A DNA stretch of 64,000 bases. It comes from an uncultured Spirochaetaceae bacterium. GTDB taxonomy: Bacteria > Spirochaetota > Spirochaetia > Sphaerochaetales > Sphaerochaetaceae. Positions 1-64,000 of this stretch are shown in pieces; position 1 is the stretch's first letter, and each line of letters begins with the position of its first letter. Made by a program: the position numbers and the translations under genes. The notes beneath the pieces were generated by a model that was given only the letters and a program-made list of their open reading frames with translations, was not told the DNA's origin and did not search any database. Where the stretch lies: contig CALXYM010000002.1 in the NCBI GenBank assembly GCA_944392965.1, forward strand, positions 1 through 64,000, written 5' to 3'.

Positions 1-36
1 CAACTCCCGTTTAAGGTCCTCTTCCCTTAACTTCAT
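1..36 (-). CDS. start of a gene running off the left edge
   Basis: An ATG at 36 on the minus strand is preceded by GGAGGG (44-49) with a 7-nt spacer, a good ribosome site by the standard of this window. The reading frame stays open to the edge and encodes 12 residues, MKLREEDLKREL. Nothing can be said about function. It would follow the left polysaccharide locus on the same strand, but 360 bp separate it from the wzx stop, so it probably has its own promoter. It rests only on the ribosome site and the open frame. Confidence 0.4.
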   Translation of the reverse strand, partial: MKLREEDLKREL

Positions 37-399
37 GAACAAACCCTCCAATTTGGTTTTTAGTCCAACTTGAAGGGGTCTTTTCACATATACTGATCAT
101 ACAACGTATCGAACACCTGATAATCAGTTTGTACATCGATGAAATACCGCCGCCCAGCCATAGCATAAGTAGAGAAGATAAGATAACTTGCACAGGTATT
201 ATGTATTGAGTGTAGGGTAAAAGCGAAATAAAAAGTGCAATAAGGAAGTATGTAATGAGCAAGGGGAGGGAAAGGAATTATGCCTTAGCTATTACCAGCG
301 AGAAGAGCTACTTTAGTAGGATACCGCATGGGGACTACCTTGAAATATAAGAATTGTCTCGTTTCTGTAGTTTAGCAATTAACTAAAAATAAATATATT
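37..399. other. non-coding gap left of wzx
   Basis: About 360 bp between the wzx stop and the edge gene. The 83-codon minus-strand frame through 11-262 has no ribosome site and runs through the likely start of the edge gene in another frame, so I do not call it. The 13-nt string GTAGTTTAGCAAT near 368-380 recurs with one change (GTAGCTTAGCAAT) at about 11089-11101, just past the stop of the initiating transferase. This could be a small shared 3'-end element or chance. No terminator with a clear T-tract was found. Confidence 0.4.
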
Positions 400-1848
400 T
401 TAGGAGGAGAAAATTCTTGAAATAATATTTTTCCAAACCTCAAAAACTACTTCTTCTTTTTTTAATAAAAGATATAAAAAGTATGAAGTAAAATATAAAA
501 AAGCTGAGATAAGCAAGATAAGGAAATTACTGATATTCAAAAATTTTACCCATAAGGAAAAGATACAACTAAGGAAAATAGCTAAGCATATTCTTCCATA
601 ATGTATTTCCCTGAATATTTCTGTCACATATACCTTTAATTTCATATACTGAACAATTAAAACAACAAATTCAGCAACAAGTGTACCAATAGCAGCCCCA
701 ACAGCACCAAGATCTGGAATAAGAATCCAATTTATTAAAACATCAATAATAGCGCCTATAACAACAGATTCCAATACAACCCTTTCTTGTCCTAATGGAA
801 CAAGAATTTGCATTCCTAAAATATTAGTTATTCCAATAAAAAGAAGTGTTGGCATAATATATTGCATTGGGAGTATCGCCCCCCGAAAAGCTTCTCCAGA
901 TAGAAATAGAATCACTTCTTCAGCAAAAAGGATGAAATATATCACCAATGGGCAAGCCACAATAAATACAAATGCTAGAGCTTTCCGTGTTATAGAAAAA
1001 AATTCTTTTTGCTGATTATGTTCAATATAATATGCAGAACGAGGTAAAAGAACCGCACCCAAGGATGTCACAAGACCAACTAAGATGGATTTGATTTTCA
1101 CGGCAGCATTATAAAATCCAACTTCCTCATCATTTCTGATGAAACCCAACATTATATTATCTAAATTCGTGTAAATTGTTGTAGCACAGGACATCGCAAA
1201 GAAAGTAAAAATTGGTTTTAAATGCCTTTTAAAATTATATCCACCAATAGGTTTAAGGCATATAAATTTATGAATATTCAGAAAATTTAAAAGATTCGAC
1301 AGCGAAGCAGCTAAAACAGAAAGTCCACCATAAATTACATAATCAGACTGTTTCTTAACCAATAAAAACATAGCAATCAAGGCTATAATTTTCATTATCA
1401 AAGAACGAATAGTAATATATGTGTATTGCTCCAATGCTTTATATAGCCATTCCATCCCAATCGAAGTCAAGATAATAGTAAAACTCACAACTAAATATAA
1501 AAGTCTATCAGATTGAAGTTTTGGAATAAATATCACAGAAAAAAATAACAATAAATAAGATATTGCGCTCATTATCAAATTGATTGTTAAAAGTTCTTGT
1601 GCTATACGTGTCAATTCATTTTTATCATCTCGAACTTGTGCACATATTCTTATGCCATATATAGGAATACCCAACTGAGCAAAAACCGAAAAATACGATA
1701 TTATTGATAAGGCAAAAGATACCTTTCCTATGCCAATAGGACCTAAAATCCTTGAAATATAAGGGAACGTTATAAGAGGAAAAATGAATGAAGATATTGT
1801 CAACAAAGCATTCATTATAAAGTTGAATTTTAATGATTTTTGTTCCAT
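400..1848 (-). CDS. wzx: Wzx-type polysaccharide flippase
   Basis: This 482-residue protein is almost all hydrophobic, with about 12-14 predicted membrane segments. The N-terminal stretch around residues 28-45 (FPYISRILGPIGIGKVSF) is typical of the MATE/PST-like flippase family. Such proteins move undecaprenyl-linked repeat units from the cytoplasmic to the periplasmic face of the inner membrane. It is the last gene of the minus-strand locus and follows the glycosyltransferase at 1945-2847 after a 96-bp gap. The start has no clear ribosome site. A polymerase and an initiating transferase in the same locus support the assignment. The sugar unit cannot be inferred from it. Confidence 0.85.
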   Translation of the reverse strand: MEQKSLKFNFIMNALLTISSFIFPLITFPYISRILGPIGIGKVSFALSIISYFSVFAQLGIPIYGIRICAQVRDDKNELTRIAQELLTINLIMSAISYLLLFFSVIFIPKLQSDRLLYLVVSFTIILTSIGMEWLYKALEQYTYITIRSLIMKIIALIAMFLLVKKQSDYVIYGGLSVLAASLSNLLNFLNIHKFICLKPIGGYNFKRHLKPIFTFFAMSCATTIYTNLDNIMLGFIRNDEEVGFYNAAVKIKSILVGLVTSLGAVLLPRSAYYIEHNQQKEFFSITRKALAFVFIVACPLVIYFILFAEEVILFLSGEAFRGAILPMQYIMPTLLFIGITNILGMQILVPLGQERVVLESVVIGAIIDVLINWILIPDLGAVGAAIGTLVAEFVVLIVQYMKLKVYVTEIFREIHYGRICLAIFLSCIFSLWVKFLNISNFLILLISAFLYFTSYFLYLLLKKEEVVFEVWKNIISRIFSS

Positions 1849-1944
1849 ATTTAAATTAAAACTAAAAAATTAATTTTACTCACGGGAATCCCAATAAATT
1901 TACATTTACACAGACCAATATTTCTTTTGTAAGAATTCGTAAAT

Positions 1945-2847
1945 CTATACTCTTTTTCCTAATAGGCCCCGCCATCCATCATGGACAGCTTTAAAAAAAA
2001 TGAATACTTTTCGCAATTTCTCATTTTCATACATAAGTATTGATAAGAAACGATTTAATAATTCCCTTCGAAGTTTACTATATTCTTGAGCACATTTCAA
2101 ATAGTAAACCTTATTACGAATATCATAATATAATTTAAATGGAGTAAAATTAAATACAACCAAATGCCAACATAAGAATTTTCGTTGAATAATTTTTTGT
2201 TTCGGATGAATATATACAGAATTAAAACAGGTTGCAATATATACTCCTTTATGTTGACATCGATAAAAATAATCCATCTCATCGTTAATAATAAAAAAAT
2301 CCTTATTGGGGACTCCTACAGTTTCAACAACTTCTCTAGAAATTAAAGTACCATTAAAAGGATTAGCTTGATTCTCAATATAATAGTATTTTTTTCCTCT
2401 TATATTAACAACAAGCTGATTGCCGTGAAAATCACCAAAAGACGGTTGCATACCATCATATGTAACATATGAATTAATAAAAATTTTTCTTTCAAGATTA
2501 TTATATGCATATTGAGCAAACAAAATCAGTTCTCTAAAAGTATTCTCGTTAGCTGCTCGTCCATCATCATCCATAAGCCAAATATAGTCAAATCCAGAAT
2601 TATAAGCATACATAACCCCAAAAGAAAAACCTCCGGCCCCTCCAGTATTCTCTGGTAGATTAATAATCTCTATCCATTTATCATTATATACTTTTTGTGA
2701 TTTAAGATATTCTTCAGTCCCATCTGTACTATTATTATTCACAATAATAATATGATCTATTTTAATGGACTGAGTAGCTAAACTACTAATATTTCTAACT
2801 AATAATTCTTTTCGATTATATGTAACGATTACTGCCGTTATCTTCAT
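1945..2847 (-). CDS. GT2 glycosyltransferase (GlfT2/rhamnosyltransferase-like)
   Basis: A 300-residue GT-A fold enzyme expected to add one sugar to the lipid-linked unit on the cytoplasmic side. The N-terminus (ITAVIVTYNR, residues 3-12) is the usual nucleotide-binding start. The metal-binding DDD is at 93-95 in WLMDDDG. The ENTGGAGGF segment (residues 66-74) is typical of the GT2 subgroup that includes galactofuranosyl- and rhamnosyltransferases. GAGGT lies 8 nt before the ATG, inside the end of the upstream polymerase gene, so the two are translated from one message. The donor sugar is unknown. Confidence 0.8.
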   Translation of the reverse strand: MKITAVIVTYNRKELLVRNISSLATQSIKIDHIIIVNNNSTDGTEEYLKSQKVYNDKWIEIINLPENTGGAGGFSFGVMYAYNSGFDYIWLMDDDGRAANENTFRELILFAQYAYNNLERKIFINSYVTYDGMQPSFGDFHGNQLVVNIRGKKYYYIENQANPFNGTLISREVVETVGVPNKDFFIINDEMDYFYRCQHKGVYIATCFNSVYIHPKQKIIQRKFLCWHLVVFNFTPFKLYYDIRNKVYYLKCAQEYSKLRRELLNRFLSILMYENEKLRKVFIFFKAVHDGWRGLLGKRV

Positions 2848-2848
2848 G

Positions 2849-4174
2849 TTATTTTACCTCAGCCTGTAACTTGAACATACCAGATACTTTTATAAAATAT
2901 AAATAAAACAAAGTATAAAATGTTGAAGTTGAAATATATTCTGGAATAGCATCCGTAATAGACATCATAGCAAGAGGTACACATAACATACAACAAAAAA
3001 TAATAATTGGAATGTTATTATAATCAGAAGAATTAAATCTCCTGATTTTTGTAAAAAGTTTCATATAGAATATCCCTAAAACAAAACGAGTAAGAAACAT
3101 ACCCAGTACGCCAAAATCTTGAATCGCTCTTCTTAACCCTGTATATAAATTCGAAGTTGAATTTATACCATATGAATAAAATTCATGATGCCATTTATAC
3201 CAAGGTATATCAGCTCCCCATTCCCGTAATAATTGATAAAAATAATATAAAGTCTCTTGTCCCCATATTATATTGGGAATATGCGATGAATTTAAATAAT
3301 AATTCAACCCAACAATAGGAGACCCTATATATTTTATTATATTCTCTATCTTGGAAATACCTTCTCTAGAAGTTAGAATAGCTAAGGCAGAAAACAGAAA
3401 CATAACCATAAAGAAAGAGATAATAATAATTTTGAAAACTTTTCTATTTGAAAAAACTTTCCACTTATTACAGGCATATATATGAAATACAAACATAAAC
3501 ATTATTGTAATAAAAAAATTCATAACGCTACTTCGAGACGTATCACATAAAATTTGAATACTAACTAAAATTATGGTAATCACATATCGAATACTTATTT
3601 TTTTGAATTTAATATAATTGTTAAAAAAAGCAAAAGCACAATAATAGGCAAAACATTTACAAAATACAAACATTTGATTAACTATAGGTCCAGTATTGAT
3701 AGATACATTTTCATGAGTAAGCAAGTATTCTCTAGCAAATCCAGAAGCACGTAATAAACTAGCACCACCCCCCATTGAAGCAATTTTCATTAAAGATTTT
3801 ATTCTACAATATAAGACAAAAAACATTACAATCCAGATTATAAACATAATAATATTGGGCACAATCATTAAACAATTATCATGCTTATTCACGCAAGGAA
3901 AAAACTTAATCTTTCTATGTCTTTTTAAAGAAATGTCCCGCCCTAAATATTCTCCGACCATTTCAAAAATTATAGCTACACAAATGACAACAATCGTATT
4001 AATTTCTAATACTGTTGAAAACATCCAATAATTGGTAGAAAATATTATCGTAGCTAAAAAAAAAGAAGCAATTATTATAAGGGAAGGCGTAAAAAGTATT
4101 TTTTTAGCTATAAAAAAATAGTCTATTAGAAATAAAACAAACAAAAAAAAAGGCAAGAGAAAATTAAATAACAT
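2849..4174 (-). CDS. wzy: Wzy-like repeat-unit polymerase
   Basis: A 441-residue integral membrane protein with about 10-12 hydrophobic segments and a large loop around residues 280-350 containing a WHHEFYSYGIN-like segment. The length, topology and position between glycosyltransferases and beside a flippase fit an oligosaccharide repeat-unit polymerase acting at the periplasmic face. Sequence motifs are weak in this family, so the call depends on topology and context. It directly abuts both neighbours (stop at 2849, start at 4174), which implies translational coupling. Base composition is very AT-rich, as is usual for wzy genes. Confidence 0.7.
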   Translation of the reverse strand: MLFNFLLPFFLFVLFLIDYFFIAKKILFTPSLIIIASFFLATIIFSTNYWMFSTVLEINTIVVICVAIIFEMVGEYLGRDISLKRHRKIKFFPCVNKHDNCLMIVPNIIMFIIWIVMFFVLYCRIKSLMKIASMGGGASLLRASGFAREYLLTHENVSINTGPIVNQMFVFCKCFAYYCAFAFFNNYIKFKKISIRYVITIILVSIQILCDTSRSSVMNFFITIMFMFVFHIYACNKWKVFSNRKVFKIIIISFFMVMFLFSALAILTSREGISKIENIIKYIGSPIVGLNYYLNSSHIPNIIWGQETLYYFYQLLREWGADIPWYKWHHEFYSYGINSTSNLYTGLRRAIQDFGVLGMFLTRFVLGIFYMKLFTKIRRFNSSDYNNIPIIIFCCMLCVPLAMMSITDAIPEYISTSTFYTLFYLYFIKVSGMFKLQAEVK

Positions 4175-5269
4175 TTAATTATTATTTGTCTCCTTATAAG
4201 AATCAATTATAATTTTTTCCCATCGTTCATATATTATATCTGGATCTAATAATTTAATTACTTCTTTTCCTTTTTCAGCCAATCTATGAGCTAAATTAAA
4301 ATCACCCAACAATGTTTTTATGGCAGAACTCATAGCACTTTTATTGTTCTTAGGAACTAACAATCCATTAACGCCGTTTTCAATTAAAAAACTAGCACCT
4401 CCACCGTCAAAATTAGTTGAAACACATGGGATACCAAGAGCTAATGCCTCTATTAAACAATTGGGCATGCCTTCAAAATTAGAAGATAAAACAAAAATTT
4501 CAGCCTTGCTCATTTCTTTTTTTATATCATCTATATTACCGGGAAGAAATACTTTATTATTTAACCCTAATTTTTGTATTAAAGTTTCTAAATTATCTCG
4601 TTCAGGTCCTTCTCCATAAATTATCAATTTACTTTCGGGATAGTCCTTATTAACTTCTCCGAAAGAATATATTAGCAATGAAAAGTTTTTTTGTGGCGTC
4701 AAGCGCCCTACTGAAATGATTAATGATTTTTCTTTCTTTATAGGAACACATGATTTAAAAAAATCTTTATTAATTGCGTTAGGAATAATAACAGCTTTAC
4801 GATCCTCCACGCTTTTCCCGTACCACTCTCTTATTATTTGAGTTTGAAATACAAACCGTGTAGCCCTCTTTGCTAATACTTTAAGCAATATTTTTTCCCA
4901 CATACGATTATTTTTAGGATCAACACGTTCTGAAGCAATAATTGGAGCTGTTGTATATCTATGCAAAGAAAGTAAAAGTATTGTAGTTACCGGAAGAAAA
5001 ACAATAAAGCAATCAACTTTTTGGTATTGCAGATACTCTTTTAATCTTCTAATCCGCAAAATGTAATTATATACAAAATTTTTTCTTTCCAAATCATATA
5101 AAAGAATTGTGTTATGAACATCTTGACTTAAATTATATGTTTTTTTTGACTCGGACATAGTAATTATGTCTACATAATGGCCTTTTGCTACAAGATAATT
5201 GGCCAGATTACATGTAACTCTCTCAGCCCCACCACCATATAGGCTGCCAACAAAAAAGGATATCCTCAT
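4175..5269 (-). CDS. GT4 glycosyltransferase
   Basis: A 364-residue GT-B enzyme. The N-terminal acceptor domain begins with GSLYGGGAERV (residues 8-18), a GT4 hallmark. The C-terminal donor domain has VGRLTPQKN (187-195) and the EX7E motif (E266, E274) in NFEGMPNCLIEALALG. It presumably adds an internal sugar of the repeat unit from a nucleotide-sugar donor. Its start overlaps the stop of the DUF362 gene by 4 nt (ATGA) and its stop abuts the wzy start, so it is tightly coupled within the operon. Donor and linkage are not predictable. Confidence 0.85.
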   Translation of the reverse strand: MRISFFVGSLYGGGAERVTCNLANYLVAKGHYVDIITMSESKKTYNLSQDVHNTILLYDLERKNFVYNYILRIRRLKEYLQYQKVDCFIVFLPVTTILLLSLHRYTTAPIIASERVDPKNNRMWEKILLKVLAKRATRFVFQTQIIREWYGKSVEDRKAVIIPNAINKDFFKSCVPIKKEKSLIISVGRLTPQKNFSLLIYSFGEVNKDYPESKLIIYGEGPERDNLETLIQKLGLNNKVFLPGNIDDIKKEMSKAEIFVLSSNFEGMPNCLIEALALGIPCVSTNFDGGGASFLIENGVNGLLVPKNNKSAMSSAIKTLLGDFNLAHRLAEKGKEVIKLLDPDIIYERWEKIIIDSYKETNNN

Positions 5270-6621
5270 CTTTCAACCTCAATATGATTTTTCCATCCAG
5301 AAGACGGTTCAAAATGAAATATTAAGCTATCAGGGATATTTTTAAGTAAAATGTTATTCCACTCATCTCTATCAGATACAATAATAGGAAAAACATCTTT
5401 TTCTACAATTTTTAGTTTTGATGTCAGCTCTCGAGCATTAACAATTGTTGGAATCTTATGATAATCATAACCCATAATTGTACTAACAACCTCATCAAAA
5501 CAAACAGGATTTAATCCACCTATTATAAGACCAACATTTTTGGGACTAGGAAAAACAGGACCTTCTTTTTCTCCAGAGACAATCATATCGCCAAGTATTA
5601 TCATATGTCGTTGTTTTTGATTACATATTTTTCCATTCTTATCTGCATAAAAAACAATCTTATTTAAATCCGCAATAGTTCTACTTATTGTATGGTTACC
5701 AAACCAACTTCCTTCAAAATAACTAGCCCGTCCTTTTCTCAAAAACAATGATAATATTTTAATTTCTCCTCTTATTATTCTAGCTAGCATATATTTTTTT
5801 TGAGCCTCGTAAAAATTCTTCTTATCAAAAAGCTTACTTTGTATTGCTTTTATTCTATTTTTTTCCGGATATTCATCTCCTCCTTCTTGTAAAGATCCTT
5901 GTGTATGATGGGGCAAAAATTCTTTCCTTGTATTTATTCCAACAAGATTTTTTAAAGAAATCGTAGCACCTGCTTTTCTATGAGATTTTGGTTTAGGAAG
6001 ATTAAAAATAAGATCAGCATCCAATACATAATTAGAAATATAATACTCTTGTATATCACCTTTATGATGCAAAGGAAGAATAGATGGATCATAGTTTGTA
6101 ATTCTTAATTTTTGAGCAGTATTATTATCTATACCAAAGAACTCACTATCAGAACCAAGATTTATTATTGATCCGTATGCATTTTTTTTTACTTCAGCAA
6201 CATGAACACCTCCAACTACAATTGCCTTCAATTCTCGGAAATCAACTAACTGAATATCAACCCCTTTATTCTTATACTCATCAACCATTTTCCAATATGA
6301 ATAAAAATTATTGAATTTACATTCCTGCATAGGGGCATCCCCAACAGTAATTTTTACTTTTCCAGAGGTCTTTAACAGAACAAAATCAATAACTGCCTTT
6401 ACGATTTCAGGCTGAGTATAAAGACAATCATTTCCACCTCTTTTATTCTGATTATCATCCATGACCAAATTAGGCTTGATTAAAACCTTCATATCTGGTT
6501 TAAAATAACAAGAAGGAATATCTATAAGTTCCAAAGCTCTCCATATAGCAGTTGTTATTTTTAACTGCTCTTTATAATTAAATGTTCCTGCATCAACAAC
6601 ACTAATTTTTGAAACCTGCAT
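5266..6621 (-). CDS. DUF362-domain protein in a polysaccharide locus
   Basis: I place the start at the ATG at 6621 (451 residues), because AGGAGT lies 7 nt upstream. The longer frame from 6663 has no such site and overlaps the ATP-grasp gene. The protein resembles the DUF362 family: residues such as KVLIKPNLV and the later NLPKPKSHRKAG and SLKNLVGI segments are characteristic. I see no CX2CX2CX3C ferredoxin cluster, which some DUF362 proteins carry. There is no signal peptide, so it is probably cytoplasmic. The family is uncharacterised, though members occur in capsule loci. It overlaps the next gene by 4 nt and so belongs to the operon. A glycan-modifying role is a guess from context. Confidence 0.7.
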   Translation of the reverse strand: MQVSKISVVDAGTFNYKEQLKITTAIWRALELIDIPSCYFKPDMKVLIKPNLVMDDNQNKRGGNDCLYTQPEIVKAVIDFVLLKTSGKVKITVGDAPMQECKFNNFYSYWKMVDEYKNKGVDIQLVDFRELKAIVVGGVHVAEVKKNAYGSIINLGSDSEFFGIDNNTAQKLRITNYDPSILPLHHKGDIQEYYISNYVLDADLIFNLPKPKSHRKAGATISLKNLVGINTRKEFLPHHTQGSLQEGGDEYPEKNRIKAIQSKLFDKKNFYEAQKKYMLARIIRGEIKILSLFLRKGRASYFEGSWFGNHTISRTIADLNKIVFYADKNGKICNQKQRHMIILGDMIVSGEKEGPVFPSPKNVGLIIGGLNPVCFDEVVSTIMGYDYHKIPTIVNARELTSKLKIVEKDVFPIIVSDRDEWNNILLKNIPDSLIFHFEPSSGWKNHIEVER

Positions 6622-6640
6622 AAAATCGACTCCTATAATT

Positions 6641-7540
6641 TCATGGTAGATTAATATACTCACCTAATAAGTAATCGAATTTTTCTGGTAAAATTTTTCC
6701 GAATCCAGAAGCTGGGAAAAAAGTTAATTCACCAAAATATATTTTCGAATTCGCTTCATAAAAATCAACTCTTAAAAAGGGAATATCTCTAGACAGGACT
6801 CCAGCCAATCGCTTCATTTCTTCTAAACAAGAAGGGAATACTATTTCCCGATTAAAATCGGGAGGATAATCTGCTTCCATCAATTCTAATAACTGATTAT
6901 TTTGTGCATCATAATAATTTGCTCTATGACAAGAAAACCTATCAAAATCAATTTTAAAAAACTTTACAACTCCATTAAAACAGAAAAATTTATAATCTTT
7001 TAAATCTCCTGTTTTAGAATTAACCATATACGATTCGGCAAGAATTCTTGGCTTTACATTTTTATAGGGGAATTCTCTCCCGCCCCAGAAAAAATTTTTT
7101 TTCAATTTTGTATCTAAAATAAGCTTAGCTTTTTTTAGATCAAATTTAGTTTTATCAGAACAGATTATTACAGCACCTGAATTATGATTACATTTCAACA
7201 CGAATTGATTAGGAAGCTTATCAAATTCAATATCTTCAAATCGATCCCAGGTCCCTAATGTTGGAATTATGTATTCATTTCCTATAATATCAGCAACATA
7301 CTGTTTTGCTGTAATTTTATCAACCATTTGAGAATACGCAGGATTCCGATTGTAAAGTTTCAACCATTGTAACTTTTCATTAAAGGTTTTGGGATTATTT
7401 AAATTTATTTTTTTTCCAAAACTTAATCTATAGGCAATCTTTAAATACATCTCATCACTCATCCAATTTAATAATTGCCTATTCCCCAAAGCAAGAAATA
7501 TCCTTTTAGGATTTTTTAATGTACTAATAATACTTTTCAT
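6641..7540 (-). CDS. TupA-like ATP-grasp family protein
   Basis: A 299-residue soluble protein. The MYLKIAYRLSFGKKINLNNP / TFNEKLQWLKLYNR opening (about residues 31-65) and the FVLKCNHNSG segment match the ATP-grasp proteins annotated as TupA-like. TupA takes its name from teichuronopeptide synthesis, so such enzymes may join amino acids or other amines to carboxylated sugars. That biochemical role is known only for a few relatives. The gene overlaps the end of the upstream fusion gene by 17 nt. Its presence suggests the left polysaccharide carries a uronic acid or an amide substituent, although no dehydrogenase lies in the left locus; the one at 17444 could supply it. Confidence 0.75.
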   Translation of the reverse strand: MKSIISTLKNPKRIFLALGNRQLLNWMSDEMYLKIAYRLSFGKKINLNNPKTFNEKLQWLKLYNRNPAYSQMVDKITAKQYVADIIGNEYIIPTLGTWDRFEDIEFDKLPNQFVLKCNHNSGAVIICSDKTKFDLKKAKLILDTKLKKNFFWGGREFPYKNVKPRILAESYMVNSKTGDLKDYKFFCFNGVVKFFKIDFDRFSCHRANYYDAQNNQLLELMEADYPPDFNREIVFPSCLEEMKRLAGVLSRDIPFLRVDFYEANSKIYFGELTFFPASGFGKILPEKFDYLLGEYINLP

Positions 7541-9974
7541 TTTCTTTTTCCAAAATCAATTTATAGAAATTCTGGTATTTTTTACTCATTTCAATTGCAC
7601 TAAAATTTTTCTGGCAACACTTATAGGCCATATTTTTAAATTCACTTAAATCCGCTGAAAATAACTTATTCATTTGTAAAGAAAAATCAGCCGCATCATT
7701 TTGCTTATATAAAAAACCTATATCATTACATTCAGCAAATATTTCTTTATGTTGTTTAATATCGGAAAGAATAACAGGTAATCCAGTAGCCATAGCTTCA
7801 AGCACTCCATTAGGTAGCCCCTCTGATTTGCTTGTTGAAATATATACATCACAAGCTTTTAAATAATAATTTACATTTGGAACATTACCCCGGAAATCTA
7901 TTACATCATAACTAGCATACTTATTTTTAAGATTAGTAAATTCCGGGCCATCACCAAGTAACAACAAATATGATTTTTTTTCTTTAGAAAACCCTTTCAC
8001 ATAATTCTCTAATAAGAAAGAAACATTTTTCCGTTCTATAAACTGTCCTGTATACACCCAAATGAAACTATTTGATGGTAGATTTAATTCTCGACGGATA
8101 GTCTCTTTTTCCTCAAAAGTAGGCATTGTATACTGTTCAACATCTACTCCATTACAAATGTAATCAAAATTCATATTCAATTTAGTTTTGTAAATTTCTG
8201 ATAAACTTTTTGAACAACAAATAACGTTTTTACTACGTTTTATTGCAGATATTTGCATCCTAGCTAAGATGAATCCCCTAATATATCCAAACTTTGTCAA
8301 ATAGTCATCGTATACATAGTTTCGTAGTGTAAAGACTTGAGAATAGCTTCGCATACGACAAACAGCATAATCAGGAAATACACCTACTGTATGAATAATA
8401 TCTGGATGTAAATCATTTAATTTATTTCTTAAAGCAAAATCCTTTCCCATCAAAATGCTTTTTTTACTCGTTTTTATGAAAAAATGTTCAGATACATAAG
8501 GAAGATATTTAAATAATAAGCTATCTTTTTCCTCATCATAAAGAGTTATTAAAATCGGGGTGAAAACATTAGGATCTAGGCCTTTTATAATATTCAATGT
8601 CTGTTGTGCTGGCCCTGTTTTCTTACAAGAGGTCATTATATAAACAATTTTTTTCTTATCTACAAAACTTTGCTTAATTTTAGTTCCAATACATTTTTCT
8701 TTTGCTATCTTAATTTTTTCTATACTCGTATAATACAAACCTCGACGGCCTTCAAACACACTATCGAAACATATTTTATCGCCACTATGGTTCCACCTTG
8801 GATGTAAATCACATCTTGTATCATTATCATATTTAAATGGTGAGAAAACCTTTGCTATTACTACATTAAAATGCTCATTGACAATTTTTAAAACCTGCAT
8901 TCTATTCTTATTGGGATATGAATCAATAACAAATACTGATTGATCAGGATTATAACTTGGATGACCGTCACTAATTAAATGAGGACAAATTTGTTTAAAA
9001 TTTTGGGTCTTATCTTTCATTAAATAAAATCCCACACCACTTCCTTTTTTGTTTTCAAATGCAAGAATCTCCTCATTATTTTTCCAGCAACAATGGCTAA
9101 CCATATCATCATCAGATAGGAGATACATATCACTACCATCAGTGTTACAAGTAATAAGCCTTGAATATTTACGTGTTCCACAAAACCATCGATATAGAAC
9201 CATAAATCTTTTCCCATTTGGAGAAATCATAATATGATTAACCTTGTGAATACTTTGTTTCTCTATCATTTCCGGTCTTGGTTCAAAATTAACAAAATCA
9301 GAATAATTTAAAAGATCAGTAATTTCACCAGAAACTAAATCAATTTTCCAAATTGCAGCACCATCAGGTAAAGCTTGCCCCTTTGTTTTTTCTGGAATAT
9401 TATAATATCCATATCCAGGCCTAAGTTCATATAATCTAGAAAAATCAAGAGATAAAGCAAATTTTCCATCAGGGGAAACGGAATAGACAGGAGAAGGAAT
9501 AATAGTTTCCTTGTCACTCCCAATTTCTTTAATAACCGAAACATATTGCCCATCTATACAATCATTATAAATTATTTTGTTAGTAAAATCAGGGCCCAAC
9601 CACTGCAACATACAACCTTGCTGAACATTCCAAGTACTTGTATCTGCAATTTTTTTTATGTGCACGGGATCTGTTTCTGGTAATTGGGTATCTATTAAAA
9701 GGATATCAGCTTTTTCACGGGGATTAACATCACTCCAAGTTTTTTTAACCCGCAAACAAAGCATATACCTATCTGTTTTATCCCAAGGTGATTTATCGTA
9801 ATACCCAAAGAAATATTCATGATTCATATCTAGGGGGGAAACTCGAATAATATCTCCTTCAAATCTCTTTTTAGGAGAAATTAAATAATTACACAATTGG
9901 TAAATCCGTTTAATTATTTTTTTTACATAAGGATATTGATTTAGTAAATAGTTAATTTTCTGTTCCAACCCCAT
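7524..9974 (-). CDS. beta-propeller-like domain fused to GT4 glycosyltransferase
   Basis: I prefer the ATG at 9974 (816 residues), which has GGTGG about 8 nt upstream; the 24 extra codons from 10046 have none. Residues ~50-430 form a repetitive, blade-like domain with TolB/oligogalacturonate-lyase-type segments (HEYFFGYYDKSPWD, VSPDGKFALSLDFSRL, HPRWNHSGDKICFDS). From ~440 a full GT4 begins (VYIMTSCKKTGPAQQTLNIIKGL), with the donor motif YTGQFIERKN at ~635 and an EX7E motif in SEGLPNGVLEAMATG. There is no signal peptide, so it is cytoplasmic. The propeller may bind the growing glycan or another protein. This is twice the usual GT4 length. It overlaps the following ATP-grasp gene by 17 nt. Confidence 0.8.
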   Translation of the reverse strand: MGLEQKINYLLNQYPYVKKIIKRIYQLCNYLISPKKRFEGDIIRVSPLDMNHEYFFGYYDKSPWDKTDRYMLCLRVKKTWSDVNPREKADILLIDTQLPETDPVHIKKIADTSTWNVQQGCMLQWLGPDFTNKIIYNDCIDGQYVSVIKEIGSDKETIIPSPVYSVSPDGKFALSLDFSRLYELRPGYGYYNIPEKTKGQALPDGAAIWKIDLVSGEITDLLNYSDFVNFEPRPEMIEKQSIHKVNHIMISPNGKRFMVLYRWFCGTRKYSRLITCNTDGSDMYLLSDDDMVSHCCWKNNEEILAFENKKGSGVGFYLMKDKTQNFKQICPHLISDGHPSYNPDQSVFVIDSYPNKNRMQVLKIVNEHFNVVIAKVFSPFKYDNDTRCDLHPRWNHSGDKICFDSVFEGRRGLYYTSIEKIKIAKEKCIGTKIKQSFVDKKKIVYIMTSCKKTGPAQQTLNIIKGLDPNVFTPILITLYDEEKDSLLFKYLPYVSEHFFIKTSKKSILMGKDFALRNKLNDLHPDIIHTVGVFPDYAVCRMRSYSQVFTLRNYVYDDYLTKFGYIRGFILARMQISAIKRSKNVICCSKSLSEIYKTKLNMNFDYICNGVDVEQYTMPTFEEKETIRRELNLPSNSFIWVYTGQFIERKNVSFLLENYVKGFSKEKKSYLLLLGDGPEFTNLKNKYASYDVIDFRGNVPNVNYYLKACDVYISTSKSEGLPNGVLEAMATGLPVILSDIKQHKEIFAECNDIGFLYKQNDAADFSLQMNKLFSADLSEFKNMAYKCCQKNFSAIEMSKKYQNFYKLILEKENEKYY

Positions 9975-10092
9975 ACAAATAACCACCTTTAGGTATTTTA
10001 TAAATTCTATTATTACAAAATTATGTCTTAAATAATTTTCATGCAAAAATGTTAAAGCTCATAAAATGTTAAATATTTCTAGTTTATGAATT

Positions 10093-10911
10093 TTAATCCC
10101 TATACTTTTTTCTCATAATTCTTTGTAATATACAATTAGGTGTAATAAGACCCAAAAGTTGCACACCGAACACCCACAATAAATCATATAAGCTCACATA
10201 TTTATCCAAATAGTTCATAAACTCTATTCGAAGTACAGATTTAAAGGTTCTCCATGAAAAACGCCTTTTAATTTGAACAGAATCCGTTCTATAAAAAAGA
10301 AGAAATTCGTTTATATTAATACAATCAAAACCTCTAAAAACAATAGCAGAAAATAATTCAAAGTCTTGAGCCCTCAAACTTTTCGAATTATACCCCCCAA
10401 ATGTATCTAGTATTATATTTTTATCATACATCACACTAGGATGATTAAAAGGATTCCGCCTCCTTGCAAATGCTAATATTTCCTCTCTTGTCTCCGGCAT
10501 ATTTTTTTTAGAAATAACATTATCAACAGTCTGCTCAAATTCAAGCAAAGCGGTTCCCACAATGACAAGATCTGTATTTTTCTGAAATTCCATCAATTGT
10601 TTTTCACATCTTACCGATACAGATATATCATCAGCATCCATACGTGCCACAAGTCTATTTTTACAAAGTCGTAGCCCTCTATTCAAAGAATATGCTAATC
10701 CCATATTATGTTCATTTTTGTATCTATTTATAGTTGGGTTATGTTTATAGTCATCTAACACAGAATAAAGTTCTTCTGTTAATTCGCCATCTTCAATAAC
10801 TACAAAATCATTAGATGGAATACTTTGACGAAGCATACTCTCTATACTCTGTTTTAAATAAACAGGATCATCGTTTTTATAAACGGACATTAAAATACTA
10901 TATTGTTCCAT
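10093..10911 (-). CDS. GT2 glycosyltransferase (AmsE/WcaA-like)
   Basis: A 272-residue GT-A enzyme. The N-terminus YSILMSVYKND with VVIEDG (residues 37-42) and ARMDADDIS (DAD at 92-94) is typical of the amylovoran AmsE-like branch of GT2. The segment PFNHPSVMYDK is another recurrent feature of that branch. It should add a sugar on the cytoplasmic face. It lies 190 bp downstream of the initiating transferase and about 118 bp upstream of the fusion gene start, so it is the second gene of the left locus. No clear ribosome site is seen before the ATG. Confidence 0.8.
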   Translation of the reverse strand: MEQYSILMSVYKNDDPVYLKQSIESMLRQSIPSNDFVVIEDGELTEELYSVLDDYKHNPTINRYKNEHNMGLAYSLNRGLRLCKNRLVARMDADDISVSVRCEKQLMEFQKNTDLVIVGTALLEFEQTVDNVISKKNMPETREEILAFARRRNPFNHPSVMYDKNIILDTFGGYNSKSLRAQDFELFSAIVFRGFDCININEFLLFYRTDSVQIKRRFSWRTFKSVLRIEFMNYLDKYVSLYDLLWVFGVQLLGLITPNCILQRIMRKKYRD

Positions 10912-11040
10912 TCAAATATCTCTATCACTTTAAATTAAATAAACTTAGTTCTTTTTGATTTCATAGACATATATGTATGTATTTTATTATGGTATTAGAA
11001 ATCAATTATGCCCTTAAAACTAATTATTTCGCCCTCGCAA

Positions 11041-11064
11041 ATTTGCACAATCACATGTGCAAAT
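11041..11064. repeat. 9-bp perfect hairpin after the initiating transferase gene
   Basis: ATTTGCACA (41-49) and TGTGCAAAT (56-64) pair perfectly around a 6-nt loop. It sits 38 nt beyond the stop of the transferase gene on the minus strand. Neither side has a T-tract, so it is not a standard intrinsic terminator. It may stabilise the mRNA end or be a protein site. Confidence 0.5.
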
Positions 11065-11101
11065 ATAACTATGTGATACTTGGCGTAGCTTAGCAATCTT
11101 T

Positions 11102-11971
11102 TTATTTTCTTCTTTCCACCTGAGCCCCTTCTACCACACTTTCATCTTTGCCAAACACGTGAACACTTCCCCCAAAACACTTAACATCAAAGAAAAAGGA
11201 CATCCCTTTTACGTATTCACCGTCAAGTTTTGCTTTTTCCGATATATCCAACTCATCCCTACCGTTAATCTGAGCCCATCCAGTGAGTCCGGGTTTTACA
11301 TCGTTAGCATCATACTTATCTCTTTCTGCAGTAAGTACATCTTGGTTCCACAGCGCAGGACGAGGCCCTATTACAGACATATTACCGATAAAAATATCCC
11401 ATATTTGAGGAAGTTCATCTAAGCTATGAGTTCTAATGAATTTTCCAACTTTAGTAATATACTGTTCAGGATTTTCTAACATGTGGGTTGGAACATCATG
11501 AGGTGTGGACATTTTCATGGATCTAAACTTATGGAGTTTAAAATATCTTTTCCTATAACCAAGCCTTTTTTGAGTAAAAAACAAGGGACCAGGATCATCA
11601 ACTTTAATAGCAATAGATAAAACAAGGAAAAGAGGAGAAAGAACAACAAGCCCGCCAAATGATAGAATAATATCTAAAACTCGCTTTACATATCTGCCAT
11701 AAAAAGACATCTTATAATCACTGTCGCAAACTACTTCAAGATGTCCTCTTTCCCCATCAGCATTAACCTCATCACAATCATCGGGAATAAAGATAACCTT
11801 TTTCCCTTCAAACGGGTTACACTGAGCATGATCATTTCCATATACAGAATCTTTCCTTTTAACTATGGCAATGAAGCTAAGGCAAACAAATACAATTAAG
11901 AGAAAGAATAATACTATTTGAATCACATTAAAAACCATAAAAAAATCCTTGTTTGCATCTGAAATCTTCAT
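11102..11971 (-). CDS. initiating polyprenyl-phosphate sugar-1-phosphate transferase (left locus)
   Basis: A 289-residue bacterial sugar transferase. It has one N-terminal membrane segment (about 13-37), a short linker, then the catalytic domain with a re-entrant helix (about 95-122), KFRSM (148-152), the catalytic dyad D185-E186 in SLDELPQ, GPRP (202-205) and KPGLTGWAQINGR. It loads the first sugar phosphate onto undecaprenyl phosphate. It lacks the four-helix N-terminus of WcaJ/WbaP-type enzymes but is longer than PglC, closer to EpsL/TuaA-type proteins. It is the first gene of the minus-strand locus and sits next to the 547-bp divergent region. No ribosome site is obvious at this ATG. Confidence 0.85.
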   Translation of the reverse strand: MKISDANKDFFMVFNVIQIVLFFLLIVFVCLSFIAIVKRKDSVYGNDHAQCNPFEGKKVIFIPDDCDEVNADGERGHLEVVCDSDYKMSFYGRYVKRVLDIILSFGGLVVLSPLFLVLSIAIKVDDPGPLFFTQKRLGYRKRYFKLHKFRSMKMSTPHDVPTHMLENPEQYITKVGKFIRTHSLDELPQIWDIFIGNMSVIGPRPALWNQDVLTAERDKYDANDVKPGLTGWAQINGRDELDISEKAKLDGEYVKGMSFFFDVKCFGGSVHVFGKDESVVEGAQVERRK

Positions 11972-11984
11972 GCTATTTATTACC

Positions 11985-12004
11985 GATAGGCCGCGCTATC
12001 GGAA
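11985..12004. repeat. palindromic element A
   Basis: CCGATAGGCCGCGCTATCGG has perfect 7-nt arms (CCGATAG/CTATCGG) around GCCGCG and is strikingly GC-rich in AT-rich surroundings. An 18-nt part recurs in reverse orientation at 14474-14491, and a degenerate direct copy occurs near 12444. It lies 14 nt upstream of the left initiating transferase start, so it would fall in the leader of that mRNA or act as an operator. Confidence 0.7.
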
Positions 12005-12443
12005 CAAAAAGAAATGAATGGAATATGGTATTTTTGTGCTAATTAAAAGGTAAATTAATATTGCTATAAACTTATTTCAGTTAGCAATGTAGTAGTGTTT
12101 ATAGAAAGGTAAAAACGAACTTTTGGAATTAATTTTGACATTCCTTTATTCATTATAAAAACAAAATCTTTCCTATTAGTTATAAAAAGATCAAAATTTC
12201 AAAGTATACAAGGATACTAATGCATAGATATTACCAAAAGTACAAATATATGATATATTACACTTGCATTGAAACGATAGGGTAAAATAATTTGCCGATA
12301 AGCATAGTGAGGGGGAAGTTCGCTTCGGCTTTTATTATGTTTCGTTCTTAAAGTTTTGAAGAGAAAATGGGGAAAGGGGTTATTGTAACTTTTCATCATC
12401 CAGATTGATATGCTGATGAATGCAATAGCAGATAGATTTTGGT

Positions 12444-12474
12444 GTTCCGCTAGCCCGCACTATCAAAACAAAAT
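12444..12474. repeat. degenerate copy of the palindromic element (B)
   Basis: Aligned by eye with the 31 bp that start just before element A, 24 of 31 positions match, including CCG, TAG, CCGC, CTATC and the trailing AACAAAA. The inverted-repeat arms are damaged here. It lies about 45 nt upstream of the CapD-like gene start. Confidence 0.5.
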
Positions 12475-12518
12475 GCAAATTTTAACTTATTCATTTAAGT
12501 AAAAGTGGTAATTGTATA

Positions 12519-14435
12519 ATGAGAAAAGCAGGTAAACAGGCAGGGGTAAAGCTGTCGTTGGCTTTTTATGATTTTATCATTTTTTCCCTAGTAGCTTTCG
12601 TCTTCTACTGGTGGTATGAAGGAACAGGGATTTTAAGTGTAAGAGGCTTCTTATTCCAATATGTTCTAGCTTTTATCCTAGTCTTTGGGATTAGGATAAT
12701 AGGAAACATCTACCGTCAGATTTGGAGATACGGTGGAATACAATGCTATATCCGTCTTTTACTTTGTGATTTATTATCTGGTGTTATTTATTTTGTTATC
12801 GAGAGAATTCTTCCGATAGAACATATTCCATTTATTCAGTTGGTAGCATTCTGCAGCATGAATTGTCTGGGATCTTTGGCAATGAGAATGTTCTACCGTT
12901 TCTCATATAAATGTGGAAGCCAAGACACGGGATTAGGGAAATTTCTTAGAATACTTTTACGTATTTTTGCAGGAAAAAGAGTTGAAACGGAACCTAACAG
13001 CGATGAGCAGAAGATCAAAATTGCAATTATCGGGGCTGGTAATGTTGGAATAAGCCTTGCGGAAGAACTTCTTAATAATAAGAAAGCACAGTATGAGCCT
13101 AGATGTTTTATCGATATCCGAAAAGATAAGATTGGGCGAGAAATACACGGTTTAACTGTATATTCTGAAGATGAGGCAACTTTAGAACTTTTACAAGATC
13201 ATCAAATACAAGAAGTAGTTTTTGCAGTACCAGGGATGGATAGTGAACGACGGTATAAACTTTTCGATTACTATCAGAAAGCTGGTTTTGGTGTAAAAAT
13301 ATACGATTTCCCTGTCTTAGACTCTCCGGGGAAGAAAAGACAACTTAGAAGTTTCAGTGTTGAAGATCTTCTTTTTAGAAAGCAAATTAAAGTTGTTGAT
13401 GATAAAACTGCTTCATACTACAAAGGTAAATCTATTCTCATTACAGGTGGAGGTGGGTCAATCGGTTCCGAACTGTGCAGGCAGGTCGCAAAGATGGATC
13501 CCAAACAGTTAATCATTGTTGATATTTATGAGAACTGTGCATATGACATCCAACAAGAGCTTCGAATTGCCTATGAAGGGAAATTAAATCTTGCAGTAGA
13601 AATTGTTTCAATAACAAATAAAAAGGGATTAGCAAGAGTATTTGAAGCTTATCATCCTGATATTGTCATCAATGCCGCAGCTCACAAACATGTTCCACTT
13701 ATGGAGCATAACTGTATAGAAGCTGTTGAAAACAATATATATGGCTGTCTAAACGTTATTGAACTCTGTGAAGAATATGGTACAGCAAGATTCATGATGG
13801 TCTCGACTGATAAGGCTGTCAATCCGACTAATGTCATGGGAGCGACAAAGCGTATGTGTGAGATGATCATGCAAGCTTATAGTACGCGAGGTAAAGTAAA
13901 ATGCAGTGCAACACGCTTTGGCAATGTACTGGGAAGTGCTGGTAGCGTTATCCCGCTCTTTAAACGACAGATAGCAGCAGGAGGTCCAGTTACCATCACG
14001 GATAAGCGTATCATCAGATACTTCATGACAATTCCAGAGGCAAGTCAGCTGGTCTTGGAATCAGGTGCTATGGCGAACAACGGCGAGATTTTTGTTCTGG
14101 ATATGGGGAACCCAGTTAAAATCCTAGATCTTGCAACCAACATGATTAATCTTTCTGGTACACAAGGGATAGAGATTGTAGAAACAGGTCTTCGTCCTGG
14201 AGAAAAACTCTATGAGGAACTTCTCGTAAAAAAGGATGAGTTAGAAAAGACCGATAACGATTTAATCTTTGTAGAGAAAGAAAATCCTATCTCCATGGAA
14301 CAGTTACAAGAAAAACTTGAAATTCTTCATGCAGCTACAGCTTCACAGGATGATGATGGGGTCAGAGAAGCACTAAGAAAGGTTGTTCCGACGTTTGTAA
14401 GGCCAGAAGTCATAAATAGTAAAGCAACCAATTGA
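12519..14435 (+). CDS. membrane-bound UDP-GlcNAc 4,6-dehydratase-like enzyme (PglF/WbpM type)
   Basis: A 638-residue CapD/PglF/WbpM-type protein. Residues ~10-125 hold about four membrane helices. A Rossmann-like CoA-binding fold follows, with GAGNVG at 172-177. The SDR domain begins at GGGGSIG (311-317), with STDKA (430-434) and M441-GATK445. Methionine at the usual tyrosine position matches the SMK triad described for WbpM-type 4,6-dehydratases. It would convert UDP-GlcNAc (or UDP-GalNAc) to the 4-keto-6-deoxy sugar. It is the first gene of the plus-strand locus, followed by an aminotransferase and a PglC-like transferase, matching a bacillosamine-type pathway. No strong ribosome site is visible. 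Confidence 0.88.
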   Translation: MRKAGKQAGVKLSLAFYDFIIFSLVAFVFYWWYEGTGILSVRGFLFQYVLAFILVFGIRIIGNIYRQIWRYGGIQCYIRLLLCDLLSGVIYFVIERILPIEHIPFIQLVAFCSMNCLGSLAMRMFYRFSYKCGSQDTGLGKFLRILLRIFAGKRVETEPNSDEQKIKIAIIGAGNVGISLAEELLNNKKAQYEPRCFIDIRKDKIGREIHGLTVYSEDEATLELLQDHQIQEVVFAVPGMDSERRYKLFDYYQKAGFGVKIYDFPVLDSPGKKRQLRSFSVEDLLFRKQIKVVDDKTASYYKGKSILITGGGGSIGSELCRQVAKMDPKQLIIVDIYENCAYDIQQELRIAYEGKLNLAVEIVSITNKKGLARVFEAYHPDIVINAAAHKHVPLMEHNCIEAVENNIYGCLNVIELCEEYGTARFMMVSTDKAVNPTNVMGATKRMCEMIMQAYSTRGKVKCSATRFGNVLGSAGSVIPLFKRQIAAGGPVTITDKRIIRYFMTIPEASQLVLESGAMANNGEIFVLDMGNPVKILDLATNMINLSGTQGIEIVETGLRPGEKLYEELLVKKDELEKTDNDLIFVEKENPISMEQLQEKLEILHAATASQDDDGVREALRKVVPTFVRPEVINSKATN

Positions 14436-14473
14436 TTATTGGAAGATAAAAAGTGTTTATCTATGTAGCTGCT

Positions 14474-14491
14474 GATAGCGCGGCCTATCGG
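14474..14491. repeat. palindromic element C (inverted copy of A)
   Basis: GATAGCGCGGCCTATCGG is the exact reverse complement of 18 nt of element A. Here flanking bases extend the hairpin to a 10-bp stem (CTGCTGATAG/CTATCGGCAG, 14470-14495, one T-G wobble) around CGCGGC. It lies 35 nt past the stop of the dehydratase gene. With element A it brackets the divergent region and the whole dehydratase gene. It has no T-tract, so it is unlikely to be a simple terminator. Confidence 0.7.
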
Positions 14492-14606
14492 CAGTTAACC
14501 CCAGCCACTAAGTTGGGAATTCATATCGGGATGACTTAAAAACACTGGAGATACCTGAGCTCGAATTTTCATAGGACCTCCAGTCAATCACGGAAAGGAG
14601 AATATT

Positions 14607-15890
14607 ATGTTCTATAGAGATGCAAATATAAGACCTTTTGACAAGAAAGTATGGCTCAGCTCGCCAACAATGCACGGCCCGGAGTTGGAATATGTAAAGA
14701 AAGCATATGAGACCAACTGGATGAGTACAATCGGGGAAAACATAAATGAGGTGGAGCGACTAGCATCTGAATATATCGGGGTAAAGCACGCAGTAGCACT
14801 TTCTTCTGGGACGGCGGCACTCCATATGTGTATGAAACTGGCAGGAGAAAGACTATACGGCCAACCTCCCATGGGACATGGTTCCCTGGAAGGGCACAGG
14901 GTTTTCTGTTCTGATATGACATTTGACGCTACTGTAAACCCAGTTGTTTATGAGGGAGGGATACCTGTATTCATCGATACAGAGAGGGAAACATGGAACA
15001 TGGATCCTGCAGCTCTTGAAAAAGCTTTTGAAATCTATCCTGAAGTAAGATTGATTGTAATTGCCCATCTTTATGGGACGCCAGGTAAAATAGATGAAAT
15101 AAAAAAAATTGCAGAAGCACATAACGCTCTAGTTGTTGAAGATGCCGCTGAGTCTCTTGGAGCAATTTATAAGAGAAAAGAAACTGGAACATTCGGAGAT
15201 TATGCAGCCATCAGTTTTAATGGGAATAAAATAATTACAGGCTCTTCTGGTGGATGTTTTCTAACTAATAATATAGAGGATGCGAACAAGGTAAGAAAAT
15301 GGTCGACACAATCAAGGGAAAATGCGCCATGGTATCAGCATGAAGAGATAGGATTCAATTACCGCATGTCTAATGTGATTGCCGGAATAATCAGGGGGCA
15401 ATTCGAATACCTTGATGAACATATCACACAGAAAACAGCAATTTACAATAGATACAAAGAGGAGCTAGGTGATCTTCCCGTCTCTGTTAATCCATTTGAA
15501 AATGATAAGGCTACGCCAAACTTTTGGCTAAGTTGCCTTCTCATTGATAAGGATGCGATGAGCAAAGAAATACGGGGTGAAACGGAATATGCTTACATCC
15601 CAGAAAAGGGGAAAAGCTGCCCGCATGAGATACTCGAAGCGATTTCAAGCATCAATGCGGAAGGCAGACCGATATGGAAACCGATGCACATGCAACCTAT
15701 CTATAGGATGAACCCTTTTATCACGAAATCAGGCAATGGGCGGGCACGGACAAATGCTTATATTTCAGGAGCGGTCGAGGATATAGGCATGGACATTTTC
15801 TCCAGAGGAGTGTGCCTCCCCAGCGACAACAAGATGACAACTGAACAGCAGGATATAGTCATCGCCGTTATCAGAAGGTGCTTTGACTGA
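14607..15890 (+). CDS. DegT/DnrJ/EryC1/StrS-family sugar aminotransferase (PglE-like)
   Basis: A 427-residue PLP enzyme. The N-terminal active-site loop is SSGTAALHM (residues 66-74). The cofactor-binding D179 lies in VVEDAAESLGA, and the PLP lysine is K208 in FNGNKIITGSSGG. Following a 4,6-dehydratase, it probably aminates a UDP-4-keto-6-deoxy-HexNAc at C4, as PglE does. AAGGAG precedes the ATG by about 7 nt. Its stop overlaps the next start by one base (TGATG). Base composition is richer in GC than the downstream glycosyltransferase genes. No PglD-like acetyltransferase follows within the window. Confidence 0.88.
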   Translation: MFYRDANIRPFDKKVWLSSPTMHGPELEYVKKAYETNWMSTIGENINEVERLASEYIGVKHAVALSSGTAALHMCMKLAGERLYGQPPMGHGSLEGHRVFCSDMTFDATVNPVVYEGGIPVFIDTERETWNMDPAALEKAFEIYPEVRLIVIAHLYGTPGKIDEIKKIAEAHNALVVEDAAESLGAIYKRKETGTFGDYAAISFNGNKIITGSSGGCFLTNNIEDANKVRKWSTQSRENAPWYQHEEIGFNYRMSNVIAGIIRGQFEYLDEHITQKTAIYNRYKEELGDLPVSVNPFENDKATPNFWLSCLLIDKDAMSKEIRGETEYAYIPEKGKSCPHEILEAISSINAEGRPIWKPMHMQPIYRMNPFITKSGNGRARTNAYISGAVEDIGMDIFSRGVCLPSDNKMTTEQQDIVIAVIRRCFD

Positions 15891-16657
15891 TGAATTGGGA
15901 TTCTATAGTTTTAATTATTTTTGTATGTATCGCAAGTTTCATTGCTTTTTCAGCTCTTTTCTATAAACTTTTTTTTAAGCGCATCTATGATATTATTCTT
16001 AGTGGAATAGCTATTATTATACTATCTCCCCTACTTCTTATTCTTACTATTCTTGGAGCCTTAAAGATGAAAGGTAATCCATTCTTCATCCAGAAAAGGC
16101 CAGGGAAAAAAGATAAAACAGGAAACGAGAAAATATTCTCTCTTATCAAATTCAGATCAATGACAGAGGAGAAAGATAAAGAAGGTAAATATCTTTCAGA
16201 TGAAGTAAGACTCACTAGATACGGAAAAATGCTGAGATCAACTTCTTTGGATGAACTACCAGAACTTTTCAATATTTTTAAAGGAGACATGAGCATTGTA
16301 GGCCCAAGACCTCAACTTGTAAGGGATATGGTATTCATGTCGAAAGAACAACGGAAAAGACACGATGTACTTCCTGGGCTTACAGGACTTGCACAAGTTA
16401 GAGGTAGAAATGCAATTAGCTGGGAAGACAAACTCAAAACAGATTTAGAGTATGTTTCAAAATACTCTCTTTTATTAGATATTAAAATCATCTTCATGAC
16501 TGTAGTAAAAGTTTTCAAAAGAGAAGGGATTTCAGAAGATGGTGAAGTTACTGCTACAGATCTTGGAGATTATCTTCTTAATAGAGGGTTAATAACAGAA
16601 AAAGAATACGAAAGAAAGCAAAAAGAAGCCGTTTTTTTGCAGAATATAAGTAAATAA
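15890..16657 (+). CDS. PglC/WcaJ-type initiating sugar transferase (right locus)
   Basis: A 255-residue monotopic phosphoglycosyltransferase. It has an N-terminal membrane segment (about 5-27), a re-entrant hydrophobic helix (about 31-58), KFRSM (87-91), the catalytic pair D121-E122 in SLDELPE, and GPRPQL (138-143). It transfers a sugar phosphate, probably the 4-amino-dideoxy sugar made by the two genes before it, to undecaprenyl phosphate. It is longer than PglC because of the extra N-terminal helix and a charged C-terminal tail (about 220-255, GDYLLNRGLITEKEYERKQ). Translation is coupled to the aminotransferase through the TGATG overlap. Confidence 0.88.
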   Translation: MNWDSIVLIIFVCIASFIAFSALFYKLFFKRIYDIILSGIAIIILSPLLLILTILGALKMKGNPFFIQKRPGKKDKTGNEKIFSLIKFRSMTEEKDKEGKYLSDEVRLTRYGKMLRSTSLDELPELFNIFKGDMSIVGPRPQLVRDMVFMSKEQRKRHDVLPGLTGLAQVRGRNAISWEDKLKTDLEYVSKYSLLLDIKIIFMTVVKVFKREGISEDGEVTATDLGDYLLNRGLITEKEYERKQKEAVFLQNISK

Positions 16658-16658
16658 A

Positions 16659-17465
16659 ATGAATACAGACTTAGTTTCTATAATAATGCCATCCTATAAC
16701 ACGGGGAAATACATAGCAGAATCCATCCAATCCGTTATAGAACAAACATACGCAAACTGGGAACTTCTTATCGTCGATGATTGCTCTACAGACAATACAG
16801 ACGATGTCATTATACCTTTTTTAAATGATAAGCGTATTAGATATTTTAAAAATAAAAAAAACAGTGGAGCTGCCATAAGCCGAAATAAAGCATTAAGAGA
16901 AGCTAAAGGAAGATGGATAGCTTTTCTTGATTCGGATGATTTATGGGCACCAAAGAAATTGGAAAGGCAAATCAAATATATGGAAGAAAATGATTACCAT
17001 TTTTCATATACCAATTATATGAAAATTGATATGAATGGAAAAGAAACTGGAACTCTTGTAACAGGTCCTCCTCAAATAACAAAAATAGGATTTTTCAATT
17101 ATTGTTGGCCCGGTTGCCTAACAGTAATGTATGATTCGAACATTGTAGGCCTTATTCAAATAGAAGATGTAAAGAAAAATAATGACTATGCGATGTGGTT
17201 AAAAATATGTAAAAAAGTAGATTGTTATTTGCTAAATGAAAATCTAGCTTATTATCGCCAAGGAAGAGCTGGAAGTATAAGTACGCAAAGCCTAATAACA
17301 TTAATACAATGGCATTATAAACTATTTAGATCTGCAGAGAAGGAAAATATAGTTATGGCTTTTTTCAATACCTGTAGAAATATTTTATTTGGTTTCTATA
17401 AAAAAAAACGATATGAAAAAAATAAAAATATGGGAGAAGTAAAATGTTGCACAAAAAAAATTTAA
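16659..17465 (+). CDS. GT2 glycosyltransferase
   Basis: A 268-residue GT-A enzyme with LVSIIMPSYNTG (5-16), LLIVDDCSTDNTD (36-48) and the metal-binding DSDD at 91-94 in AFLDSDDLW. It is probably the first or second sugar-adding enzyme after the PglC-like transferase. Only one base separates it from the preceding stop, and its last 22 nt overlap the start of the dehydrogenase gene. The C-terminus is rich in lysine, which may help peripheral membrane binding. Donor unknown. Confidence 0.85.
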   Translation: MNTDLVSIIMPSYNTGKYIAESIQSVIEQTYANWELLIVDDCSTDNTDDVIIPFLNDKRIRYFKNKKNSGAAISRNKALREAKGRWIAFLDSDDLWAPKKLERQIKYMEENDYHFSYTNYMKIDMNGKETGTLVTGPPQITKIGFFNYCWPGCLTVMYDSNIVGLIQIEDVKKNNDYAMWLKICKKVDCYLLNENLAYYRQGRAGSISTQSLITLIQWHYKLFRSAEKENIVMAFFNTCRNILFGFYKKKRYEKNKNMGEVKCCTKKI

Positions 17466-18766
17466 TATCGCATAAAGAAAACTTAGCTCTTGTAGGTCTT
17501 GGATATGTAGGCATGCCAATAGCAGTTGCTTTTGCAAAAAAAGGACTTAATGTTATCGGATTTGATATAAACTATGAAAAAATAAAGCTTTATAAGTCTG
17601 GAATTGATCCGACAAAAGAAGTAGGCAATGAAGTAATTTCTAAAACTTCAGTACACTTCACATCACAAGAAACAGAACTAAAAAAAGCCCAATTCATTAT
17701 TGTTGCAGTTCCTACACCCGTAAATCAGGATCATACACCTGATTTAACTCCGGTTATTAGTGCATCTGAAATAGTAGGTCGAAACCTTACACCTGGTTCT
17801 ATCGTTGTCTATGAATCTACTATATACCCCGGATGTACAGAAGATATTTGTATCCCAATTTTGGAAAAAAATAGTGGCTTAAAGTGTGGTAAGGAATTTA
17901 AAATAGGATATTCGCCAGAACGAATAAATCCAGGGGATAAAATCCATAAACTTGAAAATATAAAAAAAATTGTATCAGGAATGGATGAAGAGGCATTAAA
18001 AGAAATACAAGCTGTGTATGATCTTGTTATTGAAGTCGGGACATATCCTGTTTCTAATATACGCACTGCAGAAGCCATTAAAGTCGTAGAAAATAGTCAA
18101 CGGGATATTAATATAGCTTTTATGAATGAATTAGCTATGGTATTTGATCGTATGGATATCGATACTAATGAAGTCATCGATGGAATGAATACAAAATGGA
18201 ATGCTTTAGGTTTTAGACCAGGTCTTGTAGGGGGACATTGTATTGGCGTAGATCCCTATTATTTTACATATGAAGCAGAAAAACTTGGTTATCATAGCCA
18301 GATTATTATTAATGGACGTATTGTAAATGATTCGATGGGAAAATATATAGCTAATGCAGCAATAAAAAAGATGATTGAAGCAGGACAAGCTCCTAAAAAA
18401 AGTAAAGTCGTAATCCTTGGCCTTACATTTAAAGAAAATTGTCCAGATATTCGAAATAGTAAGGTCATAGATATAATAAAACAACTAAATGAATATGGAA
18501 TAAATCCTGATGTGGTTGATCCTTGGGCTTCTGAGCAAGAAGCGAGAAAAGAATATGGTGTAACACTAAAACAAATTGAAGATGTTACAAATGTTGATTG
18601 TATTATCATAGCGGTTTCTCATAACGAATTTAGAACCTTAGGACTTAGTAAAATAAAAACCTTTTTTAACAAAGTTCCAGATAAAGAAAAAGTACTCATA
18701 GATGTAAAAGGTATATATAAAATAAAAGACTTGAAAGAATCGGGAATTTCTTGGTGGCGATTGTAA
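17444..18766 (+). CDS. nucleotide-sugar 6-dehydrogenase (WbpO/TviB-like)
   Basis: A 440-residue UDP-glucose/GDP-mannose dehydrogenase-family enzyme. It has an NAD-binding GLGYVG at 18-23, a central domain with YSPERINPGD, and the catalytic cysteine C266 in GGHCIGVDPYY. The C-terminal UDP-binding domain carries GLTFKENCPDIRNSK. The GGHCIGVDPYYFTYEA form resembles the WbpO/TviB group, which oxidises UDP-HexNAc to the uronic acid, more than UDP-glucose dehydrogenases. It therefore probably supplies UDP-GalNAcA or UDP-GlcNAcA. GGGAG lies 8 nt before the ATG inside the end of the GT2 gene. Confidence 0.88.
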   Translation: MLHKKNLISHKENLALVGLGYVGMPIAVAFAKKGLNVIGFDINYEKIKLYKSGIDPTKEVGNEVISKTSVHFTSQETELKKAQFIIVAVPTPVNQDHTPDLTPVISASEIVGRNLTPGSIVVYESTIYPGCTEDICIPILEKNSGLKCGKEFKIGYSPERINPGDKIHKLENIKKIVSGMDEEALKEIQAVYDLVIEVGTYPVSNIRTAEAIKVVENSQRDINIAFMNELAMVFDRMDIDTNEVIDGMNTKWNALGFRPGLVGGHCIGVDPYYFTYEAEKLGYHSQIIINGRIVNDSMGKYIANAAIKKMIEAGQAPKKSKVVILGLTFKENCPDIRNSKVIDIIKQLNEYGINPDVVDPWASEQEARKEYGVTLKQIEDVTNVDCIIIAVSHNEFRTLGLSKIKTFFNKVPDKEKVLIDVKGIYKIKDLKESGISWWRL

Positions 18767-18819
18767 ATGGCAATTTAACATTCAGTTAAATCGTTGGAAT
18801 AATTTGATACAACAGTATT

Positions 18820-19920
18820 ATGAATTTATTAAATATTAATTGCAATTATTATGGTTCTCATTTACATGAGGATTGGGCCAAATCTTTACAAACTTATGGA
18901 ATAAGTACTACTTTTTTTGTACCAGTTGCATATACTTTCAGCGAAACAACCGTCAAAAAAAAAGTTATAACATCAAAATGTTTTAACAAATTTGACCGTA
19001 TTTCCTTTTTTACGAAACAAAAAAAAATATACAGAGCATTATTGCAAACAGGCCAAATCAAAAAATTTGATTTCATATATGGGAATACATTATTTAGTGA
19101 TGGCAATATTGCATATATGTTAAAGAAAGAATTCAACATCCCTTATGCTGTCGCCGTTAGGAATACGGATATCAATGCTTTTTTGAAATACAAACCATGG
19201 TTATCGAAGCAAGGCCAAAAAATACTTGAAGAATCGGACGGGATAATATTTATATCAAAAATATATAAAGAAATATTCTTTGATAAATATATTCCTTCTG
19301 CAAAAGAAAAAGAACTTAATAAAAAGACTTATATTATACCTAATGCTATCGATAATTTCTGGATTGAGAATTGCGTATCCAAGCCACATGAAATATCAAA
19401 AAAAGAAAAAGAGTTAAACCTGATATTTGTAGGAAGAATTGATCAAAACAAGAACATAAAAACAATTCAGAAAGCTATGAATATACTTAGACATCAGGGA
19501 ATTTATTGTACATTAAAAATAATAGGACCTATTTCCGATTATGGTGTTTTTAAAACGATTGTGAAAGATAGTCATACAATATATAAAGAAAAAATGCCGA
19601 AAGAACTGTTAATCAATGAATATAGAAATTCTGATATTTATGTCATGCCATCATTTACCGAAACTTTTGGACTAGTCTATGTAGAAGCAATGAGTCAAGG
19701 CCTTCCTGTAATATACACTAAGCAACAAGGCTTTGATGGTTTTTTTGAGGAAGGAGAAGTTGGTTTTTCAGTGAATAGTAAATCTTCACAAAGTGTAGCA
19801 AATGCAATATTGAAATGTCTCCATGGATATACAGAAAGAAGCAAAAGATGCATAGAAAAAGCTAAACTATTTAATTGGGAATCAATCTCTAAAATGTATT
19901 ATGAAGCCTTTACTAAATAA
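18820..19920 (+). CDS. GT4 glycosyltransferase
   Basis: A 366-residue GT-B enzyme. The donor domain has LIFVGRIDQNKNI (around 203-215) and the EX7E motif in PSFTETFGLVYVEAMSQGLP. The N-terminal half (MNLLNINCNYYGSHLHEDWAKSL) lacks the glycine-rich GGAE motif seen in many GT4 proteins. It presumably adds an internal sugar to the repeat unit. No ribosome site is clear. It lies 53 bp after the dehydrogenase and 17 bp before the polymerase-like gene. Confidence 0.82.
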   Translation: MNLLNINCNYYGSHLHEDWAKSLQTYGISTTFFVPVAYTFSETTVKKKVITSKCFNKFDRISFFTKQKKIYRALLQTGQIKKFDFIYGNTLFSDGNIAYMLKKEFNIPYAVAVRNTDINAFLKYKPWLSKQGQKILEESDGIIFISKIYKEIFFDKYIPSAKEKELNKKTYIIPNAIDNFWIENCVSKPHEISKKEKELNLIFVGRIDQNKNIKTIQKAMNILRHQGIYCTLKIIGPISDYGVFKTIVKDSHTIYKEKMPKELLINEYRNSDIYVMPSFTETFGLVYVEAMSQGLPVIYTKQQGFDGFFEEGEVGFSVNSKSSQSVANAILKCLHGYTERSKRCIEKAKLFNWESISKMYYEAFTK

Positions 19921-19937
19921 AAACTGACTGATAATAA

Positions 19938-21251
19938 ATGAAAAATAAATTAAAAAAAGAAAATATATATGCATTAATATTCTCAATTATGTATAGAATT
20001 GCTGTCGACTGGGGGTATTTTAATTTCTGTATAAAACGATATGATTATTATGGATTCATAGATAATAGAACTATTTATAGCTTTTTAGCATCATGGTTAT
20101 TATTTTTTTTATTATATCCAGTATTTAATAGCATGTTATACTCGGGGAATAAACACATTTCTTCTATCATACTTACTGTATTATATGGCCTAATGTATAT
20201 TCCATTTACAACATGTGTTTATGCTGGAATATTAACTATAAAATATATAATATTGAATCTTGTTTATTGGACTATTTTGATGATCTTTGGCTTATCAAAA
20301 TTGAAAAAAAGAATTCGGCCATTACCCAAAATACGAATTGATAAATGGAAAATAAATAATACCTTTTTAACATTTATTAGCATCACTTCATTAATTTTGG
20401 TTTTTTTTGTATGGGGATATTATGGCAAATTCAGATTAAATTTTAATGTATTCAATATTTATAACTTAAGAGTTGCAGCCCGAAACTACAATATGACTAC
20501 TTTTGTCACTTATATTTTCAAATGGACAAGAGCAATTAATCCTATTCTCCTTGCATATTGCTTAGTAAATAACAAATATTTATCAGCTACATGTTTTTTT
20601 ATAGCCCAACTTGTAAGTTTTAATGTAGATGGTTTAAAATCCACACTATTTATGCCTTTTGTAGTACTGGTAATAGTAAAATTTTACAACAAAATTCCAA
20701 TAGATAAAATAAAATATTGGATAATTTATGGTTTGACTTGTGTAAGTATTGTGGGCGTATTTGAATTAGAATTTCTTAATTCATCATATATCATAGAATT
20801 ATTTACTCGTCGAGTATCTATTTTAACAAATTATATTTGCGACTGTTATTGTAGATTCTTTTCAGATAATCCTCCCGATTATTTTAGGGGAACATTGCTT
20901 AGGCCTCTAGGTATAGAAAGTCCATATTATGATATTGGAAAAATAATTGGAGATAAATATATCCATGCTGGAATGAATTGTAATAGTGGCCTATTTTCAG
21001 ATGCAATTGCAAATCTTGGTATAATAGGTTGCTTTATAATGCCTATAATAGTAGTTGAAGTTCTTCATATTTTAGATCGAAGCTCAATAAACATTGATAG
21101 ACGAATTACCATAGCTTCTGGATTATATATTTCTTATTTATTACTAAGTTCTTTTTTATCTACTGTACTCATTACACATGGATTATTGATATCAATATTA
21201 CTATTTTGGATGATGAATGATCAACAAAAGGAAATCAAATATGAAATATAA
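19938..21251 (+). CDS. wzy: Wzy-like polysaccharide polymerase
   Basis: A 437-residue membrane protein with about 10-12 hydrophobic segments and a large soluble loop around residues 290-350 (CRFFSDNPPDYFRGTLLRPLG). Its topology, length, AT-rich composition and position before a flippase gene fit the repeat-unit polymerase of the right-hand locus. Family motifs are weak. Its last 11 nt overlap the flippase gene if that starts at 21241. Confidence 0.68.
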   Translation: MKNKLKKENIYALIFSIMYRIAVDWGYFNFCIKRYDYYGFIDNRTIYSFLASWLLFFLLYPVFNSMLYSGNKHISSIILTVLYGLMYIPFTTCVYAGILTIKYIILNLVYWTILMIFGLSKLKKRIRPLPKIRIDKWKINNTFLTFISITSLILVFFVWGYYGKFRLNFNVFNIYNLRVAARNYNMTTFVTYIFKWTRAINPILLAYCLVNNKYLSATCFFIAQLVSFNVDGLKSTLFMPFVVLVIVKFYNKIPIDKIKYWIIYGLTCVSIVGVFELEFLNSSYIIELFTRRVSILTNYICDCYCRFFSDNPPDYFRGTLLRPLGIESPYYDIGKIIGDKYIHAGMNCNSGLFSDAIANLGIIGCFIMPIIVVEVLHILDRSSINIDRRITIASGLYISYLLLSSFLSTVLITHGLLISILLFWMMNDQQKEIKYEI

Positions 21252-22446
21252 AAAAGTTATATTTGACATATTTCTAAACCTTGGTTCTGCTACAATCTCA
21301 ACGTTTGTTCTTCAACTGATGATATTGCCAGCAATTGCCAATCATATGAGCGACGAACAATATGGAATGCTTGTTACAATTTTAGCACTCTTAAACGTAA
21401 TTCCAGCTACACTTGGAAATGTACTCAACAATATCAGATTAATATCAGATAGAGGCACCCCAAAGAGCGGAAATTACAATCTATTGTTAATCATACTTAG
21501 TGTATTTAATATTATAATCATTGCTTGCATAGATTTTTTTTATGAAAAAAATATATCACTTATAAACTTATTTCTTACCCTTTTGGCTTCTGTTATTTGG
21601 CTTATGCAAGAATACTATGTTGTAACATTTCGATTACAAATTAATTATACGGAAGTATTGATCTGTAACATTATTCTTGTTCTTGGTTATAGTATTGGTT
21701 ATGTTTTATTTCTAATCCATGGCTATTGGCAGCATATATACATACTAGGAAAGCTATTATCACTTATTTATATTCTAAGAAAAAGTCCACTAAAAAAAGA
21801 AGGAATCCGAAGAGATAAAAATTTTAACTATCTAGCAAAAGAGACCGGGTTATTAAGTATATCTAATATACTAACTAGGATAACGATATATGCTGATAAA
21901 TTATTAATTTTTCCTATTTTAGGAGGTACAACTGTAGCTATTTATTATGCGGCAACACTTTTAGGAAAAGTTGTTTCTATTGTGATTATACCCATTAGTA
22001 GTGTAATGTTAACTTACTTATCAAGACTAGATACGAAAAATGATTTTTTATTTAAAAATACTCTTATTTGTAGTTCTATCATTTGCTTTATTGGCTATAT
22101 TTTCTGTTTAGTAATTACAAAACCAATACTTTCGTTTCTATATCCCAGGTTTGTAAAAGATGCTATGCAATTCATCCCAATCACTACGATAACGATGGTG
22201 ATTACATCATTAATTACCATTATAAATCCTTTTGTCCTAAAATTTTTCGAAATGAAATGGCAAATTGTTATTAATGCCGTATACGTATTGATATACGTTT
22301 TATGTTCAATGGTATTACTTCATTACTGGGGATTATTCGGATTCTGTCTAGGTTCTTTAGTGGCTACCTGTTGTAAATTAATCACTCTTCTTTTTATTTA
22401 CTACTTTGTTTCCACAGAAAAAAATGTCTTCAATACAAAAACATAG
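21241..22446 (+). CDS. wzx: Wzx-like flippase (right locus)
   Basis: I start this at the ATG at 21241 (401 residues), because AAGGAA lies 7 nt upstream; an in-frame ATG at 21217 lacks a site. The protein has about 11-12 membrane helices, with the LQLMILPAIANHMSDEQYGMLVTILAL segment near the N-terminus typical of polysaccharide flippases. It would flip the undecaprenyl-linked repeat unit made by the right locus. At 401 residues it is somewhat short for the family (usually 420-480). It is followed by 157 bp of AT-rich spacer before the GDP-sugar module. Confidence 0.8.
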   Translation: MKYKKVIFDIFLNLGSATISTFVLQLMILPAIANHMSDEQYGMLVTILALLNVIPATLGNVLNNIRLISDRGTPKSGNYNLLLIILSVFNIIIIACIDFFYEKNISLINLFLTLLASVIWLMQEYYVVTFRLQINYTEVLICNIILVLGYSIGYVLFLIHGYWQHIYILGKLLSLIYILRKSPLKKEGIRRDKNFNYLAKETGLLSISNILTRITIYADKLLIFPILGGTTVAIYYAATLLGKVVSIVIIPISSVMLTYLSRLDTKNDFLFKNTLICSSIICFIGYIFCLVITKPILSFLYPRFVKDAMQFIPITTITMVITSLITIINPFVLKFFEMKWQIVINAVYVLIYVLCSMVLLHYWGLFGFCLGSLVATCCKLITLLFIYYFVSTEKNVFNTKT

Positions 22447-22603
22447 TTTAAATTATAATCCAAACAGATTAATGCATAACAATTGAATAGCGGTAAAAAC
22501 TTATAAATATAATGATTAAATAAATATCCCATACGGAAAAAATTTTAGTGAAAGCTTCATAAAATAGAAAATACAGGAAATACCATCTTATAAGGAATAT
22601 GTA

Positions 22604-23482
22604 ATGAAAATTGTAAAAGTAAAAGGTGGTTTAGGAAATCAGTTATTTCAATATTCGTTTGCTCTTTTATTGCAGAAAATAACTAATGATATCGTAAAAC
22701 TTGACTTAACATCATTTAATTTCTCTCAATCTGATTCAATCCGTAAACCTAGATTATTAAAATTTCAAATACCTTTACAGATAGCGACTAATGAAGAAAT
22801 AAAGCAATTTTGTATCCTAAATCATTCTGATAGGATGACAACAAATAAATATCGTCTAAAAATTATATTTGAAGCTATCTTCAATAAAAAATACTACTTT
22901 GAAAAAAGTAGAGAATATACTAATCCGTCATTGATATCTAATTACTCCTATTATGATGGTTATTGGCAATCTTGGAAAAATGTACAACTTGTTTGGGATG
23001 ACCTATCTCCTTTATTAATTCCGCAAACTCCTCTTAATGAGGAAACAAATGCAATGATACAAAAAGTAAAAACAGAAGATTCTGTTTTCATCGGAATAAG
23101 GAGAGGCGATTATTTGAAATACGCATCTCATTATGGAAATATAGGTAACAAATATTATCAAAATTCGATAAACTATATGTGTAAAAAAATTCCGACACCT
23201 AAATTTTATATTTTTTCAAATGATATTGAATGGGTAAAATCAAACATGAATTTTGATCAAAAAGTAACTTATTTTGATAACAAGAATGGAATTGATGATT
23301 TTGAGGAGCTATTTATAATGGCATCTTGTAAACATGCAATTATTCCCAATAGTACCTTTCATTGGTGGGGAGCTAGAATGATTTCTAACCCAGAAAAAAT
23401 AGTTATTTGCCCCGAAAAATGGTTTGCTGATAACAAAAAAATAGACATCATTCCGCCTTCTTGGATACGAATTCCAGTTTAA
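22604..23482 (+). CDS. GT11 alpha-1,2-fucosyltransferase-type enzyme (possibly colitosyltransferase)
   Basis: A 292-residue GT11 enzyme. The N-terminal GGLGNQLFQYSFALLL (8-23), the GDP-binding motif GIRRGDY (about 163-169) and the NSTFHWWGA segment near the C-terminus are the standard landmarks. The position before IRRGD is Gly, where many family members have His. It uses a GDP-activated 6-deoxyhexose. Because the following genes look like a colitose pathway, the donor may be GDP-L-colitose rather than GDP-L-fucose. AAGGA lies 9 nt before the ATG. It starts the GDP-sugar module after a 157-bp gap. Confidence 0.85.
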   Translation: MKIVKVKGGLGNQLFQYSFALLLQKITNDIVKLDLTSFNFSQSDSIRKPRLLKFQIPLQIATNEEIKQFCILNHSDRMTTNKYRLKIIFEAIFNKKYYFEKSREYTNPSLISNYSYYDGYWQSWKNVQLVWDDLSPLLIPQTPLNEETNAMIQKVKTEDSVFIGIRRGDYLKYASHYGNIGNKYYQNSINYMCKKIPTPKFYIFSNDIEWVKSNMNFDQKVTYFDNKNGIDDFEELFIMASCKHAIIPNSTFHWWGARMISNPEKIVICPEKWFADNKKIDIIPPSWIRIPV

Positions 23483-23548
23483 CTTTTCAATTTATAATTT
23501 TGCTCCACGACATTTTAAGCGCAATCAAAATCTTAAAAAGGATAATAT

Positions 23549-24487
23549 ATGATCGAGAAAACATCAAAAATATATATAGCAGGCCATAATGGGATGGCAG
23601 GCTCGGCAATTTACCGAAAATTAAAAGAAAAAGGTTACTATAATTTTGTCGTAAGATCTTCTAAAGAATTAGATTTAACATCACAAATAGATGTCGAAAT
23701 GTTTTTTAAAAAAGAAAAGCCAGATATTGTTATTTTAGCCGCAGCAAAAGTTGGGGGAATAATGGCAAATATCCAATCTCCTGCTACATTTCTATATGAT
23801 AATTTAATGATTCAAAGCAATGTCATTAATTCTGCTTATAAAAATGGAGTAAAAAAACTTGTATTTTTAGGCTCTTCCTGTATTTATCCCCGTGATTGTC
23901 CGCAACCAATGAAAGAAGAATACCTTATGGATGGAAAAGTAGAGCCAACGAATGAAAGTTATGCTATTGCCAAAATCGCTGGAATGAAAATGTGTGAAAT
24001 GTATAATCGGCAGTATGGAACAGATTTTATTAGTATAATGCCATGCAATCTTTACGGCATAGGGGATAACTTTGATCCCTTACGATCCCATGTAGTAGCT
24101 GCAACTATTAGAAAAATTCACGAAGCAAAAATAAGTAACTCTTCCACAGTTACCATCTGGGGAACAGGAAAGGCAAGAAGGGAATTATTATTTGTAGACG
24201 ACATGGCTGATGCCTGTGTTTTTCTCTTGGAAACATACTCAGGTAACGAGTTCTTCAATGTAGGATCTGGATTTGATGTATCAATTTCAGAACTTTCCTT
24301 ACTGATAAAAGAGATTGTTGGTTATCATGGTGATTTGGTATATGACACAACAAAACCAGATGGTATGCCCCAGAAGTTAATGGATTGCAGTAAATTAACA
24401 CAAAAAGGTTGGTCATACAAGACTGATTTAAGAAGCGGATTAGAAAAAACATATAAGTGGTTTCTTAAGAATTATGCGAACAATTAA
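23549..24487 (+). CDS. fcl: GDP-L-fucose synthase / GDP-L-colitose synthase-like SDR
   Basis: A 312-residue SDR epimerase-reductase of the Fcl/WcaG family. NADP-binding GHNGMAG is at 12-18, and the SSCIYP segment (S109, C111) and Y138-x3-K142 form the active site. Fcl converts GDP-4-keto-6-deoxymannose to GDP-L-fucose. ColC, its close relative, makes GDP-L-colitose from the 3-deoxy intermediate. The two cannot be told apart by eye. With a ColD-like gene two steps downstream, the ColC role is at least as likely. AAAGGAT lies 6-7 nt before the ATG. Confidence 0.88.
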   Translation: MIEKTSKIYIAGHNGMAGSAIYRKLKEKGYYNFVVRSSKELDLTSQIDVEMFFKKEKPDIVILAAAKVGGIMANIQSPATFLYDNLMIQSNVINSAYKNGVKKLVFLGSSCIYPRDCPQPMKEEYLMDGKVEPTNESYAIAKIAGMKMCEMYNRQYGTDFISIMPCNLYGIGDNFDPLRSHVVAATIRKIHEAKISNSSTVTIWGTGKARRELLFVDDMADACVFLLETYSGNEFFNVGSGFDVSISELSLLIKEIVGYHGDLVYDTTKPDGMPQKLMDCSKLTQKGWSYKTDLRSGLEKTYKWFLKNYANN

Positions 24488-24505
24488 GTATTTTAGAGGT
24501 ATTCA

Positions 24506-25552
24506 ATGAAAAAAGCACTTATTACAGGCATTACAGGCCAAGATGGTTCCTATTTAGCAGAATTGTTATTGGACAAAGGTTATGAAGTTAACGGCATTAT
24601 ACGGCGTGCGTCCATTGCTAATACTTCGCGTATTGCACATATAAAAGAAAGAATTATTCTTCATGATGGTGATCTTACAGACTCATCGTCATTAGTTCGG
24701 ATTATTAATAAGGTACAGCCAGATGAAATCTATAATTTAGCAGCACAAAGTCATGTCCAAGTTTCTTTTGATGTGCCAGAATACTCTGGAGATGTAGATG
24801 CTCTTGGTGTATTAAGGATTCTTGAAGCATGTAGAATCCTTGGACTTCAGACAAAGACAAAGATTTATCAGGCATCAACATCGGAACTATATGGGAAAGT
24901 TGAGGAAATTCCTCAAAGCGAAACAACACCATTTCACCCATATTCTCCCTACGCTGTTGCAAAACAATATGGGTTCTGGATTGTAAAAGAGTATAGGGAA
25001 GCATATGGAATGTTTGCAGTCAATGGAATCCTTTTCAATCACGAATCAGAAAGAAGAGGAGAAAACTTCGTAACTCGAAAAATCACTCTTGCAGCAGGTA
25101 GAATTGCGGAAGGATTACAAGATCATCTGGAATTAGGGAATCTAGACTCTCTTAGAGATTGGGGCTATGCAAAGGATTACGTAGAATGCATGTGGTTAAT
25201 GCTTCAACATGAAAAACCAGAAGATTTTGTTATTGCAACAGGAGTTCAGCACACCGTAAGAGATTTCGTAGAAAAAGCATTTGCTGTAAATGGAATAAAA
25301 ATTTGTTGGAAAGGTACAGGTATCAAGGAACAGGGATATGATGCAAAGTCAGGGAAAATGCTTATATGTGTAAATCCCCTATGGTTTAGGCCTACAGATG
25401 TCGATAACCTTCTAGGAAATCCCCAAAAAGCAAAAGAAATACTACAATGGAATCCACAAAAAACAACATATGAAGAACTTGTAAAGATAATGGCAGAACA
25501 TGACAGAGCTCTGGCCAGAAAAGAAAAAGCATTAAAAATAAGTATTAATTAG
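24506..25552 (+). CDS. gmd: GDP-mannose 4,6-dehydratase
   Basis: A 348-residue SDR that dehydrates GDP-D-mannose to GDP-4-keto-6-deoxy-D-mannose, the shared precursor of GDP-fucose, GDP-colitose and GDP-perosamine. NADP-binding GITGQDG is at 8-14. The catalytic S-T-S-E stretch is at 124-127, and Y149-x3-K153 is in [24 protein letters not shown] is diagnostic of Gmd. Length is normal. GAGGT sits 5 nt before the ATG, and only 18 bp separate it from the Fcl/ColC gene. Confidence 0.93.
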
Positions 25553-25563
25553 TGAGGTAAAAA

Positions 25564-26733
25564 ATGGAATACAAACTTTGTGATAATCCATGGAATAATG
25601 AAGAGATTAAAGCTATTCAATCTGTTATAGAGAGTGGAATGTATACGATGGGTGAAAATGTAGCTCAATATGAAAAAAAATTTGCAGAACACTTTGGAAC
25701 CCAATATGCTGTTATGGTTAGTTCTGGGTCTGCTGCTAATTTACTAGCTATTTCGGCATTGGTATATTCCAACAGACTAAAAAGAGGAGCTGAAGTAATT
25801 GTACCTGCCGTTTCTTGGAGTACAACATATGCGCCTCTAGAACAATTCGGCATGAAATTATGCTTTGTAGATATAGATAAAAATACTCTTAATCTGAGTA
25901 TAGAAAATGTTAAACATGCCATCAATCCTAATACTAAAATGATTTTTGCTGTTAATTTGCTGGGTAATTCAAATGAATACGATGAATTAACAAGAATATG
26001 CAAAGAAAATGATATTATCCTGATTGAGGACAATTGTGAATCTCTGGGAGCAAAATACAAAGGGAAATACTTAGGAACAATTGGTTTATTAGGAACATTC
26101 TCTACTTTCTATTCCCATCATATGTGCACAATGGAAGGAGGTATGGTAGTTACGGAAGATAAGCAACTATATGAATATATGTTAGCTATTAGAGCACACG
26201 GATGGACTCGGAATTTGCCTGCAGATAGTACGATCTATGAAAAAAAGAATGATCCATTCTATGAAAGTTTTAACTTTATTGTTCCTGGATATAATTTACG
26301 CCCTCTTGATATGGAAGGGGCAATCGGATTAGCACAGCTGAAAAAAATCGATAAAATGATAGAAAACAGACAATCCAATGCAAAATACTTCCTTGATAAA
26401 ATGAAAAAATACACGAATATTCGAACTCAAAAGGAAATTGGACAATCTTCTTGGTTTGGATTCTCAATAGTATTAACAGAGGATTTAGCCGATAAACGTT
26501 CAGATCTTGTATCCATTCTGAGGGCAGCAAATATTGAATGTAGGCCAATAGTAGCTGGAAATTTCACAAGGAATCCCGTTATAAAATATATGGATTATGT
26601 AATTCCAGAAAGACTAGTAAATGCCGATGAGATACATGATCATGGGTTATTTATCGGGAATCATAGCTGTAATAATAATACTCAAGTAGATTATTTTATC
26701 ACAGTTTTAGATTCGTTTATTTCCTCGCTATAA
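25564..26733 (+). CDS. colD: ColD-like GDP-4-keto-6-deoxymannose 3-dehydratase
   Basis: A 389-residue member of the DegT/AHBA aminotransferase fold. The loop SSGSAANLL (53-61) and the cofactor-contacting D156 (in LIEDNCESLGA) are normal. At the PLP-lysine position the sequence reads YSHHMCTMEGG, so H185 replaces the lysine. Histidine there is the mark of ColD, which uses PMP to remove the C3 hydroxyl rather than transaminate, and of the related RfbH. No RfbH-style iron-sulfur cysteine cluster is evident. Beside gmd and an Fcl/ColC-like gene, GDP-4-keto-3,6-dideoxymannose formation is the natural reading. GAGGT is 6 nt upstream of the ATG. Confidence 0.82.
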   Translation: MEYKLCDNPWNNEEIKAIQSVIESGMYTMGENVAQYEKKFAEHFGTQYAVMVSSGSAANLLAISALVYSNRLKRGAEVIVPAVSWSTTYAPLEQFGMKLCFVDIDKNTLNLSIENVKHAINPNTKMIFAVNLLGNSNEYDELTRICKENDIILIEDNCESLGAKYKGKYLGTIGLLGTFSTFYSHHMCTMEGGMVVTEDKQLYEYMLAIRAHGWTRNLPADSTIYEKKNDPFYESFNFIVPGYNLRPLDMEGAIGLAQLKKIDKMIENRQSNAKYFLDKMKKYTNIRTQKEIGQSSWFGFSIVLTEDLADKRSDLVSILRAANIECRPIVAGNFTRNPVIKYMDYVIPERLVNADEIHDHGLFIGNHSCNNNTQVDYFITVLDSFISSL

Positions 26734-26742
26734 AATAGAAAA

Positions 26743-28062
26743 ATGTCATTGAATTTAATACTTTTATCAGGGGGCTCAGGTAAACGACTATGGCCCCTAT
26801 CAAATGAAATCAGATCAAAACAGTTTATTAAATTTTTAAAAACCAATGATGGAAAATATGAATCAATGGTTCAAAGAGTCTATAGACAAATAATGTCCGT
26901 AGATCCATCTATTCGAATAACGATTGCAACATCAAAAAGTCAAGTTTCTACTATACATAATCAATTAGGAGAAAAAGTAGGGATATCCATAGAACCATAT
27001 AGACGAGACACATTCCCAGCCATTGTACTCGCTAGTGCATATTTATCAGATGTGCAGAATATAGATAAAAACGAAACTGTTGTAGTCTGTCCGGTAGATC
27101 CATTTGTTGAAGACGATTATTTTAAATGCATTAAGGAACTTTCAAAAATCATTGAAACTGGAAAGTCTAACATTGCCCTTATGGGAATCACTCCGACCTA
27201 TCCTAGTGAAAAATACGGGTATATTATTCCTTTTACAGACGATAACGTCAGTTATGTCGCCTCTTTTAAAGAGAAGCCAGATAAAGATATGGCTACCTTT
27301 TATATTAAGCAAGGAGCTCTCTGGAACAGCGGTGTTTTTGCGTTCAAACTTGGATATCTACTAGATACTGCACATAAGCTTTTAACTTTCTCTGATTATA
27401 ATGATCTTTTTGCGAAATATGAATCATTAACTAAAATTAGTTTTGACTATGCAGTCGTAGAAAAAGAACCCAATATACAAGTTTTAAGGTTTTCTGGCAA
27501 ATGGAAAGATATTGGAACTTGGAATACTCTTGCTGAGGCCATGACTGAAAATAATATAGGTAAAGCGATAAGTGAAAATTGCCATAATGTGAATATAATA
27601 AATGAACTCGCCGTCCCTGTCGTTGCAATGGGTGTAAATGATTTAGTCATTTCTGCTTCGCCAGAAGGAATTCTTGTTTCTGATAAAGAACAATCATCAT
27701 ACATAAAACCTATTGTAGATAAAATCGATCAGCAGGTAATGTTTGCTGAAAAATCTTGGGGCAGTTATCAGGTTATTAATATAGAAGATGAAAGCCTTAC
27801 TATAAAAGTAACTCTTAATTCAGGACAATCCATGCGCTATCATAGTCATAAATACAGGGATGAGATATGGATAGTTATATCAGGACAAGGAAAAGTTATT
27901 CTAAATGGAAAAGAACGTATGGCAAAGCCAGGGGATATTATTGAAATAAAAAGATGTGTTTCTCATACAATTCTTGCAAATACCACTATTAAACTTATAG
28001 AAATACAACTCGGGAAAGAAATTAGCGTGGATGATAAAACAATAGAAATTCTTGCACAATAA
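26743..28062 (+). CDS. manC: mannose-1-phosphate guanylyltransferase (ManC/CpsB type)
   Basis: A 439-residue enzyme making GDP-mannose from GTP and mannose-1-phosphate. The nucleotidyltransferase signature LSGGSGKRLWPLS is at 8-20, and FKEKPD and the LWNSGVFAF segment follow. A C-terminal cupin (about 345-439) with HSHKYRDEIWIVISG resembles the phosphomannose isomerase half of bifunctional ManC/XanB enzymes; at 439 residues it is a little shorter than usual. It is the last gene of the right locus, 9 bp after colD, and feeds Gmd. No phosphomannomutase (ManB) is in the window. Confidence 0.92.
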   Translation: MSLNLILLSGGSGKRLWPLSNEIRSKQFIKFLKTNDGKYESMVQRVYRQIMSVDPSIRITIATSKSQVSTIHNQLGEKVGISIEPYRRDTFPAIVLASAYLSDVQNIDKNETVVVCPVDPFVEDDYFKCIKELSKIIETGKSNIALMGITPTYPSEKYGYIIPFTDDNVSYVASFKEKPDKDMATFYIKQGALWNSGVFAFKLGYLLDTAHKLLTFSDYNDLFAKYESLTKISFDYAVVEKEPNIQVLRFSGKWKDIGTWNTLAEAMTENNIGKAISENCHNVNIINELAVPVVAMGVNDLVISASPEGILVSDKEQSSYIKPIVDKIDQQVMFAEKSWGSYQVINIEDESLTIKVTLNSGQSMRYHSHKYRDEIWIVISGQGKVILNGKERMAKPGDIIEIKRCVSHTILANTTIKLIEIQLGKEISVDDKTIEILAQ

Positions 28063-28215
28063 AATTTCTTATAAACAATTTATTATATAATAAAGCATAA
28101 AATAGATTTATATAATTTTATTTTTTTTCAAGATACATAGATAACTCCTTTGCATTTTTTGAATTTTTTCCTTTCTTATCTTTTTTCCTACAAAGACCAG
28201 TTTTATAAAATGATA

Positions 28216-28255
28216 TTCCCTATCCTAAAAATGAAAACATCTATAAGATAGGGAA
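28216..28255. terminator. hairpin between convergent operons
   Basis: TTCCCTATC (28216-28224) and GATAGGGAA (28247-28255) form a 9-bp stem with a 22-nt loop. It lies in the 198-bp gap between manC and the ABC permease, which converge. On the minus strand it is followed by a loose T-rich stretch (ATCATTTTATAAA), not a clean tract, and the plus side has T-runs upstream only. It may act as a weak two-way terminator. Confidence 0.4.
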
Positions 28256-28260
28256 ACAAA

Positions 28261-29550
28261 TTAATTGGCAACAACATCACTTTTTATTTTCTTTTTAGCC
28301 TTCACCTTTGGTAGATTTTCCCAGGCATGTAATGCTAATGAAATAGCAATAACTCCATAACTTACGAAAACCCTAAAGTATTCGCCAATCTGAGAATCAT
28401 TAAAAAGATTAAAACCGGCAAGAGGCATCGTAAAGAACAATAAATGGAAAAGGACTGCTCCAACAAAAACCTGTTTAATTGTAGCCTTATGTATGGAAGC
28501 ACCTCCAACAAGCAGCGCGGCAACCGCATACGTACCTACCTGCTCATGACTTGTATAAGTATTAACAAGCCCCATGTTCTGAAGGAATATAATCTGTCCC
28601 CAGGCTGCTATTATTGTTGAAATGACAGTAGCAATAATCCTTGTCTGTCCTACTTTTATCCCAGAAGCAGAAGCAACCTGCATATCTAATCCACATGTCC
28701 TTATATCTTGTCCTAGTTTCGTCTTACAGAGAAATTCATTCAATAAACAGACAACAGCAATCAATAAAACTGTAAAAAGAGGAACATCTGTTCTTAACCC
28801 TGCTGTAAACAAAGAAGGAATTAGGAATACAAGAAGGAAACATATCAGGAAACAACTGAAAACAATAATCATCGTTTTAGATTTTATTAGAGCATCCTTC
28901 CATTTATTACCTTTTATCTTGTGTATCAATATAACGACAATCGTAATAGCAAGAGTTATATAAACGCCATAAAGAAGACAATTTATCAAACTTAGCTTGA
29001 ACACATCATCAAAAACATAACGAACACCTTCACCAAAAACAATTGTGTTTTTTAGACCTACACCCCCTGCCAACAACAATTCAGGATTACCGATTGGGAA
29101 AATTTTTGTCCCAGCCAAAATTAGAAAAATCAGATCGAAGAATCCTTTTGCAAAATACCCCACTATAATACCTGTTATCATTTCCTGTCCGACTGTCTTA
29201 TTAAAAAGAAAACCAGAAAAGATTCCAAATAGAACGGAAATTATTGTTGCAATCAGAATGCATATTAGCATTCCAGTAAATCCTCCAATTCCCCAATTGG
29301 TTATCAATATAAGTCCAATCTGTCCAGCTGCCGCACCAAGGACAATGCTGAAGTTCAGCCCCATACCACAAAGAACTGGCATCAGAAGAGACAGAATCAA
29401 AACTGAATTACGACATAATCTACTTACAAGTTCCTGAACGATAAATGTAGCAGACTGCCCAGAAAAAGCAGTAGAGAAAATACAAAGGATTATGAAAAAT
29501 ATTGTTACTGCATTGCTTTTGAGAACCGCCAAAAATTTATCTGCTTTCAT
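28261..29550 (-). CDS. ABC transporter permease (sugar/BMP type)
   Basis: A 429-residue inner-membrane permease of the BPD_transp_2 (RbsC/LivH-like) family, with about 10 hydrophobic segments. Glycine-rich motifs include ALLVGGASIHKATIKQVFVGAVLFH (about 344-368), the EAA-like contact loop of this family. It pairs with the permease at 29547-30581 as a heterodimer. Its start overlaps the stop of that gene by 4 nt. It is the last gene of the uptake operon. Substrate unknown. Confidence 0.87.
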   Translation of the reverse strand: MKADKFLAVLKSNAVTIFFIILCIFSTAFSGQSATFIVQELVSRLCRNSVLILSLLMPVLCGMGLNFSIVLGAAAGQIGLILITNWGIGGFTGMLICILIATIISVLFGIFSGFLFNKTVGQEMITGIIVGYFAKGFFDLIFLILAGTKIFPIGNPELLLAGGVGLKNTIVFGEGVRYVFDDVFKLSLINCLLYGVYITLAITIVVILIHKIKGNKWKDALIKSKTMIIVFSCFLICFLLVFLIPSLFTAGLRTDVPLFTVLLIAVVCLLNEFLCKTKLGQDIRTCGLDMQVASASGIKVGQTRIIATVISTIIAAWGQIIFLQNMGLVNTYTSHEQVGTYAVAALLVGGASIHKATIKQVFVGAVLFHLLFFTMPLAGFNLFNDSQIGEYFRVFVSYGVIAISLALHAWENLPKVKAKKKIKSDVVAN

Positions 29551-30581
29551 ATTTTCTTCCCTCCCATTTTTGTAAGCGCATAAAGAATGATGCCATTGCT
29601 CACCAAAGTTCTCAGTATTTCAGATAAACTGCTGTTGCTAAGGATCTCACTTGCAATAGGCAAAGCAATGGTAAGAAGGGACTGATACAAAACAGCTCCT
29701 AATAAAACATTTATAATTGTAGCCCTGTGGGTTGTTGCTCCACCGATCAGAATAGAAGCAATAGCAGGATAAGCCATCATCTGAGGAGCTGTATAAAGTT
29801 GATAAAACCCATAGCTCTGAGAATAGACTATAATGCCAACAGCTCCCAAGACAGAAGAAATAACAGTGCTCAAAATCCTCATTCTATCATTATTTATTCC
29901 CAAAGAAGCCCCGAAAACAGGATTGCCTCCACTACATCTCATTAAAATACCAGTCTTACTGGTCATGAACATCCAGACAAGGAAACACAGAATGATGTCA
30001 AACAGAAGCATACCTAAAGGAATGCGGACACCTGCAATAGAGAAACTTAGAAAATTATCCAATATCTGCTGATAATTATTATCTAAGGTAATTGTACTTC
30101 GAACTCCCTCTCCCATAGCCCAAACTATCGCACCATTCTTAAAAGGCAAGATCATCCACCCAATACACATGAGATAGACAACAGAGAAATTCAGATAGTT
30201 ACCAACCGTCATTTCAGAGCCTTTCATATGATTTAGAAGCCATCCATAAAAGATACCGACCACCACAGCCAAAGGAATTCCAATTAAGATTGCAGTAAAG
30301 AGTCCGGAGAAACCCGTCATATTGAATTCAACAGTAATCAATCCGCCCACAAGACCACAGATGATTCCAAGAGGAAGGCCGAAATTCAATCCTATTCCAC
30401 TCTGAATGGTAGGAAGCATAGCCAAGACAAAAATCATCTGCATCCCAATTCTTACAATAGAATCAGAAATCAAAGATGGTGTATTCATTCCCAAAAAAGA
30501 AGAAAGAATAAGAAGACAGATAATGAATGCTCCCATTATGAACTGAGAAATTCCAACATTTACTTTAATCCCTAATTTCAT
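29547..30581 (-). CDS. ABC transporter permease (sugar/BMP type)
   Basis: A 344-residue permease of the same BPD_transp_2 family as its neighbour, with about 9-10 membrane helices. ASILIGGATTHRATIINVLLGAVLYQ near the C-terminus corresponds to the ATPase-contact region in the partner. The two are paralogues that would form the membrane channel. It overlaps the ATPase gene by 17 nt upstream and the second permease by 4 nt downstream, so translation is coupled. Confidence 0.87.
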   Translation of the reverse strand: MKLGIKVNVGISQFIMGAFIICLLILSSFLGMNTPSLISDSIVRIGMQMIFVLAMLPTIQSGIGLNFGLPLGIICGLVGGLITVEFNMTGFSGLFTAILIGIPLAVVVGIFYGWLLNHMKGSEMTVGNYLNFSVVYLMCIGWMILPFKNGAIVWAMGEGVRSTITLDNNYQQILDNFLSFSIAGVRIPLGMLLFDIILCFLVWMFMTSKTGILMRCSGGNPVFGASLGINNDRMRILSTVISSVLGAVGIIVYSQSYGFYQLYTAPQMMAYPAIASILIGGATTHRATIINVLLGAVLYQSLLTIALPIASEILSNSSLSEILRTLVSNGIILYALTKMGGKKI

Positions 30582-32178
30582 CAGACTCCCCCTTCTCTCC
30601 TAGATCCGTAATTCCACTCATAAGCAATCCAAATTTATAGCTATCGTCAAAAGGAGAAAGAATCCCGACAACTTCTCCCCCTGAAACAATTGCGATCCGA
30701 TCACATATTGATCTCAATTCTGCCAGTTCTGAGGAAGTGACAATGATTGTCGTTCCCTCTCTGGTATTCATTTCTACCAGCTCATCTAGAATCCTTTTTT
30801 TTGCACCTACATCAATTCCTCTTGTAGGTTCAGATACAAGTAATAACTCTGGATGCAAGGCAATGGCTCTAGCCATACAAACTTTCTGCTGATTTCCCCC
30901 ACTTAATCTACCAACTTCCTGAGAAGGACCAGTACAACGAATATCAAATCGCTTAATCATTTCCTCTGTAAAGTTTTTCGCAGCTTTTCTATCATAGAAT
31001 TTAATTCCTAAAATACGCCTTAGAAACTTGTTATAAACACGGAGTGAAGATATTACAACATTAGTTTCAATTGATTCATGCAATAACAGTCCTACTCCTC
31101 GCCTATCCTCAGAAACAAACGCAACACCATCCAGCAAGGTCTGTAATGTATCCGTTTCATCTATTTTCTTTCCTTTTAGGAAGATATCTCCCATACTGGG
31201 ATATAATCCCATGATACCATTCGCAATTGCAGCTTTTCCATGGCCAGCAAGGCCCGCTATACCAAGAATCTCCCCCTTGCGAATCTTGAGATTGGCATTC
31301 TTAAGTATCTCTCCTGGCATATTTACAGAAAAATTCTTCAGCTCCAGTTCATAATCCTCAGAAAATTTCCGATCATTATCAACAGAACGATCAAAATTAA
31401 CAGTTCTGCCTATCATGAGCTCTGAAATCCTCTCAATCGAAATACTTTCAGTAGAATAATCTCCAACAAGTTCCCCATCACGTAAAATGACAATACTATC
31501 CGCATATGCTTTTACTTCTTTCAATCGATGAGTGATAAATATGAAGGAAATACCTTTTCTACTGACTTCCTTCACGCAGTTAAGGAATTTCTCTGCCTCG
31601 TTTTCCGTAAGAACAGCCGTAGGTTCATCAAGAACAATAAGCTTTATGTTCTTTTTATCCAGTTCTCTGGCAATCTCTATAAACTGTTTCAGACCAACAG
31701 GAAGCGTACCCGTAATAGTGGAAGGTTCCAACTGTAATCCTAATTCATTCAACACTGCCAGGGATTCTGAACGCATTTGAGATCTATCGAGTATTCCTAA
31801 TTTATTACCTAGTATCTTCTGTAAAATATTCTTCTTTAGATTCTCCCTGTTAAGTTTAATATTTTCCGAAATTTCATAACCATTTATGAGCATGAATTCC
31901 TGATGGACCATACCTATTCCACATTTCATCGCATCTAAAGGGCTTGATATTCTCACCGGTTCCCCATTGAATAACACCTCGCCTTTAAATCCTCCTGTTG
32001 AGTGTATTACAGACATTCCAAACAAGATATTCATTAAGGTAGACTTCCCTGCTCCATTCTCTCCTACCAGTGCAAGTATTTCTCCTGGACGAATCCTCAG
32101 ATCTACATTCTTAAGGACGGGATTACCTGAATATTCCTTGCAGATACCATGCATTTCAAGAATATATTTCGGTTCCAA
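30565..32178 (-). CDS. double ABC ATPase (RbsA/MglA/BmpC-like)
   Basis: The best start is a TTG at 32178: AGGAGG sits 6 nt upstream, just after the aminotransferase stop. This gives 537 residues and removes an apparent 80-nt gene overlap seen with the ATG at 32271. The protein has two ABC domains. The first has a full Walker A (GENGAGKST, 39-47) and LDEPTA, with a degenerate signature (LPVGLKQ). The second has a degenerate Walker A (GLAGHGKAA) but a good signature (LSGGNQQK). This split is normal for the sugar-type ATPases that energise BPD_transp_2 permeases. It couples uptake to ATP hydrolysis on the cytoplasmic face. Confidence 0.9.
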   Translation of the reverse strand: MEPKYILEMHGICKEYSGNPVLKNVDLRIRPGEILALVGENGAGKSTLMNILFGMSVIHSTGGFKGEVLFNGEPVRISSPLDAMKCGIGMVHQEFMLINGYEISENIKLNRENLKKNILQKILGNKLGILDRSQMRSESLAVLNELGLQLEPSTITGTLPVGLKQFIEIARELDKKNIKLIVLDEPTAVLTENEAEKFLNCVKEVSRKGISFIFITHRLKEVKAYADSIVILRDGELVGDYSTESISIERISELMIGRTVNFDRSVDNDRKFSEDYELELKNFSVNMPGEILKNANLKIRKGEILGIAGLAGHGKAAIANGIMGLYPSMGDIFLKGKKIDETDTLQTLLDGVAFVSEDRRGVGLLLHESIETNVVISSLRVYNKFLRRILGIKFYDRKAAKNFTEEMIKRFDIRCTGPSQEVGRLSGGNQQKVCMARAIALHPELLLVSEPTRGIDVGAKKRILDELVEMNTREGTTIIVTSSELAELRSICDRIAIVSGGEVVGILSPFDDSYKFGLLMSGITDLGEKGESDEIRD

Positions 32179-32191
32179 CAAAAGCCTCCTT

Positions 32192-33424
32192 TTATTCAGT
32201 AATGCCCTTACTTCTTGCAAGTTTCTCAAGGGCTTCTGCCATTCGGTTAATTGCATCGAAAGCTTTTTCATCCTCCCAATAACAACCGATGATCAGGCGA
32301 AGATGACCTTTTCCTTGATTACCATAAGCAGAACCATCATTACAGGCAACTTTCGCTTCTTCCAACAGATAAGCATATATATCCCCAGAATTCCCTAATC
32401 TAGAGACATCAAGCCAACACATAAAACCACTTTCAGGCATTGTAATAGATACCCCAGGAACTTTAGAGAAAACAGAATAAGCGTATCGCCTTCTCCTGTC
32501 ATGCTTTCTATTATATTCATCTATAAAAGACGAATCCTTAAATGCATCTATTGCTAACATTTGAGAAAGCGTATTCGTTGCCCCTAGAACATTAACAGCC
32601 GCTCCGTAAAAAACATCCATTATAGTGTCCGGAGCCACAAGATAACCTACTCGTAATCCGGATAACCCCATTCCTTTGGAGATTGAGAATACGGTAACAG
32701 TCCGTTCAAACATTCCAGGAAGAGATGCGATAGTGACCATTTCCCTACCGTCAAAAATTGTAGTCTCAAATGCCTGATCAGCAACGCAAACCAAATCATG
32801 AGAAATGATAAACTCTGCCAGCTTCTCCAAATCTTCTCGAAGAAAAACTGTTGTAGTCGGATTATTTGGATTAGTAAGAAGGACCATTTTCGTACGTGCC
32901 GTCAATGCTTTTTCAAATGCATCAATATCTATGCGATAACCATCATTCTCCTTGAGAGGAACAGGAACTGTTCTTCCACCCAATAATTCTGCATTCAAGA
33001 AATTAGAAGGATAACTAGGATCTGGGACCAAGACTTCATCCCCCTCTTCCAAGAAAGGCATCATTGCATACAATAGCCCAGAATCAGATCCTGGAGTAAT
33101 AAGAATATTACGTACAGGATCTACAGAAAGATTATTTTCCTTTTTTAGTTTTTTTGCTATCTCATTCTTTAATTCCTCATTGCCAATGGGCATTGTATAG
33201 TGGGAGATAAATCCCTGATCAATATATTGTTTAGCTTTTTCTATGAGCTGAGGAGGGAAAGAGGAATCAGGATAAAACGGATCTGCCCACCCCATCATAG
33301 ACACTCCCTTTTTCTGTAATTCACTAAATCCATTACCGACATCAGCCTTTGTAACTTCAGCGAAAAGACCTCCCTGTATCCGGGCAAAGTTTTTCTTCAT
33401 TCTATTTCTAATATCTTTATTCAT
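32192..33424 (-). CDS. PLP-dependent class I/II aminotransferase
   Basis: A fold-type I aminotransferase of 410 residues from the ATG at 33424; a TTG four codons earlier has no better ribosome site. Visible landmarks are TNPNNPT (184-190), D216 (pyridine-nitrogen contact) in VADQAFE, the Schiff-base lysine K250 in SISKGMGLSG, and R258. It probably transaminates the amino acid released after uptake, or its product. It lies between the amidohydrolase and the ABC ATPase in the operon, after a hairpin in the 63-bp gap. Substrate unknown. Confidence 0.85.
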   Translation of the reverse strand: MNKDIRNRMKKNFARIQGGLFAEVTKADVGNGFSELQKKGVSMMGWADPFYPDSSFPPQLIEKAKQYIDQGFISHYTMPIGNEELKNEIAKKLKKENNLSVDPVRNILITPGSDSGLLYAMMPFLEEGDEVLVPDPSYPSNFLNAELLGGRTVPVPLKENDGYRIDIDAFEKALTARTKMVLLTNPNNPTTTVFLREDLEKLAEFIISHDLVCVADQAFETTIFDGREMVTIASLPGMFERTVTVFSISKGMGLSGLRVGYLVAPDTIMDVFYGAAVNVLGATNTLSQMLAIDAFKDSSFIDEYNRKHDRRRRYAYSVFSKVPGVSITMPESGFMCWLDVSRLGNSGDIYAYLLEEAKVACNDGSAYGNQGKGHLRLIIGCYWEDEKAFDAINRMAEALEKLARSKGITE

Positions 33425-33441
33425 ATAAATACCCAATTGAA

Positions 33442-33468
33442 GAAGAAGGCAGTAGCCCTGCCTTCTTC
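33442..33468 (-). terminator. 11-bp hairpin between amidohydrolase and aminotransferase genes
   Basis: GAAGAAGGCAG (33442-33452) and CTGCCTTCTTC (33458-33468) form a perfect 11-bp stem with a 5-nt loop, 19 nt after the amidohydrolase stop. On the minus strand it is followed by TTCAATTGGG, with no T-run, so full termination is unlikely. An attenuator or a processing/stability hairpin that sets different levels for the binding protein and enzymes against the transporter genes is more plausible. Confidence 0.5.
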
Positions 33469-33487
33469 AGAAACAACCAAAACTCTA

Positions 33488-34807
33488 TTACCAGTTTCCA
33501 AACGTACCGCCTTCTGCGATATGTCCTTCAGAAACAACCCCGAAATTACGGGCCTCATAATTTGGAATTCTTGAGAAAACAATCCCGCCACCTTTCACCA
33601 CCATCTGAATATCCCTCATGTCATAAATATTCAAATCCGGCTTTCCTTTTACAACACATAGATCGGCTTCATACCCAGGCTTAAGGGTTCCCGTAATATC
33701 AGCAACTCCACAGAGTTCCGCACCTACGGAAGTCGCAGCTTTAATCACCTCCAATGGCGAAAACTCCGCATGCTCGACAAGAAGTTCCATCTCCAACTGC
33801 GTTGCGGTACAACCGCGTTTTACTGGATCAGATGGAACCATATCCGTTCCGACACAAACTTTTACACCATACTGGTGAGCTAATCTTGCAGCTTCCCAAT
33901 GACCGGCCCTTGCCGTATCGGCTTTTGCAAAATTTCTTGCAGGGAATCCATGTTTATTCATGTAATCTATACTGTCTTCTGATGATACACTGAGAGTTGG
34001 GGTATAATACTTACCTTTCTCTGCAATAAGCTTTACCGTCCTCTCCTTCATGGCATAACCATGTTCAACTGAGTCAAGTCCCCGTGATACCGAATCATAA
34101 ATTGTCTGATCATCTGAAAGATGGGCTGCAACTTTCTTCCCAGCCTGATGGGCAACCCAAATAACCGCCTCAAGCTCTTCATTCGTTACCTGCCTATCGC
34201 ATAATCCTTCATGAGCTCCTTCAAGCCCGCCAGTCATTCCAACTTTAATGCAATCACATCCAGCAATTAAGTTTAAACGAGTATTCTTTGCAAATTCTAC
34301 TGGACCTGTACATTCTATTGCTCCGTAATCCTGTGAGCCATGGCCACCATGTGCCATGAGAGTCCATCCACAGCATATGACACGAGGGCCTAAAAGCATC
34401 CCTTTATCAACAGCGTTTTTTATTGCTACATCAAAGAAATCACCCCCTCCGACATTTCGTAGAGTAGTAACTCCAACTTCTAATGCTTCAGCGGCTCTTC
34501 TATATGCTTTTAGAGCTCTGAAAGCTGGCCCCAACGGATCAAGTCTGAATCCGGCACCAGGCATCTGTAAATCAAGATGTACATGGGTATTGACCAATCC
34601 TGGGGTAACCGTATACTCACCTTTAAGATCCATAATCCGATCACTTTTCTCTGCTTTTGCTAAAACATCCGAATTCATAGGTCCCACATACAAAATACCA
34701 TGCTTATCTGGATTACCTACTGTTGAACAATAAACAAGTAATCCATCTTCAATGGCAGGGCTACCAGTGCCATCAACAATTCTTACATTCTTTAAATATA
34801 CATTCAT
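33488..34807 (-). CDS. metal-dependent amidohydrolase (imidazolonepropionase/Xaa-Pro dipeptidase-like)
   Basis: The ATG at 34807 (439 residues) has GAGGAGG about 9 nt upstream, and the upstream RidA gene ends just before it. The protein has the full metal-site set of the amidohydrolase superfamily: H75 and H77 (NTHVHLD), K188 (IKVGMTGG, the likely carboxylated lysine), H229, H249 and D322 (GTDMVPSDP). Relatives with this pattern hydrolyse N-acyl amino acids, dipeptides or cyclic amides. No signal peptide, so it acts in the cytoplasm on the imported compound. It lies between ridA and the aminotransferase gene. Confidence 0.87.
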   Translation of the reverse strand: MNVYLKNVRIVDGTGSPAIEDGLLVYCSTVGNPDKHGILYVGPMNSDVLAKAEKSDRIMDLKGEYTVTPGLVNTHVHLDLQMPGAGFRLDPLGPAFRALKAYRRAAEALEVGVTTLRNVGGGDFFDVAIKNAVDKGMLLGPRVICCGWTLMAHGGHGSQDYGAIECTGPVEFAKNTRLNLIAGCDCIKVGMTGGLEGAHEGLCDRQVTNEELEAVIWVAHQAGKKVAAHLSDDQTIYDSVSRGLDSVEHGYAMKERTVKLIAEKGKYYTPTLSVSSEDSIDYMNKHGFPARNFAKADTARAGHWEAARLAHQYGVKVCVGTDMVPSDPVKRGCTATQLEMELLVEHAEFSPLEVIKAATSVGAELCGVADITGTLKPGYEADLCVVKGKPDLNIYDMRDIQMVVKGGGIVFSRIPNYEARNFGVVSEGHIAEGGTFGNW

Positions 34808-34823
34808 ATGAAAAATCCTCCTC

Positions 34824-35201
34824 TTAACACACTGCAATGCATTCGATTTCGACAAGACTTCCTTTTGGCAAGGCACCTACCTCAACAGCACATCGAGCAG
34901 GCAGGGTGGAACCAGTAAAATAACAGGAATAAATATTATTTACCACTTGAAAATTATCCATGTCAGAAAGGAATACCGTTACCTTAACGACATTCGTTAA
35001 ATCGGATCCAGCTGCCTTTAACACGGCTTTTATATTCTCAAATACCTGTTTTGTTTGGGCCTCAATCCCATCCACAAGTTTTCCTGTTTCCGGATCCACG
35101 GGAATCTGGCCGGAAACAAATATCAGACTGTCTGTTTTTACTGCCTGAGAGTATGGCCCTATTGCTGCAGGAGCTTTATCCGTGCTTATTTTCTTAATCA
35201 T
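34824..35201 (-). CDS. ridA: RidA family enamine/imine deaminase
   Basis: A 125-residue RidA (YjgF/YER057c/UK114) protein of full length. Key positions are Y17, the SGQ turn (30-32), R103 in PARCAVEV and E120 in VEIECIA. The arginine is the one that defines true imine deaminases. Such proteins hydrolyse reactive enamines made by PLP enzymes. Here it fits with the aminotransferase of the same operon. It lies 26 bp after the binding-protein gene and 16 bp before the amidohydrolase start. Confidence 0.92.
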   Translation of the reverse strand: MIKKISTDKAPAAIGPYSQAVKTDSLIFVSGQIPVDPETGKLVDGIEAQTKQVFENIKAVLKAAGSDLTNVVKVTVFLSDMDNFQVVNNIYSCYFTGSTLPARCAVEVGALPKGSLVEIECIAVC

Positions 35202-35227
35202 ATTTCCCTCTACCTCCTCTGAAAAAC

Positions 35228-36373
35228 TTAATAAGTCATATAATCTGCAAGTATCAGCATATAATTGGAAAGTTCATTTCCTTGTGCATCTTGATTCGAA
35301 CTTATCGTAACACCTTCTCCTGCAACCTCTATGAGAGCATCCTTGAATGCCTCTGGATCAAACAGACCATCTGTTTCACCTTCTATATATTTAGTGGCAT
35401 AGACAACCCCAGCTTGTAGATTAAGCATCTGAATTGAGATGTTCCAATTTCCTGCATGACCTGTTAAACCTCTTTCTGCAAGTTTTGCTGAAATCTGTTC
35501 TGCCATATATTCTGGATCCCCCTGATACTCATCAGGAATAGAAATCCCTAAAGCACTAGCAAAACCAATGAAAGGAGAAGGATCATTTGGCATAAGGAAA
35601 TATGCGTTATTATCCAGAACTGTTTTTATCATTGGCTCCACCTGGGCCTGGTTTGTTCCAAAGAAAGCAGTATTCTCTCCATACTGCTGTATCATGGAAG
35701 GAACATCCTCTAGAATAAACTGCTGTGTACCTGTAGTGCCAGAATCAGAAGTCGGATCAGGTGTTGTACGATCTACAAACGTAATGCCAAGTTCATTACA
35801 TCTTTCCTCCATAGCATTTCTTCTAGCTAAAAGCTTTTCTACAGCCATATGACGAGGGAAAGAATAATGAACTAATGTATCACATCCCATTTCATAAGCG
35901 GCATCCGCAAGCTGAACGCCCTGCTGTACGATATCGACGTCAAAACATATATCAGCAGAAGCGGAAATAACAGAAATATCATCAGACGGAGATCCTGCCC
36001 AAACAAGCATATCTGGCCGCTGTTCTTTCACTCTGTCAATCATGGCAGAAAAACCTGCAGGCGTTCCTGCAATAATAATTGCTTTTACCTCCTCATCAGC
36101 AGCTAGGCTCAACAATGTTGAAAGAGCAACCTCCTGCTCTGTCGTAAAATTATCAGGATAAGTAACATGCACTATTCTTCCAGGATAAGCCTGTTCGACC
36201 ATTTGTCCTGCCCTGTATGGTTCTTCTCCCTGAGTTACAGTTGAAGTCATCACTGCAATTTTCCAGTTGTCAGCGGAAGAAGCCTGAGATATATCTGAAG
36301 CTTCAGAAAAACCAGCTGCAAACAAACTAAAAGACAATAACGAAACAAAAACGAATATGAAAAACTTTTTCAC
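35228..36373 (-). CDS. DUF3798 substrate-binding protein
   Basis: The start is a GTG at 36373 with GGAGG 5 nt upstream. The 381-residue product has a signal peptide (MKKFFIFVFVSLLSFSLFA, cleavage near residue 20-25) and no lipobox cysteine. The mature part has the periplasmic-binding-protein layout (KIAVMTSTVTQGEEPYRAG, AIIIAGTPAGF, TAFFGTNQAQ) of the DUF3798 family, related to BMP/sugar-binding proteins. It presumably captures the substrate for the ABC transporter in the same operon. The family has no defined ligand that I know of. Confidence 0.82.
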   Translation of the reverse strand: MKKFFIFVFVSLLSFSLFAAGFSEASDISQASSADNWKIAVMTSTVTQGEEPYRAGQMVEQAYPGRIVHVTYPDNFTTEQEVALSTLLSLAADEEVKAIIIAGTPAGFSAMIDRVKEQRPDMLVWAGSPSDDISVISASADICFDVDIVQQGVQLADAAYEMGCDTLVHYSFPRHMAVEKLLARRNAMEERCNELGITFVDRTTPDPTSDSGTTGTQQFILEDVPSMIQQYGENTAFFGTNQAQVEPMIKTVLDNNAYFLMPNDPSPFIGFASALGISIPDEYQGDPEYMAEQISAKLAERGLTGHAGNWNISIQMLNLQAGVVYATKYIEGETDGLFDPEAFKDALIEVAGEGVTISSNQDAQGNELSNYMLILADYMTY

Positions 36374-36406
36374 GTTTTCCTCCTTTTTATAACTCCTTTT
36401 ACCTGT

Positions 36407-36434
36407 AGTATAAGATACATCATAAAAAACGCAA
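36407..36434 (-). promoter_or_regulatory. candidate promoter of the DUF3798-ABC operon
   Basis: On the minus strand TTGCGT (36429-36434) and TATACT (36407-36412) are 16 nt apart. The -10 is 5/6, the -35 only 3/6. They lie about 35-60 nt upstream of the GTG start. The leader then holds the GGAGG ribosome site. Confidence 0.45.
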
Positions 36435-36442
36435 GATTTTTT

Positions 36443-36465
36443 TCTATTATTTTAATTTTAATAGA
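36443..36465. promoter_or_regulatory. candidate operator palindrome next to the -35
   Basis: TCTATTA (36443-36449) and TAATAGA (36459-36465) form perfect 7-nt arms with a 9-nt spacer, ending 9 bp upstream of the candidate -35. It could bind the YheO-like regulator encoded just upstream. In AT-rich DNA such palindromes also arise by chance. Confidence 0.3.
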
Positions 36466-36487
36466 TTTTTATTCATTCATTTGACAG

Positions 36488-36517
36488 AAAAAAAATCTTC
36501 TCATCGAAGAGAAGATT
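36488..36517 (-). terminator. intrinsic terminator of the YheO-like regulator gene
   Basis: On the minus strand a perfect 9-bp stem (AATCTTCTC/GAGAAGATT, 36494-36517, loop of 6) is followed directly by a run of T. It lies about 20 nt after the regulator stop and separates that gene from the DUF3798 operon. Confidence 0.85.
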
Positions 36518-36534
36518 ACATATAAAAATAAAAA

Positions 36535-37206
36535 CTAATTTTTTAAAGATAGCCGATGAAGATGCATATAAACGGTATTTTTAGATAATCTTAATTCCTT
36601 CGCAACTTCGCTAACAGCATCTTTCATTTTAAATATTCCCTGCTGATCTAGTAAAGAAATTATTTCTTTATTCCTTTGGGAAATTAAAATCTCTTTATTA
36701 CCATAAACACTTTTCCGAGCGGTCTCTATCGAATCCAGGATAATGCTATTACTGTTATCAAGAAAATTTTCCTGCTGATATTTTCTACGATTTTCATTAC
36801 TAAAACTTTCTAATATATCCAGAAAAGGTGTATTTAAATAGAAATTTATGCAGAGAAGCCCAATAATCCTATCATCCTTACCTCTCACCGCTATTGTCGA
36901 CGATTTAAGAGGGGCACCGTTTTTATTATGCGTATAATAAGTAATATAGTCAGAGTTCCCCCCCGCCTTAATTTCATCTAACATTTCAAGAGCTTTATCT
37001 GTAATTGGTGCTCCAACCTTACGCCCTGTATGATGTCCATTGATAATCATTATAACAGATTTCTCTATGTCTTCTAAACTATGCAGAACAAATTCGTATC
37101 CCTCACCCAAATAATCCGCAAGGCCAGCAATCACAGTTTTCATCGATTCAAGAATTTGAACATCCTCTTCAGTAAGTTCTATATTATATTTTCCTATATC
37201 AAGCAT
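36535..37206 (-). CDS. YheO/DauR-type transcriptional regulator
   Basis: A 223-residue regulator. Residues ~20-130 match the YheO-like PAS domain (EFVLHSLEDIEKSVIMIINGHHTGRKVGAPITDKAL). The C-terminal ~45 residues are a helix-turn-helix (EVAKELRLSKNTVYMHLHRL). DauR, a characterised family member, controls amino-acid catabolism genes, which fits the downstream uptake operon. It has its own terminator before that operon, so it is a separate transcript and probably regulates the neighbour. Confidence 0.88.
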   Translation of the reverse strand: MLDIGKYNIELTEEDVQILESMKTVIAGLADYLGEGYEFVLHSLEDIEKSVIMIINGHHTGRKVGAPITDKALEMLDEIKAGGNSDYITYYTHNKNGAPLKSSTIAVRGKDDRIIGLLCINFYLNTPFLDILESFSNENRRKYQQENFLDNSNSIILDSIETARKSVYGNKEILISQRNKEIISLLDQQGIFKMKDAVSEVAKELRLSKNTVYMHLHRLSLKN

Positions 37207-37512
37207 ATGTTGATTGTAACAGTAGAAATCTCAGATACAAATAAAAAATTTAAAAAGATTTCCATATATTTGGTTTTTCTCTCTGATTTATTCTATTTTC
37301 ACAAAAAAATTTATGTAATCCTCAATTACCGTATCCTGTAAACTTTTAATCCTCCGTATAAATGAAACAATGCTATATAGGTTCATTTTTTATAATCAGA
37401 TGAAATCCTGTTGATTCAAGAGTCTTATAAACAAAGCATCAACAAAAGTAAGTAAAATTGAATATACACGTTATCTTTTCTCCTATTCATAAGCTCTGAT
37501 TTTATCGGAAAA
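37207..37512. other. non-coding gap upstream of the regulator
   Basis: About 306 bp of AT-rich sequence between the start of the YheO-like gene and the end of the HTH-like gene. The promoter of the regulator should lie near 37210-37300, but I could not identify convincing -10/-35 boxes. No hairpin, repeat or plausible ORF was found. Confidence 0.4.
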
Positions 37513-38037
37513 TCATGAATTCTCAGTTTCTTCATTCTTCCCTCTTTTAATTCTGGCTTTGGCAATCTTCTCTACATGAAGGAAGAACTCATAAATCGTT
37601 ATTCCCATGAGCCCTAAATAATCTTTTGCCATGATAAGAGTAGGACTTCGTCTTTTCCATCCTTTTCTTCCTGTTAATCCATAATACGTCTCATATCTGT
37701 ATCTTGTTACGAATTTCTTCTTATCAAGCAGTTCCAAGAAGGCCTGAGATAGATCATCTTCAATGATGATAAAATCCTTTAATTCTGGACGAGGTGAATG
37801 TGGTGTACTCTTCGTATTCCATTTATCCATATTAGGATGAAAAAGATCTGATGGATATATGCTGAGTACACGGCATAGGACAACAAGATTAATAAGCCGA
37901 GGATTCATATCCTCCTCGTTTCTTGTAAGATTTGTAAATGAAGCGGCAAGTCCTGCTTCCTTCAAAGCCGCTGTTGTCTTTAATCCTTTTGCGTTTATAG
38001 CGATGAAAATCTTATATCGTAAAATAAATGGATGCAA
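37513..38037 (-). CDS. small protein with XRE-like helix-turn-helix
   Basis: A 174-residue protein starting at TTG (38037) with GGGGAGG 6 nt upstream. Residues ~8-60 (INAKGLKTTAALKEAGLAASFTNLTRNEEDMNPRLINLVVLCRVLSIYPSDLF) look like a Cro/CI-type HTH of the kind that counts starting residues and ends in a PSDLF-like stretch. The rest is basic and unrecognised (YRYETYYGLTGRKGWKRRSP). It stands alone at the edge of the accessory region. A DNA-binding role is likely; the target is unknown. Confidence 0.6.
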   Translation of the reverse strand: MHPFILRYKIFIAINAKGLKTTAALKEAGLAASFTNLTRNEEDMNPRLINLVVLCRVLSIYPSDLFHPNMDKWNTKSTPHSPRPELKDFIIIEDDLSQAFLELLDKKKFVTRYRYETYYGLTGRKGWKRRSPTLIMAKDYLGLMGITIYEFFLHVEKIAKARIKRGKNEETENS

Positions 38038-38403
38038 TCATAACCTCCCCTTTTCTCTCCAAAAGAGAATTCTCTAAATCCCGTCCCCCATTCGCATCCA
38101 TACACCTTTACTCTGGAAGTCCGACCAGGAATGCACTGGTTGGATCCAGCAAAGTCAAATGAAAATAAGCATCATATACATTTTCCCCTCTATAATATTA
38201 TTGACTTAGTTAAGTACATATGTAAATTCAAAAAACTGATAAACTAGCTAAAAAACTACTTTTCTATGTAGCTTTTATGAAGTTAAAAGAAATTAATAAA
38301 GTTTCTTATATCATATTTTTCATAATTTAAATTTCTAAAAACCCATTCAAAGTTATATTTAATAACTAAGAATGGGTATAGCTCATACACATGAAAGGGG
38401 GAT
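38038..38403. other. intergenic stretch with one terminator
   Basis: About 366 bp between the HTH-like gene and the coiled-coil membrane protein gene. Apart from the terminator at 38336-38377 and the ribosome site of the HTH-like gene at 38044-38050, I see nothing in it. Confidence 0.4.
38336..38377 (-). terminator. intrinsic terminator after the coiled-coil membrane protein gene
   Basis: ACCCATTC (38341-38348) pairs with GAATGGGT (38370-38377). After a symmetric AA/AA internal loop, AGTTAT (38351-38356) pairs with ATAACT (38362-38367) around a 5-nt loop. On the minus strand it is followed by TTTT. It sits 27 nt past the stop of the gene at 38404-38949. Confidence 0.75.
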
Positions 38404-38949
38404 TCAAGGTATGCTAAGAACATAAGTATATGTGGTACTGCCTTCTTGGAGCGTCAGAGTATTTCCCGAACGAACAAAAGCATAAGAGATGTCATTTATG
38501 ACAAGAGTATCTCCGATGACAATTCCATCAAAGGGGATATTATATTCATCTATAGCTGTACAGCTTGCCCCATCCTGGGAAAACTCTAAAGACACATAAG
38601 GTGCTTCTCCAGATGCCAACCAGCTTGTATCTTCAATCATGCTTCGCTCTTCATCAATAATTGACTCTAAATCAGGAAAAAGTGCATCACAACTTATCAA
38701 GGTAAACAAAGCTCCTCCGATTAGAGCTATAACAATCACACACGTCGCTATTCTTCGTATTTTTCTCAATGTTCCTTCCATTTTCATTCTCTTCTCCTTA
38801 ATCTCTTCAAGTTCTCTTTGTAAAACGAGAAACTTCTCCATGTTCTTTTTTATTTCTGAAACTTCCTTTTCCAGGTAATAAAGAAGATGAACTTCCCCTA
38901 CTACGTACTTTATCAAATCATCTGAATTTACCTGTTTTTCATCTGACAT
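38404..38949 (-). CDS. single-pass membrane protein with coiled coil and C-terminal beta domain
   Basis: I choose the ATG at 38949 (181 residues), since AGGAGGG lies 6 nt upstream. Residues ~20-65 are a charged, probably coiled-coil segment (EKEVSEIKKNMEKF...ELEEIKEKRMK). A membrane helix follows at about 68-88 (ATCVIVIALIGGALFTLISC). The last ~75 residues (DTSWLASGEAPYVSLEFSQDG ... TLTLQEGSTTYTYVL) look like a small beta-strand domain. An N-in topology would put the coiled coil in the cytoplasm and the beta domain outside. I do not recognise the family. It is monocistronic, with its own terminator. Confidence 0.65.
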   Translation of the reverse strand: MSDEKQVNSDDLIKYVVGEVHLLYYLEKEVSEIKKNMEKFLVLQRELEEIKEKRMKMEGTLRKIRRIATCVIVIALIGGALFTLISCDALFPDLESIIDEERSMIEDTSWLASGEAPYVSLEFSQDGASCTAIDEYNIPFDGIVIGDTLVINDISYAFVRSGNTLTLQEGSTTYTYVLSIP

Positions 38950-39127
38950 AAAGAACCCTCCTTTCCTGTAGGGTACAAGCAGAAAAGAGAAGTCGCATTT
39001 ACAACAAATCAAAAGATTAGAATATAAGAAATTATTTAAAATATATGAATTATATTAATAATAACATACTATGACGTTAGATAGCTTGTAGAAAATATTA
39101 TATAGCTCTTACAGCTATAATCATAAT

Positions 39128-39556
39128 ATGAAAGAAGAGGAACAAAATAAACTCATAAAAGCATTAATATTAACAGTAATCATCATATTTATATTATGCA
39201 TTGCATCCATCTTTTTCGCCTCTTTAATATCAGAACCTCCTTCTCATAACGAAATCGAATTAGAAGAAATAATCTCCATTCTTGATAATTCCATCTATAC
39301 ACTGAATAAAGAACAGAAAGCAAAAGTTAAAACACTCTTCAACCTAGAGAATATGAAAACAATCGAGTTTAAAAGAAAAGAGATAGGACTTGATGTTATC
39401 ATCTCTGATGGAAGAACGAATTATATTTTTCCGTTTAATAAAGAAAGCAACAAACTCCTTTTTAAAAGAGGGGATGAGATTATCATGCTTTTTGTAAAAG
39501 GTTCTACTCCACTCTTTTATGATGGATATGAGAATATCTTAGAGTTAGGGGATTAA
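39128..39556 (+). CDS. small membrane-anchored protein of unknown function
   Basis: A 142-residue protein with a short charged N-terminus, one membrane helix (about 10-34, ALILTVIIIFILCIASIFFASLI) and a soluble tail that alternates charged and beta-like segments (DVIISDGRTNYIFPFNKESNKLLFKRGDEIIMLFV). No ribosome site of note precedes the ATG. It is divergent from the gene at 38404-38949, which has a similar single-pass plan, so the two could be functionally related. No family recognised. Confidence 0.55.
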   Translation: MKEEEQNKLIKALILTVIIIFILCIASIFFASLISEPPSHNEIELEEIISILDNSIYTLNKEQKAKVKTLFNLENMKTIEFKRKEIGLDVIISDGRTNYIFPFNKESNKLLFKRGDEIIMLFVKGSTPLFYDGYENILELGD

Positions 39557-39642
39557 TATGATTCTATATGTATGATACCTAAACATAAAATGTAGCTAAG
39601 ATAAACTACTCAATATTCTTCTCTCGTACCGACTATTTTAAA

Positions 39643-40506
39643 TTAGAAATCCTTGATTAAATATTGATGTGTTGCAGATATAAAAAACTCTGCATCCCAG
39701 AGCTCAAGGGAACTTGTATCTTTTATGAAAGGTCTTACGTCGTTTTTAGCTTGAATATAATTGAGTTTTTTAAATCTTTCATCAAGTAAATCGACAAGAA
39801 CGGATAACGTAAAATCCGTATCTCTCGAGATCATGTTAAAATCAACCAGTTTTGCTTTCAAATTCTGCATATTTATCTCTGCCCGTCTTGCCAAATAGAA
39901 TAGATAATCATAAAGATCTCTTCCTTTAACTCTAGACCATCCCCTGCACAAGAGAGCATGAATCTTACCAGCAAATAATGAACCGACATCATACACCCTG
40001 ATCTTACATGGAGAAGGAAGCAACAGTGTCTTGAATTCATACATAGCTCCTTCGGGGGGATTAGTATCAACTTCAAATTTAATTTTAATCAATTCATTAT
40101 AGGGAACTTTTCCTGCACTTTGTGGATAAAACTTAAGAAGATGCTCTCTGGTATTACCTTTTACAAATGCAGAGCGCTCGAATGTATCTATATTTTTCTT
40201 CTTCTCCTCTACTGCAAAATTTAATCCTAAGGAAGAAATTTCATCGGATAAGGCAGAAAAGCATCTAGATAGATCATAATCAGCTTTCGGTTCCAACAAT
40301 GAGAAATCAAGATCTTCAGAAAACCTATCAAGCCCATAAAATATTCTTAGAGCAGTTCCTCCATAAAACGCAGCTTCATTAAAGAAACCTGCTTTGGATA
40401 ACCCTGCCAATACAACTTCCTGTATTACCTCCTTCAAAGCATTACGTACCTCATCTATATTGGACGTCTTATATCGGGATAACATCTGTTCTATTATACT
40501 TGTCAT
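39643..40506 (-). CDS. abiEii: AbiEii-type nucleotidyltransferase toxin
   Basis: A 287-residue nucleotidyltransferase of the AbiEii/MenT family. The family signature GGTALRIFYGLDRFSEDLDFSL spans 49-70, with the GG-T turn and the acidic pair D65/D67. AbiEii-type toxins inhibit growth through nucleotidyl transfer; related MenT toxins modify tRNA. Its start overlaps the antitoxin stop by 4 nt, and the order antitoxin-toxin is canonical. Length is near normal, and I see no frameshift, so the toxin is probably functional. Confidence 0.88.
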   Translation of the reverse strand: MTSIIEQMLSRYKTSNIDEVRNALKEVIQEVVLAGLSKAGFFNEAAFYGGTALRIFYGLDRFSEDLDFSLLEPKADYDLSRCFSALSDEISSLGLNFAVEEKKKNIDTFERSAFVKGNTREHLLKFYPQSAGKVPYNELIKIKFEVDTNPPEGAMYEFKTLLLPSPCKIRVYDVGSLFAGKIHALLCRGWSRVKGRDLYDYLFYLARRAEINMQNLKAKLVDFNMISRDTDFTLSVLVDLLDERFKKLNYIQAKNDVRPFIKDTSSLELWDAEFFISATHQYLIKDF

Positions 40507-41093
40507 TTCCTTCCTCCTCTGACAAACCGAGATAGATAATTCAGATTTGTCGAATTATAAAGCGGAGCTAAGAATAGAATATCTTCCATATTCAGGGACC
40601 AGAAATTCTCCTCATCTATTCTTAGATCCTCAAACAGTAAATATTTGAATTCCTTCATATTTTTTACAGGATTGATCGTATATAGCTTATCACACAGTGC
40701 CTTCTCGCAGACTGCAATCTGATATGAATAAGTCGAATCAGCAGTCTTTCCTAGGACCCCATATGGATAGACGTTCTTGGGAATATCTTGATAAGTATAT
40801 AAGCCGAATGCAGTATTGTATGTTTTCTTTTTCCGTTTCCCAAATGTTGCAGACGTGTATACATATACAGTTTCCGGAATTAGATCATAGATATAAAGCG
40901 CATAATCAAATGATAGGTAGGATGGACTATATATCCATGGTGCAAGATAAGAAGGTTCTACATTAGGATTATCCTCATACAATCCCCTAACAATTGGAAT
41001 AAGCTCTCCATTTTTGACGAGTCGCATTATTTTTCCTTTTACATCCGCATAGTTTTTATATTTTTGTATAAGTTCACCCGTTGAAAAAACCAT
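40503..41093 (-). CDS. abiEi: AbiEi-type antitoxin / autorepressor
   Basis: A 196-residue protein with an N-terminal winged-helix segment (STGELIQKYKNYADVKGKIMRLVKNGELIPIVRGLYED, 4-41), followed by a domain typical of AbiEi-like proteins. In characterised systems AbiEi counters the toxin and represses its operon by binding inverted repeats. A long inverted repeat (41094-41138) adjoins the start codon and contains the ribosome site GGAG. It overlaps the toxin gene by 4 nt. Confidence 0.82.
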   Translation of the reverse strand: MVFSTGELIQKYKNYADVKGKIMRLVKNGELIPIVRGLYEDNPNVEPSYLAPWIYSPSYLSFDYALYIYDLIPETVYVYTSATFGKRKKKTYNTAFGLYTYQDIPKNVYPYGVLGKTADSTYSYQIAVCEKALCDKLYTINPVKNMKEFKYLLFEDLRIDEENFWSLNMEDILFLAPLYNSTNLNYLSRFVRGGRK

Positions 41094-41138
41094 ATTTTCT
41101 CCACTAAGTTTTGTTTAGCACAACTTACTGGAGAAAAT
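41094..41138 (-). promoter_or_regulatory. inverted repeat covering the abiEi ribosome site
   Basis: Seventeen-nt arms (41094-41110 and 41122-41138) match except at one position, around an 11-nt loop. The left arm abuts the abiEi ATG and includes its Shine-Dalgarno GGAG. It could act as a DNA operator for AbiEi and, in RNA, as a hairpin hiding the ribosome site. Confidence 0.7.
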
Positions 41139-41202
41139 CAAGAGAAAGAAATAAAACTTACGAGACGGGACATTCAGTACAAAACTACAGACATACACAA
41201 TT

Positions 41203-41256
41203 TTGATAATTTTAAATTGTCAAATAACCACAAATTTGATAACATCAAATTATCAA
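41203..41256. promoter_or_regulatory. two tandem 21-bp palindromes upstream of the DUF4143 ATPase
   Basis: At 41203-41223 TTGATAA and TTGTCAA flank TTTTAAA. At 41236-41256 TTGATAA and TTATCAA flank CATCAAA. The copies are 33 bp apart, about three helical turns, and both are followed by ATAA. The sites lie just before the ATPase start and look like repressor operators. They argue against the longer ORF start at 41203. Confidence 0.6.
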
Positions 41257-41277
41257 ATAATAGAAAAAAGAAAGCAT

Positions 41278-42594
41278 ATGACAGTAGAAGAAATGAAGAG
41301 GAAGATTCTCAGCGACAGGGAATTAATCTTAACCAACACTTTTAAAGAAAGAGAATTTCAATATAAGGAAATTCCAGGAATGGCAACTGTAATCGTGGGA
41401 GCAAGACGCATAGGTAAAACATCTTTCATGAAACAGCATGCTTCCATGCTTATAAGAGAAGGACTCCCTCCTGAAAAAATATGTTATTTAAGTTTCTTCA
41501 CTTCTGCAGATCTAGATTTCCCTTTTTCCCTTATAGAGGATGCTTATTATGGCATCTACCCCGAATATCAACAAGATTCCTCCGTATGGTTTTTTCTTGA
41601 TGAAGTACAGGGGATAAAAAACTGGGGAGGAGGAGTTGCCCATCTTATGGAAGCACATCCCTGTCATGTCGTGATTACTGGATCAAGCGCGAAAATGTTG
41701 AGTACTGATATAGCTGATGAACTTAGGGGGAGAAGTATTCCTTTCAGATTCCATCCTCTTTCATTTCATGAGTTTCTCTATTTCAATGGTGTTCCACATG
41801 AAAGAAGAGAAGTATATTCCGACAGCGAGAGAAACATAATCTCAAAAGAATTTGAAAAATACATGAGAAGAAGCTCCTATCCACAGTTATACAACAACGA
41901 TGATGAAGGGCTTAAAAAACTTATTTTAAACACGTATTTTGATTTAACATTCTCAAGAGATCTCATAGAACGTTACGACATATCAAGAAGTGCAATGCTA
42001 CGCTATCTGATGAGAAGGACAATAAAGAATTCAGGATCACCATATACAATACGGAGATTGGTTAATACTCTTTCTAGCGCAGGATATCCAACCTCCATAG
42101 CACTTGTCTCAACATATATCGAAATGATGTGTGACTCTTGTTTTCTTACCGAAATATCAATTTGGGGGACGGAAAAAGAAAAGGAAAGAAATCCCAGGAA
42201 ACTATATACGATCGATCATCAGATGGGAGTACTATTCCGGGAATTTAGTACGTCTACAGGAATAATCTTAGAACATATAGTCCTTGAAACCATCAAACGA
42301 TATTCAGGATTCAAAATCAATTATTATAGAAGCCGAGAGGATTTGGAAACAGACTTTGTGTTATCAGATGAAGATGGAACTGTATACCACTTAATACAAG
42401 TAACGGATGATTATGAAAATGCAGAAGAAAGGGAATTAAGAGGGCTTCTTACAGCGATGAAGGAACTCAAAGTAACAAGAGGTTTAATCGTAACTGGAAC
42501 TGAAATTGAAAAACAGATTAATACAGAAAATGGTACTGTATATATCCTTCCCGCATGGAAGTTCGCATTGAATGCCCCCCTGATACTCAAATAG
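41278..42594 (+). CDS. AAA-type ATPase with DUF4143 domain
   Basis: I start this at the ATG at 41278 (438 residues) because the 25 codons upstream from 41203 are made of operator-like repeats. Walker A is at 41-49 (GARRIGKTS, K47), Walker B at D108-E109 (WFFLDEVQ), and a sensor-like VVITGSSAKML follows. The C-terminal part has the DUF4143 domain (about 200-430). Such single-gene ATPases are common, mobile and of unknown role. GAAAG lies 3-8 nt upstream, a weak ribosome site. It stands alone, divergent from abiE. Confidence 0.85.
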   Translation: MTVEEMKRKILSDRELILTNTFKEREFQYKEIPGMATVIVGARRIGKTSFMKQHASMLIREGLPPEKICYLSFFTSADLDFPFSLIEDAYYGIYPEYQQDSSVWFFLDEVQGIKNWGGGVAHLMEAHPCHVVITGSSAKMLSTDIADELRGRSIPFRFHPLSFHEFLYFNGVPHERREVYSDSERNIISKEFEKYMRRSSYPQLYNNDDEGLKKLILNTYFDLTFSRDLIERYDISRSAMLRYLMRRTIKNSGSPYTIRRLVNTLSSAGYPTSIALVSTYIEMMCDSCFLTEISIWGTEKEKERNPRKLYTIDHQMGVLFREFSTSTGIILEHIVLETIKRYSGFKINYYRSREDLETDFVLSDEDGTVYHLIQVTDDYENAEERELRGLLTAMKELKVTRGLIVTGTEIEKQINTENGTVYILPAWKFALNAPLILK

Positions 42595-42755
42595 AATTCA
42601 TCGTTTTATAAATTATTTTGCTCTGTCTAGAAAACATAGTTTAATTTGTTCTGCAAATAAAAGGGAATTTATAAACTTCAGTGTTTTCTATAAAGTTTTC
42701 CTTGATCTTTATGCAAACCAACCATTTTGATGTCTCAAAGCAATAGTTTTATAAT

Positions 42756-42790
42756 AAAAAAGTGTCACCCTGAAAAACAAGGGTAACACT
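42756..42790 (-). terminator. intrinsic terminator after the decayed wzi copy
   Basis: An 11-bp stem with one mismatch (AGTGTCACCCT/AGGGTAACACT, 42761-42771 and 42780-42790, loop of 8) is followed on the minus strand by TTTTTATT. It lies 27 nt beyond the pseudogene stop and could still end transcripts from the GT2 gene upstream. Confidence 0.8.
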
Positions 42791-42817
42791 CATCATTCAA
42801 AAAATTAATACACCTAA

Positions 42818-44254
42818 TTATTTAAACCAATCATTATTGATACCTGTCCACCTCACCCCTATTGTGAATTGTGGCAGAAATCTAGTTTCTCCCTTATGAA
42901 AATCATAATTGAAATACGTACTGAAAGCTGTGGATACATACACTTCAAGATTATAATAATCCCAAGTATAACTGCTATAAATCACAGGTTGAAGCAAATG
43001 CTCCGCATTGCCCCATCCTCCCGTCGGAGTTATTGCATTCATAAAAATACTGGAATCATCTTCAATTATAGAATTTCCCATATCAATGGTATTACCATCA
43101 GAATTTCCTAATCTCTTCTGTCCTGAAATTCTATAAACGGTCTTAAATCCAATACTCCATACATAGTCGCTACTGTTATATTCACTTCCTACCCCCAATA
43201 GAATTGTATCTGGCCCAAATTGGTAGCCAGAATATCCATAATCTGCAACACCACTGGAACGATAACCAACGATATAATCAAGATTATAATCAATCGCCCC
43301 ATTCTCTTCCCGTTTCCCATTCAGGTATAAATAGGGATTCGTATAAACGAACTCACCCCATAAATCAAACATTCCATCATTAGGTCCATCGAAAGAATAT
43401 TTTGCATTTGCAAGAAATCCCCAAGCATTGGGAATATTCTCAGGGTTCTCTGTTATCACCTGCATCTGGTCCAGAACAAATTCTAAATTTAGTGCTAATC
43501 CAGAGATAGGAATTATTTCAAGATACAATCCCAGCAGATTGTTCGCTTCATCAAAATACCTTTTTGTTAATTCATTCGTGTAATTATAATAATTATGAGA
43601 AATAACGAAGGGATAGAAAAATCTCATATCAAAGCCGTAATGGGAATTGTAAATCGTAGCGAGATCCATGGCAAAGCGAACCTTATTAAAGAGATTGACA
43701 TCAAATCTGTGTACCACACGGAACTGCTGCATCCCGTCAAATTCGCTCCTGCTCATGGTCCCATACCCGCCTCCGATATTGTCCATCTGGTCGAATCTTG
43801 TGATGGAGATGTTATATGTGAAGTAATTGCTGATTAAAGACAGGTTGGATATCTCCTGATACATGAAGTTGTCTCCGACAAGAAGATTCCCTGTGATCCC
43901 GCTTCCTATGCTGTGAGGATAGAGGCCTAGAATAAAACTGAAATAATCATTGCCGATTGAAGCCCCTGCCCTAACAGGGAATTCACCTATTTTTACATCC
44001 GCGAATTCAGTAAGATATCCTGTAAACTGATTCACATATCCCAACAGGAAATCCATTGAGCTTATATGATTTTTCTTATTATCATTCTTAATACCAAATT
44101 TCCCTTCAAGAAAAACATAGTTACCAAAATACATCTCAGGATAAAGAGCTAAAAAATCATCCTGATATCGATAAGGAAGGATAGTATCATTCCGATGATC
44201 AATATCTTGGTTTATATATTCAAACTTGTTATAGTCCTCGATATTGAAAGTTAA
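42818..44254 (-). pseudogene. 5'-truncated Wzi-like outer-membrane barrel gene
   Basis: The open frame gives 438 residues from an internal ATG (44134). Homology with the intact paralogue at 46305-48089 continues upstream in the same frame to 44254 (LTFNIEDY...DHRNDT...PYR). There it stops at an in-frame TAA (44255-44257). The signal peptide and the first ~115 residues are missing, so no exported product is expected. The C-terminal barrel is well conserved (EFDGMQQFRVVHRFD, FFYPFVISHN, AEHLLQPVIY, WTGINN). The stretch near 43600-44000 is visibly richer in GC than the flanks. The remnant may serve as a donor for gene conversion. Confidence 0.8.
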
Positions 44255-44342
44255 TTACATCAATTACATACATATAATTTAGAATACACTTAAATAAAAT
44301 CTTGTAATTAAGTTATAGAAACTCTTTATAAAAAAAATAAAT

Positions 44343-45404
44343 TTATGCAAATATAAGTTTCGCAAATATAGATTTAAAAACTTCAATAAACAATCCTAAA
44401 CACACAAGAGGAAATACCTGTTTTTTACTTAAATGTTTTAAGATTCGATTATTGGGGAATCCAACCTCTTTTAAATTTATCTTTGAGATACTCTTTATTA
44501 TTTTTTCAGAATTGCTGAGTTCTTTTATAATGTGTATTTTATCTCGTAATTTCCGTTTACTTTTGTAAAAGAATTCATTGTAATAAGTAGCAATTGCAAA
44601 AAAAGCTCGTTCATAAGAAATGCCAAGGAGATATTTATTATCTGTTGAAAGTTCTTCCAAATAAGAACATAGAAAAGCTGTATCCTCAAACACATTCTTT
44701 TTGTATGAGTTCATTATCGATTGAGGATTTGTCAGATAATTATAATAAGGCTTGTAAGGTAAAATAGATATACATCTGGATTTAAGTATCGCGCCAACAG
44801 ATATGGCAAGATCCTCCCCTATAATAATCCTCTTATTTCGTAAAGGAAGAATAGAAGATAATAAAACATCTCTTTTAAATACTTTTGCCCATACATTTGG
44901 AATGATATGGCGATTCCCATAAACCTCATGAGTACAAAAAAGATTTGGAATTATTTTATCCATGATCTCTTCGTTCCTATAAACACCATATTCAATAATG
45001 TTATCTATTTTTACAGGTTCTCGATTATCTGGGAAAACTCTTCTTGCTCCAAAGATGACTACATCTGGTGCATTTTTCTCTATCTCTAAGGGAATATCAT
45101 CAAAGAATTCATCAGATAGGGTATCATCTACATCCATAAAATATATGTAATCACCAGAGGCTGCTAAAACTCCTTCTACTCTGGATCCCGGCAACCCTAT
45201 ATTTTCGACAGAAATTACCTTAATCTTGTATTCGATCTCTTTCACTTTAAGAATATTCGATGTATTATCAGAGGATCCATCATCGACTACAATAATCTCA
45301 ACATCACCTTTTATAATAGAAAAAAGAGAATCTAAGCATGTACTTATAAATCGTTCTCCATTATAGACAGAAATTATTATTGATAATCTCATCTCTTTCA
45401 CCAT
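44343..45404 (-). CDS. GT2 glycosyltransferase (EpsJ/WcaA-like)
   Basis: A 353-residue GT-A enzyme with SIIISVYNGERF (8-19), IIVVDDGSSDNTS (37-49) and the metal-binding DVDD at 91-94 in YFMDVDDTLS. The C-terminus ends in a hydrophobic segment (FPLVCLGLFIEVFKSIFAKLIFA) that may anchor it to the membrane. An in-frame ATG at 45392 is an equally good start (GGTG 8 nt upstream). It is divergent from the LicD gene at 45492 and lies upstream of the truncated wzi copy. Confidence 0.82.
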   Translation of the reverse strand: MVKEMRLSIIISVYNGERFISTCLDSLFSIIKGDVEIIVVDDGSSDNTSNILKVKEIEYKIKVISVENIGLPGSRVEGVLAASGDYIYFMDVDDTLSDEFFDDIPLEIEKNAPDVVIFGARRVFPDNREPVKIDNIIEYGVYRNEEIMDKIIPNLFCTHEVYGNRHIIPNVWAKVFKRDVLLSSILPLRNKRIIIGEDLAISVGAILKSRCISILPYKPYYNYLTNPQSIMNSYKKNVFEDTAFLCSYLEELSTDNKYLLGISYERAFFAIATYYNEFFYKSKRKLRDKIHIIKELSNSEKIIKSISKINLKEVGFPNNRILKHLSKKQVFPLVCLGLFIEVFKSIFAKLIFA

Positions 45405-45491
45405 CGCAATATTTTTTTAACATACTTCTGTGTAGTATATAGCATACAAACTATTTTGCAAAATACTACATATTTATAATATAGTTAGACT

Positions 45492-46301
45492 ATGAGAGAA
45501 ATATCACTTGAAGAGCGGAAAAAAATCGGGCTAGCAATTCTAGAAGAAATAAAACGGGTCAGCAATATTTTGAATATAAAGTTTTATTTAGCATATGGAA
45601 CTTTGTTAGGAGCAATACGACATAAGGGATTTATTCCATGGGATGATGATATCGACATCTGGATGTTCAGATCTGATTACGAATTATTTCTGAATAAATT
45701 CAATGAATTAGCATCTTCCAGATATACTGTATATTCGACTAAAAATATCCCTAATTACCCTTTCTTGATGCCTAAAGTAATAGACAATAACACCCATGTA
45801 AGAGAGAAGTTTTATTCAGAACTTCCTTATTTGGGGATCTGGGTTGATATTTTCCCAATAGACTATCTTACAGAAGAAGGAAAATCAAACACAAGAGAGC
45901 TCATCAAGTTAGAACATAAACGCTGGTGTGCCTTATATAAACAATCAACAATAATCGGAAAATTAAAACTGTTGGGATACAATTTAATTCAAAATGATAC
46001 CAGTTTTTCTGATTTCACTGTAAATCCAGCAGAATATGTGAATAGAATACATGAAATACATCGTTGCCTAGACTATCAGGATATGGTAAGAAGCCCAACA
46101 TCTGAAAGCAGTTTCAGGATTTATTACAATACTGATGATTTTAAAAATATAAGATATATTCAGTTTGAAAACTCACATATGCCTATTCCTTCTGGATATG
46201 ATAATCTATTAAAAACCGTATATAACAATTATATGGAATTACCACCTGTGGCAAAACGGAAACTTGCGAAGCATTTAATTTATGCTAAGTATAAGGATTA
46301 G
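45492..46301 (+). CDS. LicD family phosphotransferase
   Basis: A 269-residue LicD-domain protein. The signature YGTLLGAIRHKGFIPWDDDIDI spans 35-56, with the acidic triad D51-D53. LicD proteins transfer phosphocholine from CDP-choline to glycans, and the same fold in fukutin/FKRP transfers ribitol phosphate from CDP-ribitol. It is a close paralogue of 50316-51143 (MREISLEERKKIGLAILEEI against SKTDLALDERKKVGLLILDEI). It lies 3 bp upstream of the intact wzi-like gene. Confidence 0.88.
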   Translation: MREISLEERKKIGLAILEEIKRVSNILNIKFYLAYGTLLGAIRHKGFIPWDDDIDIWMFRSDYELFLNKFNELASSRYTVYSTKNIPNYPFLMPKVIDNNTHVREKFYSELPYLGIWVDIFPIDYLTEEGKSNTRELIKLEHKRWCALYKQSTIIGKLKLLGYNLIQNDTSFSDFTVNPAEYVNRIHEIHRCLDYQDMVRSPTSESSFRIYYNTDDFKNIRYIQFENSHMPIPSGYDNLLKTVYNNYMELPPVAKRKLAKHLIYAKYKD

Positions 46302-46304
46302 AAG

Positions 46305-48089
46305 ATGATGTCTGGTATTAAAAGAAGTGCTTTATTTTTAATTGTTTTATTTTGTACGGTTATATCACTATTTGCTGGCAATCTACAAAAAACCTATACA
46401 GTTGATGACGAAATATATAAACGTGTGGACAGGTTAACGAGGGAAGCAGGTGTTATAGGACCTTCAAGCTTTTCTCCAATGTCTGGGAGAGTATTGCAGA
46501 TCGCTTTAAATAGAATAGATACAACAAAACTTTCACCTTCTCAATTGGATGAATACAACTATTTATACAACGAAATAACTAAAGACCAAGAGAATCATAC
46601 AATATTTTATTCTGATAATTTTGGATTAGATATAGGACTAGGAGCAAATTTAACTTTCAATATCGAGGATTATGAGAAGTTCGATTATTCTAATCAAAAA
46701 ATAGATCATCGGAATGATGCATTAATCCCATATAGAGATGCCGATGGATTTATCTCCGCAAATCCCAAACTTTACTTTGGAGATTACATCTTCATGGAAG
46801 GAGATTTTGAAATTAAAAACAATAACAAAAGAACATATGAAAGCTCTTTGGGATGGCTTTTAACAGGAGCCGGAGGAAGTTTAAGTGTATTTGGAAATGG
46901 AGCTTACTATAATTCCATGTCACCGGAAATTCCATTTAAAGCAGGGATATCCGCAGGAAATGATTATCTCCATTTTGTTCTTGGTCGATATCCCCATAGC
47001 ATAGGAAGTGGAATCACAGGAAATTTAACAGTAGGAGATAATTTTCTCTATCAGGAAATTTCTAATCTTTCGTTTATTTCTAATTATTTTACTTATAACA
47101 TCTCAATCACACGTTTTGACCAAATGGAACAGGATAAAAATAATGAAGATTTGGCTTCTTTCAGCCGAAGTGAATTTGATGGCATGCAACAATTCCGAGT
47201 CGTACACAGATTTGATATTAATTTTTTCAATAAAGTACGCTTTGCGTTAGATTTGGCAACAATCTACAATTCCACTTATGGTTTTGATATAAGATTCTTT
47301 TACCCTTTCGTTATTTCTCACAACTATTTTAATTATGCAAATAAAACATATAAAGAAACTTATGATGAAGCAAATAATCTAATGACCTTTTCTCTAGAAA
47401 TCGTTCCAGTAAAGGGCCTTACATTAGGAGCTCAATTTACTGTTGATCAGTTTCAAATGTATTTTGAAAAGGCAACAATACCGAATGCTTGGGGAGTACT
47501 TGGAAATATAAAATACTCAACTCCAGTAAAAGAAAAAGGTCATTTAGATACCTGGATAGAAATAGTATATACTAATCCATATCTATATCTGAATGGCAAA
47601 TATGATGACAACGGTAGAGATTACAACCTAGATTACATTACAGGATACAGAACAAGTCTCATACCTGAGTTTGGATACTCCGGATACGTTTATGGCCCAG
47701 ATACAATACTATTTGCGGCAGGTAGCGAATATTCCGATAATAATAACTGGGATATTGGATTAAAAGTTCTTTACAGAGTACAAGGAAATAACCGTCTCGG
47801 TACGGCCTCAGCTGATGACATACTAATAGATATGTCTGGTTCTTTTATCAAGGATAGTGATGATTTCTATGCAAGTACACCAACAACAGGCTGGAATAAA
47901 GCAGAACATTTATTACAACCCGTTATTTATGGTAGTTACAAATGGAATTATTATAACTTAGAGTTATATGCAGCTATGGCATTCAGTACTTATTTTAATT
48001 ATAACTTTGAGTCTCAAATAAGTTTTTTACCACAAGCTACTATAGGTATTAAATGGACGGGGATTAATAATACTTGGTTTCAGCACTAA
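46305..48089 (+). CDS. Wzi-like outer-membrane beta-barrel
   Basis: A 594-residue protein with a signal peptide (SALFLIVLFCTVISLFAG, cleavage near residue 24) and a short N-terminal helical part (DDEIYKRVDRLTREAGVIGPSSFSPMSGR). A long run of alternating polar/aromatic strands follows, ending in a terminal beta-strand (ATIGIKWTGINNTWFQ). This matches capsule-assembly Wzi-type barrels, which hold polysaccharide at the cell surface. It is translationally linked to LicD; AAGGAT precedes ATGATG, and either ATG may be the start. It is the intact paralogue of the decayed copy at 42818-44254 and a cousin of 55370-57043. Confidence 0.75.
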   Translation: MMSGIKRSALFLIVLFCTVISLFAGNLQKTYTVDDEIYKRVDRLTREAGVIGPSSFSPMSGRVLQIALNRIDTTKLSPSQLDEYNYLYNEITKDQENHTIFYSDNFGLDIGLGANLTFNIEDYEKFDYSNQKIDHRNDALIPYRDADGFISANPKLYFGDYIFMEGDFEIKNNNKRTYESSLGWLLTGAGGSLSVFGNGAYYNSMSPEIPFKAGISAGNDYLHFVLGRYPHSIGSGITGNLTVGDNFLYQEISNLSFISNYFTYNISITRFDQMEQDKNNEDLASFSRSEFDGMQQFRVVHRFDINFFNKVRFALDLATIYNSTYGFDIRFFYPFVISHNYFNYANKTYKETYDEANNLMTFSLEIVPVKGLTLGAQFTVDQFQMYFEKATIPNAWGVLGNIKYSTPVKEKGHLDTWIEIVYTNPYLYLNGKYDDNGRDYNLDYITGYRTSLIPEFGYSGYVYGPDTILFAAGSEYSDNNNWDIGLKVLYRVQGNNRLGTASADDILIDMSGSFIKDSDDFYASTPTTGWNKAEHLLQPVIYGSYKWNYYNLELYAAMAFSTYFNYNFESQISFLPQATIGIKWTGINNTWFQH

Positions 48090-48101
48090 CTCAAAATACT
48101 T

Positions 48102-48139
48102 ATATTCTCCAGTTGAATATGATTCCAACTGGAGAATAT
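48102..48139. terminator. 14-bp hairpin between convergent genes
   Basis: ATATTCTCCAGTTG (48102-48115) and CAACTGGAGAATAT (48126-48139) pair perfectly around a 10-nt loop, midway between the wzi-like stop (plus) and the ligase-like stop (minus). There is no strong T-tract on either side, but stem length and position make a two-way terminator likely. Confidence 0.7.
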
Positions 48140-48149
48140 GCAATTAACC

Positions 48150-49469
48150 TTATTGTTCCATCATCTCAATATCAGGATTAAATTTTGAAGGTAAAAATGA
48201 TATGTAATATGTTATGTATCCAGAGAGAATTACAAAGAAAAGATTACTAGTACTGTATCCCGTAAAGAATATTGTACTATCAATTAAATGCTGGAATAAC
48301 ATTCCAATTAACATGGAAAAGCAAAAAACAAAAAATATGAAATCATTGGAATAACAATGATTTTCTTTATTTCCTTCTTTATATATAACCTTCAAAGAAT
48401 AGACCATCATAATTACAAGAAATGACAATAAAGAAATTATCGAAAACAAGCCATAGCGAGAAAAAATATCAATAACCATATTATGTGCCATTTGATTAGG
48501 TTTATATACATCAAGCAAATAAGAATATGAATTACCATATAGGGGCGAATTCAATCCAGCTTTTATTCCATTAACCCAAAGTCTGACTCTCCCCGTTGAG
48601 AGTCGATTTAAAGATTCAAATAAAGTTTCGGAGGAGGAAATGGAAGAATAATCACGAGAAAAAACAACAAACAAACATCCTAAAGTTGCAAATATAACTA
48701 AGCAAACTGATATCAATATAAAAACTTTTGTAGAAAATTTTTTATATGCAAAAATTAGAGCAAGAATAAAAAAACTTACGAGCAAAAAAACTTCTGAATC
48801 TCTAGAATTCGTAAGTATTAACGTAAATATGTTAACACAAAAAACAATAACAGAAAAAATTCTATAAAAAAGTGTCTTATTTTTTACAAATAAATAAACA
48901 GAAAAATATGCAGCTGCCGCAGCAATAAATCCTAGTACATTTTGATCCGCGGCAGAAGATATTCCTAACAATCTTCTACCGCCATAGATATAAACACCTA
49001 GGCCATTCGTAAAGGATTCAATAAGAAGAAGTAAAATATTCCAAATTGTTGCAATACAGATAAAAACGTAAATCGTAATCTCAATCTCTTTTCTTCTCTG
49101 TAATTTAGGCAAATCCGTTCGAGGTATTCCCATTGATAAATAGTGTACAATAATCAAATAAATCATTATGAAAGCAAATAAACTTCCATCAAAAGTTAAG
49201 AAGAAAGACATTAGATTAATAATACAAAAAGCTAACATGCTATATACTAAAATTCTATTTCCATCTTTAAGCTTACCTGTAATGATATTACAAACTGCGA
49301 TAACAATTGCATATCCAGTCATGATTACTTGATAAAAAGGTTCTATATAATCATTAAACCACCTATTAGTGAAAAAGACAGAATTAACAATGTGAATGAT
49401 CATTAAAGGTAATAAACTATTAAGCCAATAGATACCTTCTAATCTTTTCTTAAAACTATCAATATTCAT
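48150..49469 (-). CDS. O-antigen ligase-like membrane protein
   Basis: A 439-residue protein with about 11-12 membrane helices and one large loop (about 275-345). In that loop lie STGRVRLWVNGIKAG, SPLYGNSYSYLLD and MAHNMVIDIFSRYG, a pattern typical of the WaaL/Wzy_C fold. It would transfer or polymerise a lipid-linked glycan on the periplasmic face. It is the last gene of the seven-gene block that starts at 57802, 25 bp after the GT-D gene. Ligase and polymerase cannot be told apart here. Confidence 0.72.
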   Translation of the reverse strand: MNIDSFKKRLEGIYWLNSLLPLMIIHIVNSVFFTNRWFNDYIEPFYQVIMTGYAIVIAVCNIITGKLKDGNRILVYSMLAFCIINLMSFFLTFDGSLFAFIMIYLIIVHYLSMGIPRTDLPKLQRRKEIEITIYVFICIATIWNILLLLIESFTNGLGVYIYGGRRLLGISSAADQNVLGFIAAAAAYFSVYLFVKNKTLFYRIFSVIVFCVNIFTLILTNSRDSEVFLLVSFFILALIFAYKKFSTKVFILISVCLVIFATLGCLFVVFSRDYSSISSSETLFESLNRLSTGRVRLWVNGIKAGLNSPLYGNSYSYLLDVYKPNQMAHNMVIDIFSRYGLFSIISLLSFLVIMMVYSLKVIYKEGNKENHCYSNDFIFFVFCFSMLIGMLFQHLIDSTIFFTGYSTSNLFFVILSGYITYYISFLPSKFNPDIEMMEQ

Positions 49470-49494
49470 ATGATATATGCCACCCTTACAAAGA

Positions 49495-50316
49495 TTATTT
49501 ATTACTGACTCTGACTATAATTTGACTTTCATATTCCTTTAAATTATCTATATCAGTGAAAGATTTTCCACCTCCAGCCTCATTCACATATTTTCCAGGA
49601 ATAGCAACCTTTCCATCACTTCTTAGTTTAAACCATTCATATTCAACATCCATATGTCCTAAATCATATGCGGTATAGCCTGCTTTAAATAATCTATAGG
49701 AAAGAATACTCGCAGTAGGACCTAACGCCAAGACAAAAACTTTCGATTTATCCATTTTGAGAGCTTCCTTATAGATATCATCAATTACTGAAAAAGCATC
49801 CTCAGCTGGCCCAATGATTCTTTCTATTGAACGAGCATTTTTAAATAAATCATTATTTACTCCACATCTTGTTTTATCTCCTTCAATAATAACAAGATCT
49901 TTTCCTTCCCATAGCTTTTTCAAAAGAGTAAATGATTTTTCCGCTTTTTCAACATCTAAAAAAGACATCCAAGGACGAGAAATAAAAGAATCCCCATATA
50001 TAATATTCTTATCTTTTACATAATATTTCCACAACGGACGAGTCCATAATAGCTGTTTACGGAACCACTTCACAGAATCTGGTTTTAAACCATCGAGAGT
50101 GACCAACTGATGAGGGATACAAACAAGAAACCCACTTTCTTTAATGTTAACAATTTTAATTAAATTTTTTTTTAATTCTTTAGAATGATTTTGAAATCCT
50201 TCCCTACCAAACCACATTTGCATAAGTTCCCCATCTCCAAATCGAGCGATAGAAACATTATTTTTTATAATATATTCAAGTGTTTCTATACGTTCCATTA
50301 TTTTAAATTTAGCCAT
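49495..50316 (-). CDS. GT-D fold glycosyltransferase (DUF1792/SP_1767 family)
   Basis: The ATG at 50316 overlaps the LicD stop by one base (TAATG) and has GGTGGG a few nt upstream, so I prefer it to 50328. The 273-residue product has the DUF1792 opening (VSIARFGDGELMQMWFG, about 22-38) and the central LVIIEGDKTRCGVNNDLF stretch of GT-D enzymes. These add glucose or another sugar to glycan chains and are known from streptococcal serine-rich adhesin glycosylation. Its place between a LicD and a ligase suggests it extends the lipid-linked unit. Confidence 0.82.
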   Translation of the reverse strand: MAKFKIMERIETLEYIIKNNVSIARFGDGELMQMWFGREGFQNHSKELKKNLIKIVNIKESGFLVCIPHQLVTLDGLKPDSVKWFRKQLLWTRPLWKYYVKDKNIIYGDSFISRPWMSFLDVEKAEKSFTLLKKLWEGKDLVIIEGDKTRCGVNNDLFKNARSIERIIGPAEDAFSVIDDIYKEALKMDKSKVFVLALGPTASILSYRLFKAGYTAYDLGHMDVEYEWFKLRSDGKVAIPGKYVNEAGGGKSFTDIDNLKEYESQIIVRVSNK

Positions 50317-51143
50317 TATCTTACCCACCTTGCATAAGCAATATGCTGTTTTAACCGTCTCTCCTTCTCTGGAGGAGGAGTCATATAATCACCATATATA
50401 TTTTCAAGAATATCCTTCCATCCTATAGGGATAGGATATTTTTTCCCTTCATATTCATGATACGCTGTATTACAAAACCATGAAGCATCAAAGATATAGC
50501 TACCGAGCAAAAGATGATCTACAGGAATTAATTTATCTCCAGACTTATCTCCTTTCATTTTAGAATATAAGATCATCGTATAATCAAAAGGTTTTTTAAA
50601 TATACATTTCAAAACATGCTTATCACGATTTCGAAAAACCATGCGCAAAATATCTAATTTACTGAAGAAACACATATATCTGAATAGAGCAGCACGTCTA
50701 GAAAGTTCAAGGGTATACATTTCTTCTTTTAATCCAGACTCCCATGTATCAGCAGAAATATAATTAAGACAAAAAACATCAACCCAGATTCCTAAGTCCC
50801 TTACTCTTTTTTTCATCCATCGTTCTCTAACTTCAGTTTTCAAATAAACAACTTTCGGTACATAATAGGGATAATCTGGATTATCATACCAGGAAAGAAT
50901 CTTAAAATCTTCAGAACAAATTTCATTAAACTTAGAAAGGAACAAATCAAAATCTGCTCTTAACATCCAGATATCAACATCATCATCCCATGGTATATAT
51001 CCGTTATGTCTTATAGCTCCCAGTAGCGTTCCATACGCGAGATAATATTTAATTCCTAATACTTTTGAAACACGCTCTATCTCATCAAGAATTAAAAGCC
51101 CTACTTTCTTTCTTTCGTCCAAGGCTAAATCCGTTTTACTCAT
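50316..51143 (-). CDS. LicD family phosphotransferase (second copy)
   Basis: A 275-residue LicD-domain protein. YGTLLGAIRHNGYIPWDDDVDI spans 37-58, with the acidic residues at 53-55 and 57. It is a paralogue of 45492-46301 with conservative differences. Its start overlaps the flippase stop by 4 nt, and its stop shares a base with the GT-D start, so the genes are tightly coupled. It probably transfers a phospho-substituent from a CDP-activated donor; the cytidylyltransferase at 57086 in the same block may make that donor. Confidence 0.88.
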   Translation of the reverse strand: MSKTDLALDERKKVGLLILDEIERVSKVLGIKYYLAYGTLLGAIRHNGYIPWDDDVDIWMLRADFDLFLSKFNEICSEDFKILSWYDNPDYPYYVPKVVYLKTEVRERWMKKRVRDLGIWVDVFCLNYISADTWESGLKEEMYTLELSRRAALFRYMCFFSKLDILRMVFRNRDKHVLKCIFKKPFDYTMILYSKMKGDKSGDKLIPVDHLLLGSYIFDASWFCNTAYHEYEGKKYPIPIGWKDILENIYGDYMTPPPEKERRLKQHIAYARWVR

Positions 51144-52705
51144 CCCTTTTCCGCTCTTCCAATTCGTTTTCTGAAAGACCCCACTATAGCTTTCAGACTC
51201 TTTTTAACAAGAAGAAAATCTTTGTTACGATGATATAATAAATAGTATATTAAAGCTACTAAAATAATGGATGCCACAATAGAATATAACATTGAAACTA
51301 TGGCAGAACCTTTATACAAGGAACAGACAAAATAAATAAACACTGCAATCAATGTGGTTGTAACTGTTCTGACGAAATATTTAAACAGAAATCTTATAGG
51401 AGAGATCATAAAGATATTCTTAAACACAACATTTACTTCAATCATGAACCCCACCAAGTTACAGACAACTGTTCCGATAAAGATGCCATCAATACCTATT
51501 TTTCTGCCAAGAATATAGGACACGATAAGGTTTATAACTGCTTCCAATATCCTTTTATATTTATCAGCCCAGAAAAGGCCACAGGCATCATGGAAATTTA
51601 AAACCATATAGCGATTTGATTCAATGAAGAATACTAAGGATATCAGTAAAACCGTCGAAGATTTCAGTGTAAACGCAGGGCCTAGCCATAAAACCATTAC
51701 ACTCTGAATCAGAGAAAACATTAAAACGGTTATAACAGAAGAAATAAAATAATTTGCAAAATCCAGAGAAACAAAACTAGTATATATCTGTTTTCTATCC
51801 TCAGTTGCACACATATTACCAATGCTTGCTCCCATGGAAGAATAAAACACCCTCATAGCACTTCGTAATGCATTGGTTATAATCTGATAATTCGCATAAA
51901 GTCCTAATGTACGCAAGTCAACAAGAGCAGAAATCAGCAAAGAATCAATGCTTCCAATCGCCACTTCCCCAAACTTATGTAAACTGAGGGCTTTAATATT
52001 TCTTGTTATATCTTTCTTTTCTTTCTGCTCCAGCTTCTTTACATTCCGCTCTTTCAAAAATGGGTATAATTTATTGGCCCAGATAGCAAGAATTACATTT
52101 TTGCCCACATTGAAAACCAGATAGATGAATATATAAACACCATAATCGCGAGTAATTGAAACAGCTGCTAATTGTACTAGTATTCTAAGAATTGAACCTA
52201 AACATATTACAACCTGATTTATATATTTTTTCTGATCAGCTTCGATAAGAATCTGTTTATAGGAGTAAAAATATGTCAGGCCTACACCGAATAAATAAAT
52301 CAGGAAATAAACAGGTACGTGTTCTATCTCCTGTTCATTTGACAGAAAACGATCTACAAAAGGACTTAAGAATATGCCGATAACAAGGATTACTGTTCCT
52401 ATTACCTGATAAGCCTTCTTGAAGAAAACCATATAGGACTTGATAAGATCATAGTTTTTCTCTGCAATCGGTTTATACAAAGCAAAAGCAATAGCTGAAG
52501 ACATTCCAAGCTCAGCCATCGATAATACATTCAAGATATTGGAAAAGAGAGAATTCAAGCCTAAATATTCCAGGCTCAGGCATCGTATGAATATGGTCCT
52601 GTCAACAAAAGCAAGAATACCTAAAACCGTTTGTAAGACAGCGGATGTTGCCATGTTACGAACGCTATTTAGTACGCGAGCCTCATTTCGCTCTTCCTTT
52701 CCCAT
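51140..52705 (-). CDS. PST-type polysaccharide flippase
   Basis: A 521-residue membrane protein with about 14 helices. The ATSAVLQTVLGILAFVDRTIFIRCLSLEYLGLNSLF opening is typical of flippases in Gram-positive-like polysaccharide and teichoic-acid loci. It would flip the lipid-linked product of the block. It lies 11 bp downstream of the RND gene and overlaps LicD by 4 nt. It is the third flippase-type gene in the window and differs clearly from the other two. Confidence 0.82.
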   Translation of the reverse strand: MGKEERNEARVLNSVRNMATSAVLQTVLGILAFVDRTIFIRCLSLEYLGLNSLFSNILNVLSMAELGMSSAIAFALYKPIAEKNYDLIKSYMVFFKKAYQVIGTVILVIGIFLSPFVDRFLSNEQEIEHVPVYFLIYLFGVGLTYFYSYKQILIEADQKKYINQVVICLGSILRILVQLAAVSITRDYGVYIFIYLVFNVGKNVILAIWANKLYPFLKERNVKKLEQKEKKDITRNIKALSLHKFGEVAIGSIDSLLISALVDLRTLGLYANYQIITNALRSAMRVFYSSMGASIGNMCATEDRKQIYTSFVSLDFANYFISSVITVLMFSLIQSVMVLWLGPAFTLKSSTVLLISLVFFIESNRYMVLNFHDACGLFWADKYKRILEAVINLIVSYILGRKIGIDGIFIGTVVCNLVGFMIEVNVVFKNIFMISPIRFLFKYFVRTVTTTLIAVFIYFVCSLYKGSAIVSMLYSIVASIILVALIYYLLYHRNKDFLLVKKSLKAIVGSFRKRIGRAEKG

Positions 52706-52716
52706 TTTGATTACGC

Positions 52717-55203
52717 TTAAGCCTTCCTCCTGATTTTAGTTACGAACCTTGTTTTAATCCTATCAACTAAAATAGCAACAGATGGTAAGAATATCAAAGT
52801 TGAAGCCATACAGCCAAATAACGTAACACTCATCAACAATCCAAAATATCTTATAGGCGTGTACGAAGCAAAAGAAAGCATCAGCATTCCACAGATAATG
52901 GATGTGGTTGTTAAGATGATAGGCCGCCCAGTATCTCTGATTGTCATGGCGATAAGATCATCAATTTTAACAGCTGGATGTCCTTTTCTCTTTTCATTAA
53001 CCCGTATCATGAAATGTATCGCGTCATCGACACCACAACCGATTGCGATGGAAGAAAACGATACAGTTATAATATCAAATGGGATTCCCGCAAGGAACAT
53101 GAAAACATAATTTATCATAATGCCACAAAGAACAGGTACGATCGTTAAGAATCCCTGCCGTAAAGAACGGGCTGTGATCCAGGCAAACAAGAAAACGACA
53201 GCAAGTGATAATAACGTACTCCGATTCTGATCCGATAAAAGCCTGTTGGAGAATTTTATATTTGGAAGCGGACTGCCATATACACTAACGGATGTTCCCT
53301 CAGGAAGCATACCAAGATTAGATACGATATCTACATATGTTCTCGTTATGCTATCTGCAGTCATCAAGTCCTGCTCCTCGGCATCCCAATGTTGTAAAAC
53401 TATACCAATAGTATTCGCATCATCCGATATGATAGTAGAAAGCTGACTAACACTTGAACTCATCATCAAAATCAGATGATGCAGCATATTTGCCAATCCT
53501 GCGCTCTCCGGGATTCCATGCTCTCCACTCATAATGCTATTTGCATAAGCTACATAAGAAGAGAAAGAAATAACCTGCAGGAAATCAGGATTCTCCATTA
53601 ACTTCTCTTCATAAGCCCGTACCTTCGCAAGATTCTCACTTTGCGTAAAGAATCTTGTGGAACCTTCAGGAGCTGTAATGGTAATGGTATAGGGAGTAGC
53701 CCCTCCCAATTCAGCTGCAAAGTGCTTTGATTCCCGCCCAAACAAATCGGACTCAGGGAAATATGACATATAGTTTGAATTTACAGATATTTTGTCATCT
53801 ACATAAAAATAAGCACATATCAGCAGACACAGAACAACTAATAACAGAACCCAGTACCTGACAACCAATTTTGAAATCAATGAAACAAAACGAACCAAGA
53901 TCCCTGAATCATATTTTCTTACCTGCTTTTCTTTAGGTGGTCCAATCAGAGAGAATACTGCGGGAAGATAGAAACATGCGAGAATAGCACAATATGCAAT
54001 CCCAAAGGATACGGAGATTCCAAATTCTTTCAATCCTTCCGTCTGAGATATACATAAACATAAAAATCCCAAGACAGTGGTGATACAGGCGTACGCTATT
54101 GTTTTATATATCCCCTTGGTACCTTCAATGGCAGTAATATCAGGATTTTCTTTTCGTTTTGAATAATATTCACTTACCACATGTACTGAATATGCAGATC
54201 CAAGAGTAAGAACCATGCATGGAGTAACGACATTTAATATCGATAATGGAATATCAACTAATGCCATTGTTCCAAAAGTCCAGATCAATGCAATTATCGA
54301 AAGAGATGCCGTTATAAAAACACTTTTTATTGATTTGAAAGAAATGAAAAAAACTACAAGAATCACAACAAGAGATAAAGAGACGAGAGTAATCAAATCT
54401 CGATTTAGATACTCCATCACTTTATCATTTATTACAGCACCACCATTCAAGTAAACTTCTATACCATTCTCTCGTAATAAATCCAGCTTGCTATCAATTT
54501 CTTTGAGCTTGGCAGAAGAGACATTCGATATCGAAAATTGATACAGTAGAGAATCTCCAGATCCTCCTACTAAATAATACTTCACAACGGGATCATTAGC
54601 TATTCTAGTTTCAAGAAGCTTAGCCTCCTCTTCCGTCCAATACTCACCTTCTCTTGGATCCATCGGCCGGACACCTAATCTTGTCCCTCTTTTTTCCACA
54701 GTTATGAAATCGAGAACGGACTGCTTATTGAAAAGCTCATTCATGTTCTCCAAATCTGACATCACATATTCAACAAGATTAAGTTTTTTCGCAGTAAACA
54801 AATCATCGGATTGAACAAGAATAAGATAATTCGTACTTCTCGGATAATCAGCACCTTCCTGAGGTTTTATCGGGGGGAGATCTCTCACATCCACAACATC
54901 AGCATAAGGAATTTGAGCCACAGGAATGCTTGTATCGGAATCATTTAATATGACCCTTTCGCTATTCTCCCTGTTTATAAGAGCAATACTCTCCCTTTCG
55001 GCTTTTTCTGTTCCCAATTTAGCTACTTGCCCAGAGATTCCACCATCATAATAGTCCGTAGACTCTCCCCAAGGCATAAAGGCGCTAAAGCTAGCATTTA
55101 TCCTTATGTCTAAAGCATGGTAAAGAAAAAAAAACGTTAACAAAGCAATTACCAATAGGACAATCCTAGAATGCTTTCCTATCACCTTGAGAAAATTATT
55201 CAT
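52717..55203 (-). CDS. RND/MMPL-family transporter
   Basis: An 828-residue protein with the twofold RND layout: a first helix (about 13-30), a periplasmic loop (about 31-268), helices 2-6 (about 270-420), helix 7 (about 450-468), a second loop (about 469-660) and helices 8-12 (about 664-815). Helix 10 carries GCGVDDAIHF with D726/D727, likely proton-relay residues. The equivalent helix in the first half reads GSAYSVHVV and lacks the aspartate. Length fits the MMPL/HpnN-like group, which moves lipids and glycolipids. No fusion-protein or TolC-type partner is nearby. It lies within a glycan block. Confidence 0.87.
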   Translation of the reverse strand: MNNFLKVIGKHSRIVLLVIALLTFFFLYHALDIRINASFSAFMPWGESTDYYDGGISGQVAKLGTEKAERESIALINRENSERVILNDSDTSIPVAQIPYADVVDVRDLPPIKPQEGADYPRSTNYLILVQSDDLFTAKKLNLVEYVMSDLENMNELFNKQSVLDFITVEKRGTRLGVRPMDPREGEYWTEEEAKLLETRIANDPVVKYYLVGGSGDSLLYQFSISNVSSAKLKEIDSKLDLLRENGIEVYLNGGAVINDKVMEYLNRDLITLVSLSLVVILVVFFISFKSIKSVFITASLSIIALIWTFGTMALVDIPLSILNVVTPCMVLTLGSAYSVHVVSEYYSKRKENPDITAIEGTKGIYKTIAYACITTVLGFLCLCISQTEGLKEFGISVSFGIAYCAILACFYLPAVFSLIGPPKEKQVRKYDSGILVRFVSLISKLVVRYWVLLLVVLCLLICAYFYVDDKISVNSNYMSYFPESDLFGRESKHFAAELGGATPYTITITAPEGSTRFFTQSENLAKVRAYEEKLMENPDFLQVISFSSYVAYANSIMSGEHGIPESAGLANMLHHLILMMSSSVSQLSTIISDDANTIGIVLQHWDAEEQDLMTADSITRTYVDIVSNLGMLPEGTSVSVYGSPLPNIKFSNRLLSDQNRSTLLSLAVVFLFAWITARSLRQGFLTIVPVLCGIMINYVFMFLAGIPFDIITVSFSSIAIGCGVDDAIHFMIRVNEKRKGHPAVKIDDLIAMTIRDTGRPIILTTTSIICGMLMLSFASYTPIRYFGLLMSVTLFGCMASTLIFLPSVAILVDRIKTRFVTKIRRKA

Positions 55204-55369
55204 ACTTGTCTATTTTATCGGAAGAGCCTGTTAAAGTCTATTATTGTTATTATATTCCTTTGGGAACATATCATGTTATCTATTAACTACCAATATGACA
55301 TTGAGAAGAAAGCATTCACAGAATACCTGATATCACTCTCGACCGTATTCTTCGGAAAGATATACAGCA

Positions 55370-57043
55370 TTATCTTTTACCCGCAAACATCATCGGATTA
55401 AAAGATAACCCAACCGCAACTTGCAAATTTTGCCAATCGCCAACTTTATTATTATAATTTATTTTATATTGATAAGTAAGAGATGTCAAAACAGACAGAC
55501 TTTCTATTATCTGATATTTTACTGCAGTACTTGCAAGTAAAGTATGTTCCAGCGTTCCTGTTAATACGAAATCCCTGAAAAAATCAGCATTTCCCGAAAC
55601 AGAGACAGGATTTTGATTCTGATCACTGGAATATCTTATCCCATGTTCCCCATGAACTCTATACATAAGAGTATATGATATGTCCAGTTTACCATCATAA
55701 GTCAGATAGTTCCCTCCAATAGCAAGGGCTACGGAATCAGGGCCATATTTATATCCAGAATAAGAGAGATAACTTCCATCCCCAAGATAGTAGCCTAAGA
55801 TGAAATCCTGATTTTCGTTTCCTTCTCCAATAGCATTCAAATATAAATATGGGCTTGTATAGACAAACTCCACATGATTTTCTAAAAACCCTTTATCAAT
55901 AGCCATAACATGGCTAAGGTTAATCAACCCTCCCATGGCATTGGGGAAAGCATTAGAGCCGGAATCTTTTTCATTAGAAAGTTGAAATTGATCCAGAACA
56001 AACTGAAAATTCAATCTAAATCCGAAGCCCAAAGCAGCCGTCAGATCAAGCCCAAGAATGTTATTTGCCCAATAGCCAGCAGAAGCGCTGAATCCATTCC
56101 AGTTATGCAGGAACATAAAGGGATTGAACATTCTTAAATCAATGGCATTATCTGTCTGCAAAACAGCACCTTCTCGTATTGATAAGGTAACCTTATCGGA
56201 AAAATCAAAAGTAAATGAATGAGTAATTCTTGATTGATGAGGGCCATCAAACGACATTTCCTCTTCTAAGCTATTTACTTCACCTTCTTCCCGTGCTTTT
56301 TCCTGATCAAAATGAGTATATGTCAAATCATAAGAGAAGAAATCATCATAGAAAGATAACTTTGCGAAATCCTGATATTGAAAATTATCAGCAACAAACA
56401 TGTTCCCAGTAAAGCCATTTCCCATGTTGAGCTGACCACGACCTAAATAAAAATTAATAAAAGAATTTCCTACGGATATACCAGCATCAAAAGGCATTCG
56501 CCTCTGATAGCTCTCCCCGCTATTTGGTTTGAATATATTCTGGGAGAATGTATCATTCCACTGATCATACAACTTTATCTTATATGGTAATTCTATTTTT
56601 CCATATACATATTCAGACCATGCGAAATCTATATCAAGCGAAAGGAATGCAAGTCTATCTGGATACCCATAATACCAATCCTGCATATTTGCCTCATCCC
56701 CAGCTTTCAGATAAATTTCCGGATTTATAAATGTATCAAGGTCCAACATCATTGTTTTTGACTTATATAAGCTGGGGGTATTATTCAGATAAGAATAGAG
56801 CCCGTCATAAAGATCTTGAACCTGTCCTGGTAAATTTTCTTTATTTACCTTATTCAAATTTTGAACCAGAAGGGATCCCGAGACAGGAGTGGTATCGTGA
56901 GGACCAGTCATATCCCTTACTTGCAGAATATATTTAACATATCTGTATTCTATATCATCATAGTCATAAGTTACCTGATTTGCATAAAGAGCCATGCATA
57001 CCATCACGATGACAAAACAAATACAAACTAACCTCTTCCTCAT
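55370..57043 (-). CDS. Wzi-like outer-membrane beta-barrel
   Basis: A 557-residue protein with a signal peptide (RLVCICFVIVMVCMALYA, cleavage near 21). The N-terminal YRYVKYILQVRDMTGPHDTTPVSGSLLVQNLNKV resembles the start of the other Wzi-like protein. A strand-rich barrel follows with RGQLNMGNGFTGNMF, SFDGPHQSRITHSF and a closing ...VGLSFNPMMFAG. It is a diverged paralogue of 46305-48089. AAGGGG lies 7 nt before the ATG, and it is 42 bp downstream of the cytidylyltransferase gene and 166 bp upstream of the RND gene. Confidence 0.72.
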   Translation of the reverse strand: MRKRLVCICFVIVMVCMALYANQVTYDYDDIEYRYVKYILQVRDMTGPHDTTPVSGSLLVQNLNKVNKENLPGQVQDLYDGLYSYLNNTPSLYKSKTMMLDLDTFINPEIYLKAGDEANMQDWYYGYPDRLAFLSLDIDFAWSEYVYGKIELPYKIKLYDQWNDTFSQNIFKPNSGESYQRRMPFDAGISVGNSFINFYLGRGQLNMGNGFTGNMFVADNFQYQDFAKLSFYDDFFSYDLTYTHFDQEKAREEGEVNSLEEEMSFDGPHQSRITHSFTFDFSDKVTLSIREGAVLQTDNAIDLRMFNPFMFLHNWNGFSASAGYWANNILGLDLTAALGFGFRLNFQFVLDQFQLSNEKDSGSNAFPNAMGGLINLSHVMAIDKGFLENHVEFVYTSPYLYLNAIGEGNENQDFILGYYLGDGSYLSYSGYKYGPDSVALAIGGNYLTYDGKLDISYTLMYRVHGEHGIRYSSDQNQNPVSVSGNADFFRDFVLTGTLEHTLLASTAVKYQIIESLSVLTSLTYQYKINYNNKVGDWQNLQVAVGLSFNPMMFAGKR

Positions 57044-57085
57044 GTTATCCCCTTAAATCCTACTCGTTATTTTATCACCTCAATT

Positions 57086-57802
57086 TTAAATCCCATAATC
57101 GCTTTCAGAAAGATTCTGCAATGCTTTTAAAAGATAAAAATCCTTAGGAGTGGTTACCTTTATATTCTCACTGGAACAAGGAACAAGATGAAGCTTTACT
57201 CCATAATGGCTCATCATAGTACAAGAATCTATAAACTGAGTTAACCCCTCACCAACAGCTCTCCTGTGACAGGATAAGATTTCATCAAGATAGAAAGATT
57301 GAGGAGCCTTTGCATAAAAACACATCGATCTATCCTCCACATGCCTAATATCCTTGTCCTCATTTACTAACAAAACCGTTTCTATAGCAGGAGAACAGGA
57401 AATGGAATTCCCCTTTTCTTTAACAGTGGAAATATTTGCAGAAATCAACTCCTCATCGATATTTGGTCTAACTCCATCGTGGATAAGCACGATATCTTTT
57501 TCACTTTCTCTATATTTTTCGGCCTCTAGAAGGCCATTGTATATGGATAACTGTCCTGTTTCTCCACCCTGGACTATCGATTTCACCTTAGAGAGAGAAT
57601 ACTTGTTAACAAGAGACGACATATAATCCATCCAATCCTTATGACATGCAACATATATTCCATCTATGCCAGGATGGTTCTGAAATTTTTCTATGGTATA
57701 AACTATGATTTCCTTACCGTCTATCTTAAGAAACTGTTTGGGACAATCCGTTATCCCCATTCTTGACCCTATTCCACCTGCGAATATTACAACATGATTC
57801 AT
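57086..57802 (-). CDS. IspD/TarI-like cytidylyltransferase
   Basis: A 238-residue enzyme of the IspD/TarI family. The N-terminal nucleotide loop is FAGGIGSRMG...PKQFL (7-26). HDGVRP (about 109-114) and VTTPKDF near the C-terminus are also present. TarI enzymes read HDAVRP, whereas housekeeping IspD reads HDAARP, so TarI-like chemistry (CDP-ribitol or another CDP-alditol) is favoured. It heads the minus-strand block with LicD and Wzi-like genes. AAGGAAAAG precedes the ATG, and it is divergent from the SDR gene at 57891. The substrate is inferred. Confidence 0.8.
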   Translation of the reverse strand: MNHVVIFAGGIGSRMGITDCPKQFLKIDGKEIIVYTIEKFQNHPGIDGIYVACHKDWMDYMSSLVNKYSLSKVKSIVQGGETGQLSIYNGLLEAEKYRESEKDIVLIHDGVRPNIDEELISANISTVKEKGNSISCSPAIETVLLVNEDKDIRHVEDRSMCFYAKAPQSFYLDEILSCHRRAVGEGLTQFIDSCTMMSHYGVKLHLVPCSSENIKVTTPKDFYLLKALQNLSESDYGI

Positions 57803-57890
57803 GAATTATCTTTTCCTTGCAGTTTTTGACTCTAACTAGTATATAATACAATTGAAAATACATAAAGCTATTAAATAAAAGAGTACACAA

Positions 57891-58943
57891 ATGAACAGCA
57901 GAATATTAGAAGAAGATCTCAGCCGATTATTAAAGCAAAAGTACATACCATTTGAGAAATTAAAAAATAAATCATTCCTTATTACAGGAAGTACTGGACT
58001 AATCGGGAAGAATGTAATTCATGCCCTTGTATTCTTGTCTAAAACATTAAATCTGGATATCAATATATATGCATTAGCAAGAAGCAGAACAAAAATAGAA
58101 GAGACTTTTTCCTCCGATGTCCTTTCATATGACAAAATATATTTCTTCTTGGAGGATATCGAAAACTTCCACAACACATCATTCAATTATGATTATATAC
58201 TGCACATTGCCAGCCCCACAGCCAGTAAGGAATTTGTAGACCATGCTGTAGAGGTAATAGATTTCGCATATAGGACAACTAAGAACTTATTAGAACTCGC
58301 AAAAGAAAAAAAAGCAACATTCGTATACTTCTCTTCCCTAGAAGTATATGGGACTCCAACGACAGATGAGAAAATTACAGAAGAGTATATAAACAATTGT
58401 CCTCTAACCATGTCCAGTCGCTCAAGTTACAGTGAAGGGAAAAGAATCTGTGAAACACTCTGCAAATCATATTTCGATGAATATGGTGTACCTGTTTTCG
58501 TCCTGAGATTAACACAGACCTTTGGGCCTGGAGTAAAAGTCGACGACAATAGAGTTTTTGCTCAATTCGCAAAAGCATATATTAATGGAGAAAACATTAT
58601 TTTAAAATCAAAAGGAGAATCGAAAAAAAGTTATCTTTATACTATAGATATGGTAAGTGCAGTACTGACCATAATCTTAAAAGGAACTGCAGGAGATGCA
58701 TATAATATTGCAAATGAGAAAACCTATTGCTCAATAAAAGAAATGGCGGAAATGTTCTGTGCAAGGTTGACAAATAATAAATGCAAAATCACTTATGATA
58801 TTACTCCAGATGCTTCTAGAATTTACTTGCCTACCAACAAGACAAATCTCGACTGCAGCAAATTGCGTAAACTTGGATGGATGCCGACTACAGATCTGGA
58901 AGAAATGTTTAAGCGGATGATGGAGGATTGGGAACAAGTATAA
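57891..58943 (+). CDS. NAD-dependent sugar epimerase/dehydratase (SDR)
   Basis: A 350-residue extended SDR. The NAD-binding GSTGLIG is at 33-39, the catalytic serine is at 148-149 (YFSSLEVYG), and Y180-x3-K184 follows in SSYSEGKR. The C-terminal half has the usual TKTNLD/W-rich nucleotide-sugar domain. The exact reaction cannot be read off. Its head-to-head position with the TarI-like gene (88 bp apart) suggests shared control and perhaps a CDP- or UDP-sugar substrate for the same glycan. Confidence 0.82.
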   Translation: MNSRILEEDLSRLLKQKYIPFEKLKNKSFLITGSTGLIGKNVIHALVFLSKTLNLDINIYALARSRTKIEETFSSDVLSYDKIYFFLEDIENFHNTSFNYDYILHIASPTASKEFVDHAVEVIDFAYRTTKNLLELAKEKKATFVYFSSLEVYGTPTTDEKITEEYINNCPLTMSSRSSYSEGKRICETLCKSYFDEYGVPVFVLRLTQTFGPGVKVDDNRVFAQFAKAYINGENIILKSKGESKKSYLYTIDMVSAVLTIILKGTAGDAYNIANEKTYCSIKEMAEMFCARLTNNKCKITYDITPDASRIYLPTNKTNLDCSKLRKLGWMPTTDLEEMFKRMMEDWEQV

Positions 58944-59032
58944 TATCAAATACAGATACTTGTCTGAAATCATACTTTTTGTATATGATGTTTGAGCAAT
59001 TGCTTTATAGGATGGGAGGTTCAAATTAGTTA

Positions 59033-60163
59033 ATGCGTGGCGCAATGTTATATGTAAATGCAGGAAAAGGACATTACACTCCAGCTATCGCATTGGCTGA
59101 AAGTTTCAATAATGCGGGACACAGCGCAATTGTTGAAGATTTATTTGTTGTCGTGGGCGCCCCATTCTGGGAATGGTTCTGTAAATATGACTGGCGCTTT
59201 TTGCTTCATCATCCTCATTTGGAAGGTGTATGTCACAAATTTACAGATAACAGATTAAGCACAGTACTCATAAGAAACCAGGGGTTAACAGAATCCCACC
59301 TTTCCAATTTGAAAAGATGGTATGATAAGCATACCCCGGACTTCATCGTATCGACAAACTTTATCGGAGGAATAATACTTCCAGCAGCTTTTAAAAAACT
59401 TGGAATCAGCATTCCCGTATTTCAGTATGCTGCAGATGTATTCGATACCCCGCTCTCCGGAGTCAATAAGAATTTGACAAAAATGTATCTTCCTACAGAA
59501 GTGGGATGTAGGAATGCAATAAGAAAGGGACAACCAGAAGAGACAGTCTCCATTTGCCCTTTTCCCTTGCAGTCATATATAAAAAACACGCCAAACATCA
59601 CACAGAAAGAAGCCAGAGCTAAATTAGGGTTGAAAGATAAGTTCACAGTCCTGTTTGCACTAGGAGGAGAAGGTATAGGACATCCCGGATTCCTCTATAA
59701 AATGGTAGAGAGAGGCTATAATTGGCAAATTGTCGCAATTGGAGGAATGAGCAAGACTACAAATGCGGCATTTGATAAATTCTGCAAAGAATATCCATAT
59801 GTTGACTTTGTTCGTCCTGGATTTGTAAACAATGTGAATGAATATCTAATAGCTTCTGATATCCAAATTGGAAAAGCAGGTGCAAATGCTTTAATGGAAT
59901 CAATATACCTGCACAGGCCATGCATCATCTCAGATCTGCTCTATGCAGCACGGGCAACAAGAGAGTTTTTTGCGGAAAACGAGGTCGGCTGGTGCGAGGG
60001 ACGGGTCTCAAAACAGGTAAGCATAGTAGAATCCTACTTCAACAACTCATCACTCCTGAACGATATGGCAACTCGTTATGCAAATCTTCCCGTTGAATTC
60101 AGCTCTGATAAGTTCATGTTGCAAATCATAAAAGATACGGAAGAGTATTATAGCCAACACTAA
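59033..60163 (+). CDS. GT28-type glycosyltransferase (glycolipid synthase-like)
   Basis: A 376-residue GT-B enzyme of the MurG/MGDG-synthase kind. GKGHYTPAIALAESF (11-25) is the acceptor-side loop, and the donor side has LGGEGIGHPGF and QIGKAGANALMES. In relatives the acceptor is diacylglycerol or another membrane lipid. There is no signal peptide, so it is peripheral on the inner membrane. GGGAGG lies 13 nt before the ATG, rather far. It follows the SDR gene by 89 bp and ends 6 bp from the convergent GT4 gene. Confidence 0.8.
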   Translation: MRGAMLYVNAGKGHYTPAIALAESFNNAGHSAIVEDLFVVVGAPFWEWFCKYDWRFLLHHPHLEGVCHKFTDNRLSTVLIRNQGLTESHLSNLKRWYDKHTPDFIVSTNFIGGIILPAAFKKLGISIPVFQYAADVFDTPLSGVNKNLTKMYLPTEVGCRNAIRKGQPEETVSICPFPLQSYIKNTPNITQKEARAKLGLKDKFTVLFALGGEGIGHPGFLYKMVERGYNWQIVAIGGMSKTTNAAFDKFCKEYPYVDFVRPGFVNNVNEYLIASDIQIGKAGANALMESIYLHRPCIISDLLYAARATREFFAENEVGWCEGRVSKQVSIVESYFNNSSLLNDMATRYANLPVEFSSDKFMLQIIKDTEEYYSQH

Positions 60164-60169
60164 AGCAGC

Positions 60170-61345
60170 TTAATCCTTTTCCATGTATTTTCTTTTATTA
60201 TTCTCTAGTACCTTATTGAATATGGTCATGAGATTTTCAGCAAATTTTTCAAGTGAGAACTTATCTACACTCTTTTCCGCAACCTGCCCCATTTTCTTTC
60301 GAAGAGAAGGATTGTCGATCAAAGGAATAATCGCCTTTTGAAATTCTTCATCATCAGAAAAAGAGAAACCATTTATCCCCTCAGAAAGAGATGCTGTTAG
60401 AGCTTCATCTCTCCGACAAACAATAGGAACAGCACAAGCTAAAGCTTCTATATATGTTAATCCCAGGCTCTCACTAACAGAGCTGCTGATAAAGATATCA
60501 CCAAGCTTATAATACTTCCAAACTTCCTCCATCGGAACGGCTCCAACGAATTTCACATCATTCCCAAGTCCCAGACTATGAACCTGTTCCTCCAGATTCG
60601 CTTTCTCATCTCCATCTCCAACAATAAGGAATTTGATACCAGATTTGTTTTTCAATAATGAATTAAAATGCTCAATGCTTTCTTTAACGTTTTTCTCTTC
60701 ACTCAGTCGGCATACAGATACAAGAACAATATCATTTTCTGTTATCCCGAACTTAGCTCGCAAGGCCCGCCTTTCTTCAGAAGCAAGTGAATTACGGAAT
60801 CGGGAAAGTTCCACTCCACTGGGGAAAATCACCATGGGATTAGAAACTCCATAACTTTTTAGCAAATCATAGTTCTTTTTTGTTGGACAGATTATGTAAT
60901 CTACACGTTTCAGGATCTTCGGTACGAATGTTGAAGCAGCCCAATCCCAAAGTCTGTCATATCGGGTAAAATGTATTCCATAAGCATCAAACTCAGTATG
61001 GCAAGTATGGACAAGAGGAATATGAAGCTTACGAACAACCTTTTTAGCACATATCATGGTAAAAAATTCACACTGAGAATGAACAATATCTGGATGCCAC
61101 TCATAGATATCCTCAAATAGAGGATCTGAAACGATTAAAGTGGCATAAGAATCCTTATATAACTGAGGAAAATTACTCCTGATATAATAAACCCCATCCT
61201 CATATTTTGAGACTTTCTCATTGTGTATAGTTAAAATACGAACTTCATGTCCTAAATTCTCTAGACATTTTTTTTCATTGGTTACAGCCGTAGTAACACC
61301 ACATTGAAACGACAGACTGAACTCAGTCGTAATTAATATCCTCAT
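60170..61345 (-). CDS. GT4 glycosyltransferase (diacylglycerol glucosyltransferase-like)
   Basis: A 391-residue GT-B enzyme. Residues 1-20 (MRILITTEFSLSFQCGVTTA), HTCHTEFDAYGIHFTRY (about 115-131) and the EX7E motif in VSESLGLTYIEALA resemble the processive glucosyl-diacylglycerol synthases (alMGS/DGS type) as well as ordinary GT4 proteins. The paired His in HTCHTEF is frequent in lipid-glucosylating members. Beside a GT28 of glycolipid type this suggests membrane glycolipid synthesis. It has no evident ribosome site and is convergent with 59033-60163. Confidence 0.78.
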   Translation of the reverse strand: MRILITTEFSLSFQCGVTTAVTNEKKCLENLGHEVRILTIHNEKVSKYEDGVYYIRSNFPQLYKDSYATLIVSDPLFEDIYEWHPDIVHSQCEFFTMICAKKVVRKLHIPLVHTCHTEFDAYGIHFTRYDRLWDWAASTFVPKILKRVDYIICPTKKNYDLLKSYGVSNPMVIFPSGVELSRFRNSLASEERRALRAKFGITENDIVLVSVCRLSEEKNVKESIEHFNSLLKNKSGIKFLIVGDGDEKANLEEQVHSLGLGNDVKFVGAVPMEEVWKYYKLGDIFISSSVSESLGLTYIEALACAVPIVCRRDEALTASLSEGINGFSFSDDEEFQKAIIPLIDNPSLRKKMGQVAEKSVDKFSLEKFAENLMTIFNKVLENNKRKYMEKD

Positions 61346-61831
61346 TGGTATCTATGTACTCTCCACTTCCCTTACCTTGTAAGAGTAACATTGCAAAATA
61401 ATTCAGGCAACAGAAAAAATAATATTTATCTAATGAAGCAAAATAATGTAATTATACTCGTGGCAAAATAGTTCATACGATTAATTGTAAAGTATCTTTA
61501 TAACAAGCATGGTAGTCCTGTTGTGGTGATCACTCTAGAAAAAAGACTATCCGTTTTCCATGATAATTTCAGTTGATCTTTTTTCCATAAATCATGACTC
61601 CCGTTTTTCAGAACATAACTGAAAGGATTCTTACAAAGACTAAGATAAAGCGCATGTTCCACATACACCATCAAATCTTTTCAATGAGATATATGGCTGA
61701 TCAACAATCGCGGATGATGCAATCATATCGATGAAATCTTCTCCTCGGATGATTTTATCATGATCAAACATAAATGTATAAAAGACAGCTATGAAAGGAA
61801 TTCCGCAATATTTTCAAGATCTTATCGATCA
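61346..61831. other. gap holding a probable gene remnant
   Basis: About 486 bp between the GT4 start and the RND stop. Part of it (61498-61825) contains a frameshifted coding-like fragment on the minus strand, listed separately. In the remaining ~150 bp upstream of the GT4 I see no clear promoter or repeat. Confidence 0.4.
61498..61825 (-). pseudogene. possible frameshifted gene fragment
   Basis: On the minus strand one frame reads ...CGIPFIAVFYTFMFDHDKII RGEDFIDMIASSAIV DQPYISLKRFDG and then ends. After a one-base shift a second frame continues with VYVEHALYLSLCKNPFSYVL KNGSHDLWKKDQLKLSW and ends with TAA at 61498-61500. Both stretches have protein-like composition, and no start with a ribosome site is seen. 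I do not recognise the family. It may be a remnant of a deleted gene, or chance. Confidence 0.35.
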
Positions 61832-64000
61832 TTATAATGTAAATGATTCTTCATCGGCTTTTTTAAACAACCTGTCTTTACCCCTATTCGACAGCAGCAA
61901 CACGACAGGCAGGACAAAAAGAGTTGCAAGCATAGAAACCGTTAAAGATACAATCATCAGCAATCCAAAGTGTTGGATAGGTACATAAGAAGCAAATAGG
62001 AGGACTATCAGTCCAGCAACGAATGCAAGAGATGTAAGAATTATCGCCCGTCCTGTTTCCTTCAGCGTCTCTCTGATGATATCCTCTGTCTTCATATCAG
62101 GATTTTCCCTCTTGAGAAACTTGTATCTGAGAAGGAATCGCATGGCCCCATCGATTCCCACTCCGATAGTCACAGAGGCACATCCTATCGTTACAAGATC
62201 AAAGGGTATTCCTGTGATATACATGAATACATAGCTGAACATGATTCCAATGACAACGGGTATTGTAGCGATAAGCCCTTTGAAAAAAGATTTCAGAATG
62301 AACGTTGCAACAATTATGATACCTATCAAAGATAATAATGTGGCAATACTCTGATCGCTCCTCATCATGTCACTGGCTTTCAGCATATCAGAAGATGTGC
62401 CGTAAATCCTCGATGTTGTCCCCTCTGGGAGGAGGTATCTGTAATAATCAAGCATCTCCTCCACCCTTCTTGAACTTGCCGTTGTAGTTAAATCCTGCTC
62501 ATAAGAATCAAAGTTCCGTATTAAAAGTGTCACCTCAGTGGCATCCTCGTTTATCATGAGGGAAAGGACAGCCCCAAGCTGTGTCTCAAATTGCAGAAGA
62601 AACCTGTATAGGAAATTCATCATTCCTGCATTATCAGGAATACCCTCCTTACCCGTGTACACCTGATTCAGAAAGCTCACATACTGACTGAAGGAGAAAA
62701 CCTGTATGATATCCGTAGAGGATGCCAGTACGGTCTTCTCGAAATCATATACCTTCTTCAAATTCTCAGGTTGAAGGAAAAACCCCGACGCCTCATCAGG
62801 GGCTTTTATCGTCATGTAATATGGAGTCGTTCCTCCCATCGTATGGGCAAAGTAAAGAGCATCATTGACAAAAACATCATCAGAGGGGAAATATTCCATG
62901 TAGTTTGCATTAAAGCCCACCCTGTCTTTTGCATACATGAAACCAAAGAAAATCAAAACAACTACGAGTAAGACCACGCCCCAATATTTTAGGGTAACCT
63001 TTATGATGATATCTACGGTTTTCGAAATCACGCCGTTCTCAATCATCCTGGCTCTCTGCTGAGAAGGGAATCTCTGTACAGAAAAAATCGCAGGAAGATA
63101 CACGATTGCCAGGAGTGCACAATATGACACACCGATTGAGACAGACACGCCGAATTCTCTTAAAAGCTCTGTGCGGCAGATCAGCATCGATGTGAAACCT
63201 ATTATCGTAGTCAGAGCTGCAGAAAGGATGGCCTTAGCTATCCTCGCATATGCAATATTCATCTTCTCATGATCCTGGTATCTTGCAGCAGAGAAGTACT
63301 CAATCATTATACGAATTGAATATGATGAACCCAATATAAGTACAAGGCAGGGTGTGAGTATCGATATTAAGGTGAGCTTATAACCCATGAGAGCCATCGT
63401 TCCAAAAGTCCATATTATTCCCATCATGGACATTGAAAAGAGAACCAGAATACTCCTCTTATTTCTGAACGCAAGGTAATGGGTGAGAAGGATTATCAAA
63501 AAGCAGAGTATGCAAAGAAGGGTCAAATCCCTTTCTATATAATATGTGACACGATCTGAGATTATGCCATTTCCAATCACGCAGACCCTGCCATAGTCCC
63601 TAAGGGGATCTATGATGGCATTCAACAGCTCTATCTCATCAGCAGAATAATGATCCATGCGCCAGTAAAGCATGATTGAATTTCCATCGTTACTTAAAAG
63701 ATATCCGCGAGCCATGGTATCATTCATCAGATGCTTTTGGAATAATGACACACTCTCATCATCCCACACAGCCCCCTCAGAAAGAGGATTCATGGGAATA
63801 AGAGAAAGACGTGAACCGTTCCTCTCAACGGTGACGAAATCGAAAGGAGACAGGCATGGACCGGCGAAATCCAATGATGATATCTGATTCTTCACAGTTT
63901 CTAAGAGAGTAAGAACCTCAGGGGTATAGAGTAAATCCGAGGTGAATAAAAGAGCGTACTCATCAGGATAACTTCCTGCTTTTATCCCGCTCTGAGGAGG
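61832..64000 (-). CDS. RND/MMPL-family transporter, N-terminus beyond the right edge
   Basis: The frame stays open to the last base, so only the C-terminal 722 residues are seen; the GTG at 63895 is internal. The upstream residues (PPQSGIKAGSYPDEYALLFTSD) align with residues ~111-134 of the RND protein at 52717-55203 (PIKPQEGADYPRSTNYLILVQSD). The layout is the same: periplasmic loop, helices 2-6, second loop and helices 8-12. GVGIDGAMRF lies in helix 10, and the first-half GSSYSIRIM lacks an aspartate. This region is richer in GC than the AT-rich glycan loci. The two are ancient paralogues. Confidence 0.87.
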   Translation of the reverse strand, partial: PPQSGIKAGSYPDEYALLFTSDLLYTPEVLTLLETVKNQISSLDFAGPCLSPFDFVTVERNGSRLSLIPMNPLSEGAVWDDESVSLFQKHLMNDTMARGYLLSNDGNSIMLYWRMDHYSADEIELLNAIIDPLRDYGRVCVIGNGIISDRVTYYIERDLTLLCILCFLIILLTHYLAFRNKRSILVLFSMSMMGIIWTFGTMALMGYKLTLISILTPCLVLILGSSYSIRIMIEYFSAARYQDHEKMNIAYARIAKAILSAALTTIIGFTSMLICRTELLREFGVSVSIGVSYCALLAIVYLPAIFSVQRFPSQQRARMIENGVISKTVDIIIKVTLKYWGVVLLVVVLIFFGFMYAKDRVGFNANYMEYFPSDDVFVNDALYFAHTMGGTTPYYMTIKAPDEASGFFLQPENLKKVYDFEKTVLASSTDIIQVFSFSQYVSFLNQVYTGKEGIPDNAGMMNFLYRFLLQFETQLGAVLSLMINEDATEVTLLIRNFDSYEQDLTTTASSRRVEEMLDYYRYLLPEGTTSRIYGTSSDMLKASDMMRSDQSIATLLSLIGIIIVATFILKSFFKGLIATIPVVIGIMFSYVFMYITGIPFDLVTIGCASVTIGVGIDGAMRFLLRYKFLKRENPDMKTEDIIRETLKETGRAIILTSLAFVAGLIVLLFASYVPIQHFGLLMIVSLTVSMLATLFVLPVVLLLSNRGKDRLFKKADEESFTL

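Follow-up and report, generated by a model that had tools for sequence, protein, structure and literature searches.

The inverted repeat directly upstream of abiEi in an uncultured Spirochaetaceae bacterium is very probably the promoter-operator of the abiE operon, judging from its sequence and that of its relatives: transcription would start in the proximal arm, AbiEi would bind the two half-sites and repress, and the operon's own transcript would not contain a long hairpin. Within this arrangement, RNA polymerase would recognise TTGATT, at the distal arm's outer edge, together with a -10 element at the dyad centre, and transcription would begin approx. 11 nt past the centre. Two AbiEi monomers would occupy both half-sites on the DNA, covering the promoter and keeping the abiEi-abiEii operon repressed. 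The mRNA leader, starting in the proximal arm, would be approx. 12-15 nt long; the distal arm would remain untranscribed, and thus the hairpin could not form on this transcript. For the uncultured Spirochaetaceae host, we infer the start site as well as binding and repression by AbiEi. The initial annotation of this locus had proposed two layers of control, i.e., binding of AbiEi to the dyad as DNA and folding of the same sequence in the mRNA, which limits antitoxin translation; the first layer is retained here as probable, whereas the second is not.

The dyad and the abiEi-abiEii genes

The window, i.e., the whole stretch of DNA that was analysed, comprises 64,000 nt (CALXYM010000002.1, positions 1-64,000; assembly GCA_944392965.1). 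Read on the minus strand, the dyad and the start of abiEi are TTG-ATTTTCTCCAGTAAGTT-GTGCTAAACAA-AACTTAGTGGAGAAAAT-ATGG. The distal (left) arm, the predicted AbiEi half-site 1, occupies 41138-41122, and the proximal (right) arm, the predicted half-site 2, occupies 41110-41094; they are complementary at 16 of 17 positions, the sole mismatch being G·G, and are separated by an 11-nt loop (41121-41111) that contains the -10 position. The start-proximal arm overlaps the Shine-Dalgarno sequence GGAG (41102-41099), which lies 5 nt 5' of the abiEi ATG (41093-41091, minus strand), and this start codon directly follows the arm. The description given by the initial annotation (17-nt arms, a single mismatch, an 11-nt loop, and GGAG in the ATG-adjacent arm) was thus confirmed. 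A general repeat search lists the same dyad as 20-nt arms, 90% complementary, with a spacing of 5 nt. The best 17-nt dyad in the surrounding 175 bases scores 16, compared with an average of 11.1 for dinucleotide shuffles, none of which reached 16 (0/2000).

A stem-loop with A/T-rich outer ends might also be a terminator, the end of a mobile element, or a dispersed repeat with no role in abiE. However, terminator-like sites were not found in 40900-41400, the 91 bases around the dyad have one match (the dyad itself) in the 2.43-Mb assembly, and the same place before abiEi is occupied by such a dyad in other genera, in other families, and in one genome labelled Bacillota, so that this explanation is extremely improbable. 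No viral relatives were found in IMG/VR, where close relatives only were sought, or in phage records at E 1e-5.

The two genes downstream of the dyad are encoded on one strand and overlap by 4 nt according to their ORF coordinates, which is the antitoxin-toxin bicistronic order. The first, abiEi (40503-41093, minus strand), encodes an antitoxin and putative autorepressor of 196 aa that matches AbiEi in PADLOC (2.5e-60). No Pfam or NCBIfam family was matched by this protein, and its profile search found no PDB chain by sequence. The AlphaFold model (pLDDT 95) matches S. agalactiae AbiEi in Foldseek (6y8q_A, 9.1e-7); superposition on 6y8q gave Z 11.2 and an rmsd of 5.6 over 177 residues, and superposition on M. 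tuberculosis Rv2827c (1zel) gave Z 9.3 and an rmsd of 3.7 over 177 residues. PADLOC and the fold together identify the protein as being of the AbiEi type, with an N-terminal winged helix and a C-terminal domain (COG5340). The second gene, abiEii (39643-40506, minus strand), encodes a protein of 287 aa identified by Pfam (PF08843, 2e-30) and PADLOC (AbiEii, 5.7e-100) as the nucleotidyltransferase toxin (DUF1814), for which there was no NCBIfam match. The locus is a genuine abiEi-abiEii pair of the AbiE type IV toxin-antitoxin kind.

Relatives of the locus

A first set of 105 candidate stretches yielded two relatives (L003 and L004). Matches were found in 49 of 139 and 53 of 392 genomes in two further sets, from which 30 and 21 loci with the stronger matches were taken; L015, in which the gene is cut at the contig end, was omitted, giving 52 loci including the first two. 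Twelve of these were dropped to obtain 40 non-redundant loci. Five were redundant, namely L003 (taken as the contig of L006, with the same upstream letters) and L022, L024, L026, and L027, which are near-identical to others. In a further five (L031, L036, L037, L038, and L055), which remain among the 52, the dyad is at chance level, and their omission favours the promoter-operator reading. In the last two (L046 and L051), the program chose a different dyad, although the motif is visible there by eye. The loci are related to one another, and thus counts taken over them exaggerate their independence.

A similar dyad precedes abiEi in members of the window's own genus and family, in further families of its phylum, and in the genome labelled Bacillota (L004). 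The dyads of 28 of the 52 loci were matched by at most 1 in 100 shuffles, and the remainder, including that of L004 (18/100), are individually weak. Because so many dyads are individually weak, the case rests on their position and motif rather than on each dyad alone. The closest comparison is provided by L006, whose AbiEi is 86% identical to that of the window.

Placement of the promoter

Upstream DNA was scored for sigma70-like promoters in the 52 loci and then in the 40 non-redundant loci with a strand control, using an E. coli sigma70 matrix that was set up from general knowledge and not fitted to spirochaetes. In the wider scan, 33 of 40 loci (38 of 52 overall) have their best-scoring abiE-strand promoter at the dyad centre, with the -10 element no more than 3 nt away from it; the mean score at the centre is 9.2 on the abiE strand vs. 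2.7 on the opposite strand, which was scanned over a longer stretch. When the scan covered 70 nt to each side of the centre for both strands alike, the centre promoter ranked top in 35 of 40 loci on the abiE strand and in two of 40 on the other, equally symmetric strand. In 31 of these 35 loci it sits at an identical offset of +0.5 nt, and five of the 40 loci place another site above it. In related loci, the predicted -35 element falls on the outer edge of the distal arm, the predicted -10 element on the dyad centre; the commonest elements there are TTGATT (19 of 40 loci) or TTGACT (five) at -35, TATAAT (14) at -10, and a spacer of 17 nt (26). In the Bacillota-labelled locus, the outer edge of the distal arm carries TTGATT, and TATAAT follows after 17 nt in the loop.

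Within the window, the predicted -35 element is TTGATT (41141-41136, minus strand), and the promoter score places a weak -10 element 18 nt from it, TGC-TAAACA (41120-41112, hexamer 41117-41112), whose TG we take to be the TGn element of an extended -10. This promoter ranks third among 176 positions in the wider scan and first among the 140 positions that lie up to 70 nt from the centre, yet its score is the second lowest of the 40 in the equal-window scan. The -10 elements of the window and L006 are both poor (TAAACA; CTAAAC or ATAAAC at the exact centre), and in the wider scan the window centre promoter is outscored by CTGTCA-16-TATTAT at 41284-41257. A stricter consensus scan missed the centre promoter of the window and retained this upstream site, its total of 3 promoters being at the shuffle level (2.2 expected). 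In the distant relative L054, the dyad is near-perfect (16/17), its arms lack CTCC/GGAG, and the best promoter lies upstream of it.

The weakness of this -10 element in the window and L006, together with the promoter-like match upstream, would suit a special case of one lineage in which the ancestral internal promoter has degenerated, leaving abiE to be transcribed from a promoter in the region of the divergent ATPase gene (41257-41284) and giving a hairpin here and not in the relatives. Nonetheless, when the window and L006 are anchored on the dyad centre, 20/20, 19/20, and 19/20 bases are identical from -27 to +32, compared with 7/20 in the adjoining 20 bases beyond the -35 edge and 3-8/20 per block in the upstream DNA generally. 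Since 58 of the 60 bases surrounding the dyad are retained in L006 despite its different upstream DNA, selection appears to act on the dyad region itself, and decay of the promoter in this lineage is very unlikely. In six other relatives, identity at the same edge rises from 3-9/20 upstream to 15-18/20. A common promoter upstream of -35 is unlikely because these eight loci visibly share nothing there.

The promoter-operator reading places inverted repeats at the promoter, as in other AbiE systems, this placement being a prediction from relatives that is weak in the window itself. A start approx. 7 nt past the -10 element would fall near 41105 (inferred region 41107-41103, minus strand), inside the proximal arm, and the mRNA would therefore lack the distal arm. 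From the sequence comparison, a transcript start upstream of the dyad is unlikely. According to the initial annotation, the mRNA hairpin cannot form if the transcript starts inside the repeat; such a start is what the comparison of relatives predicts, with the reservation that the window -10 is weak.

A DNA or an RNA element

An mRNA fold that hides the Shine-Dalgarno sequence and limits antitoxin translation would add a second layer to binding of the DNA by AbiEi, provided that transcription started upstream of the dyad. The 57-nt RNA with both arms does fold strongly (-20.4 kcal/mol, z -5.8), with z falling as flank is added (-3.9 at 78 nt, -3.2 at 91 nt, and -2.8 at 141 nt). The computed probability that GGAG is unpaired is 0.00 with both arms vs. 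0.22-0.23 for starts inside the arm, and that for the ATG is 0.40-0.66 vs. 0.92-0.97. The short leader is thus predicted to be more open, although GGAG should still pair, more weakly, with the first codons. The weak -10 element of the window and the higher-scoring site upstream also speak for the two-layer model. Against it stand the promoter-like elements within the dyad in relatives, the end of homology at -35, and the absence of a shared upstream sequence fit for a common promoter.

The conservation of the arms bears on the same question. Selection on an RNA stem is expected to spare G·U over A·C pairs, and this signature was sought in 720 arm pairs from the 40 loci (5-22 nt from the centre) and was not found. 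There were 568 Watson-Crick, 34 G·U, 31 A·C, and 87 other pairs, i.e., no preference for G·U over A·C (one-sided binomial p 0.40, uncorrected for relatedness). Some arm positions change together on both sides, which is allowed by both the DNA and the RNA reading. The AAGT and CTCC blocks in each arm are near-fixed in their letters, each of the eight positions showing an identical pair in 33-39 of the 40 loci; such fixation of letters, rather than mere pairing, fits recognition of the DNA by a protein. Moreover, L014 retains 15 of 17 dyad positions despite the change of GGAG to GGCG, a further point against an RNA role. A second candidate for a dyad without a ribosome site, L035, was rejected, as GAGG adjoins the changed GGCG. 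Given equal G·U and A·C counts and conservation that stops at -35, the second layer of the initial annotation is not supported: the two-layer model as a whole is quite unlikely, and so is, on sequence grounds, an mRNA hairpin on the abiE transcript.

A different role for the fold is conceivable, in which an operator spanning the Shine-Dalgarno sequence insulates the operon, with readthrough RNA carrying both arms and hiding the ribosome site and the operon's own transcript being more open; we consider this unlikely. It would, if true, need no separately evolved RNA element.

Judged by eye, the operator consensus is about TTGAyTTTCTCCAgnAAGTA-(TATAAT centre)-TACTTnCTGGAGAAA. This consensus is absent, again by eye, from six homologues on named plasmids (six of 15 matches, 26-38% identity), whose best dyads reach 11 to 15 of 17 with no shuffle comparison; that of L081 (13/17) directly precedes the ATG. 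Thus, the sequence motif is not general to distant AbiEi proteins, whereas having a dyad in this position may be.

Neighbouring genes

A divergent ATPase gene (AAA_14/DUF4143; PADLOC candidate PDC-S01) lies at 41278 and is preceded by two TTTGATAA palindromes, 33 bp apart (41202-41257; region 41196-41260). These palindromes were considered as AbiEi sites and rejected: they are missing before the abiEi of L003/L006, which lacks such an ATPase within 3 kb upstream, and similar pairs precede other copies of the ATPase. A palindrome pair reached by none of 60 shuffles was found at nine of 18 ATPase loci, some of which are closely related (L070, L071, and L073). The spacing is 32-33 bp in eight of these nine pairs and the sequences vary between members, i.e., the spacing is kept and the letters are not. 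Such a pair is possibly a site of self-regulation or a loading site. The ATPase family is large in the genome that contains the window, with at least 12 matches (12 of 24 first-look candidates scored).

On the other side of the operon, the genes 3' of abiEii appear alike by eye in the window (37513-39556) and L003 (4543-6585), but no such likeness is seen in the DNA 5' of the operator; it is as if the abiE locus had one changing edge. Farther away, two similar genes on opposite strands, 42818-44134 (minus) and 46305-48089 (plus), lie approx. 2 kb apart and share, e.g., YSGYxxGPDTIL and FFYPFVISHNY; between them are glycosyltransferase-like and LicD-type-like genes, named by eye.

Comparison with known AbiE systems

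The best point of reference is S. agalactiae abiE, in which AbiEi acts as a repressor that binds both IR1 and IR2 (Dy et al. 2014, PMC3985639). As described there, transcription starts 26 bp 5' of the ATG, and the -35 element, TTGCTT, lies in IR1 and is lost on IR1 deletion, with the -10 element, TAAAAT, 17 bp on. The layout proposed here is similar to the one in that account, with inverted repeats that flank the core promoter, the -10 element in the middle, and a bicistronic abiEi-abiEii downstream. In both systems the -35 element is in the upstream repeat (TTGCTT in S. agalactiae, TTGATT in the window), and the 17-bp spacer of S. agalactiae (PMC3985639) is found in 26 of 40 loci here, compared with 18 in the best match of the window. 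By arithmetic that assumes +1 approx. 7 nt after the -10 element, the published S. agalactiae IR2 would end approx. 15 nt before the ATG, leaving the ribosome site outside (PMC3985639). Unlike this, the right half-site of the window reaches the ATG and contains GGAG, and the half-site sequences differ. In M. tuberculosis, Rv2827c, an AbiEi-type antitoxin, binds inverted repeats that overlap its own promoter; its operator is reported to comprise two repeat pairs and to show negative cooperativity, whereas the window has one dyad (PMC7319586). No report of an AbiEi operator covering a Shine-Dalgarno sequence was found among the titles and opening lines of abstracts that were screened. Dy et al. 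compare such repeats in other abiE loci in their Figure S8.

Taken with the family assignment, the modelled fold, and the conserved dyad, the S. agalactiae case supports the proposal that AbiEi would bind the dyad as DNA. Most likely, the dyad is an ordinary promoter-operator whose right half-site doubles as a Shine-Dalgarno sequence.

The comparison, which puts the promoter inside the repeat, shows how an mRNA element can mistakenly be read into a hairpin seen in DNA. A second outcome is an operator consensus for one AbiEi group in the phylum of the window and in one Bacillota-labelled genome. The predicted arrangement would be that of S. agalactiae in compact form, with the plan shifted closer to the gene and the right half-site also serving as the ribosome site.
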